This document shows positions 1 to 34,346 of a stretch of 34,346 nt of DNA, piece after piece. The stretch's first letter is position 1. The number at the start of each line of letters is the position of its first letter. The notes beneath the pieces are model-generated. The model saw nothing but the letters and a program-made list of their open reading frames with translations. It ran no database searches and was not told the DNA's origin. The stretch is from Bryobacteraceae bacterium (lineage in GTDB: Bacteria > Acidobacteriota > Terriglobia > Bryobacterales > Bryobacteraceae), in assembly GCA_025056865.1 (NCBI GenBank), contig JANWVO010000026.1:1-34346 (forward strand). The letters are read 5' to 3'. Position numbers and translations under genes: made by a program.

Positions 1-18
1 ATCGGGCCATCACGGAAG

Positions 19-32
19 AAAGGAGGTGGTCC
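19..32 (+). promoter_or_regulatory. Extended Shine-Dalgarno, 14 nt complementary to the 16S rRNA 3' end
   Basis: The sequence AAAGGAGGTGGTCC can pair along all 14 positions, with one G-U wobble, with the usual bacterial 16S 3' end (GGATCACCTCCTTT). Ordinary Shine-Dalgarno sites pair over 4-7 nt. It lies 7 nt before the ATG of a 14-codon mini-ORF, and its GGAGG core ends 13 nt before that ATG, which is longer than optimal. The heptamer GGTGGTC inside it (25-31) recurs at 69-75, and both copies are complementary to GACCACC at 156-162, so the site could be masked by RNA folding. Confidence 0.6.
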
Positions 33-39
33 AGTCGAT

Positions 40-84
40 ATGAGTTCTGGTAGTAAGTGTTCGCGCGAGGTGGTCAGCGGATAG
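40..84 (+). CDS. 14-residue mini-ORF (possible leader peptide)
   Basis: An ATG at 40 opens a 14-codon frame, [14 protein letters not shown], ending at TAG 82-84. No function is recognised. Three things support it as more than chance. It sits behind an exceptionally long Shine-Dalgarno. It is followed at once by a nested hairpin (85-166) and a strong terminator (213-247). Its first codons (AGT, TCT, GGT, AGT, TGT) end in T, unlike neighbouring genes that strongly prefer G or C in third position. The T-ending codons could reflect constraint on the RNA rather than the peptide. It could be a regulatory leader peptide, a conserved microprotein, or simply part of a structured RNA. Translation is not proven by the sequence. 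Confidence 0.4.
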
Positions 85-247
85 GCTCGCTCCTGGTTTC
101 CGTGCCACCCGCCAGAGGGCCCATCGCGGCCGGCGGAAGGAGTGGACCGGATCCAGACCACCGAGCGCTCTCCAAGCAATAGGCCGCAGGCCTGTTGACC
201 GAAAGGCTACCGAAAGCCCCGCCGCCGGTGTCCGGCTGCGGGGCTTT
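85..247 (+). ncRNA. Putative structured RNA downstream of the mini-ORF
   Basis: No protein gene fits 1-313. The segment folds into a long interrupted hairpin that starts right after the mini-ORF stop. The pairs are 85-89 with 162-166, 93-96 with 153-156, 99-102 with 148-151, 105-108 with 142-145, and 109-113 with 132-136. A second hairpin, AGGCC-GCA-GGCCT, spans 181-193. A third, with a GAAA (GNRA) loop, spans about 196-209 (CCGAAAGG). The RNA ends in a rho-independent terminator. A competing helix can form between GACCACC (156-162) and GGTGGTC at 69-75 or 25-31. No Rfam family was recognised by eye. The 5' end is uncertain and may lie before the window. Confidence 0.4.
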
Positions 248-248
248 T
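213..248 (+). terminator. Rho-independent terminator ending the mini-ORF/structured RNA unit
   Basis: The ten-base arm AAAGCCCCGC (213-222) pairs perfectly with GCGGGGCTTT (238-247). Inside it GCCGG (224-228) pairs with CCGGC (232-236) around a TGT loop. The arm ends in TTTT. This separates the upstream RNA from rpmE, which has its own promoter at 276-284. Confidence 0.85.
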
Positions 249-275
249 CATTTCTCCCGCCCCCGGCGTGCGCTC

Positions 276-284
276 TGCTATACT
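276..284 (+). promoter_or_regulatory. Extended -10 promoter for rpmE
   Basis: TGCTATACT (276-284) matches the extended -10 form TGnTATAAT with one mismatch. No clear -35 is visible at the expected distance, which is normal for extended -10 promoters. Transcription would begin near 291, giving a leader of about 23 nt that contains AAAGGA (296-301). Confidence 0.5.
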
Positions 285-313
285 GGGAAGAGTCCAAAGG
301 ATTTCCCAAGACA

Positions 314-571
314 ATGAAAGCCGGCATCCACCCCGCTTACCAGGAAGTCAACGTCATCTGTGCCTGCGGCTACACGTTCCGGACGCGCTCGACGCACAAG
401 GGCGACATCCGCGTGGAAATCTGCTCCAACTGCCACCCGTTCTTCACCGGACGCCAGAAGCTGGTAGACACCGAGGGCCGCATCGACCGTTTCCAGCGCA
501 AAATGCAGCGCTCCGCAGCCCTCAAAAAGGAGCGCGCCGACCGCCAGAACAGCAAGGCCAGCGAGAACTGA
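314..571 (+). CDS. rpmE: 50S ribosomal protein bL31, zinc-binding form
   Basis: This 85-residue protein is bL31, a component of the large ribosomal subunit at the central protuberance and the intersubunit bridge. It is the zinc-containing type: Cys16 and Cys18 (CAC) and Cys37 and Cys40 (CSNC) form the four-cysteine site. The family pattern HPxYxEVxVxCxCG near the start and CHPFFTGxQKxVDTxGRxxRF further on is intact. The C-terminal 25 residues are a basic extension rich in Lys and Arg. The ATG at 314 is preceded by AAAGGA 12 nt upstream. The gene is monocistronic, with an upstream terminator and its own promoter, and meets the next operon head-on across a shared terminator. Zinc-type bL31 can also act as a zinc store; no zinc-free paralogue is seen in this window. 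Confidence 0.97.
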
Positions 572-592
572 CCCGAATTCCCGCCTTTCAGC

Positions 593-621
593 AAGAGCGC
601 GGCCTCAACGGCCGCGCTCTT
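593..621. terminator. Bidirectional terminator between rpmE and the sigma operon
   Basis: An eleven-base arm AGAGCGCGGCC (594-604) pairs perfectly with GGCCGCGCTCT (610-620), and A593 with T621, around a TCAAC loop. A T-rich run (TTTCTCTT) follows on the plus strand, serving rpmE. The left arm abuts, and the loop overlaps, the stop codon of the minus-strand Spy-like gene (605-607), so the structure probably stops both converging transcripts. Confidence 0.75.
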
Positions 622-1006
622 TCTCTTCCTGGCGCCGTTTCGCTTCCCGCTCTTTGCGCATCCGGGCGTACTCTTCGCGCTGCTCGGGCGTCAGGATCTC
701 ATTGATTCTCGCCGTCTGCTGATCCTGCAAGGCGCGCAGTTCCGGGCGGTGCTTCTCCCGCAACTGGCGGAACTGTTCGCGCGTTTCGTCGAGGATCTGG
801 TTGAGCCGCTCGAGCTGCTCCGGCGTCAGCTTCAGCCGCCGGTTCATTTCTTCCACGTAGGCGCGGCGGTATTCTTCAGGCGTGCGCGGCTTCTGCGCGG
901 CCTCCTGCCTTTTCAGCACGTAGCGGTCGCCGACGACGCCAACCACGGCGCCGCTGACGAAGACGACCAGCAGGCTCAGCACGAGCCTGGCGTTGGACTT
1001 CATCAT
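605..1006 (-). CDS. Spy/CpxP-like periplasmic LTxxQ-motif protein (envelope or metal stress sensor)
   Basis: A 133-residue protein with an N-terminal signal anchor (hydrophobic residues 8-26) followed by a charged, helical periplasmic part. Two LTPEQ motifs (60-64 and 105-109) match the LTxxQ signature of Spy, CpxP, ZraP and the CnrX-type heavy-metal sensors, which are all-helical dimers that bind metals or unfolded proteins. The C-terminal 20 residues are very basic and acidic mixed (RKEREAKRRQEEKERGR). Its ATG overlaps the stop of the anti-sigma gene as ATGA (1003-1006), so the two are translationally coupled. As the third gene of a sigma / anti-sigma set it is probably the signal-receiving part. 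No His or Cys metal cluster is obvious (His86 only), so whether it senses metal is open. Confidence 0.75.
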   Translation of the reverse strand: MMKSNARLVLSLLVVFVSGAVVGVVGDRYVLKRQEAAQKPRTPEEYRRAYVEEMNRRLKLTPEQLERLNQILDETREQFRQLREKHRPELRALQDQQTARINEILTPEQREEYARMRKEREAKRRQEEKERGR

Positions 1007-1365
1007 CGTTCGGGCCTCTCCGCGGGGCCGGGATCCATGGAGGGCACTCCAGCCAGCTCTACCGGAGCGAGTTCCGCGTCCGTCTGGGCCAGCAGAGACT
1101 CCACATAGGTCGATGAATAGTAGTCCGGGGCCGGGCGCGCAGCCATCTGCAAGGCCACCAGCAGGACGCTGGCCACCGCCGCAGCAGCCGCCAGCCCGTT
1201 GGCCCACTTCCACAGCCGTTCCGACCACCCCTGTTCAGCCGCCTCGATCCGCGCCCAGAGCGTCGGCATGAAGTCAGCCGACGGCTCCGGCGCCTCGCAG
1301 GCGTCCCGGTATGCCGCCAGCAGCCGGTCCAGCTCACGCTCCAGATTCTGATTCCCGCCGCTCAT
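1003..1365 (-). CDS. Membrane-anchored anti-sigma factor (small, unassigned family)
   Basis: A 120-residue protein with a cytoplasmic N-terminal region (1-50) of amphipathic helix character, one transmembrane segment at about 53-75, and a short periplasmic tail rich in Pro and Ala. No zinc-binding HxxxCxxC motif is present, so it is not a ZAS-type anti-sigma factor. Its function is inferred from size, topology and position: it begins 32 nt inside the 3' end of the ECF sigma gene and ends in an ATGA overlap with the LTxxQ sensor gene. The start at 1365 is chosen because AAGGAA lies 8 nt upstream; an in-frame ATG 14 codons earlier lacks such a site. It would bind the sigma factor at the membrane and release it when the periplasmic partner reports stress. 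Confidence 0.65.
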   Translation of the reverse strand: MSGGNQNLERELDRLLAAYRDACEAPEPSADFMPTLWARIEAAEQGWSERLWKWANGLAAAAAVASVLLVALQMAARPAPDYYSSTYVESLLAQTDAELAPVELAGVPSMDPGPAERPER

Positions 1366-1954
1366 CGCTCGTTCCTTTCCGCGCTTCTTCCTCCCGCCGG
1401 GCCGCATAGGCGCGCAGGACCCGCTGGCGGGCGCGGAAGAGCCGCACTTTCAGGGCGTTCTCATTCACCCGGTAGATCTTTTCCAGCTCCTTCAACGACA
1501 AACCTTCCACTTCCTTCAGCGTCAGCAGAATCCGGTCTTCCTCGGAGACGCCAGCCAGCAGCGTATCCACAAACTCGCGCACCCGCGCCTTCTCCCGGCG
1601 CTCCACCTCGAGCTTCGATCCCGCTGCCGCATCGGCCATCATCACCTGCTGCTCGCTGAGATCAGCCACCCTGGCCTCCTGCTTCCGCTTCCGCCGCTTC
1701 CTCAGATAATCGAGAGCCGCATTCACCGTCAGCCGGTACAGCCAGGGTTCGAACACCTCCGGGCTGCGGAGCTGGTCCAGAGAATAATACAACCGGATGA
1801 AAACCTCCTGAGCCACATCCTCTACATCCTCCGGCCGCCCGATCAGCCGCGACACCGTGCCAAAGATCCGGCGCCGGTACGCCTGGACGATCTCGTTGAA
1901 CGCCTGGGCGTCCCCGGCCCGCGCCCGCTCCACGATGTCGTTTTCCACCAGCAT
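1334..1954 (-). CDS. ECF-family RNA polymerase sigma factor
   Basis: A 206-residue two-domain sigma factor. The sigma-2 region spans about residues 20-90 (AYRRRIFGTVSRLIGRPEDV, DVAQEVFIRLY, WLYRLTVNAALDYLRKRR), which binds core polymerase and the -10 element. The sigma-4 helix-turn-helix spans about 135-185 (LTLKEVEGLSLKELEKIY, ALKVRLFRARQRV). It lacks the sigma-1 and sigma-3 regions, as expected of this class. The linker (95-130) is unusually charged. It heads an operon with a membrane anti-sigma factor and a Spy-like protein, so it probably drives an envelope-stress or metal response and its own operon. No Shine-Dalgarno is visible before the ATG at 1954. Its exact ECF group cannot be assigned by eye. 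Confidence 0.92.
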   Translation of the reverse strand: MLVENDIVERARAGDAQAFNEIVQAYRRRIFGTVSRLIGRPEDVEDVAQEVFIRLYYSLDQLRSPEVFEPWLYRLTVNAALDYLRKRRKRKQEARVADLSEQQVMMADAAAGSKLEVERREKARVREFVDTLLAGVSEEDRILLTLKEVEGLSLKELEKIYRVNENALKVRLFRARQRVLRAYAARREEEARKGTSDERRESESGA

Positions 1955-1976
1955 GCTGTCTGGGGAGCGCGGGCGC

Positions 1977-2003
1977 AGTTTACATTTCTTTACCTGCTTT
2001 CAA
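1977..2003 (-). promoter_or_regulatory. Possible promoter of the sigma operon
   Basis: On the minus strand TTGAAA (2003-1998) and TAAACT (1982-1977) are separated by 15 bp, slightly short of the ideal 17. The gene starts at 1954. ECF operons often carry a second, self-recognised promoter; no clear AAC-type -35 with matching -10 could be picked out. Confidence 0.25.
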
Positions 2004-2069
2004 AGGCGCACCCGGCTCGTCCACAGGTTACAACAATCTCACCGACTCTCGTTCTCCGTCGTACCCGCA

Positions 2070-2078
2070 TGGTAAAAT
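2070..2078 (+). promoter_or_regulatory. Extended -10 promoter for pcrA
   Basis: TGGTAAAAT (2070-2078) fits the extended -10 form. The start codon is only 20 nt downstream, so the mRNA leader would be about 13 nt and contains no Shine-Dalgarno sequence. Confidence 0.4.
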
Positions 2079-2097
2079 TGCCACTTAGCCCCTCATA

Positions 2098-4473
2098 ATG
2101 GATTTCCTCTCCGGTCTGAATCCCGAGCAGCGCCGTGCCGTCGAACACGTCGAGGGTCCGCTGCTGATCCTTGCCGGCGCCGGCAGCGGCAAGACGCGCG
2201 TCATCACGCACCGCATCGCCCATCTCATCGCCCACCACCGCGTCTACGGCCCCTCGATCCTCGCCGTCACCTTCACCAACAAGGCCGCCGGAGAGATGCG
2301 CGACCGCGTTCTGCGGCTGCTCGGCGGCCTGCCTGCCTCTTCCGGCCCGGTGGTGAGCACGTTCCACTCCTTCTGCGTCCGGCTCCTTCGCCGCGACGGC
2401 GCATCGCTGGCCGAACTGCGCCCCGGCTTCACCACCTCGTTCCACATCTACGACGAGCAGGATCAGCTCGCGCTGCTGAAGCAGATCTACAAGCGGCTCG
2501 GGCTGGACGAGAAAGCGCTGCCGCCCCGCGGCGTGCTCTCCCGCATCAGCCACGCCAAGAACCAGAAGCTCAGCCCCGAGGACTTCTACCGCGCCTCGGC
2601 CGACCCCAGCGCCGCCCGCATCGCTGTCCTCTACGAGCACTACCAGAGGGGCCTCGAAGCGGCCAACGCGCTCGACTTCGACGACCTGCTGCTCGAGGCC
2701 GTGCGCCTGCTCCGCCACGACGAGGCCGTGCGCGATCTGTGGAACCGCCGCATCGAGTTCCTGATGATTGACGAGTACCAGGACACGAACCGGCCCCAAT
2801 ACGAGCTGATGCGGCTGCTGACTGTGGCCCGCTCCAACGTCGCCGTCGTCGGCGACGAAGACCAGTCCATCTATGGCTGGCGCGGCGCCGACATCCGCAA
2901 TATCCTCGACTTCGAGCGCGACTTCCCCGGCGCCGCCGTCATCCGCCTCGAGCAGAACTACCGCTCGACGAAGACCATTCTCGAAGCCGCCTCCCGCGTC
3001 GTGGAGCGCAACACGGCGCGCAAAGGCAAGACGCTCTGGACCAACGGCCCCGTGGGGGATCCCATCTGCTACTTCGAGGCTGAAGACGGCGAGCAGGAGG
3101 CGCTCTTCATCGCCGACACCATCCGGAAGCTGCTGGCGGCCGATCCGGCGACCCGCGTGGCCGTCCTTTACCGCACAAACTTCCAGTCGCGCCAGATCGA
3201 GGAGGCCCTGCGCCGCTACAACCTGCCCTACCGCGTGGTGGGCGGCCTCTCCTTCTATCAGCGCGCGGAAGTCAAGGACATCCTCGCCTACCTGCACCTG
3301 CTGCTGAATCCGCGCGACAACGTCTCCCTGCTGCGGATCCTGAACGTGCCGGCGCGGGGCATCGGCCGGACGACGGCCGAGCATCTGGAATCGATCGCCG
3401 TGCGGGAAGGCCTCTGCCTCTGGGAGGCCATCCGCCGCGCTCTGGATCAGCATGAACTCGGCGCCCGCGCCGGGGCGGCCCTGTCGGCCTTCGTCCGGCT
3501 CATCGAAGAGCTCCGGCAGCAGATGCAGGAACTGCCGCCGCATGAGGTGATTTCGCTGGTGCTCGAACGGACCGGATACCGGCGCATGCTGGAGGCCGAG
3601 GGCACGCCCGAATCCGAGTCGCGGCTGGCCAACCTCGAAGAGCTCATCTCGGCCGCCGCCGACGCGGCCGAACGGGGCGACTCTCTCCAGGAGTTCCTCG
3701 ACACGGCCGCGCTGGTCAGCGACGCCGACGACATCGATGAAACGGCGCGCGTCTCGCTCCTGACGATGCACAACGCCAAGGGGCTCGAGTTCCCGGTGGT
3801 CTTCGTGGCCGGCATGGAGGAGGGGCTGTTCCCGCACTCGCGCTCGCTCAACGACGAGGCGATGCTCGAAGAGGAACGGCGCCTTTGCTACGTCGCCATG
3901 ACGCGGGCCATGCGCCGCCTGTACCTGACGTCGGCCCGCTTCCGCCGCCGCTACGGCGGCGCGCCGCTCGAACCCAGCCAGCCGTCCCGCTTCCTGGAAG
4001 AGATCCCGCGCCACCTCGTGGAAGAGCTGCACGAGCCGCGCGCCGTCGCCGGCGCGCTCGATCTGCTCGGCGAGCGCGCCATGGTCCGCGAGGCCGTCCG
4101 AAAGCACGCCTACACGGGCAAGACGGTCGACTCCATCGACCACATCCAGCGGTTTTTCGCCGGTCGCGCCCAGCGCAGCCACGCTGCGGCTCCTCCGGCG
4201 CCCGCGCCGGCTTCCAGGCCTGCCGCTGCGCCGCAGCCTCCCGCAGGGCCGCCTGCCGCACAGGCTGCGCCCGCGCCGAAACCGCCTGCGGCCAGACAGA
4301 ACCAGCGCCGCGGCATCCGGCCCGGAGCCTCGGTCCTGCATCCGAAGTACGGCCGCGGCACCGTGCTGCGCCTGGAGGGCGAAGGCGACGATGCCAGGCT
4401 CACCGTGAGTTTCCCCGGCTACGGGCTGAAGAAGCTTGTCGCCCGTTACGCCGGACTCCAGACGGAGGACTGA
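2098..4473 (+). CDS. pcrA: ATP-dependent 3'-5' DNA helicase, UvrD/PcrA type
   Basis: A 791-residue superfamily 1A helicase that unwinds DNA in nucleotide-excision and mismatch repair and clears proteins from forks. All motifs are intact: Walker A GAGSGKT (27-33), Ia FTNKAAGEM (about 59-67), II DEYQDTN (about 225), III GDEDQSIYGWRGA (about 252), IV LEQNYRS (about 284), V TMHNAKGLEFPVVF (about 555) and VI YVAMTRA (about 600). A Pro/Ala-rich linker (about 700-735) leads to a C-terminal Tudor-like module (740-785, GASVLHPKYGRGTVL) typical of PcrA, which contacts RNA polymerase. The start MDFLSGLNPEQRRAV is the usual family start, although no Shine-Dalgarno precedes it. The gene is transcribed divergently from the sigma operon. 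PcrA is preferred over UvrD because of the C-terminal module, but the two names overlap. Confidence 0.96.
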   Translation: MDFLSGLNPEQRRAVEHVEGPLLILAGAGSGKTRVITHRIAHLIAHHRVYGPSILAVTFTNKAAGEMRDRVLRLLGGLPASSGPVVSTFHSFCVRLLRRDGASLAELRPGFTTSFHIYDEQDQLALLKQIYKRLGLDEKALPPRGVLSRISHAKNQKLSPEDFYRASADPSAARIAVLYEHYQRGLEAANALDFDDLLLEAVRLLRHDEAVRDLWNRRIEFLMIDEYQDTNRPQYELMRLLTVARSNVAVVGDEDQSIYGWRGADIRNILDFERDFPGAAVIRLEQNYRSTKTILEAASRVVERNTARKGKTLWTNGPVGDPICYFEAEDGEQEALFIADTIRKLLAADPATRVAVLYRTNFQSRQIEEALRRYNLPYRVVGGLSFYQRAEVKDILAYLHLLLNPRDNVSLLRILNVPARGIGRTTAEHLESIAVREGLCLWEAIRRALDQHELGARAGAALSAFVRLIEELRQQMQELPPHEVISLVLERTGYRRMLEAEGTPESESRLANLEELISAAADAAERGDSLQEFLDTAALVSDADDIDETARVSLLTMHNAKGLEFPVVFVAGMEEGLFPHSRSLNDEAMLEEERRLCYVAMTRAMRRLYLTSARFRRRYGGAPLEPSQPSRFLEEIPRHLVEELHEPRAVAGALDLLGERAMVREAVRKHAYTGKTVDSIDHIQRFFAGRAQRSHAAAPPAPAPASRPAAAPQPPAGPPAAQAAPAPKPPAARQNQRRGIRPGASVLHPKYGRGTVLRLEGEGDDARLTVSFPGYGLKKLVARYAGLQTED

Positions 4474-4503
4474 CTTCCTGTACACTCAAGAGGACAAGTA
4501 GGA

Positions 4504-4665
4504 ATGAACACGAAACACATCACCGACCGTGCGGAACGCAAGGCCCTGAAGCGCAAGGCTCGCAAGGAGGCGGAGCTGAAGAACCCGCTCCAGCCGCGCG
4601 ACTATGAGCGCGGCTCGCGCAAGAAGAAAGTGAAGAAGATGGCCAAGGGCCAGCGCAAGCGCTAG
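4504..4665 (+). CDS. Very basic 53-residue protein of unknown function
   Basis: An ATG at 4504 with GAGGA 9 nt upstream opens a 53-residue frame ending at TAG 4663-4665. About two fifths of the residues are Lys or Arg, with clusters such as RKALKRKARKEAE and RKKKVKKMAKGQRKR, and there is no hydrophobic segment. Such composition is typical of proteins that bind RNA or DNA, including small ribosome-associated proteins, but no family was recognised. It lies 30 nt after pcrA on the same strand and may be co-transcribed with it. A long GC-rich hairpin follows before the next gene. It is too short to be found by length-based gene calling. The call as a real gene rests on the ribosome-binding site, position and coherent composition. 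Confidence 0.6.
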   Translation: MNTKHITDRAERKALKRKARKEAELKNPLQPRDYERGSRKKKVKKMAKGQRKR

Positions 4666-4686
4666 CGCTTTCGCGTGCGGGCCGCG

Positions 4687-4717
4687 GGGCGCCCGGCGCG
4701 GGCGTCCCGCGGCGCCC
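4687..4717 (+). terminator. GC-rich hairpin before the permease gene (possible terminator)
   Basis: GGGCGCC (4687-4693) pairs perfectly with GGCGCCC (4711-4717), and the loop (CGGCGCGGGCGTCCCGC) can fold further. There is no T-run, so it may act as a pause, an mRNA-stabilising element or a factor-dependent terminator rather than a classic terminator. Confidence 0.3.
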
Positions 4718-4742
4718 ATGCCCGCAGGAAAGGGCCGCCCCA

Positions 4743-6236
4743 GTGAAATCGCTGTTCCGCACCAAGAGCATCCCGGAACTGATCGCCGCCGCCGAGGAGC
4801 CCGACAAGCGGCTCCAGCGCACGCTGGGGCCGTGGTCGCTGATGGCGCTGGGCATCGGCGCGGTGATCGGCTCGGGCATCTTCATCCTCACGGGCACCGC
4901 TGCGGCGGGCGAGGTGCGCACCTACGAGTCGCTCCTGCACGTGCCCCTGCTGGACCTGCTGCTCCAGGGCGGCCATTCGAGCTTCACCTTCGGCCGTCCG
5001 GGCGCCGGCCCGGCCGTGGCGCTCTCTTTCCTGCTGACGGCGGTCGTGTGCGGCTTCGCCGCGCGGTGCTATGCCGAAATGGCCTGCGCCATTCCGGTGG
5101 CCGGCTCCGCTTACACGTACGCCTACGCCACGCTGGGCGAGTTCACCGCGTGGATGATCGGCTGGAACCTGGTGCTTGAGTATGCGGTTTCGAACATGGC
5201 CGTCGCGGTGGGCTTCTCGGCCCACATCACGCACATGATTGAAGGCGTGCTCGGCATCCATCTGCCAAGGGCGCTTACGACGCCAGCCATCCAGGGCGGG
5301 CAGTTCACTGGCGCGTGGTTCAACCTGCCGGGCTTCCTCGTCGTAATGGGCCTGACGTGGCTGCTCGTCTACGGCATCAAGGAGAGCGCCCGCGCCAACG
5401 ACATCATGGTGCTCGTGAAGATCGCCGCCATCCTGGTCTTCATCCTCGGCGCGGCGCGCGCCATCGATCCCTCCAACTGGCGCCCGTTCATGCCCAACGG
5501 CTTCACTGGCGTGCTCACCGGCGCGGCCATCGTCTTCTTCACTTACATCGGCTTCGACTCGGTCTCCACCGCCGCCGAAGAGTGCAAGAACCCGCAGCGC
5601 GACCTGCCCATCGGCATCCTCGGCACGCTGGTCGTCTGCGGCCTGCTCTACATCGGCGTCGCCATCGTGCTCACCGGCATCGCCCACTGGAGCACGCTGA
5701 ACAACGCCGCGCCCATCGTGGGAGCGCTGAAGAACCTCGGCATGAACACGCTGTGGAAGTGGATCGACATTGGCGCGCTGGGCGGCATGGTCAGCTCGCT
5801 GCTGGTCTTCCAGTACGGCCAGGCGCGCGTCTGGTTCGCCATGTCGCGCGACGGGCTTCTGCCGAAGTTCTTCTCGCGCATCCACCCGGTGCACCGCACG
5901 CCGCACATTTCGACGTGGATCGCCGGCTTCGCCGTCGCCATTCCCTCAGGCGTGTGGGACGTGGGCACGTTCGCCGACCTGTCTTCCATCGGCACGCTGT
6001 TCGCTTTCTTCGTGGTCAGCGCCGGGGTGCTGATCCTCCGCCGGATCCGCCCGCCGCGTGAAGGCGCTTTCCGCGTTCCATTCGGGCCGGTCATTCCGGT
6101 GCTTTCGATGCTGACCTGCCTCGTGCTGATGATGGCGCTGCCGCTGGAGACGTGGGTGCGCTTCGTCGGCTGGTCCATCGCCGGCATTGGGATCTACTTC
6201 GCTTTCGGGAGGAAGCACAGTGCGCTGGCTGGCTAG
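4743..6236 (+). CDS. APC-superfamily amino-acid permease (cationic amino acid transporter type)
   Basis: A 497-residue polytopic inner-membrane transporter with about 12-13 hydrophobic segments. The first transmembrane helix carries IGAVIGSGIFILTG (about 38-51), the unwound GSGIF substrate-binding motif of the APC superfamily. PVAGSAYTYAYATLGE, where the second to third helices meet, is also typical. The layout and length fit the YfnA/CAT subgroup, which imports amino acids by proton symport; the substrate cannot be told from sequence. Compared with YfnA there is an extra loop after the first helix (about 56-85). Translation starts at GTG 4743 with AGGAAAGG about 10 nt upstream. Its last 17 nt overlap the start of the exported methyltransferase gene, so the two are probably co-expressed. 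Confidence 0.9.
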   Translation: MKSLFRTKSIPELIAAAEEPDKRLQRTLGPWSLMALGIGAVIGSGIFILTGTAAAGEVRTYESLLHVPLLDLLLQGGHSSFTFGRPGAGPAVALSFLLTAVVCGFAARCYAEMACAIPVAGSAYTYAYATLGEFTAWMIGWNLVLEYAVSNMAVAVGFSAHITHMIEGVLGIHLPRALTTPAIQGGQFTGAWFNLPGFLVVMGLTWLLVYGIKESARANDIMVLVKIAAILVFILGAARAIDPSNWRPFMPNGFTGVLTGAAIVFFTYIGFDSVSTAAEECKNPQRDLPIGILGTLVVCGLLYIGVAIVLTGIAHWSTLNNAAPIVGALKNLGMNTLWKWIDIGALGGMVSSLLVFQYGQARVWFAMSRDGLLPKFFSRIHPVHRTPHISTWIAGFAVAIPSGVWDVGTFADLSSIGTLFAFFVVSAGVLILRRIRPPREGAFRVPFGPVIPVLSMLTCLVLMMALPLETWVRFVGWSIAGIGIYFAFGRKHSALAG

Positions 6237-6846
6237 CGTGCTGGTTGTTGCGCTGCTGCCGTCTGCCGCGCAGCAGGGCGAAAGGCGGGGCGGCGGACGC
6301 GGCGAAGGCCGCGGCCTCATGCGCTCGCTCGAAGAACCGGGCCGGGCGGCGTGGCAGAAGCCGGACGAAGTGGTGGAGGCGCTCGCCATCCGCCGGGACG
6401 AAGTTGTCGCCGACATCGGCGCCGGCACCGGTTATTTCACCCGCCGTTTCGCTGCCCGCGCCGCGCGCGTCTACGCCGTGGACATCAACCAGCGGCTGCT
6501 GGACCAGATCGCCGGACTCGGCCTGCCCAACGTCGTTCCCGTTCTCGCGGAACCCGGCGATCCCAGGCTGCCGGAAGCTTCCATCGACACGGCCTTCTTC
6601 TGCAACGTCCTCCACCACATCGGAAACCGGCCGGACTACTTCGCCAGGCTTGCCCGCGCGCTGAAGCCGGGCGGCCGGATCGTCGTCATCGACTTCCACA
6701 AGCGTCCGCTGCCGGTAGGCCCGCCCGTGGAAGAGAAACTCTCCGAACAGGACCTTGTAGGGGAACTGTCGCGATCCGGCTTCCGTCTGGACCGGTCTCA
6801 CGGGTTTCTCGATTACCAGTATTTCCTTGAGTTCCGCCCCCGTTGA
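6220..6846 (+). CDS. Class I SAM-dependent methyltransferase with an N-terminal signal peptide
   Basis: A 208-residue protein. Residues 1-19 look like a Sec signal or membrane anchor (VRWLASVLVVALLPSAAQQ), followed by a Gly/Arg-rich stretch and then a Rossmann-fold methyltransferase. Motif I is VADIGAGTGYF (63-73), the acidic end of strand 2 is VYAVDIN (84-90), and NVLHH and ALKPGGRIVVIDF mark strands 4 and 5. The GTG at 6220 is chosen because GGGAGGAAG lies just upstream; a longer in-frame start at 6187 would bury the signal and lies deep in the permease gene. An exported SAM enzyme is odd, since SAM is cytoplasmic; the hydrophobic start may simply anchor the enzyme facing inward. It is tightly coupled with the permease and with the next gene, 6 nt away. 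The substrate is unknown. Confidence 0.8.
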   Translation: MRWLASVLVVALLPSAAQQGERRGGGRGEGRGLMRSLEEPGRAAWQKPDEVVEALAIRRDEVVADIGAGTGYFTRRFAARAARVYAVDINQRLLDQIAGLGLPNVVPVLAEPGDPRLPEASIDTAFFCNVLHHIGNRPDYFARLARALKPGGRIVVIDFHKRPLPVGPPVEEKLSEQDLVGELSRSGFRLDRSHGFLDYQYFLEFRPR

Positions 6847-6852
6847 GCTGGA

Positions 6853-8475
6853 ATGAACGACTGGCTGGAATGGTTCCCGCTGCTTCTGTGGCTGCCCGTT
6901 GCCGCCGCCTTTCTGCTGCTGGCCGCAGCGGCCTGGCTTGCTCCGCGGACGCTGCGGCTCCGCATCGCGGCCGGATGGCGCCGGCAGGCTCCTCCGGCAC
7001 GCCCGCGCCTGCGCCCCCTGCTGGCCGCAGGCATGGCCCTGCTGGCAGCGGCGCTGCTGTTTGCCGCCAGCGCCGGCGAGGAGCTGCCGGTGCGCCTGGC
7101 AGCGGTCGCTGCCGGAGCCATCGTGTCATGGATCGCCGCCGATTTCTCCTGGCGCGCGGCACGCGATGCGGCGCGCCGGCGCTCCGCCTTGCAGCGGGAT
7201 TGGAAACTGCGGGCCGGGGAGGCGCGGAAGGAGCTCCTGCGGATCCTGGAGGGCGGCGAAGAGCCGGCAGCGGTTGCGTGCCGGATCCTTCATCGCCATC
7301 TGGGATGCTCGCGCGTGCTGTTCTTCGCGGCCGCGGAAGCGGGCTTCTGCTGCCGGGCGTCGGCGCCGGAGCCGGAGGTGCCCGGCGCCTCCTGGCCTGA
7401 AGCGTCGGCTCTTGCCGGCGCGCTGCGATGCCCGCCCGCGGCCCTGCCGCTCGTGCTTGCCCGGCCGGACGGCAGCGTGCGGCTCCCGGCGGCGGTGCGC
7501 TCCGCCAGCGTGCTGGAGGAAGAGGCCCGGCTGGCCGCTCTCGGCGGGAGCGCCGCTGCGCCCGTGTGGCGGGGCGAAGCGCTGCTCGGCTTCTTCCTCG
7601 TAGGCGGGATGCCCGAGGGCGGGCGGTACGGCCCTCACCATCTGGCCTTCCTCGAAGACTTCGTCCGCGCCTACGGGCTGTTGGCCGAGGCGGCGCCGCT
7701 GGCTGGCGAGCTGATGCGGAACGCGGAACAGACCGCACGCGCCGAAGCGCGCCGCGCCGCCGTGCAGCTCGCCCTGTCGCTGGTGCAGCCGCCGGAGCCG
7801 GTGGAGCTGCCCGACCTGGAGTGGGCAGGAGCCGCGGAAAACCGCGGCGAATGCCGCGTCTGGCTCGACGCCGCCGCCCTGCCGGGCCGCACCGGGCTGT
7901 TCTTCGCCGCCGAGCTCGAGGCCGGCTTCGAAGAAGCCGCCATCCGCATCGTGCAGTTGCAGGCGCTGCTGCGCACCCGGGCCCGCGCCTATCACGAAGA
8001 CCTGGCCGAACTGGCGGCTTCGACGCAGCGCGCCCTCGAGGCGCCTGGCGCCCGGTGGCCGCAGGTGCGGCTCTTCCTCGCGCTGTACCGCTCCGGCACC
8101 CGGCGCCTGCGCTATGTCAACGCCGGTTTCCTGCCGCCCTTCCTGTTCCGGCGCACGATGGACGGGGCTGAAGTGCTGCGCCTGCGCCACACCGGGCCTC
8201 CCCTTGCCAGCGGAAACAGCCTCCGCTGCGAGGAGGCGGAGGTCGAGTTCGCCCCGGGCGATCTGCTGCTGGCCGTGTCCTCCACCGTGCCCGCAGCCGC
8301 CAATGCGGAAGGCGAGGCCTGGGGCGAAGTGCGGCTGATCGATTCGCTGGATGGCTGGAAGCCCGCGCCGGGCCGCGACCTGCTCGCCCGGTCCGTTTCG
8401 GCGTGGGAATCCTTCCTCGCTCCGCCGGCGCAGCGCCCGCCCAGCCTCTTTCTCCTGCTGCGGCCGAAGGCGTAA
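6853..8475 (+). CDS. Membrane protein with GAF-like region and degenerate SpoIIE/RsbU-type phosphatase domain
   Basis: A 540-residue protein. The N-terminus has about three transmembrane segments (8-31, about 55-74, 77-95). A GAF-like region follows (about 120-295), then a short helical linker and a C-terminal domain (about 315-538) with the layout of the SpoIIE/RsbU PP2C family, including RRLRYVNAGFLPPFLFR (about 417-433) and EFAPGDLLLAVSS (about 464-476). The metal-binding acids of active members are missing. The usual GGDxYD is RGECRVW here (about 330-336), the usual DVxGHG is replaced by AELEAGFEE, and the TDG after GDxLLLY is replaced by SSTVPA. It is therefore probably a pseudophosphatase that binds or senses rather than dephosphorylates. 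It follows the methyltransferase gene by 6 nt. Its start has only a weak ribosome site. Confidence 0.7.
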   Translation: MNDWLEWFPLLLWLPVAAAFLLLAAAAWLAPRTLRLRIAAGWRRQAPPARPRLRPLLAAGMALLAAALLFAASAGEELPVRLAAVAAGAIVSWIAADFSWRAARDAARRRSALQRDWKLRAGEARKELLRILEGGEEPAAVACRILHRHLGCSRVLFFAAAEAGFCCRASAPEPEVPGASWPEASALAGALRCPPAALPLVLARPDGSVRLPAAVRSASVLEEEARLAALGGSAAAPVWRGEALLGFFLVGGMPEGGRYGPHHLAFLEDFVRAYGLLAEAAPLAGELMRNAEQTARAEARRAAVQLALSLVQPPEPVELPDLEWAGAAENRGECRVWLDAAALPGRTGLFFAAELEAGFEEAAIRIVQLQALLRTRARAYHEDLAELAASTQRALEAPGARWPQVRLFLALYRSGTRRLRYVNAGFLPPFLFRRTMDGAEVLRLRHTGPPLASGNSLRCEEAEVEFAPGDLLLAVSSTVPAAANAEGEAWGEVRLIDSLDGWKPAPGRDLLARSVSAWESFLAPPAQRPPSLFLLLRPKA

Positions 8476-8483
8476 GCACGGGC

Positions 8484-9359
8484 TCAGCTCCGGCCGAGCA
8501 CGACCCGCTCGATGGCCGCCTTCATCTTCAGCACCGCCGCCAGCTCGGCATCGAAGATCTCCTGCGGCGAAGCGCCCTCTGGCGGGCGAGCGCCGCTCTC
8601 GATGCCCCAGAAGCCATGGAAGCCGCTCTCCATGCACATCCGCAGCTTCTTCTCCAGATCCCAGCCGGGAATGTCCTTCACGCTGATCCCCCGCGCCCAC
8701 GGCAGCGTCTTGCGGATGGCCTCATAATGGTCGTCGCCTTTGTTCCAGTTGCCGAGGTCGACCAGCAAACCGAACTGCGGGTCGTTCACCTCCTTCATGA
8801 GCCGGGCCAGCACGTCGGGATCCGACGATGCTCCGCCGTGGTTCTCGATGAGGATCTGGATGCCCGAGCCGCGCGCATACGCCAGCAGGTCGCGGAAGCT
8901 TTCCGCGGCCCGCGCCACCAGGCTTTCGTCCTTGCGCCAGTCGCCTTCGCCGCCGCGCATGTTGCAGCGGATGGCGCGGCAGCCGAGGTAGTGCGCAATG
9001 TCCACCCACTTGCGGTGCGCGACGGCGGCGGCGCGGCGTTCGGCCGCGTCCGTCCCCGCCGTCGGATCCTCGTCATCCACCATGATCAGCACCGGCGTCA
9101 CGCCCGCGTCGGCCAGCGCCTTCTTCAGCCGCCGCAGGTAGCCGAGCGTCGGATTCTCGAAGAACTGGTTGACGAACTCGAGCGCGTCCAGCCCCGCCTT
9201 CTCGCGCACGATCTTCGGCATATCGAGGTTCTTCCAGACTCCTGCGCGGAAGCTGCGGTTGAAAGACCATTGCGCCAGCGAAATGCGGTCCCGCGCCGGC
9301 TGGAATGCGGTTTCCATCGCCGCGGCGGCGGCCAGAAAATCTCTCCGGTTGAGCTCCAT
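8484..9359 (-). CDS. Xylose isomerase-like TIM-barrel protein with Tat signal
   Basis: A 291-residue protein of the sugar phosphate isomerase/epimerase (AP endonuclease 2) superfamily. An NRRDFLAAAAA stretch at the start (4-14) is a short twin-arginine signal, suggesting export of the folded, metal-loaded protein. The barrel carries the usual metal ligands at strand ends: Glu172 (LIENHGG), Asp201 (LLVDLGNW) and Glu254 (WGIES). The residue before VKD is Ser rather than the common His (GISVKD, about 224-229). Family members isomerise or epimerise sugars or inositols, but many secreted acidobacterial paralogues have no known substrate. GAGGAG lies 7 nt before the ATG, and a -10-like TAGAAT is at 9383-9378. 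It stands alone, converging on the previous gene with an 8-nt gap. Confidence 0.85.
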   Translation of the reverse strand: MELNRRDFLAAAAAMETAFQPARDRISLAQWSFNRSFRAGVWKNLDMPKIVREKAGLDALEFVNQFFENPTLGYLRRLKKALADAGVTPVLIMVDDEDPTAGTDAAERRAAAVAHRKWVDIAHYLGCRAIRCNMRGGEGDWRKDESLVARAAESFRDLLAYARGSGIQILIENHGGASSDPDVLARLMKEVNDPQFGLLVDLGNWNKGDDHYEAIRKTLPWARGISVKDIPGWDLEKKLRMCMESGFHGFWGIESGARPPEGASPQEIFDAELAAVLKMKAAIERVVLGRS

Positions 9360-9461
9360 GCCAGACTCCTCGCCGCGATTCTATCCCTTCGCGCGGCCGG
9401 CCGCTTGCAGCCCGCCGGGCGCATGGCGCATCCTATGGGCAGGAACGGAGGCAGCGAGGGG

Positions 9462-9701
9462 ATGCGCATCAGCGCGGAAGAGGAACGGCGCGCCATCGAG
9501 CGCCTGATCGCGCAGATCAACGAAATCGGCCGCCAGCGCGACCGCACCGGCCGCAACGTGCTGTGGGTTTTCGGCGTGACCTTCGCCGCCGCACTGTGCC
9601 TGCTGGCGTGGGTAGCGCTGTTCGCCGGCCCGCCGGCGCACGTCCTGCGCCCCGAGGGCCCGCGCGCGCCCGCGGTGCTCCACAAGGCGCCTGTGCGCTA
9701 G
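9462..9701 (+). CDS. Small single-pass membrane protein, unknown function
   Basis: A 79-residue frame from ATG 9462, with GGAGG 10 nt upstream, to TAG 9699-9701. Residues 1-30 form a charged, probably helical cytoplasmic part (ISAEEERRAIERLIAQINEI). One transmembrane helix runs at about 33-55, and a short Pro-rich tail follows. No family is recognised. An in-frame ATG at 9423 would add 13 residues but has a poorer ribosome site. Its stop overlaps the stop of etfA on the other strand by 3 nt. The good ribosome site and clean topology make it a plausible real gene. Confidence 0.5.
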   Translation: MRISAEEERRAIERLIAQINEIGRQRDRTGRNVLWVFGVTFAAALCLLAWVALFAGPPAHVLRPEGPRAPAVLHKAPVR

Positions 9702-10678
9702 CCGGCGCTTTTCTTCAGCTCCTCGATGAGCGCTGGCGCGACCTCGAACAGGTCGCCCACGATGCCGTAGTCCGCAATCTCGAAGATGGGCGCCTGCGGA
9801 TCCCGGTTCACCGCCACGATGCAGCCGGAGCCTTTCATTCCCACGACATGCTGGATGGCGCCGGAAATTCCGAGCGCGACGTAGAGCTTCGGCGCCACCG
9901 TCTGCCCGGAGCTGCCCACCTGCCGGTCCATGGGCAGCCAGCCGTTGTCGCAGATGGGCCGGGAGGCGGCCAGTTCGGCGCCGAGCGCGGCGGCGAGCTC
10001 CCGCGCCAGCTCCAGGTTTCCTTCATCGCCGATGCCCCGCCCCACGGCCACGATGCGCTCGGCCGAGGACAGATCCACCGCCTGCGCCGCTTCGCGGAAC
10101 GGCGCCTCCGGCTTCTGGCGGACGCGCGCCGGATCCACGTCCGCGCGCTGCACCGCCACGGGCGCGCGCTGCCCGGCGGCCTGCGGGGCCCGGAATGCGC
10201 CCGCCTGGAAAGAAACAAAATTGGGCTTCGGCGTTTCAAACAGAAACCGCCCCGTCAGTTTGCCCTGGAAAAGCTGCCGCTCGAAGACGGGCCTTCCGCC
10301 TTCCACCACGAAGCCGGTGCAGTCCGCCATCAGCGCGCGTCCGAAGCGCGCCGCCAGCGCCGGAGCAAAGTCGCGCGTCTGGTAGGTATGCGGCAGCACC
10401 ACCCAGGAGGGGGCCATCGCGCCGATGAGCGCGCCCAGCGCCTCGATCCATGCGTCGGCGGCGTAAGCCGACAGCGCTTCGTGCTCCAGCGCCAGGGCGG
10501 CGGCAGGCCCGAAAGCAGCCGCTTCGGCTGCGGCGGCTTCCACGCCGAAGCCCGGCACGCATGCCGTCACCGGTTCGCCCGTGGCGCGCCCAAGCTCCAG
10601 CGCTCCGGCCAGCGCTTCGAACGACATCCTGTGCCAGCCGCCCGGGCCCCGCTCCAGAATCGCCAGGATCCCGCTCAT
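9698..10678 (-). CDS. etfA: Electron transfer flavoprotein alpha subunit
   Basis: A 326-residue ETF alpha subunit. The N-terminal domain (1-190) shares the beta-subunit fold. The C-terminal domain (about 205-320) carries the FAD-binding signature: GRGIGDEGNLELARELA (about 213-229), RPICDNGWLPMDRQVGSSG (about 239-257), ALGISGAIQHVVGM (about 268-281) and a closing AVNRDPQAPIFEIADYGIVGD. With EtfB it forms a soluble heterodimer that carries electrons from acyl-CoA and related dehydrogenases to ETF:quinone oxidoreductase in the membrane. Its ATG overlaps the etfB stop as ATGA (10675-10678), so the subunits are translationally coupled. No ETF dehydrogenase or acyl-CoA dehydrogenase gene lies within the window. 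Confidence 0.95.
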   Translation of the reverse strand: MSGILAILERGPGGWHRMSFEALAGALELGRATGEPVTACVPGFGVEAAAAEAAAFGPAAALALEHEALSAYAADAWIEALGALIGAMAPSWVVLPHTYQTRDFAPALAARFGRALMADCTGFVVEGGRPVFERQLFQGKLTGRFLFETPKPNFVSFQAGAFRAPQAAGQRAPVAVQRADVDPARVRQKPEAPFREAAQAVDLSSAERIVAVGRGIGDEGNLELARELAAALGAELAASRPICDNGWLPMDRQVGSSGQTVAPKLYVALGISGAIQHVVGMKGSGCIVAVNRDPQAPIFEIADYGIVGDLFEVAPALIEELKKSAG

Positions 10679-11445
10679 AGCACCCTCGCTTCGAACCGCA
10701 ACTTCTCGACGAGCTTCGATGCCTGCTCGGCGGCAGAGCCCTCCAGGAACTGCGTCTGCCGCACGCGGCGCGGCTGGGCCAGCCCTGCCAGGCGCAGCCC
10801 GCCGCGGCTGCCTTCCAGCTCGACTTCCAGACGCCGGATCTCCTTCGTCTTGGCCCGCTTGATGCCCATCAGCGTGGCGTAGCGCAGCCGGGCGATGCCG
10901 CTCTGCACGGTAAGCACCGCCGGCAGGGGCAACGTGACGTGCTGGAACCAGCCTCCCTCGAGTTCGCGCCTTGCCCGGACCGCGCCCTGGCCCGGCTCAA
11001 TGGCCACAACCAGCGTCGCGTGCGGCCAGCCGAGCCGGGCGGCGAGCACGACGCCCGTCTGCCCCGTTCCGGTGTCATCGGACTGAAGCCCGGTCAGCAC
11101 CAGGTCCGGCTGCTCCTCCCGCACGGCTGCTTCCAACAGGGCGGCAGCGGCCACGGGATCCAGCCCGAGCGCGGCCTCGCCTTCCGCGGCGACGTGGATG
11201 GCCCGGTCTGCGCCTTTGGCGAGCGCTTCGCGCAGCACGGACTGTACGCGTTCGGGCCCGGCCGACACGGCCACCACTTCGCCTCCGCCGGATTCCTTCA
11301 GCCGCAGGGCCGCCTCCAGCGCGTAGGCGTCGGGCTCGTTCATCTCGTAGCTGAGGCCCGCCTCGGCGATCCAGAGTCCGGATGGGGCAGGCTCCACCGG
11401 CAGGTCGCGCGCAGGCACCTGCTTGACGGCGACGAGTATTTTCAT
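10675..11445 (-). CDS. etfB: Electron transfer flavoprotein beta subunit
   Basis: A 256-residue ETF beta subunit beginning MKILVAVKQVPARDLPV, the standard start. The AMP- or FAD-binding segment is GLQSDDTGTGQTGVVLAARLGWP (about 119-141). The conserved RRELEGG (about 159-165) and the pattern LPAVLTVQSGIARLRYATLMGIKRAKTKEI (about 175-205) are present. GGGAGAG lies 9 nt before the ATG. The gene follows fabF by 42 nt on the same strand, with no terminator between them, so the ETF genes probably form the end of an acpP-fabF-etfB-etfA operon. Whether this ETF is a classic type or a bifurcating one cannot be settled without its partner dehydrogenase; no FixCX or Bcd/CarC neighbours are seen. Confidence 0.95.
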   Translation of the reverse strand: MKILVAVKQVPARDLPVEPAPSGLWIAEAGLSYEMNEPDAYALEAALRLKESGGGEVVAVSAGPERVQSVLREALAKGADRAIHVAAEGEAALGLDPVAAAALLEAAVREEQPDLVLTGLQSDDTGTGQTGVVLAARLGWPHATLVVAIEPGQGAVRARRELEGGWFQHVTLPLPAVLTVQSGIARLRYATLMGIKRAKTKEIRRLEVELEGSRGGLRLAGLAQPRRVRQTQFLEGSAAEQASKLVEKLRFEARVL

Positions 11446-11487
11446 GGGCGTGCTCTCCCGGCCGCCGCGCGCCCGCCGGCGCGCGGA

Positions 11488-12729
11488 CTATTCGCTGAAC
11501 CGCCTGAAGATCAGGCTGCCGTTGGTGCCGCCGAAGCCGAACGAATTCGAAAGCGCGTATTCGATCTTCATCGGCCGCGCCTTGTGCGGCACAAAATCGA
11601 GGTCGCACTGCTCGTCCGGGTTGTCCAGGTTGATCGTCGGCGGAGCGATCTGATCGCGGATGGCAAACACCGTCAGCGCGGCTTCCAGCCCGCCCGCGCC
11701 GCCGAGCAGATGCCCGGTCATCGACTTCGTGGAGCTCACCGCCAGCCGGTAGGCGTGCTCGCCGAAGGTCTTCTTCAGGGCGATGCACTCGATCACGTCG
11801 CCGACCGGGGTCGACGTGCCGTGGGCGTTCACGTAGTCGATCTGCTCGGGCGTGATGCCCGCGTCCCGGATCGCATTGCGCATGACGCGGTAGGCGCCGT
11901 CGCCATCCTCGCAGGGAGCGGTAATGTGATACGCGTCGCCGCTCATGCCATAGCCGACGATCTCGGCCAGAATGGGCGCGCCGCGGCGCCGGGCGAACTC
12001 CAGCTCTTCGAGGATGAGGATGCCCGCGCCCTCGCCGACGACGAAGCCGTCGCGGTCGCGGTCCCAGGGGCGCGAGGCCCGCTCCGGTTCTTCGTTGCGG
12101 GTCGACAGCGCGCGCATCGCCGCGAAGCCGCCGATGCCCATCGGCGTGATGCAGGCCTCGGCGCCGCCGCAGATCATCACGTCGGCATAGCCGTGCTGAA
12201 TCAGGCGGAACGAGTCGCCGATGCAGTGGGCGCTCGTCGTACACGCAGTCGCCGTGGCCGAGTTCGGCCCCTTGGCGCCGGTGCGGATGCTGACGTTGCC
12301 CGACGCCAGGTTCACGATCGAGGCCGGGATGAAGAACGGGCTGATGCGGTCCGGCCCCTTCTCGAGCAGCACCCTGTGCTCGCGCTCGATCACCTCGAAC
12401 GCGCCAATGCCGCTGCCGATGTAGACGCCCGTCATCTCGGCGATGTCCGGCGTCACCTCGAGCCGCGCCGACTTCAGCGCCTCTTCAGACGCCGCCACCG
12501 CGAACTGGATGAAACGGCCGACCTTCTTCAGCTCCTTCTTCTCGAAGTACTGAAGCGGGTCGAAGTTTTTCACTTCGGCAGCGATGCGCGCGGCGAACTG
12601 CGAGCAGTCGAACTGCGTGATCGGGCCGATGCCGCACTTCGACGCAAGCACCGCCTGCCATGTTTCTTCCGCGCTGTTTCCCAGCGCCGAAATGACACCG
12701 ACACCGGTGACGACCACCCTGCGTGCCAA
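11488..12729 (-). CDS. fabF: 3-oxoacyl-[acyl-carrier-protein] synthase II
   Basis: A 413-residue condensing enzyme that elongates acyl-ACP with malonyl-ACP in type II fatty-acid synthesis and acts in the cytoplasm. The thiolase-fold catalytic residues sit at the same numbers as in E. coli FabF: Cys163 (TATACTTSAHC), His303 (VNAHGTSTPVGD), Lys335 and His340 (STKSMTGHLLGGAGG). The closing FGFGGTNGSLIF motif is intact. Translation starts at TTG 12729, with AGGAG 7 nt upstream; no suitable ATG is nearby. It follows acpP by 53 nt in the common acpP-fabF arrangement, and its substrate carrier is thus encoded alongside it. The 42-nt gap to etfB suggests a longer operon. Confidence 0.98.
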   Translation of the reverse strand: MARRVVVTGVGVISALGNSAEETWQAVLASKCGIGPITQFDCSQFAARIAAEVKNFDPLQYFEKKELKKVGRFIQFAVAASEEALKSARLEVTPDIAEMTGVYIGSGIGAFEVIEREHRVLLEKGPDRISPFFIPASIVNLASGNVSIRTGAKGPNSATATACTTSAHCIGDSFRLIQHGYADVMICGGAEACITPMGIGGFAAMRALSTRNEEPERASRPWDRDRDGFVVGEGAGILILEELEFARRRGAPILAEIVGYGMSGDAYHITAPCEDGDGAYRVMRNAIRDAGITPEQIDYVNAHGTSTPVGDVIECIALKKTFGEHAYRLAVSSTKSMTGHLLGGAGGLEAALTVFAIRDQIAPPTINLDNPDEQCDLDFVPHKARPMKIEYALSNSFGFGGTNGSLIFRRFSE

Positions 12730-12782
12730 TGGAGTTCTCCTGTGCTGGTCCTGGGCTGGGCCCCGGATGCCGCCGCCGCGGC

Positions 12783-13025
12783 TCAGTCTTCCTTCTTGGC
12801 CTTGGCCTCGATGTAGTCGATGGCGTCCTTGACCGTCGTGATCTTCTCCGCGTCCGTATCGGGAATGTCGATGTCGAACGCCTCTTCGAAGGCCATCACC
12901 AGCTCGACGATGTCGAGCGAATCAGCCCCGAGGTCGTCGACGAACGAGGCGGTATCCTCCACCTGCTCCTCGTCCACGCCAAGCTGTTCCACAATAATCT
13001 GCTTCACTTTTTCGCGAACGGCCAT
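12783..13025 (-). CDS. acpP: Acyl carrier protein
   Basis: An 80-residue acidic four-helix protein that carries growing fatty acyl chains on a 4'-phosphopantetheine arm. The arm attaches to Ser36 in [13 protein letters not shown] (32-44), a perfect match to the family signature. The ATG at 13025 is chosen because GGGAGG lies 7 nt upstream and the protein then starts [17 protein letters not shown] like other ACPs. The last residues (AKAKKED) are longer and more basic than in E. coli. It heads the acpP-fabF unit behind a good sigma-70 promoter and presumably serves fabF and the rest of the fatty-acid pathway elsewhere in the genome. Confidence 0.98.
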
Positions 13026-13054
13026 GAAACCTCCCTTGAGACCGCAAAGCTTCG

Positions 13055-13083
13055 ATTCTACCGGGCCGGCAGCGGGAATGCAA
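13055..13083 (-). promoter_or_regulatory. Sigma-70 type promoter for acpP-fabF
   Basis: On the minus strand TTGCAT (13083-13078) and TAGAAT (13060-13055) are separated by exactly 17 bp. Transcription would start near 13048, leaving a leader of about 22 nt that includes the AAGGGAGG ribosome site. This is one of the clearest promoters in the window. Confidence 0.65.
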
Positions 13084-13139
13084 CGAAGCTCGTCCGGTTG
13101 CAAAGCGGAGCCGGAAGTCCGCTAAGCTTCCTTTGTAGC

Positions 13140-13769
13140 ATGATTCGCACCCTCTATCTGCACGGATTCGCCTCCTCGCCGCAGTCGTTCAAGGCCCGCT
13201 TTCTGGCGGAACGCTTCGCCGCGGCAGGCTGGCCGTTCGAAGCGCCCGACCTCAACGGCGCCGACTTCCGCCGGCTCACCGTCACGGAGCAGTTGCGGAT
13301 CGTGGAACAGTGCGCGCGCGGCGAACCGGTGCACCTGATCGGATCGAGCCTCGGCGGCTGGCTGGCGGCGCTGTATGCGGCGCGCCACGATGAAGTGCGC
13401 CGGCTGGTGCTGCTGGCGCCCGCCTTCGGCTTCCCCCGGCTGTATGCCGAATCGCTGGGCCGCGAAGCGATGGAGGCGTGGCGCTCCAGCGGAACGCTGC
13501 GGCTGATGCACTACGGCAGCGGCGCGGAGACGGAGCTGGGCTGGCAGTTCATGGAGGACGCCCTGCGGTACGAAGACGAGCCGGCCATTCTTCAGCCCTG
13601 CCTGATCCTGCACGGCGTGCGCGACGACGTCGTGCCCGTGCAGGTTTCGCGCCAGTTCGCGCGCACCCGCACCTGTTGCGAGCTGCGCGAAGTGGATTCC
13701 GATCACGAACTGCGCGACCAGGTGGAGGAGATCTGGCTGGCGGCCCGCGGCTTCCTCACCGGCTCCTGA
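13140..13769 (+). CDS. YqiA-like alpha/beta-hydrolase (putative esterase)
   Basis: A 209-residue alpha/beta-hydrolase of the YqiA/UPF0227 type, starting MIRTLYLHGFASSPQSFKA. The nucleophile elbow is GSSLGG (about 69-74, Ser71). The oxyanion region is YLHGFASS. The acid and base of the triad are in LHGVRDDVVPV and VDSDHEL near the C-terminus. YqiA of E. coli hydrolyses short acyl esters, but the natural substrate is unknown. No Shine-Dalgarno precedes the ATG. A TTGCAA (13098-13103) and TAAGCT (13123-13128) pair 19 bp apart would start transcription about 5 nt before the ATG, so the mRNA may be leaderless. The 3' end overlaps the convergent membrane-protein gene by 67 nt. Confidence 0.85.
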   Translation: MIRTLYLHGFASSPQSFKARFLAERFAAAGWPFEAPDLNGADFRRLTVTEQLRIVEQCARGEPVHLIGSSLGGWLAALYAARHDEVRRLVLLAPAFGFPRLYAESLGREAMEAWRSSGTLRLMHYGSGAETELGWQFMEDALRYEDEPAILQPCLILHGVRDDVVPVQVSRQFARTRTCCELREVDSDHELRDQVEEIWLAARGFLTGS

Positions 13770-14506
13770 CGCCCGGCTCGGCCTGCGGCCCAAAGCTGCG
13801 GCACGCCCAACAGCGAGGCCGTGGCGCGCGAAAACAGCCCGAAGCAGGCCCACGACTGATACAGCAGGGCCAGCGCCGCCGCGGGCCGGCGGCCGCGCAG
13901 CAGCCAGTAGCCGGCCAGCGACCAGAAGGAGCATCCCAGCAGGGCCTGCACAAGCTGGTACACCGTCCCGGCGGCGCACCAGGGCAGCGTCAGCATCAGC
14001 GCCATGCCTGCCAGGTTCCAGGCGAAGCCCGGCAGCCAGGCATGCCACGGCAACGGCCCCTGCTCCGGCGCGCCCAGCACGCGCGCCACCCGGGGCCGCA
14101 GCGCAACGAGCAGGCCCTGGGCCGCCGCCATTGCTGCCAAGGCGCCGGCCGCGCCCCAGCGTTGTCCCGCCTCGAGCATCGCCAGCGCCGACAGCGTCAT
14201 TGCCGCGAACTGCACCGCCTCGCTGCGGAACAGCGCGCCCAGATAGACCGGGAGCAGTTGGCATTCGCGCTGATGCCGGCACGGCAGCCAGTAGCCCGCC
14301 CAGATGTCGAAAGGCAGGCTCGCCGTCGCATAGGCCATGTACAGGATCGCGAAAGCGATCCACTCGAGCCAGGGCGGCCCGCCAAGAAACGGAAAGAACG
14401 TCGCCGGCAGTTGGTAGACAAAAGCCACCAGCGAGGCGGCGGCCAGCAGGCCGCCCCCGGCAAGCGCGGCAAGCCGGCGCGACTGTTCATAAGGGCGGGA
14501 ATCCAT
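13703..14506 (-). CDS. Multi-pass membrane protein of unknown function
   Basis: A 267-residue protein with about six hydrophobic segments. After the second comes FDIWAGYWLPCRHQRECQLL, faintly like the loop after the first membrane helices of Ste24/M48-type proteins, but no HExxH zinc motif follows, so it is not a peptidase of that family. Cys-rich spots (PCRHQREC, WCAAG) stand out. The start at 14506 has AAGGAAG upstream; a longer frame to 14584 lacks one. Its last 22 codons lie opposite the esterase gene, and that basic tail (RQEPVRKPRAASQ) is low in complexity, so the C-terminus may be an unselected extension. The gene is divergent from the S1/P1 nuclease gene. Confidence 0.6.
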   Translation of the reverse strand: MDSRPYEQSRRLAALAGGGLLAAASLVAFVYQLPATFFPFLGGPPWLEWIAFAILYMAYATASLPFDIWAGYWLPCRHQRECQLLPVYLGALFRSEAVQFAAMTLSALAMLEAGQRWGAAGALAAMAAAQGLLVALRPRVARVLGAPEQGPLPWHAWLPGFAWNLAGMALMLTLPWCAAGTVYQLVQALLGCSFWSLAGYWLLRGRRPAAALALLYQSWACFGLFSRATASLLGVPQLWAAGRAGRQEPVRKPRAASQISSTWSRSS

Positions 14507-14578
14507 CCGACGCTTCCTTGGATGCCGTCCCGGTTGCAAGAGCGGGAAAAAGCCGCGTTGAGCGGCCCACTTCCAGCC

Positions 14579-14587
14579 TGCCATACT
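14579..14587 (+). promoter_or_regulatory. Possible -10 element for the nuclease gene
   Basis: TGCCATACT (14579-14587) resembles the extended -10 seen before rpmE (TGCTATACT). It ends only 8 nt before the ATG at 14596, so the mRNA would be leaderless or nearly so. Confidence 0.3.
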
Positions 14588-14595
14588 GGAAGTTC

Positions 14596-15384
14596 ATGCG
14601 TTGCTCGATGGTCTTCCGCCTGGCCGCGGTGTTCGCGGCTGCCGCCATTCCCGCCTGGCCTTGGGGTGTGGAAGGACACCGGCTGGTGGCTGAAATCGCC
14701 GAACGCCATCTCTCCGCGGCCGCCCGGGCGCAGATCGCCAGACTGTTGCCCGCCGGAGAGACCATCGTGACCATCGCGCCCTGGGCCGACGAGATCCGTC
14801 CGCAGCGGCGCGAGTCTGCGCCTTGGCATTACATCAACATTCCCGTGGACGCTCCCCGCGGCCAATGGGAGCCCCATTGCCCGAACCAGGAGTGCATCAT
14901 CACCGCCATCCAGCGCTTCGCCGCGCGGGTGGCCGACCGCAGCCTGCCGCAGCAGGAACGCGAGGAGGCCCTGCGCTTCCTCGTCCACTTCGTCGGCGAC
15001 ATCCATCAGCCCCTGCACTGCGGCGACAACCGGGACCGCGGCGGCAACGACGTGCCTGTCGTGTTCCGCAACCGCGCCAGCAACCTGCACTCCATCTGGG
15101 ACACGCCCCTGTTGCGCGAGACCATCGAACGGCCCGGCGTCCGGGACCGCCTCCTCCAGAAAGCCGGCCGCCGGGAAATGGCGCGCGCGGCGCGCGGCGG
15201 CGCGGCGGATTGGGTGTGGGACTCGTGGGAGATCTCGAAGACGTACGCCTACCGCGCCCTCCCCCTGGAACGCCCGGCCGTCCTCGGCGAAGAGTATGCG
15301 GCGGGCGCCTACGGCTTCATCGAAAAGCAGCTCCGGCTGGCCGGGCTGCGACTGGCCGCCCTTCTCAACGAGGCGCTGCGCTAG
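14596..15384 (+). CDS. Secreted S1/P1-family nuclease
   Basis: A 262-residue zinc-dependent phospholipase C / P1 nuclease fold protein that would cut single-stranded DNA or RNA, and 3'-phosphates, in the periplasm or outside the cell. A signal peptide (1-22) is followed by WGVEGHR, whose Trp23 must become the mature N-terminus to bind zinc. All nine expected ligands of the trinuclear zinc site can be seen: Trp23, His28, Asp65 (PWADEIR), His78 (WHYINIP), His131 and Asp135 (HFVGDIHQPLH), His141, and His165 and Asp169 (NLHSIWD). Spacing within each pair agrees with P1. Length is typical. The residues before Trp23 (PAWP) are not a standard signal-peptidase site. The gene stands alone between divergent and downstream units. 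Confidence 0.93.
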   Translation: MRCSMVFRLAAVFAAAAIPAWPWGVEGHRLVAEIAERHLSAAARAQIARLLPAGETIVTIAPWADEIRPQRRESAPWHYINIPVDAPRGQWEPHCPNQECIITAIQRFAARVADRSLPQQEREEALRFLVHFVGDIHQPLHCGDNRDRGGNDVPVVFRNRASNLHSIWDTPLLRETIERPGVRDRLLQKAGRREMARAARGGAADWVWDSWEISKTYAYRALPLERPAVLGEEYAAGAYGFIEKQLRLAGLRLAALLNEALR

Positions 15385-15456
15385 CCCGCGCCGCGCCGGT
15401 TTTCGCCACCGCATCGCCTTGCACGCCGAGCCAGTGGTGGAAGCTGTTACGAATTT

Positions 15457-15478
15457 CTGGAGAGCCTCGTCTCTCCAG
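15457..15478. repeat. Perfect inverted repeat, operator-like, upstream of the TonB gene
   Basis: CTGGAGAG (15457-15464) and CTCTCCAG (15471-15478) form a perfect 8-bp dyad around CCTCGT. It occupies the place where a -35 element would lie for the extended -10 at 15487-15495. It could be a regulator binding site, or a weak terminator hairpin for the nuclease gene, though no T-run follows. Confidence 0.5.
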
Positions 15479-15486
15479 GCAGCGCA

Positions 15487-15495
15487 TGCTACAAT
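15487..15495 (+). promoter_or_regulatory. Extended -10 promoter for the TonB gene
   Basis: TGCTACAAT (15487-15495) is a near-perfect extended -10. It is followed by a T-rich start region (TTTTGGG). Transcription would begin near 15502, giving a leader of about 120 nt without a clear ribosome site before the ATG at 15625. Confidence 0.55.
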
Positions 15496-15624
15496 TTTTG
15501 GGAACGAAGCGGGCGGAATGACCGGCTTTAGTGCAACTTTCGCCATAAGGGTGCGTCTAAGCTGGCAGAGGCCTGTCCTGGACCATGGCAGAGGTTCCAG
15601 GGCGTTTCGTTAGCAGTCGTCATC

Positions 15625-16938
15625 ATGCAGGCTCACGTGCCGAAGCCACCTCATGCCGGGCAGTATTCTCCGCGGCCGCACGGACAGGCCGAGGAGCCAC
15701 TGGAGTCCTTCCTGACTCTCCAGGCGGAGCCGAAGCCCTGGTTCATCAATCTGATCCAGACCCTGAGAGACCTGTCTGCGATGAAGAAGCAGCCGCCTCT
15801 CATGGTCACCTTCCGTCCGCTGACCGAAGAGGAGCTGCTCAACAGTCCGGATCCCGAACTGCGGCAACTGGCCGAATCCCAGAAGCGGAAGTCCTTCTGG
15901 CAGTCCTTCCGGGAGAATCTCCAGTACCTTTTCTCCAAGGAGCCTCCCTTGCAGACCACGGTGCGCCCCCTGACGCCCGAAGAGCTGCGCGGCTCGGCAT
16001 TGGCCGAGTTCGAGGAGATCGAAAAGCCGTGGTACATCAACCTCCTGCGGAACCTGAAGGATCTGATCTTCCCGCCGAAGCTTCCGCCGCTGGAAGTAAC
16101 TTCGAAGCCGGTGCAGGTGAAGGAGCTTTTCGCGCCGGATCCTTACCGCGGCCGTTCGCAATTCGTCTCTCTCGTTCTTCACATCGGGCTGGTCTCTCTG
16201 GCTTTCGCGCTCGGCACAAACAGGCAGGTGCAGCAGGCGGTCAAGAACACCATCCAGCTTGTCGCCCCGGTCGAGATCTCGCCCTACGTGCCTGATCTGC
16301 CGCCTGCGCCGAAGACCGCCGGTGGCGGTGGCGGCGGCGGCGACCGTTCTCCCCTGCCCGCCAGCAAAGGCAAGCTGCCGCGCGCCGACCTGAAGCAGTT
16401 CACGCCGCCCACGGCGGTGGTGCAGAACATGAATCCGCGGCTGGTGATGGAGCCAACCATCATCGCGGATCCGAACATGCCGCTGCCGAACGTCAACATG
16501 CCCAACTACGGCGATCCGTTCGGCCAGATCGGCCCGCCTTCCAGCGGACCGGGATCGGGCGGCGGCATCGGCTCGGGCTCTGGCGGCGGCGTGGGTTCGG
16601 GACGCGGGCCTGGCGTTGGGCCGGGCGAGGGCGGCGGCTTCGGCGGCGGCGCTTTCCGCATTGGCGGCGGCGTCAGCGCACCGGTGCCGATCTACAAGGT
16701 CGAGCCTGAATACTCCGAAGAGGCGCGCAAGGCGAAGTTCCAGGGCACGGTGGTGCTGGCCATCGTCGTGGATGAGACCGGCAAGGTCACCAACATCCGC
16801 GTCATCCGCCCGCTCGGCATGGGCCTCGACGAGAAGGCCATCGAGGCGGTTTCCAAGTGGCGCTTCCGCCCGGGCTACAAGGATGGCAAGCCCGTGCCGG
16901 TGATGGCCAACGTCGAAGTCAACTTCCGCCTGCTGTAA
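15625..16938 (+). CDS. TonB-family energy transducer with three N-terminal repeats
   Basis: A 437-residue protein. Residues 1-175 are a long cytoplasmic part with three imperfect repeats: 37-74 (KPWFINLIQTL, PPLMVTFRPLTEEEL), 88-124 (RKSFWQSFREN, PPLQTTVRPLTPEEL) and 134-169 (KPWYINLLRNL, PPLEVTSKPVQVKEL). One transmembrane segment (about 178-198) follows, then a Pro- and Gly-rich periplasmic linker (215-350) and a TonB C-terminal domain (about 352-437) with PIYKVEPEYSEEARKAKFQG, VTNIRVIRPLGMGLDEKAIEAV and WRFRPGYKDGKPV. It would pass proton-motive energy from ExbBD to outer-membrane receptors. Classical TonB has only a short cytoplasmic end, so the repeat region is unusual. The ATG lacks a clear Shine-Dalgarno. 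No exbB or exbD is adjacent. Confidence 0.9.
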   Translation: MQAHVPKPPHAGQYSPRPHGQAEEPLESFLTLQAEPKPWFINLIQTLRDLSAMKKQPPLMVTFRPLTEEELLNSPDPELRQLAESQKRKSFWQSFRENLQYLFSKEPPLQTTVRPLTPEELRGSALAEFEEIEKPWYINLLRNLKDLIFPPKLPPLEVTSKPVQVKELFAPDPYRGRSQFVSLVLHIGLVSLAFALGTNRQVQQAVKNTIQLVAPVEISPYVPDLPPAPKTAGGGGGGGDRSPLPASKGKLPRADLKQFTPPTAVVQNMNPRLVMEPTIIADPNMPLPNVNMPNYGDPFGQIGPPSSGPGSGGGIGSGSGGGVGSGRGPGVGPGEGGGFGGGAFRIGGGVSAPVPIYKVEPEYSEEARKAKFQGTVVLAIVVDETGKVTNIRVIRPLGMGLDEKAIEAVSKWRFRPGYKDGKPVPVMANVEVNFRLL

Positions 16939-16942
16939 ATCC

Positions 16943-16962
16943 GGCGGCCAGCCTCAGCCGCC
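16943..16962. terminator. Short hairpin between convergent tonB-type and rhamnosidase genes
   Basis: GGCGGC (16943-16948) pairs with GCCGCC (16957-16962) around an 8-nt loop, located over the rhamnosidase stop. There is no T-run on either side, so termination is only a possibility. Confidence 0.25.
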
Positions 16963-19269
16963 TGATTCGCGGATGACCTCCACGCCCTGCGGGGCGCGCA
17001 CGTCGATGCGGTAGCGCGCGCCATCGCGCTCCACCCGGACTTCGATCATGCCCTTCGGGTGCGGAACCGCGCCGTTCAGCTTCTGCAATGGCCCGAGGTG
17101 CGGCCGGACCACGACCTTCGACCACCCTGGCCCCGCGGAGTCCACGCCGAGCACCGTGCGGAAAAACTCGATGTTCGGGCTCGCGCCCCAGGCATGGCAG
17201 TCGGAGCGCGTGTACGGGCTGTCGATCTCGGCCCAGGTGGTCAGCCCCTCCTTCAGCATGAACTCCCACGTGCCCAGACGGCTCAGGTAGCGCTCGCCAA
17301 GCCCCGCCTTCACCATTGCGCGGTCCAGGTAGTAGCGGAAGTACACGGAGCACTTCGCCAGGTTCTGCGCCGGCTCGACGCGCAGCATCAGCTCGCGCGC
17401 CGCGTCCTGCGAGGGCGCCAGCCCGGCCAGCACCGCCAGCACGTTGGCGTGCTGCGAGAAGTGGGCGTGGGCAAGGTCCTCGCTGTACAGCTTCCGCTCC
17501 TCGCTCCAGAAGCGCTGCACGGCCTGTGCCAGCGCTTTCGCCCTCTCGCGGCAGCGGTCCGCGTAGACCTTCTCGCCCAGCGCCTCCTCCAGCTCGGCGG
17601 CGTACTGCAACGCCAGCAGCCACTGCATGTGGATGGACGCGGGCATGACGTCCGGCTCCGAGGGAGGGCGTCCGTTCTGCCAGCCTTCCACCCAGTCGAC
17701 GTAGTTCCACCACGGCATCGCGCCCAGCAGCCCGTCTTCGCGCCGGTAGCGCTCGTAAAAGCCCAGCACCGCGCGCACGCCGCCGAGCATCTCGCGCACG
17801 AACGCGGGGTCGTCGACGTAGCGCCAGTAGTCATGCACCATGCCGATCCACCAGAGCGAGAACGGCGGGATGTACTGCTGGAGCGTGCTGGGTGCGCGGC
17901 TGAAGGTGGCGCCTTCGTGCGTGCGCGACGCGTCGATCTGCTCGATGGCGTTGCGCGCCAGGCGCGCGTCGCCTGTCATGTAAATCGACACCAGCGCCTG
18001 GATGCGCGTGTCGCCCACATATTGAAGCTGCTCGTAGTAGGGGCAGTCCATATAGGTTTCGTGGGCGCAGAGCCTTGCCGTGCGCCAGCCCACCTCCAGC
18101 ATCTTCTGGTGCAGCGGGTCGGGCGAGTCGAAGCGGGCCTTCGCCTGGAACGGGTAGCCGGTGGCCACGCCGCGCAGATCGAGGACGCCGAGCGGCTCGT
18201 CCTGTGTTTCGATCTCGACCAGCATGTAGCGGAAAGTGCGCCAGTAGAGCGGGCGGTAGAGCCTGCGGGCTCCATCGGCGATGAAGGTGTCGCCGTAGCC
18301 GATGAATTCCTTGCCTTCCACCTCGTCGCGGTGGCCCTTCATGCGGCGCGGCTTGAGCTGCTGCCAGAGCGCTTCCGCATAGCGCATCGTGACGGAGGCT
18401 CCGCGGCCGCCTTCCACTTCCAGCTCCGGAAAGGCGCACGTCAGGTAGCCCTGGTCGAGCAGCAGCTTCGCCCGCGTGCGGGCAGGCACGGTGAAACGCA
18501 CGGGCCGCGCCGGGAACCCTTCTGGCGGCGTCACGCCTTCCGCCTTGCGCACGCGGGCCAGGCGCTCCGGGCGCTCTTCCATCAGCGGGATGGGCCGCGG
18601 CACCAGCATCCACCGCGTCGGCGCGTCCCGCTGCTCGCGGGAGCTGGCCGCCAGGCCCGCGCGCGCTTCGGGCCAGGCGCTGTCGTCGAAGTCCGGCTGA
18701 TCCCATCCCCACGGGTAGCGGGCCGCGTCCACTTTCTCCATCGGCCCGATGGCGTAATAGCCCGTGGGCTGATAGTTCGGCACGGGCACGGCCTCGTAGG
18801 CGCGGTTCTCCAGGCAGCGCCAGCCCGGGCCGGTGTTGAGCTGCGCGTGGTCCGTGTCCGCAGCCTGGAGCAGGAATCCTGTCCGGAAGGACCACTGCGC
18901 GAGCGCCGCGTACGGTCCATCGTTCCAGACGACGGCAGCGAGCACGTTCCGGCCCGCTTTCAGGTGCGGCGCCAGATCGACGGTCTCATAGCGCCAGTGG
19001 AACAGGTCGCCCCGCGCCGGACCCCAGACAACGCGCCGCCCATTGACGTACAACTCATAGCGGCTGTCCGCGGTGACGTGCACCGTGCACTTCGCCGGCG
19101 CGGAAGGCAACTCCACGGCGCGGCGGAAGTGAAAGACACCGTAGCGTTGCAGATCTGGCGCCGGCGGATGAATCCACCGCGCTGTCCACGGCTGGCGGCG
19201 CACGTCGATCTCCGTTGCCCGGCTGAGCGCGAGCGCGGCGCTTTGAAGCAGAAAGGTCCGGCGCTGCAT
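16954..19269 (-). CDS. Alpha-L-rhamnosidase, glycoside hydrolase family 78, Tat-exported
   Basis: A 771-residue enzyme that would remove terminal alpha-L-rhamnose from plant or microbial glycans. Residues 1-16 (QRRTFLLQSAALALS) form a twin-arginine signal. Two beta-sandwich regions follow: an N-terminal one with YELYVNGRRVVWGPAR (about 71-86) and a second at about 255-375. The (alpha/alpha)6 catalytic barrel runs from about 390 to 690. DCPYYEQLQYVGDTR (about 408-422) corresponds to the GH78 DCPxRxERxGWxGD motif, with the Glu as likely general acid, and WAEID and SDCHAWGASPN (about 655-680) are also typical. A small C-terminal beta domain ends the protein. The ATG at 19269 has no clear Shine-Dalgarno, and TAGACT at 19282-19277 lies 7 nt upstream, so it may be leaderless. 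Confidence 0.92.
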   Translation of the reverse strand: MQRRTFLLQSAALALSRATEIDVRRQPWTARWIHPPAPDLQRYGVFHFRRAVELPSAPAKCTVHVTADSRYELYVNGRRVVWGPARGDLFHWRYETVDLAPHLKAGRNVLAAVVWNDGPYAALAQWSFRTGFLLQAADTDHAQLNTGPGWRCLENRAYEAVPVPNYQPTGYYAIGPMEKVDAARYPWGWDQPDFDDSAWPEARAGLAASSREQRDAPTRWMLVPRPIPLMEERPERLARVRKAEGVTPPEGFPARPVRFTVPARTRAKLLLDQGYLTCAFPELEVEGGRGASVTMRYAEALWQQLKPRRMKGHRDEVEGKEFIGYGDTFIADGARRLYRPLYWRTFRYMLVEIETQDEPLGVLDLRGVATGYPFQAKARFDSPDPLHQKMLEVGWRTARLCAHETYMDCPYYEQLQYVGDTRIQALVSIYMTGDARLARNAIEQIDASRTHEGATFSRAPSTLQQYIPPFSLWWIGMVHDYWRYVDDPAFVREMLGGVRAVLGFYERYRREDGLLGAMPWWNYVDWVEGWQNGRPPSEPDVMPASIHMQWLLALQYAAELEEALGEKVYADRCRERAKALAQAVQRFWSEERKLYSEDLAHAHFSQHANVLAVLAGLAPSQDAARELMLRVEPAQNLAKCSVYFRYYLDRAMVKAGLGERYLSRLGTWEFMLKEGLTTWAEIDSPYTRSDCHAWGASPNIEFFRTVLGVDSAGPGWSKVVVRPHLGPLQKLNGAVPHPKGMIEVRVERDGARYRIDVRAPQGVEVIRESGG

Positions 19270-19323
19270 GGCATGCAGTCTACCGCAGCAGCAGCGCCGG
19301 CGGCCTGCGGCGCGGCGCTCCCG

Positions 19324-21453
19324 TCACGGCGCGGCAGCGATCCAGATGGTCCGCGGGTGGCTGCAAATGCCGTCGATGCCCGGCGCCGTAACGCAGAGCC
19401 GAATGGCGGTCTTCATCGCCTGCAGCTCTTCGGGAATCACGACACGCAGGCGGTGCAGCCCCGGACCGCTGCCCGGCTCGCGCCGGGCCTCGCGCCAGAG
19501 GTCATGGACGTTCACCCAGACGGGATCGTTGGCCAGCGCGACGCCTGTGACCTCCAGAATGGCTTCGGTGCCCGCGGCTGCGGGCGCTGCCTCGCTGTTG
19601 TCCTCGCCCGAAGCATTGGCCAGGCGCACGAGAGAGGGTGCCGCGCTCAGCAGCGGGAGCCGGTAGGGCGCGCCTGCCTCCGTGCTGTTGGAGGCGATGA
19701 TTTCCACCCAGCCCGGCGCCACCGTCTCGGGAACCTGCACGAGAAGAACATCGGGCTGCGCGGCCACGACGATCGCCTCCACGCCGTTTACCGTCACCTT
19801 GGTTTCCGGTGCAAAGAATCGGCCCTGGAGTCGGATAAGCCCGCCGGGCGCGAAAGGACCGCCGAGGTCGAGGGGAACCGTCAGCGCCCCCCAGATTTCA
19901 GGCCTGGGAGGCACGGGTGGATTCTCAGGCGGCTGCTGCGGTGGCGGCCCTTCGGTCACCGTCAGCCTCACCGGAATGACGATTTTCGCGTTGGATCCCG
20001 TGGGCGAGTTCCGCTGCTCGAAAATGATTTCGGCCCGATACTCTCCCGGCGTGAGCTTCCCGGGGTCGAGATCGTAGTAATAGCTGCCTTCCAGGAGCCC
20101 TCCCGTGCCGTGGAGCTTCAGCCAGCCCTCGCCTCGGAGATATCTCGCCGATGCGGTCCATTCGATAAAGTGGCCGCCCAGGTTGCGGACGAAGAGCGCC
20201 GCGCTTTTCGGCCTTGCTCCGGCAGCAAGGGCGAATTCGGATGTCAGGCTCGGGATCACGGAGAGGCGGGGGAAGTAATCCGCGGTGCAGTCTTCCAGGA
20301 GCGTGCAATCCGAATTGGATTCCGCCGGCTGGTAGCGGGGCACGGGCGCGCCAGGCGCGGATCCGGACACTTCGGACAACGGAGCCAGGACCGCGCTGAC
20401 GCGCACGATGACCCGTTCGTTGATCCGCGACACGGGCGTGAAGATCCATACCGGGATTTCCGCCGTCTCCACGGCGGAAGGATTCGCATCCCTGACTTCG
20501 TAGACGACCCAGGCCTCCGTGTCTTCCACCGTCGCTTCCCCCACTCCGTCCAGGGAGGACGGGGCAGCGCCGAGAACCGCCGTGCCGCCCGTTCCGTCGC
20601 GGTCCGCCTGAGCGACCCGGCTCAGCAGCAGCGAGCGGGGCGGTCCTGGCAGGTAGGCGCCCGGATCGGGCGGATCCTGGAAAAGCCCGGAGCGAGTGGG
20701 GGCGGCGGCATTGCGTCCTGCCACGCCGTCGGGCACAAACACGCGGCTGCCAGGCGGTAGTCCCTGGATCCGCACGAGGACCCTCGTCGCCCCGATGGCG
20801 GGATTCGCCGGATCTGGCCGTTGGAAGCTGGACGCGTAGCCTTCGGAAACGCGCACAGCTCCGGTCCACGGCTTGCGGGCGAGCACGCTTTGCCAGTTCA
20901 TGGAATCCGGCAGCGGGGGACCGGCGCAACAGGCCAGCGCAGCCATCGGAGTTGTCATCAGCCCCGGAACGGCAACGCCCACCATCACGGTCTGGTTGGC
21001 CAGCAGGAACGTGGCATCCGCGATCATCAGGATGCGGGCCCGGATCGCTTCCGCTGCCTCCGCCCGGATCCCTGTCACCCGCAGCACCAGCCCGCCGGAA
21101 GGATTCGCCGCGGCATTCACCGTGTCAAACAGCAACACGCCGCCCTGAAGCCGGGCCGCAGAGGTCAGCAGCCGGGGCGGCGCATCGCTTTCCAGCCAGA
21201 GAGCCGCACCAGCCACCGAAGAGCCGGAAGGAACCGGCGGGTTCGCAATCGGGCGGTCCAGCCAGACGCCCAGCGTTATGCGCGCCGTCTGGCCGGGAGC
21301 GCCGACGCAGGAAAGTACGATATCACCCACCGGCTCGGCGAGCCCGCCCAGCGTCACCAGCGACGGACTGCCAGCCAGGTTGCATTGGAAGGACGCCTTC
21401 GCGCAGGGCGCAAGAAGAGCGGCGGCGAGCGCCGCGGCGCAGCTCCACCTCAT
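19324..21453 (-). CDS. Large secreted protein with IPT/TIG-like C-terminal domains, unknown function
   Basis: A 709-residue protein with a signal peptide (RWSCAAALAAALLAPCAKA). The N-terminal half has no recognised domain and contains several Cys (FQCN, LSCVG, ALACCAG, SDCTLLEDCTADYF), probably forming disulfides outside the cytoplasm. A BACON-like beta domain (about 385-490, VIPSLTSEFALAAGARPKSAALFVRN) is followed by a Pro-rich hinge (PPPQQPPENPPVPPRP). An IPT/TIG-like segment (about 515-600, GGLIRLQGRFFAPETKVTVNG) comes next, then a further beta domain similar in layout to the C-terminal modules of Solibacter secreted proteins. It may bind surface glycans or act in adhesion; this is a guess. 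AGGAGG lies 6 nt before the ATG at 21453. It lies 54 nt upstream of the rhamnosidase gene on the same strand. Confidence 0.7.
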   Translation of the reverse strand: MRWSCAAALAAALLAPCAKASFQCNLAGSPSLVTLGGLAEPVGDIVLSCVGAPGQTARITLGVWLDRPIANPPVPSGSSVAGAALWLESDAPPRLLTSAARLQGGVLLFDTVNAAANPSGGLVLRVTGIRAEAAEAIRARILMIADATFLLANQTVMVGVAVPGLMTTPMAALACCAGPPLPDSMNWQSVLARKPWTGAVRVSEGYASSFQRPDPANPAIGATRVLVRIQGLPPGSRVFVPDGVAGRNAAAPTRSGLFQDPPDPGAYLPGPPRSLLLSRVAQADRDGTGGTAVLGAAPSSLDGVGEATVEDTEAWVVYEVRDANPSAVETAEIPVWIFTPVSRINERVIVRVSAVLAPLSEVSGSAPGAPVPRYQPAESNSDCTLLEDCTADYFPRLSVIPSLTSEFALAAGARPKSAALFVRNLGGHFIEWTASARYLRGEGWLKLHGTGGLLEGSYYYDLDPGKLTPGEYRAEIIFEQRNSPTGSNAKIVIPVRLTVTEGPPPQQPPENPPVPPRPEIWGALTVPLDLGGPFAPGGLIRLQGRFFAPETKVTVNGVEAIVVAAQPDVLLVQVPETVAPGWVEIIASNSTEAGAPYRLPLLSAAPSLVRLANASGEDNSEAAPAAAGTEAILEVTGVALANDPVWVNVHDLWREARREPGSGPGLHRLRVVIPEELQAMKTAIRLCVTAPGIDGICSHPRTIWIAAAP

Positions 21454-21486
21454 CACCCACCTCCTCTCTTACAGCGTAACTCCGCG

Positions 21487-21492
21487 TACAAT
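21487..21492 (+). promoter_or_regulatory. -10 element for the BNR-repeat protein gene
   Basis: TACAAT (21487-21492) fits a sigma-70 -10 element, giving a leader of about 25 nt that includes the CGGAG ribosome site (21508-21512). No matching -35 is clear. It lies in the 69-nt gap between two divergent genes. Confidence 0.35.
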
Positions 21493-21522
21493 AAACGCAT
21501 TCCCTCCCGGAGTGTTTTCGTG

Positions 21523-24500
21523 ATGCGGATTGCCAGATGGATCGTGCCGATGACGGCTGCGGCGGCGCTGCTGGCGCAGGACGCCGCGCCAGCCTGGAAA
21601 AACCTGAAGTTCCGGCTGATCGGCCCCTACCGCGGCGGGCGCGTGACGGCCGTGACAGGCGTGCCCGGCCAGCCCAATGTTTTCTACTACGGTGCAACCG
21701 GCGGCGGCGTCTGGAAGAGCACGGACGCGGGCCGCACATGGCTGCCCGTGTCGGACGGCTTCTTCCGCACGGGCAGCGTGGGTTCGATCGCCGTGGCGCC
21801 GTCGGACCCCAACGTCGTCTATGTCGGCATGGGCGAGGGCTGCATCCGCGGCAACGTCAGCCACGGCGACGGCGTCTGGAAATCCACCGATGCGGGCCGC
21901 ACATGGAAGCACGCCGGGCTGCCCAATTCGCGGCACATCCCGCGCCTGCGCGTGCATCCGCGCAACCCGGACGTGGCGTGGGCGGCCGTGCTTGGCGCGA
22001 TTTTCCATGCCTCCGAGGAACGCGGAGTCTACAAGACCACCGATGGCGGAAGGACGTGGCGGCGCGTGCTGTACCGCAATGACCGCGCCGGCGCCATCGA
22101 CCTCGCACTCGATCCTTCCAATCCGGATGTGCTCTACGCGGCGCTCTGGGACGTGAAGCGAACGCCGTGGTCGCTCGAATCCGGAGGTCCCGGCTCGGGG
22201 CTGTTCAAGTCCGTCGACGGCGGCGAGACGTGGACGGAAATCACCCGCAACCAGGGCCTGCCGAAGGGGCTGATTGGCCGCATCGGCGTCACCGTCTCCG
22301 GCGCCAACCCGGACCGCGTCTGGGCCCAGATCGAAGCCGAAGACGGAGGGCTGTTCCGGAGCGACGACGCCGGCAGGACGTGGCGGCGCGTGAATGACAA
22401 CCGCAACCTCCGCCAGCGCGCCTGGTATTACACGCACATTTACGCGGACCCGAAGAATCCCGACCGCGTCTACGCACAGAACGTGCAGTTCTGGCGCTCC
22501 GATGACGGCGGCGCCACCTTCCGCCCTGTGCCCACGCCGCATTCCGACAACCACGACCTGTGGATCGACCCGGGCGACAACAACCGCATGATCAATGGTG
22601 ATGACGGCGGCGCCAGCGTCACTGTCGACGGGGGGCGGACGTGGACCGAGCAGACGCAGCCGACGGCGCAGTTCTACCGCGTCGCGCTCGACAACGATTT
22701 CCCTTACAACATCTACGGCGCGCAGCAGGACAACACGACCGTGCGCATCGCCTCGCGCTCGGCAGACGCCTACATCGACCGCGAGGACTGGTGGCCGGTG
22801 GGCGGCGGCGAATCCGGCTGGATCGCGCCCTCGCCGAAGGACTCCAACATCGTCTTCGCCGGCTCCTACGGCGGCTACCTCACGCGCTACGACCACCGCA
22901 CGCGCCAGCTCCGCGCCATCAACGTTTGGCCGGACAACCCGATGGGCTACGGCGCTGAAGGCATGAAATACCGCTTCCAGTGGAATTTCCCGATTCTTTT
23001 TTCCCCGCACGACCCCAATGTTCTCTATACGGCGGGAAATGTCCTGTTCAAATCCACGAACGAAGGCCAGAGCTGGGAGCCCATTTCCCCCGATCTGACC
23101 CGGAATGACCCCTCGAAACTGGGCCCTTCCGGCGGCCCGATCACGAAAGACAACACCGGCGTCGAATACTACTGCACCATCTTTGCCGTCGCCGAGAGCC
23201 CGCTGGCCCGCGGCATGATCTGGGCGGGCACTGATGACGGCCTCGTCTGGGTGACCCTCGACGGAGGCAGAAACTGGACCAATGTCACGCCTCCCGCCAG
23301 CCAGATGCCCGAGTGGATCCAGATCAACTCCATCGAGGCCTCGCCCCACAACCCGAAGAAGGCGTACTTCGCCGCCACCATGTACAAGCACGGCGACTTC
23401 CGGCCCTACCTGTACAGGACCACCGATGGCGGACGGACATGGACGCGGATTGTCAGTGGCATCCCGGAGGACGCCTTCACCCGCGTCATCCGCGAAGACC
23501 CCAACGTGGAAGGCCTGCTGTACGCCGGAACAGAAACGGGCCTTTATGTTTCGTTTGACGACGGCGCCTCCTGGGAGCCGCTGCAACTGAATCTGCCGGT
23601 CGTTCCCATCACCGATCTTGCAGTTCACAAGGAAATGAAAGATCTGGTCGTCGCCACGCAGGGGCGCTCTTTCTGGGTGCTGGACGACCTGCCCGTGCTT
23701 TATTCCTGGAAGCGGAAAGGCAACGGCTTCTTCCCCGTCGAGCCGGCCTGGCGGATGACCACTTCGTGGGCGCCCGTGCGGCCCGGCATGACCGTCGGCG
23801 AGAACCCGCCCGCCGGCGCGGTCCTTCATTTCTGGCTCGACGAGAAGCCTGCGGGCGAGGCCGTGCTCGAAATTCTCAACGCCCAGGGCAAGGTCATCCG
23901 CCGTTTCTCCACCACGCAGCAGCCTCAGCCGGCGGGCGAGGCGGGCGAAGAGGGCGGCGAAGGCCGCCGCGGCGGCCCGGCCCAGCCCGCCTTCCGCGCA
24001 GAGAAAGGCTTCAACCGCTTTGTCTGGGATCTGCGGCATGAGGACTCAAAGTCCATCCCGAACCTGATCCTCTGGGCAGGCTCGGTGCGCGGACCGAAGG
24101 CCGCACCAGGCAAGTACCGGGCCCGTTTCACTGCCGGCAAGGTGTCCTTCGAGACGGAATTCGAGATTCGCAAGGATCCGCGCCTCAGGGAAATCACCCA
24201 GGTAGACCTGGAAAAGCAGGAGCAATTGCTGCTTCAGATCCGCGACAAGCTGACCGAAATCCACGAGGGGATCCTGCGCATCCGCGAAGTCCGCTCGCAG
24301 GTGGAAGCCTGGGGCAAACGCGACGCGAGCCTCGAGAAGCCCGCCAGGGAGCTGGCGGCGAAGCTCACCGCGGTGGAGGAAGAGCTGTATCAGACGAAGA
24401 ACCGGTCCTCCCAGGACCCGCTGAACTACCCCATCAAGCTGAACAACAAGCTGGCCGCCCTCGCTTCGGTGATCGCGAGCGCCGAAGCGCGCCCCACCGA

Positions 24501-24642
24501 CCAGAGCTATCAGGTCTATGAAGACCTCGCTTCGCGCGCCAACGCGCAGCTCAGGACACTCGGCGATCTGCTGAAGAAGGATCTTGAGGAGTTCAACCGC
24601 CTGGTGCGCGAGAAGAACATTCCGGCTGTTGCCGTCCGTTGA
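21523..24642 (+). CDS. Secreted BNR-repeat (sortilin/VPS10-like) beta-propeller protein
   Basis: A 1039-residue protein with a short signal peptide (RIARWIVPMTAAAALLAQ). At least eleven Asp-box (BNR) motifs of the form SxDxGxTW occur between about residues 65 and 690, for example KSTDAGRTW twice, KTTDGGRTW, KSVDGGETW and VTLDGGRNW. This indicates one or two large beta-propellers like the sortilin domain or Xyl-/Geo-type sialidase-like folds. Catalytic residues of sialidases or xyloglucanases could not be confirmed. The C-terminal part has a Gly/Glu-rich patch (EAGEEGGEGRRGG, about 806-818), a beta domain, then a helical region rich in coiled-coil heptads (about 896-960). Such proteins are numerous in Acidobacteriota and mostly uncharacterised. 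The ATG at 21523 has CGGAG 10 nt upstream. An enzyme or a binding scaffold are both possible. Confidence 0.85.
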   Translation: MRIARWIVPMTAAAALLAQDAAPAWKNLKFRLIGPYRGGRVTAVTGVPGQPNVFYYGATGGGVWKSTDAGRTWLPVSDGFFRTGSVGSIAVAPSDPNVVYVGMGEGCIRGNVSHGDGVWKSTDAGRTWKHAGLPNSRHIPRLRVHPRNPDVAWAAVLGAIFHASEERGVYKTTDGGRTWRRVLYRNDRAGAIDLALDPSNPDVLYAALWDVKRTPWSLESGGPGSGLFKSVDGGETWTEITRNQGLPKGLIGRIGVTVSGANPDRVWAQIEAEDGGLFRSDDAGRTWRRVNDNRNLRQRAWYYTHIYADPKNPDRVYAQNVQFWRSDDGGATFRPVPTPHSDNHDLWIDPGDNNRMINGDDGGASVTVDGGRTWTEQTQPTAQFYRVALDNDFPYNIYGAQQDNTTVRIASRSADAYIDREDWWPVGGGESGWIAPSPKDSNIVFAGSYGGYLTRYDHRTRQLRAINVWPDNPMGYGAEGMKYRFQWNFPILFSPHDPNVLYTAGNVLFKSTNEGQSWEPISPDLTRNDPSKLGPSGGPITKDNTGVEYYCTIFAVAESPLARGMIWAGTDDGLVWVTLDGGRNWTNVTPPASQMPEWIQINSIEASPHNPKKAYFAATMYKHGDFRPYLYRTTDGGRTWTRIVSGIPEDAFTRVIREDPNVEGLLYAGTETGLYVSFDDGASWEPLQLNLPVVPITDLAVHKEMKDLVVATQGRSFWVLDDLPVLYSWKRKGNGFFPVEPAWRMTTSWAPVRPGMTVGENPPAGAVLHFWLDEKPAGEAVLEILNAQGKVIRRFSTTQQPQPAGEAGEEGGEGRRGGPAQPAFRAEKGFNRFVWDLRHEDSKSIPNLILWAGSVRGPKAAPGKYRARFTAGKVSFETEFEIRKDPRLREITQVDLEKQEQLLLQIRDKLTEIHEGILRIREVRSQVEAWGKRDASLEKPARELAAKLTAVEEELYQTKNRSSQDPLNYPIKLNNKLAALASVIASAEARPTDQSYQVYEDLASRANAQLRTLGDLLKKDLEEFNRLVREKNIPAVAVR

Positions 24643-24682
24643 GACGGACAGGGCGGGCTCTGGCCGGCGCCGGAGCCTGCCC
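24634..24682 (+). terminator. Two hairpins at the end of the BNR-protein gene
   Basis: GTCCGT (24634-24639) and ACGGAC (24644-24649) form a hairpin whose TGAG loop contains the stop codon. Right after it, GGGCGGGCTC (24651-24660) pairs with GAGCCTGCCC (24673-24682) with one mismatch. There is no T-run, so this is at best an atypical terminator or an mRNA 3'-end stabiliser. Confidence 0.3.
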
Positions 24683-24853
24683 CGGGCCGGACACAGGGAT
24701 GCAGGATAGGCGCTGCACCGGGAAGGGGGGACTCTCTGTCTTCCTGCTGACGCGTCCGGAATGACGCGAAACCGCAAGGCGGCAGGGCGGGCACGCGCGC
24801 AGATACACCGGCTCCAGCCGCGGAGAGCTGGGGATCAGCAAGGGAAGGCGGGT
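24683..24853. other. Gap between the BNR gene and tRNA-Ala
   Basis: About 170 nt in which no gene, clear terminator, repeat or attachment site was found. The sequence is GC-rich with the purine run GGGAAGGGGGGA near 24720. Confidence 0.5.
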
Positions 24854-24929
24854 TGGTGGACGGCATGGGACTCGAACCCACGACCCCCGCGTTGCGAACG
24901 CGGTGCTCTCCCAACTGAGCTAGCCGCCC
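24854..24929 (-). tRNA. tRNA-Ala (anticodon CGC)
   Basis: The reverse complement gives a complete 76-nt cloverleaf: acceptor GGGCGGC with GCCGTCC, D arm GCTC-AGTTGGGA-GAGC, anticodon arm CCGCG-TTCGCAA-CGCGG, and T arm with GTTCGAGTC. The anticodon CGC reads GCG (Ala), and the acceptor carries G3-U70, the main alanine identity element. The CCA end is encoded in the DNA (24854-24856). It decodes a codon much used in this GC-rich genome. It stands alone, without neighbouring tRNAs. Confidence 0.97.
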
Positions 24930-24948
24930 ACTCGTCGGCCTGTTTCTA

Positions 24949-24957
24949 TTTATAGCA
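24949..24957 (-). promoter_or_regulatory. Extended -10 promoter for tRNA-Ala
   Basis: On the minus strand TGCTATAAA (24957-24949) is a close match to the extended -10 form. The mature tRNA would begin about 12 nt after the start of transcription. No clear -35 is visible. Confidence 0.5.
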
Positions 24958-24983
24958 CGAACGGGAGCCGCTGCCGCGGCGGC

Positions 24984-24989
24984 TACAAT
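24984..24989 (+). promoter_or_regulatory. -10 element for the methyltransferase gene at 25007
   Basis: TACAAT (24984-24989), preceded by GGC, fits a -10 element. Transcription would start about 10 nt before the ATG at 25007, leaving room only for a short ribosome site (GGCAGGAA). It sits back to back with the tRNA promoter. Confidence 0.35.
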
Positions 24990-25006
24990 GAAGGGGACGG
25001 CAGGAA

Positions 25007-25684
25007 ATGGAGCGACACGAATTGGAACGAACGCTCGACAAGATGCGCCAGGACTGGGACGAGCGCGCGCGTGAAAACGCCCGCTTCTATGTCAACACGG
25101 AAAAGACGGACTGGACCGATGAGGAGTTCTTCGAGTCGGGACGCCGCACCGTGCGCGAGGAGATCCTCACCGACATGATCAACATCTGCCAGGGGAGGGA
25201 CCCGAAGCAGATGAAGGTAATCGAAATCGGGTGCGGCGCCGGCCGGGTGACGCGCGCCCTGGCGGAGATCTTCGGCGAGGTGCACGGGGTCGACGTCAGC
25301 GGAGAGATGGTGGCGCTGGCGCGCGAGGCGCTCCGTGACATGCCGAACGCGCACGTCTACCAGAACAACGGCATGGACCTCGACGTGATCCCGCCCGGCG
25401 AGTACGACTTCGCCTTCTCGAGCATCGTCTTCCAGCACATACCCAGCCGCGAGATCATCGAGAACTACGTCCGCGAAGTGCACCGGCTGCTGCGGCCGGG
25501 AGCTCTCTTCAAGTTCCAGGTGCAGGGCAACCCGCAGGTGGAAAGCGACCCCGACGACACCTGGCTTGGAGTGCCATTCACCGTCGAGCAGGCCGAAGCG
25601 ATGGCCGCGCGCTGCGGTTTCGAGCTGCGCTACCACCACGGCGCGGGCCAGCAGTATTTCTGGCTCTGGTATTTCAAGCGATAG
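25007..25684 (+). CDS. Class I SAM-dependent methyltransferase, cytoplasmic
   Basis: A 225-residue Rossmann-fold methyltransferase. A charged helical N-terminus (1-60) precedes motif I VIEIGCGAGRVTRAL (about 70-84), the strand-2 acid in VHGVDVS (about 93-99), and post-motif segments YDFAFSSIVFQHIP (about 132-145) and VHRLLRPGALFKFQVQG (about 157-173). There is no signal peptide or membrane segment. The HIPSREIIENYVREVHRLLRPGG-like run is typical of small-molecule or sugar O-methyltransferases, but the substrate is not known. A -10 element and the ATG are close together. The gene is alone between a tRNA and a converging operon. Confidence 0.88.
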   Translation: MERHELERTLDKMRQDWDERARENARFYVNTEKTDWTDEEFFESGRRTVREEILTDMINICQGRDPKQMKVIEIGCGAGRVTRALAEIFGEVHGVDVSGEMVALAREALRDMPNAHVYQNNGMDLDVIPPGEYDFAFSSIVFQHIPSREIIENYVREVHRLLRPGALFKFQVQGNPQVESDPDDTWLGVPFTVEQAEAMAARCGFELRYHHGAGQQYFWLWYFKR

Positions 25685-25696
25685 CCGTCCGCGCGT

Positions 25697-26551
25697 TCAC
25701 GGCGCAGGATCTGCCGGGGCCTCGGAAACCTCGGTGATCCGCGAATCGGTCTGGAACTTCCGCCAGTCTTTCCAGAAGACTTCCACCTCTCCGCGGAGCT
25801 TCTTCACCAGTGCCAGCCGCGCGCTCAACTGCATCCGCGCGTGCGAGGGCAGCCAGACTTCGCCGTGGATGCGGCGCTGCTCGAAGACCATCTTCGCGCC
25901 GGGATCGAGCTTCGCCAGGATCCACCCGAAGCGCACCGGAGCGATGGTTTCCGCTTCGACGCGCACCCACTGGTAGTCTTCCTTGTCGATCCAGAGCCGC
26001 CCGCGGAACTTCGGCAGCAGGTCGGCGCGCCGCGCGCGGCCCTTGTAGCCGGGCTTCGGCTCCGCCTCAATGACCCACACGGAGCGTCCGTCGAGCACCT
26101 CCTCGCCAGCCAGCCGGAAAGTGAACGCCTCCGGAATCTCGCGGGCGAACTCGCGGCCTTCCTCGCGGCGCTTCTCGGCTTCCCTGCGGCGGCGCGAGCG
26201 GGAGGCCGGGTCCTCCTTGCGCCGCCGCTCCAGCTCGCTGTCCAGCTTCTCCTGCTCGCGGCGCGCCTCGGAGGGATCCAGCGGACGGCCGTTGCGGGCA
26301 ATCAGCTTCTCATACGGGACGCCGTCGATGACGATGACATCGTAGGTACGGGACTCGCTCTTCCTTACGCGGCCCTTCTCGTCGAACTCCCGCTGCTCGG
26401 TGTGCTGGACATAGCTGTAATCGTTGGCGCGGCGGAAATTCAGCCGGTCCTGCTCCACGCTCCGGCGCACGATCTCCACCGGGTCCGGCGTCTGCGCCAG
26501 TGCCATCGCAACGCCGGCAAAGAGGCACGCAGCAGGGGACGCAAACCTCAT
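25697..26551 (-). CDS. Secreted LolA-like outer-membrane lipoprotein-sorting fold protein
   Basis: A 284-residue protein with a signal peptide (RFASPAACLFAGVAMALAQ). The mature part starts PDPVEIVRRSVEQDRLNF, then a beta-rich domain (YSYVQHTEQREFDEKGRVRKSESRTY). A strongly charged helical insertion follows (about 90-140, repeated RRE/KRRE), and then FRGRLWIDKEDYQWVRVEAETI, EVWLPSHARMQLSARL and EVEVFWKDWRKFQTDSRI. This pattern of an N-terminal helix plus half-barrel, with a W-ID-E-V strand, is that of LolA/MucB-like proteins widespread in Acidobacteriota. Binding of lipid or lipoprotein is an inference. No Shine-Dalgarno is visible before the ATG at 26551. It lies 55 nt after the histidine kinase gene on the same strand and may share its transcript. 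Confidence 0.65.
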   Translation of the reverse strand: MRFASPAACLFAGVAMALAQTPDPVEIVRRSVEQDRLNFRRANDYSYVQHTEQREFDEKGRVRKSESRTYDVIVIDGVPYEKLIARNGRPLDPSEARREQEKLDSELERRRKEDPASRSRRRREAEKRREEGREFAREIPEAFTFRLAGEEVLDGRSVWVIEAEPKPGYKGRARRADLLPKFRGRLWIDKEDYQWVRVEAETIAPVRFGWILAKLDPGAKMVFEQRRIHGEVWLPSHARMQLSARLALVKKLRGEVEVFWKDWRKFQTDSRITEVSEAPADPAP

Positions 26552-26606
26552 ACACACATTGGACGGCGGGCAGGGCGCTCCGATTGCAAAGATTGCACGT
26601 CGCGGT

Positions 26607-27266
26607 TCACTCCTCCGGCAGGGGCGCGCGGATGGTGAAGACCGCGCCGGCGCCCGCGGGGCGGTTGGCCGCGCTCGCCGTCGCGCCGTTACCTTCCACC
26701 AGCGTGCGCACAATGTGCAGCCCGAGTCCCGCATGCCGGGAACGGGTGGAGAAACGGGCGGTGAAAATCCGCGGCAGGATCGCCTCGTCGATGCCCGGCC
26801 CATCGTCGGCCACCTCGACGACGAGGCTGCCGTCTTCGATCCGCGAATTGACCTCAATGGTGCCCCCGCCACGGTCCTTCATCGCCTGCGCGGCGTTCAG
26901 CAGCAGGTTCATGAAGACGCGCTCCCAGTCGCTGCCATTGCCCGGCAGGCGGTGGTCCCTGTCAATGTGCCGGTGGACGCGGATCTTCGTGCCCGCCAGA
27001 TGGCGGAGGAAATCGCGGAGGAAGGTCTCGGCGCGGTCGACGATTTCGCCCAGATCGGTGCCGGCGCGGCTCTGGTCGGCATAGACGCCAACGATGCGCC
27101 GGCCGCAGTCGACGCTCCGGGCCAGCGCCTCGGCCACTTCCCGCCAGCGGTCGTCGCCTGCAAGCAGCTCGGCCGCTTCGGATATGGTCTCGAAGACGTT
27201 GTTGAGGTCGTGAACCAGGCCCTGAAGGGTGAGGTCTCCGCCCTCGCGGGCGCCAGGATCGCTCAC
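26607..27266 (-). CDS. Small soluble histidine kinase without sensor domain
   Basis: A 219-residue protein with no membrane segment or sensory domain. The phosphorylated His19 lies in LVHDLNNVFETI (17-28), a variant H-box of the kind HDLNN found in NtrB-like and hybrid kinases. The ATP-binding HATPase domain (about 105-215) has N-box NLLLNAAQAM, G1 DDGPGI, an F-box (IFTARFSTR) and G2 GLGLHIV. GTG 27266 is chosen as start because GAGAGGGG lies 6 nt upstream; a TTG at 27281 would overlap the aroA stop by 4 nt. Either way the gene starts within 12 nt of aroA's end. No response regulator is encoded in the window, so the partner must be elsewhere. It may receive its signal through a protein partner. 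Confidence 0.85.
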   Translation of the reverse strand: MSDPGAREGGDLTLQGLVHDLNNVFETISEAAELLAGDDRWREVAEALARSVDCGRRIVGVYADQSRAGTDLGEIVDRAETFLRDFLRHLAGTKIRVHRHIDRDHRLPGNGSDWERVFMNLLLNAAQAMKDRGGGTIEVNSRIEDGSLVVEVADDGPGIDEAILPRIFTARFSTRSRHAGLGLHIVRTLVEGNGATASAANRPAGAGAVFTIRAPLPEE

Positions 27267-27277
27267 GGCAACCCCTC

Positions 27278-28558
27278 TCAATCGGCGATCTCTCGCAGTT
27301 TACTCCAGAATTCGGGGAAAGACACCGAAGCCGCCTCGGCGCCCTCGATTTCCACGGGGCCGTCCGCCGCGAGGGCGGCAATGGCGAAGGCCATGGCGAT
27401 GCGGTGGTCGCCAAAGCTGGAGACCATGCCGCTGCGGAAGCGCTGCCGGCCTTCCACGCGCAGGCCGTCGGGCGCGGTTTCCACCCGGACGCCCAGCCGC
27501 CTCAGGTTGTCCGCCACGGTTTCGATGCGGTCCGTTTCCTTGACGCGCAGCTCGGCGGCGTCGCGCACCGTAAGCCCTTCCTCGCTGACCGCGCCCAGGA
27601 CGGCCAGCACGGGGATTTCGTCGATCAGCGCCGCCGTCAGCCCCTTCTCGATCACGCCGCCCGCCAGCTTCGATCCGCGCACCCGCAGCACCCCGATGGG
27701 CTCGCCGTGGCGCATGCCAATATCCAGGATTTCGATCCGCGCGCCCGCCGAGGCAAGGAAGTCAATGAGCGCGGCGCGCGTCGGGTTCAGCCCGACGCCG
27801 TCGATGACCAGGTCCGACTCCGGCAGCATGGCCGCGCCGACCAGGAAGAACGCAGCCGAACTGAGGTCGCCGGGCACGGCCAGCTCGCGCGGCTCCAGCC
27901 GCGCAGGCCCTTTGACGCGGGCCCAGCCGGGGCCGGTTTCGACCTCTGCGCCGAATTCACGCAGGGCGACTTCCGTGTGGTCGCGCGTGCGGGCCGGCTC
28001 GCGCACTGTTGTGACGCCTTCCGCCATCAGACCGGCCAGCAGCACGCAGCTCTTTACCTGCGCGCTGGCCACCGGCGTCTCGTACTCGATCGGCTCGAGC
28101 GGCCCGCCGCGGATCAAGAGCGGCGGGAACCGGCCCTCCCGCGCCTCGATGGCGGCGCCCATGCGCCGCAGCGGCTCCATGATCCGCTGCATCGGGCGGC
28201 GCGACAGGCTTTCGTCGCCGCCAATGCGCGTTTCAAACGGCTGTCCGGCCAGAAGCCCGCTGAGCATGCGGATGGTGGATCCGCTGTTGCCGGCATCGAG
28301 CTGCTGCGGCGGCTGCCTGTAGCCGTGCAGGCCGCGGCCGTGAATGCGCACCTCGTCGCCCCGCGCTTCCACCTCGATGCCCAGCCCGCGCAGGCAGGCC
28401 AGCGTCGAGTGGCAATCGGCGCCCGACGAGTAATTGCGGATCGTCGTGATGCCCCCGGCCACCGAGGCGAGCATCGCGTAGCGGTGCGAGATCGATTTGT
28501 CGCCGGGCAGGCGCACGCTGCCATGCAGGCGCCGCGCCGGCTGGATCACTTCAACCAT
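27278..28558 (-). CDS. aroA: 3-phosphoshikimate 1-carboxyvinyltransferase (EPSP synthase), class II type
   Basis: A 426-residue enzyme that joins phosphoenolpyruvate to shikimate-3-phosphate, the sixth step to chorismate and the aromatic amino acids. Motifs are intact: PGDKSISHR (18-26), DAGNSGSTIRMLSGLLAG (about 88-105), LSRRPMQRIMEPLRRMGA (about 117-134), VASAQVKSCVLLAGL, LTAALIDEIPVLAV, LRVKETDRIE and FGDHRIAMA. The pattern RPMxRIxxPLxxMGA together with GNSGST rather than GNAGTAMR suggests a class II (glyphosate-tolerant) enzyme like that of Gram-positive bacteria and Agrobacterium CP4. AAAGGA lies 8 nt before the ATG. It follows the FxLYD-like gene by 22 nt and is coupled to the kinase gene. 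No other shikimate genes are adjacent. Confidence 0.96.
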   Translation of the reverse strand: MVEVIQPARRLHGSVRLPGDKSISHRYAMLASVAGGITTIRNYSSGADCHSTLACLRGLGIEVEARGDEVRIHGRGLHGYRQPPQQLDAGNSGSTIRMLSGLLAGQPFETRIGGDESLSRRPMQRIMEPLRRMGAAIEAREGRFPPLLIRGGPLEPIEYETPVASAQVKSCVLLAGLMAEGVTTVREPARTRDHTEVALREFGAEVETGPGWARVKGPARLEPRELAVPGDLSSAAFFLVGAAMLPESDLVIDGVGLNPTRAALIDFLASAGARIEILDIGMRHGEPIGVLRVRGSKLAGGVIEKGLTAALIDEIPVLAVLGAVSEEGLTVRDAAELRVKETDRIETVADNLRRLGVRVETAPDGLRVEGRQRFRSGMVSSFGDHRIAMAFAIAALAADGPVEIEGAEAASVSFPEFWSKLREIAD

Positions 28559-28580
28559 CCAGACAGTCCTTTCGCGGAAT

Positions 28581-28976
28581 TCATTCGATCGGATACGGCC
28601 CGCTGCGGTCCAGCGGATACCAGCGCTGCGTGCGATCGTACATCTCCAGGCGGATGGAGACGGCGCGCGCCGGCGGCAGCGACTGAAGCATGAAGGCCGC
28701 CTCGTCGCCCGGGTTCAGCTCCTCCGGCTCCAGATCCGTGCGCCGCGTGGAAACCACCCTGTTGTCCGAGGAGAGGAACTGGAACACGAGCACCGGAAAG
28801 CGCACCGCCATTTCGCCCTTGTTGCGCACGCGCCCGTCGATCCAGATCCGGTCCTCGTTGCGCTGCGCCTTGAATTCGACGACTTCGAAACGGGGCGGCT
28901 CCGGCTTGCGCCTTGCCTGTCCGAAAGCCCAGAATAGGGAAACTGACGCGGTCAGCACCAGCAGCCGCGGAATCAT
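28581..28976 (-). CDS. Small secreted protein with FxLYD-like beta-sandwich
   Basis: A 131-residue protein with a signal peptide (IPRLLVLTASVSLFWAFGQA). The mature part is mostly beta-strand, with ERIWIDGRVRNKGEMAVRF-like, VFQFLSSDNRVVSTRR and EELNPGDEAAF motifs, resembling FxLYD/DUF3426 domains (VTGxVxNxGxxxxxxVxVxxxFYDxxGxxV). It would act in the periplasm or on the cell surface; its role is not known. The ATG at 28976 is chosen because it begins the signal peptide; longer in-frame starts run into the divergent gene. No Shine-Dalgarno is seen, and a TACACT (28990-28985) ends 8 nt upstream, consistent with a leaderless mRNA. It heads the unit that contains aroA and the kinase. Confidence 0.7.
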   Translation of the reverse strand: MIPRLLVLTASVSLFWAFGQARRKPEPPRFEVVEFKAQRNEDRIWIDGRVRNKGEMAVRFPVLVFQFLSSDNRVVSTRRTDLEPEELNPGDEAAFMLQSLPPARAVSIRLEMYDRTQRWYPLDRSGPYPIE

Positions 28977-29014
28977 CAACGAACAGTGTAGCGAACAGCG
29001 AGGATCGGAGAGAA

Positions 29015-30130
29015 ATGCGCAGAAGAGACTGGCTGATGGCCAACGCCGCCCTGCCGCTGGCGGCCCGCGCGGCGCAGAATGCCGGGCCCGGACCGACAAA
29101 CCTGGTCGTGTCGAGCGCGAACGGGCTGAAGGCCTGCGCGAAAGCGATGGAAGTCCTGAAGGCCGGCGGCGACACGCTGGACGCGGTGGTGGCCGGCGTC
29201 ACCCTGGTGGAGGACGACCCGAACGACACCAGCGTCGGTTACGGCGGCCTGCCCAACGAGGAAGGCGTCGTGGAGCTCGACGCCAGCGTCATGCACGGCC
29301 CCACGCGGCGGGCGGGCTCGGTGGCGGCTGTGCGCAACATCAAGAACGTTGCGAAGCTGGCCAAGCTTGTGATGGAGCAGACCGACCACATCATGCTGGT
29401 CGGCGAGGGCGCGCTGCGCTTCGCCCGCGCCTGGGGCTTCGAGGAGACCAACCTCCTCACCGAACGCGCGCGCATGGCATGGATCGCCTGGAAGCAGTCG
29501 CTGCGCGACCGCGAGGGCAACAACAACTGGACCGACGGGCTCGACTCGCCCGCCGCGCTCCAGGCCGCCGAACGGCTGAAGAAGCTGTTCCCCTCCGCCA
29601 GCGACGAGCTGATCGCCTGGGCGCTGGACGTGGCCGCCCACCCGCCCACCGGCACCATCAACTGCCTCGCGCTCAACGCAAGGGGCGAGATCAGCGGCGT
29701 CACCACCACCAGCGGGCTGGCCTGGAAAATCCCCGGCCGGGTGGGCGACTCGCCCATCATCGGCGCCGGCCTTTACGTCGACCAGGACGTCGGCGCGGCG
29801 GGCTCCACCGGGCGCGGCGAAGAGAACATCCGCATCGCCGGCGCCCACACGATCGTCGAGCTGATGCGGCAGGGGATGACCCCGCGCGAGGCCTGCCTCG
29901 AAGCGCTGCGCCGCATCGCGCGCAACTTCCGCAACAACACGGAGCTGCTCAACCGCTTCGACATCAACTTTTATGCTCTGCGCAGGGACGGCCTCTATGG
30001 AGCGGCCTCCCTGTGGGACGGCCGCATGCGCCGCGGCTACTGGGCGGATTCCCAGTTCGCCGTCAATGACGGGAGCGGCGAGTCGAGGCTGGAAAAATGC
30101 GCCCATCTTCTGGAAAGAAAGCGCGGCTGA
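29015..30130 (+). CDS. N4-(beta-N-acetylglucosaminyl)-L-asparaginase (glycosylasparaginase), Tat-exported
   Basis: A 371-residue N-terminal nucleophile hydrolase that splits the amide bond between asparagine and N-acetylglucosamine, or a related asparagine or isoaspartyl bond. It starts MRRRDWLMANAALPLAARA, a twin-arginine signal. The precursor is cleaved before Thr214 (GTINCLAL), which becomes the nucleophile. Substrate residues are in GVTTTSGLAWKIPGRVGDSPIIGAGLYVD (about 228-256), where GRVGDSPIIGAG matches human and Flavobacterium enzymes closely. The residue before the nucleophile is Gly, not the Asp of the human enzyme (HDTIG). GGAGAGAA lies just before the ATG at 29015. It is divergent from the FxLYD-like gene and stands alone on its strand. 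An isoaspartyl peptidase function cannot be excluded, but GRVGDSP favours glycosylasparaginase. Confidence 0.9.
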   Translation: MRRRDWLMANAALPLAARAAQNAGPGPTNLVVSSANGLKACAKAMEVLKAGGDTLDAVVAGVTLVEDDPNDTSVGYGGLPNEEGVVELDASVMHGPTRRAGSVAAVRNIKNVAKLAKLVMEQTDHIMLVGEGALRFARAWGFEETNLLTERARMAWIAWKQSLRDREGNNNWTDGLDSPAALQAAERLKKLFPSASDELIAWALDVAAHPPTGTINCLALNARGEISGVTTTSGLAWKIPGRVGDSPIIGAGLYVDQDVGAAGSTGRGEENIRIAGAHTIVELMRQGMTPREACLEALRRIARNFRNNTELLNRFDINFYALRRDGLYGAASLWDGRMRRGYWADSQFAVNDGSGESRLEKCAHLLERKRG

Positions 30131-30414
30131 ACCGCTGTGCTGCCGGCCGGAAAAGAATAGATGATTCGGCAATAATCACGGTTCTTGACAATCCGAATAT
30201 CAGGGTGATATCCAAAGATTGAAGGCGCTGTTTTCCGGCGGCGAACGCGCCAGAAGGGGCAGCCGGCTTCGTCAAGACGCTCTTTCCAGGGCGGCTCTCT
30301 TCCCTTCCGCCGGCCTGCCGATGCGGAATCCGTCCGGCGCACCCGGCCCCGGGCGCGCGCCGCAGCCAGCCCGCCTTCCGCACATCTTGCTGACAAGGGA
30401 GGAGATTCAGCGGG
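30131..30414 (+). other. 284-nt regulatory gap upstream of the GT4 fusion gene
   Basis: This gap begins with about 100 nt of locally AT-rich DNA (30150-30230), unlike the rest of the window, and holds a -35, a dyad and a -10. It then turns into about 190 nt of GC-rich untranslated leader ending in GGGAGGAG (30398-30405). No gene was found; an ATG at about 30320 reads out of frame into the next gene. Confidence 0.5.
30185..30214 (+). promoter_or_regulatory. Promoter with dyad operator for the GT4/GH130 pair
   Basis: A perfect TTGACA (30185-30190) is followed 18 bp later by TATCCA (30209-30214), preceded by TG and one base (30206-30208), an extended -10. Between and across them lies ATATCA-GGG-TGATAT (30197-30211), a perfect 6-bp inverted repeat that extends to 7 of 8 bp. 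A repressor at this spot would block polymerase. Confidence 0.5.
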
Positions 30415-32703
30415 ATGTCTTCCGCCGTTCAGACCGCCTTCGCCCAACTGCCGCCCCCTGCCGCGGTCTCGCTGAAGAAGATTGCGGTGGTGGGCAACTA
30501 TCTGCCGCGGCAGTGCGGAATTGCCACGTTCACCACGCACCTGTGCGAGGCGCTCGCCGCCGTGGCACCGGACCTGGCCGTGATCGCCATCCCGGTGAAC
30601 GACCGGCCCGAGGGCTACGACTACCCGCAGAGGGTGCGCTTCGAGCTCGAGCAGAACGAGATCGCCTCCTACCGCAGCGCCACCGATTTCCTCAACATCA
30701 ACAACATCGACCTGGTGTGCCTCCAGCACGAATACGGGATCTTCGGCGGGCCGGCCGGCAGCCACATCCTCGCCATGCTGCGCGAGCTGCGCATGCCGGT
30801 GGTCACGACGCTGCACACGGTGCTCCGGGAACCGGACGAAAACCAGCGGCGCGTTCTGGCCGAAATCGCGCAGCTCTCGGACCGGGTGGTGGTGATGACC
30901 CGCCGCGGGGTGGAATTCGCCCGCGATATTTACGGAATTCCCGAGGAAAAGATTGATTTCATTCCGCACGGAATTCCGGATATGCCGTTCGTGGATCCAA
31001 ACTTCCATAAGGACCAGTTCGGCCTCCAGGGCAAGACGGTGCTGCTCACTTTTGGGCTGCTGTCGCCCAACAAGGGCATCGAGCACGTGATCCGCGCGCT
31101 GCCGGAGGTGCTCGAGCGGCACCCGAATCTCGTCTACGTCGTGCTGGGAGCGACGCATCCGCACGTGCGCCTGCACCACGGCGAAAGCTACCGCTATTCG
31201 CTCGAGCGGCTGGCGCGCCAGCTCGACGTGGACCGCAATGTCGTCTTCCACAACCGGTTCGTGAGCGAGGAGGAGCTGCTGGATTTCATCGGGGCGGCGG
31301 ACATTTACATCACGCCGTACCTGAACCCGGCGCAGATCACATCAGGCACGCTGGCCTACTCGGCAGGCGCGGGCAAGGCGGTGATTTCCACGCCCTATTG
31401 GCACGCCGAGGAGCTGCTGGCGGACGGCCGCGGGGTGCTGGTGCCGTTCGCGGATCCGCATGCGATCGCGCAGGCCTTGCTCCGGCTGCTGGACAACGAA
31501 GCCGAGCGCCATGCGATGCGCAAGCGCGCCTACCTGGCCTGCCGGGACATGATCTGGCCGAACGTGGCGGCGATGTACCTGCGCTCGTTCGAGCGGGCGC
31601 GCGAGGACCGGAGCCGCAAGCCCCGGCCGGCTTTCACCGCTGTCACGCTGCGCGAGCGCGCTGTGGAGCTGCCTGCGCCCCGGCACGATCACCTGCGCAC
31701 GCTCACCGGCCCGGCGGGCATCTTCCAGCACGCCATTCACACGGTGCCGAATTACTCGGAGGGCTATACGACGGACGACAACGCCCGCGCGCTGGTGCTC
31801 AGCGTGATGCTGGAGAGGCGCGGGCTCGAATGGCCTTACGCCCCGCGCTACCTTGGCTTCCTGCACCACGCGTTCGACCGCTCCACCGGCCGTTTCCACA
31901 ACTGGATGGGCTTTGACCACCGCTGGCTGGACGAGGTGGGTTCAGAGGACTGCCATGGGCGGGCCATCTGGGCCCTGGGCGTCGTGCTCGGCTCGAGTTC
32001 GCGCGACGGGCTGCGCGGCGCAGCCGGCCAGTTGATGGAGGCGGCGCTGCCCGCAGTGGGGAAATTCACGAGCCCGCGTGCCTGGGCCTACGCGCTGCTG
32101 GGGCTGAATGAATACCTGCGCCGGTTCCCCGGGGACCGCGCGGCGCAGGCGCTGCGCGAGGATCTGGCCGGCAGGCTGATGCGGCTGTACGAGATCGTCC
32201 GCACCCCGGACTGGCTGTGGTTCGAGGACATCCTTGCCTACTGCAACGCGAGGCTCAGCCAGGCCCTGATCGTCACCGGCCGCATGCTGAACCGCAGCGA
32301 CTGGCTGGAGGCGGGCCTCGAGTCGCTGGACTGGCTGGCCCGCGTGCAGACGGCCGAGGGGGGCCACCTGGTGCCCATCGGCTCCAACGGCTTCTGGCGG
32401 CGCGGCCAGGAGCGGGCGCGCTTCGACCAGCAGCCGGTGGAGGCGCACACGATGGTCTCGGCCTGCCTGGATGCCTGGCGCGCCACCGGGGACGAAAGAT
32501 GGCGGACGGAGGCGCGCCGCGCCTTCGACTGGTTCCTCGGGCGCAACGACCTCGGGCTGCCGCTGTATGACGCGGCCACCGGAGGCTGCCGCGACGGCCT
32601 GCATCCGGACCGGGTGAACCAGAACGAGGGAGCAGAGTCGACGCTCAGCTTCCATTTCGCGCTGGAAGAGATGCACCACGCGGGCGACATCATCGGTTCC
32701 TGA
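30415..32703 (+). CDS. GT4 glycosyltransferase fused to an (alpha/alpha)-toroid glycosidase-like domain
   Basis: A 762-residue two-domain protein. Residues 20-400 form a GT-B fold of family GT4: KIAVVGNYLPRQCGIATFT at the start, LQHEYGIFGG (about 103-112), FIPHGIPD (about 182-189), LTFGLLSPNKGIEHVIRAL (about 206-224) and the sugar-nucleotide region SGTLAYSAGAGKAVISTPYW (about 310-329). Residues 430-755 form an all-helical, (alpha/alpha)6-type domain with NYSEGYTTDDNARAL (about 445-459), NWMGFDHRWLDEVGSEDCHGR (about 499-519), WLWFEDILAYCNARLSQAL (about 600-618) and QPVEAHTMVSACLDAW (about 673-688). Its many conserved acids could be catalytic, but no family was assigned. GGGAGGAG lies 9 nt before the ATG. 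The stop is 16 nt before the GH130 gene, so both act in one pathway. A cytoplasmic mannosyl- or glucosyltransferase is the likeliest function. Confidence 0.8.
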   Translation: MSSAVQTAFAQLPPPAAVSLKKIAVVGNYLPRQCGIATFTTHLCEALAAVAPDLAVIAIPVNDRPEGYDYPQRVRFELEQNEIASYRSATDFLNINNIDLVCLQHEYGIFGGPAGSHILAMLRELRMPVVTTLHTVLREPDENQRRVLAEIAQLSDRVVVMTRRGVEFARDIYGIPEEKIDFIPHGIPDMPFVDPNFHKDQFGLQGKTVLLTFGLLSPNKGIEHVIRALPEVLERHPNLVYVVLGATHPHVRLHHGESYRYSLERLARQLDVDRNVVFHNRFVSEEELLDFIGAADIYITPYLNPAQITSGTLAYSAGAGKAVISTPYWHAEELLADGRGVLVPFADPHAIAQALLRLLDNEAERHAMRKRAYLACRDMIWPNVAAMYLRSFERAREDRSRKPRPAFTAVTLRERAVELPAPRHDHLRTLTGPAGIFQHAIHTVPNYSEGYTTDDNARALVLSVMLERRGLEWPYAPRYLGFLHHAFDRSTGRFHNWMGFDHRWLDEVGSEDCHGRAIWALGVVLGSSSRDGLRGAAGQLMEAALPAVGKFTSPRAWAYALLGLNEYLRRFPGDRAAQALREDLAGRLMRLYEIVRTPDWLWFEDILAYCNARLSQALIVTGRMLNRSDWLEAGLESLDWLARVQTAEGGHLVPIGSNGFWRRGQERARFDQQPVEAHTMVSACLDAWRATGDERWRTEARRAFDWFLGRNDLGLPLYDAATGGCRDGLHPDRVNQNEGAESTLSFHFALEEMHHAGDIIGS

Positions 32704-32719
32704 GTTCCGCGATCGTGCC

Positions 32720-33700
32720 ATGACGGTAGAGCTGAACAACAAGCACGAGATCCTGTTCCACCGCTATCGTCACAACCCGATCCTCCGGGCCGAAGATTGG
32801 CCCTATCCCGTGAACAGCGTGTTCAATGCGGGCGCGACGAGGCTGCCGGACGGCACCACGCTGCTGCTGTGCCGCGTCGAAGACCGCAGCGGCATCTCGC
32901 ATCTGTGCGCCGCCCGTTCTCGCGACGGGATCACCGGCTGGGAGATCGATCCCGAGCCGACGCTGCGGCCCGACCCGGTGAACCACCCGGAGGAGATCTG
33001 GGGCATCGAGGATCCGCGCATCACTTTCGTGCCCGAGCTCAACAAGTACGCCATCGCCTACACCTCGTATTCGAAAGGCGGGCCCGGCGTCTCGCTGGCG
33101 CTCACGGAGGATTTCCGCCACTTCGAACGCTACGGCGTCATCATGCCGCCGGAGGACAAGGACGCGGCGCTGCTGCCCCGGCGCATCGGCGGCCACTGGG
33201 CGCTGATTCACCGCCCGGTCACCACCTGGCGCGGCGCGCATATGTGGATCAGCTACTCGCCCGACCTGCGCCACTGGGGCAGCCACAAGCTGATCCTTCG
33301 CGCCCGCGAAGGGGCCTGGTGGGACGCCGGCAAGATCGGGCTGTCGCCGCCTCCGATCGAGACCGAGCGCGGCTGGCTGGTCATCTATCACGGCGTGCGC
33401 CACACGGCAAGCGGCGCGCTGTACCGGCTGGGCCTCGCCCTGTTCGATCTTCAGACGCCCGAGCGCTGCCTGCTCCGCAGCGACTCCTGGATCTTTGGCC
33501 CCGAGGAGCCTTACGAGCGGCAGGGCGACGTGGCCAACGTCGTCTTCCCGTGCGGCTACACGATGCAGCCGGACGGCGACACGCTTTACATCTATTACGG
33601 CGGCGCTGACACCTGCGTGTGCCTGGCGACGGCGAGCGTGCGGGCGATGCTCGAATGGCTGGACCGCCACGGCCGCCCCGACACCGGCGGCTACGCGTGA
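32720..33700 (+). CDS. Glycoside phosphorylase, family GH130 (beta-mannoside phosphorylase type)
   Basis: A 326-residue five-bladed beta-propeller enzyme that reversibly splits beta-mannosides with phosphate, giving mannose-1-phosphate. NSVFNAGATRLPDG (32-45) and CRVEDRSGISHLCAARSRDGI are typical. The catalytic acid is Asp98 in IEDPRIT. Basic residues expected to hold phosphate are present: Arg65, Lys147 (PPEDKDAALLP) and His164-Arg165 (LIHRPV). Their presence argues for a phosphorylase rather than one of the GH130 hydrolases. There is no signal peptide, so it acts in the cytoplasm. It follows the GT4 fusion gene by 16 nt, with no clear ribosome site of its own, suggesting tight co-expression. 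Linkage (beta-1,4 or beta-1,2) cannot be fixed from sequence. It converges on the Nramp gene with a 9-nt gap. Confidence 0.92.
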   Translation: MTVELNNKHEILFHRYRHNPILRAEDWPYPVNSVFNAGATRLPDGTTLLLCRVEDRSGISHLCAARSRDGITGWEIDPEPTLRPDPVNHPEEIWGIEDPRITFVPELNKYAIAYTSYSKGGPGVSLALTEDFRHFERYGVIMPPEDKDAALLPRRIGGHWALIHRPVTTWRGAHMWISYSPDLRHWGSHKLILRAREGAWWDAGKIGLSPPPIETERGWLVIYHGVRHTASGALYRLGLALFDLQTPERCLLRSDSWIFGPEEPYERQGDVANVVFPCGYTMQPDGDTLYIYYGGADTCVCLATASVRAMLEWLDRHGRPDTGGYA

Positions 33701-33709
33701 GCCGCGCCG

Positions 33710-34346
33710 TCATGCCCCCATCAGGTCGCGCACGCTGAGGATGACGAGCGCCACGGTCAGGCCGATCAGGATCACCACGCTCGTCCAGCCGACGAAGTTG
33801 TAGAAGCGCGTGTTCTTCCACTTCTTCATCAGCCGCTCCTTGTTGACGAGCAGGATCATGTAGATCAGCACGAGCGGCAGCAGCGCGCCGTTGATCACCT
33901 GGCTGAGCAGGATCATCTTCACCAGCGGGAAGCCGGGGATCAGGATCACGCCGCCGCCAATGACGATGAGCAGCGTGAACAGCCAGTAGAAGACCGGCGC
34001 TTCGCGGAAGCCCTTGTTCACGCCCGACTCGAAGCCCAGCCCTTCGCAGACGGAATAGGCGGTGGACAGGGGCAGGATGCAGGCAGCGAACAGCGAGGCG
34101 TTGAACAGCCCGATGGCGAAGAGAAGGAACGCATACTGGCCGAACGGCTTCAGCCCGAGCGCGGCGTCGGCCGCGTCCTGGATGTCGCGCGGAGCGACGT
34201 CATGAATGGCGCCGGCGCAGGCGACGATGATGAAGAAGGCGATCGTCGTCATGGCAATGCAGCCGACGATCACCTCCAGGCGGCTTTCGGTGTACTCCCG
34301 GGCCGTGACGCCTTTCTCGACGACGGCCGCCTGAAGGTAGAACTGC
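33710..34346 (-). CDS. Nramp-family divalent metal ion transporter (5' end beyond window)
   Basis: The C-terminal 211 residues of a polytopic membrane protein; the start lies past the right edge. The visible part opens with FYLQAAVVEKGVTAREYTESRLEVIVG, closely like the stretch after helix 6 of Nramp/MntH proteins (FYxQSSxVxxKG). About five to six further membrane helices follow. It ends with VNKERLMKKWKNTRFYNFVGW and a final helix. Nramp proteins import Mn(II), Fe(II) or Mg(II) with protons, and some bacterial relatives take up other metals. The metal-binding DPGN (helix 1) and MPH (helix 6) motifs that tell the substrate are outside the window. The ending is intact, with TGA at 33712-33710. 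Confidence 0.85.
   Translation of the reverse strand, partial: QFYLQAAVVEKGVTAREYTESRLEVIVGCIAMTTIAFFIIVACAGAIHDVAPRDIQDAADAALGLKPFGQYAFLLFAIGLFNASLFAACILPLSTAYSVCEGLGFESGVNKGFREAPVFYWLFTLLIVIGGGVILIPGFPLVKMILLSQVINGALLPLVLIYMILLVNKERLMKKWKNTRFYNFVGWTSVVILIGLTVALVILSVRDLMGA

Follow-up and report, generated by a model that had tools for sequence, protein, structure and literature searches.

The window analysed here, a stretch of 34,346 nucleotides from a Bryobacteraceae genome, begins at a contig end (C38 of genome G000), and its first 250 bases carry GGAGGTGGTCC, an open reading frame (ORF) of 14 codons, a nested hairpin, a GC-rich hairpin, and a terminator. A preliminary description regarded these bases as a compact RNA in which the heptamer GGTGGTC occurs twice (25-31 and 69-75) and can pair with GACCACC (156-162). 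The positions given there for the heptamers, the mini-ORF, and the terminator are exact. All features of the unit lie on the plus strand.

The RNA unit has a length of about 240 nt (8-250). Its own promoter lies off the contig, and the start was placed with the help of the relatives. A promoter-like box was found upstream in 82 of 118 relative loci, compared with 17 of 2360 random stretches, and the distance from the end of this -10-like box to GGAGG is nearly constant (18 nt in 68 of the 82), which puts the 5' end at about CATCAC (window position 8). Further downstream follow a predicted 9-bp hairpin (177-197) and the intrinsic terminator (214-248, about 215-248), composed of a GC hairpin and TTTT. 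Of 116 relatives, 91 likewise have a terminator-like hairpin downstream, compared with 18 of 348 random stretches, and the own terminator proposed earlier is retained. Both predicted folds are more stable than expected by chance, with z-scores of -3.81 for positions 1-260 and -3.69 for 8-250 and 0 of 200 shuffles as good in either case. According to blastn, the RNA is a single-copy element in its own genome. The search reached near relatives only; 19 of 61 genomes had a match, the window's own among them (21 matches, two of them representing the second piece of one locus; locus L015 entered via its terminator).

The gene rpmE (314-571 of the window) is located downstream of the unit. It is the next gene in 70 of 112 judgeable loci, and none was recognised by a short protein motif in the other 42 (10 further loci were too short to judge); the promoter, terminator, and neighbour counts cover all loci, including same-contig duplicates (e.g. 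L013, L022, and L092). Constant adjacency, as expected for a cis-acting rpmE leader, is thus not observed, and the RNA is not simply such a leader. In the window, a promoter-like TGCTATACT is visible by eye ahead of rpmE. The earlier suggestion of a unit independent of rpmE is borne out by these loci and by the terminator between the two. Positions 8-250 are a stand-alone RNA gene with a ribosome site, a 14-codon ORF, a covarying structure, and a terminator.

Two Shine-Dalgarno elements and a mini-ORF

The first Shine-Dalgarno element, SD1 (AGAAAGGAGGTGGTCCAGTC, 17-36), forms 20 contiguous pairs (two of them G-U) with the 16S rRNA 3' end GGCTGGATCACCTCCTTTCT. This 3' end was read from locus L159 of G004, a genome in the window's genus; no such 16S end site was found in the window's own genome. 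With the 16-base 16S tail, SD1 yields a duplex of -29.8 kcal/mol, the best value among 34,326 20-mers sampled at every second base on both strands of the window, followed by -21.2 kcal/mol. One-base variants of SD1 (GGAGGATGGTCC, GGAGGATGATCC or GGAGGTTGATCC) occur in nine Acidobacteriota loci (L030, L035, L043, L044, L045, L046, L048, L049, and L051). Eight of the 30 loci matched by the covariance model R1 (described below) lacked the SD pattern near the match, and all eight, together with L044, represent such variants. The nine loci still carry GAGGTG, nine bases, and a stop codon at the exact distance.

The mini-ORF (40-84) comprises 14 codons from ATG (40-42) to the stop codon TAG (82-84); in the list of ORFs, the same frame is counted from the contig start and thus has 27 amino acids and an open 5' end. 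As read from the sequence, the stop codon is situated in the loop of a small hairpin, AGC-GGATAG-GCT (76-87), and similar stop-codon hairpins (CGACT..AGTCG) are recognisable by eye in several relatives. Selection on the frame was assessed with a frame-free pattern in which SD1 is followed, after 22-52 bases, by GAGGTG and then by nine bases and TRR. It matched in 56 of 396 Acidobacteriota genomes and in 14 of 40 genomes belonging to the same phylum as a genome with the title Candidatus Sumerlaeia. An in-frame open ORF starting with ATG, GTG or TTG was present in 46 of 47 distinct Acidobacteriota matches and, with an NTG start, in 13 of 13 distinct matches from the Sumerlaeia genome's phylum, compared with 6 of 68 matches in viral contigs, a rough control of different composition whose matches (67-68) look like chance. 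The reversed pattern gave 20 matches in 18 Acidobacteriota genomes and none in the Sumerlaeia-phylum set; for this reason, the raw count of 56 genomes, which includes a chance match in G065, is no proof alone, and the evidence lies in the frame test. A mini-ORF under frame constraint is thereby shown by comparison of homologues, in agreement with the compact RNA with a mini-ORF described earlier.

The frame is kept across homologues of 11-22 codons. This survey encompassed 174 loci, 166 of them with an NTG ORF (the exceptions are L044, L046, L184, L186, L187, L188, L191, and L193); L190 and L194, which were assigned a wrong start, were set aside for the length range, and L069 and L105 are cut off. 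Counts of ORFs refer to distinct sequences, as some loci are the same contig twice (L013, L022, L092), and they are phylogenetically clustered and do not represent independent events. In seven Actinomycetota loci (L184, L186, L187, L188, L191, L193, and L194), the conserved frame seems to be opened by ACG, CTG, ATC or ATT, and a very strong Shine-Dalgarno sequence is found by eye ahead of the non-NTG openings. These near-cognate starts point to SD1 as a more important determinant of recruitment than the start codon, and they weaken the claim of efficient translation.

Inside the mini-ORF lies a second element, SD2 (GAGGTG, 67-72), whose GAGG is separated by 11 nt from the stop codon and by 8 nt from the last sense codon. 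Since requiring GAGG at 11 nt forces the codon GAG and would render the codon count circular, SD2 was evaluated on loci chosen by SD1 and leader only; 104 of these 106 loci were readable (two are cut off at the locus end) and delivered 91 distinct ORFs. GAGG is placed exactly 11 nt ahead of the stop codon in all 91. Among all 174 selected loci, the same distance applies to 138 of 141 distinct ORFs, the exceptions being L006, where it is 10 nt in a different frame, and L190 and L194, whose starts were wrongly assigned.

The glutamate codon at SD2 is GAG in 91 of 91 ORFs and never GAA, and the valine codon is GTG in 86 of 87 (the remaining four ORFs have glycine); in long ORFs of the same contigs, GAG accounts for 53% of glutamate and GTG for 44% of valine codons. 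The codons after GAGGTG vary in base and residue. Fixed GAG and GTG codons followed by variable ones imply that the constraint acts on nucleotides. In one clade of six loci, inspected by eye, valine is lost and the closing helix P2 (see below) looks rebuilt on both strands, with GAGG still at 11 nt. Pairing alone is insufficient to explain the constancy of GAGG, as its partner strand drifts by G-U pairs and GG does not: in the Bryobacterales set, alignment pair 103-284 is GC in 75, GU in 19, and AU in 0 sequences, pair 104-283 is GC in 85, GU in 6, and AU in 0, and an A at these G positions of GAGG was encountered in one of 100 sequences, where it is unpaired.

SD2 hardly serves as a start signal for a second ORF, because a start codon rarely follows it: none is located 4-13 nt downstream in 85 of 106 loci, and of the 21 loci with a start codon two have ATG. 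As a complement of 16S rRNA, SD2 is not exceptional (rank of about 140 among 34,326, -15.8 kcal/mol). The 8 nt between GAGG and the last sense codon resemble initiation spacing; GAGG-to-start distances in these contigs show a weak enrichment at 4-9 nt.

Helices, masking strands, and a pseudoknot

The long hairpin is closed by helix P2, formed by CGCGCGAGGTGGTC (62-75) and a 3' strand at positions 156-168, which includes the anti-Shine-Dalgarno-like strand A1 (GACCACC, 156-162). RNAalifold predicted almost no structure from a plain MAFFT alignment of 19 sequences. The P2/P4 structure emerged after the window genus (L001-L005) and L006 had been dropped; R1 was therefore built from 13 sequences of the window's order without L001-L006. 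RNAalifold yielded 28 predicted pairs for the 13 sequences, and 11 of these vary on both sides. In 100 sequences (98 distinct, window included) aligned to R1, a fit that favours the structure, 15 of the 18 P2 and P4 pairs show changes on both sides, and 93.3% of the cells are paired, compared with 83.1% after shuffling; no shuffle was as high. A check for covarying pairs had been recommended for the nested stem and for the pairing of 69-75 with 156-162, and homologues with compensatory changes do exist in both. The complementarity noticed earlier is accordingly real, with folds that surpass shuffled sequences. That the heptamer repeat is more than chance is indicated by comparative evidence, namely the compensatory changes in P2 and the top rank of the region around 25-31, in SD1, as a complement of the 16S tail.

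Mutual exclusion of the two structures had also been proposed. An alternative pairing of 156-162 with 25-31 is indeed possible; the pairing of 69-75 with 156-162 is the base of the long hairpin itself and no alternative to it. What stands is that, by complementarity and folds, the Shine-Dalgarno-like strands are able to pair in a mutually exclusive manner with an anti-Shine-Dalgarno-like strand, as A1 has SD2 as its partner in the folds and SD1 as a possible other one.

A second anti-Shine-Dalgarno-like strand, A2 (GGCTACC, 205-211), adjoins the terminator. In the fold of positions 8-250, its part 207-211 (CTACC) pairs with SD1; in the fold of 1-260, SD1 pairs instead with the upstream bases 4-11, most of which may be missing from the mature RNA. 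A GGUAG/CUACC pairing between the ORF start and A2 is visible by eye. Position and resemblance suggest that A2 is the counterpart of the CAGNCACC box in other clades. This box lies ahead of the terminator and is the partner of the SD2 strand in Actinomycetota, where GGAC within the ORF is also paired with GUCC of the terminator region. Across 28 of 30 sequences (L187 and L192 were left out, and MAFFT misaligned some rows), these helices have 92.5% of cells paired vs. 80.1% in shuffles and a covariation score of 0.368 vs. 0.134. The support for masking helices is taken from this alignment and not from an earlier cross-pairing test, in which 0 of 2000 permutations were as good and which relied on a crude box finder that left 10 loci boxless and placed several boxes wrongly. 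Similar boxes were detected by eye and by a simple search in other Acidobacteriota. Downstream anti-Shine-Dalgarno-like strands can mask SD2. In the variant-SD1 loci, two partners that overlap, GCCTCAG and a CAG(N)TCACC-like box, seem to be available to the SD2 strand.

A pseudoknot is predicted between the 5' arm CACGGAAG (11-18) and the loop strand TTTCCGTG (97-104). Most relatives show CACTGA or CACTGG in the 5' arm and TCAGTG or CCAGTG in the P4 loop, a pairing absent from model R1. In the large alignment, the loop of the window genus is unaligned, and its pseudoknot was read directly from CACGGAAG and TTTCCGTG. Of 92 sequences, 58 have A-U and 17 have G-C at column pair 11-167, and the other 17 are unpaired there. 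The helix exceeds shuffles slightly (90.8% vs. 88.8% of cells paired), an excess that is small since most of the helix does not vary, and further pair types are no better than shuffles (212 of 500). Covariation at few positions and in few lineages speaks for the putative pseudoknot more weakly than for the closing helix. An AUCACU/GGUGGU pairing in the leader was considered and not adopted, as it offers almost no variation to test.

Apparent relatives in other phyla and the Ms_IGR-5 family

The covariance model search recommended for Acidobacteriota returned homologues in several classes of this phylum, with R1 matching in 33 of 297 genomes (three of these matches are without a locus and were not read). 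Applied to chosen distant loci, mostly from Actinomycetota, R1 found 45 of 47 at E <= 1 and 39 at E <= 0.01 in the expected place; the shared 5' box probably drives much of this score. In two records, title and RNA seem at odds. A contig titled as a Bordetella parapertussis metagenome-assembled genome (L092, 1-8000, CALQCC020000012.1) contains an Acidobacteriota RNA identical to that of L013 and L022, and G028, which shares this contig, has a 16S end (CCTCCTTAAC) unlike the other 16S ends read; the record is probably mislabelled or a mixed bin. L131 (6227-6389), titled Acidimicrobiia bacterium, harbors a Bryobacterales-type copy scoring 112.6 bits with R1 and is perhaps a mislabelled bin.

The preliminary description recognised no known family. 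For the window itself, this agrees with the Rfam results: Ms_IGR-5 (RF02471), described in Rfam as an Actinobacteria sRNA with a gathering score of 45 bits, gave no match to positions 1-320 at E up to 10 and none in the window's own whole genome at E <= 1, and all seven matches of any family to positions 1-320 at E up to 10 were weak and far from the gathering score. For relatives, it does not hold, since Actinomycetota and a small number of other Acidobacteriota contain elements with the same architecture that score as Ms_IGR-5. Among 20 relative loci, one exceeded the cut-off (L047, 50.6 bits). In a set of 12 loci, this was the case for L093 (Nocardioides, 117.4 bits), L047 (50.6), and L038 (50.3), with L050 (39.3) and L033 (35.6) below the cut-off and seven loci unmatched. 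RF02471 matched 48 of 246 Actinomycetota genomes, 23 above the cut-off, and 30 of these 48 matches were read as loci (L164, L166-L194). R1 and RF02471, although built from different phyla, match the same place in L047, L038, L050, and L033.

Common to the window RNA and Ms_IGR-5 are a leader with ACAC followed by about GAAAGGAGGUGGUCC, a mini-ORF ending in GAGGUG, nine bases, and a stop codon, a terminator, and an SD2 strand paired with the CAGNCACC box, which is unpaired in the Rfam consensus structure. Differences are the pseudoknot and the P2/P4 core of the Bryobacterales members, both sought within that set. The shared architecture was defined in this analysis, not by Rfam, as SD1, an in-frame mini-ORF, GAGGUG-N9-stop, a 3' box pairing with SD2, and a terminator. 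The window RNA has SD1, the frame, the exact GAGGTG-N9-stop, and, as its 3' box, A1 and by resemblance A2. It looks like a divergent branch of one superfamily and, being unmatched by RF02471, is not filed as an Ms_IGR-5 member. Judged from this architecture, elements in three phyla (Acidobacteriota, Actinomycetota, and the Sumerlaeia genome's phylum) look related.

Two further systems show partial likeness. The tmRNA is a structured RNA with an internal short ORF and a stop codon in a hairpin loop, both of which recur here; unlike in tmRNA, the ORF of the window RNA is led by its own Shine-Dalgarno sequence. In the Rfam scan of the whole window at gathering score, the only match was a tRNA (24857-24929, minus strand), with none to tmRNA. 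Internal Shine-Dalgarno elements of the prfB type cause programmed pausing or frameshifting and share the fixed short distance to a stop codon; in contrast to these, the spacing here resembles that of initiation, with 8 nt separating GAGG from the last sense codon, and no slippery codon was noticed.

In passages of three papers, MS_IGR-5 (or IGR-5) is listed as an expressed sRNA (PMC8079986; PMC8780764; PMC10454040); the first of these lists the relative in Streptomyces lividans TK24 as transcribed. A fourth paper reports that MS_IGR-5 homologues of M. abscessus and M. smegmatis carry ribosome-protected reads, and cautions that many non-coding RNAs yield such reads (PMC4974804), which is why the Ribo-seq signal on the family is not decisive. 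In open-licence full texts, no description was found of a mini-ORF, a second Shine-Dalgarno sequence, a function, or members outside Actinobacteria.

A possible mode of action and its alternatives

The own terminator, the independence of rpmE, the conserved frame, and the Shine-Dalgarno-like strands together indicate that the RNA is probably trans-acting and engages ribosomes, as had been considered possible. The preferred reading, for which the chances are estimated at slightly below even, is a stand-alone, translated, structured RNA that engages ribosomes and acts in trans as a ribosome trap or as a sensor of free ribosomes. It builds on features shown by comparison of the related sequences, namely the SD1-16S complementarity, the frame constraint, GAGGTG nine bases before the stop codon, and the masking helices. 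SD1 would capture a 30S subunit, and the mini-ORF would be translated. In a ribosome at the stop codon, the anti-Shine-Dalgarno sequence would face SD2 at an initiation-like distance (8 nt from GAGG to the P-site codon). The spacing suggests that SD2 could hold this ribosome and slow termination or recycling. A held ribosome would keep P2 open and free the 3' anti-Shine-Dalgarno-like strands, which would then close SD1, so that about one ribosome per RNA might be engaged at a time; the peptide would be a by-product.

Unlikely, though the strongest of the alternatives, is an sRNA that blocks the Shine-Dalgarno sites of other mRNAs via its 3' CACC strand, with translation of the mini-ORF only unmasking the seed. 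C-rich seeds of other sRNAs act on Shine-Dalgarno sites, the window has two such strands, and in the Actinomycetota alignment the end of the 3' box, which pairs with SD2, is well conserved. In the Bryobacterales set, however, it is the 3' partner of GAGG that varies (C to T in 19 and 6 sequences), GAGG itself being almost invariant; a conserved seed would be expected to show the opposite.

Quite improbable is a passive decoy in which SD1 alone binds 30S subunits and translation is incidental. SD1 is the strongest 16S complement in the window, and a passage on relatives reports Ribo-seq reads (PMC4974804); conservation of the frame at variable length and the constant distance from GAGG to the stop codon would nevertheless be left without a reason. 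Slightly less credit still is given to a dual-function RNA whose mini-ORF peptide has a function of its own. The frame is conserved, and the endings TREVADS*, TREVADC* or SEVAEA* recur, but only Glu-Val is near constant and coincides with the GAGGTG nucleotides. The remaining residues and the length vary, one clade reads REGAGS, and L006 loses Glu-Val and keeps GAGG near the stop codon.

A guide or checkpoint for maturation of the 16S 3' end is very improbable. Positions 17-36 of the RNA pair with 16S rRNA up to UUUCU, which we take to be the mature end, and not with the next precursor base. This explanation leaves the mini-ORF, SD2, and the 3' strands unaccounted for; moreover, 16S maturation is universal, but the RNA was not found in most genomes searched (the pattern matched in 56 of 396 and the model in 33 of 297, and both searches miss variants). 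A leader regulating rpmE by attenuation is the least probable alternative, as rpmE, although it follows the RNA in the window and in 70 of the 112 loci judged, is not recognised in 42 and is separated from the RNA by a terminator and a promoter-like sequence seen by eye.

Beyond the preliminary description, the analysis contributes GAGG at a fixed distance of 11 nt before the stop codon, the putative pseudoknot, the 20-base complementarity to 16S rRNA, and the apparent spread over phyla. For an sRNA family called actinobacterial by Rfam, relatives apparently exist in two further phyla, and its members seem to contain a mini-ORF of conserved frame together with two Shine-Dalgarno elements. A wider possibility, considered less likely than not, is a cross-phylum class of regulatory RNAs that measure or buffer free ribosomes by near-complete pairing with the 16S tail, a dozen codons whose identity hardly matters, parking at the stop codon by SD2, and resetting by anti-Shine-Dalgarno mimics. 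For the Ms_IGR-5 family, which the passages cited above list without a function, this offers a functional hypothesis. If ribosomes are held at the stop codon, the role of internal Shine-Dalgarno sequences at termination would become directly testable, and the RNA would represent a natural means of sensing or buffering free ribosomes.
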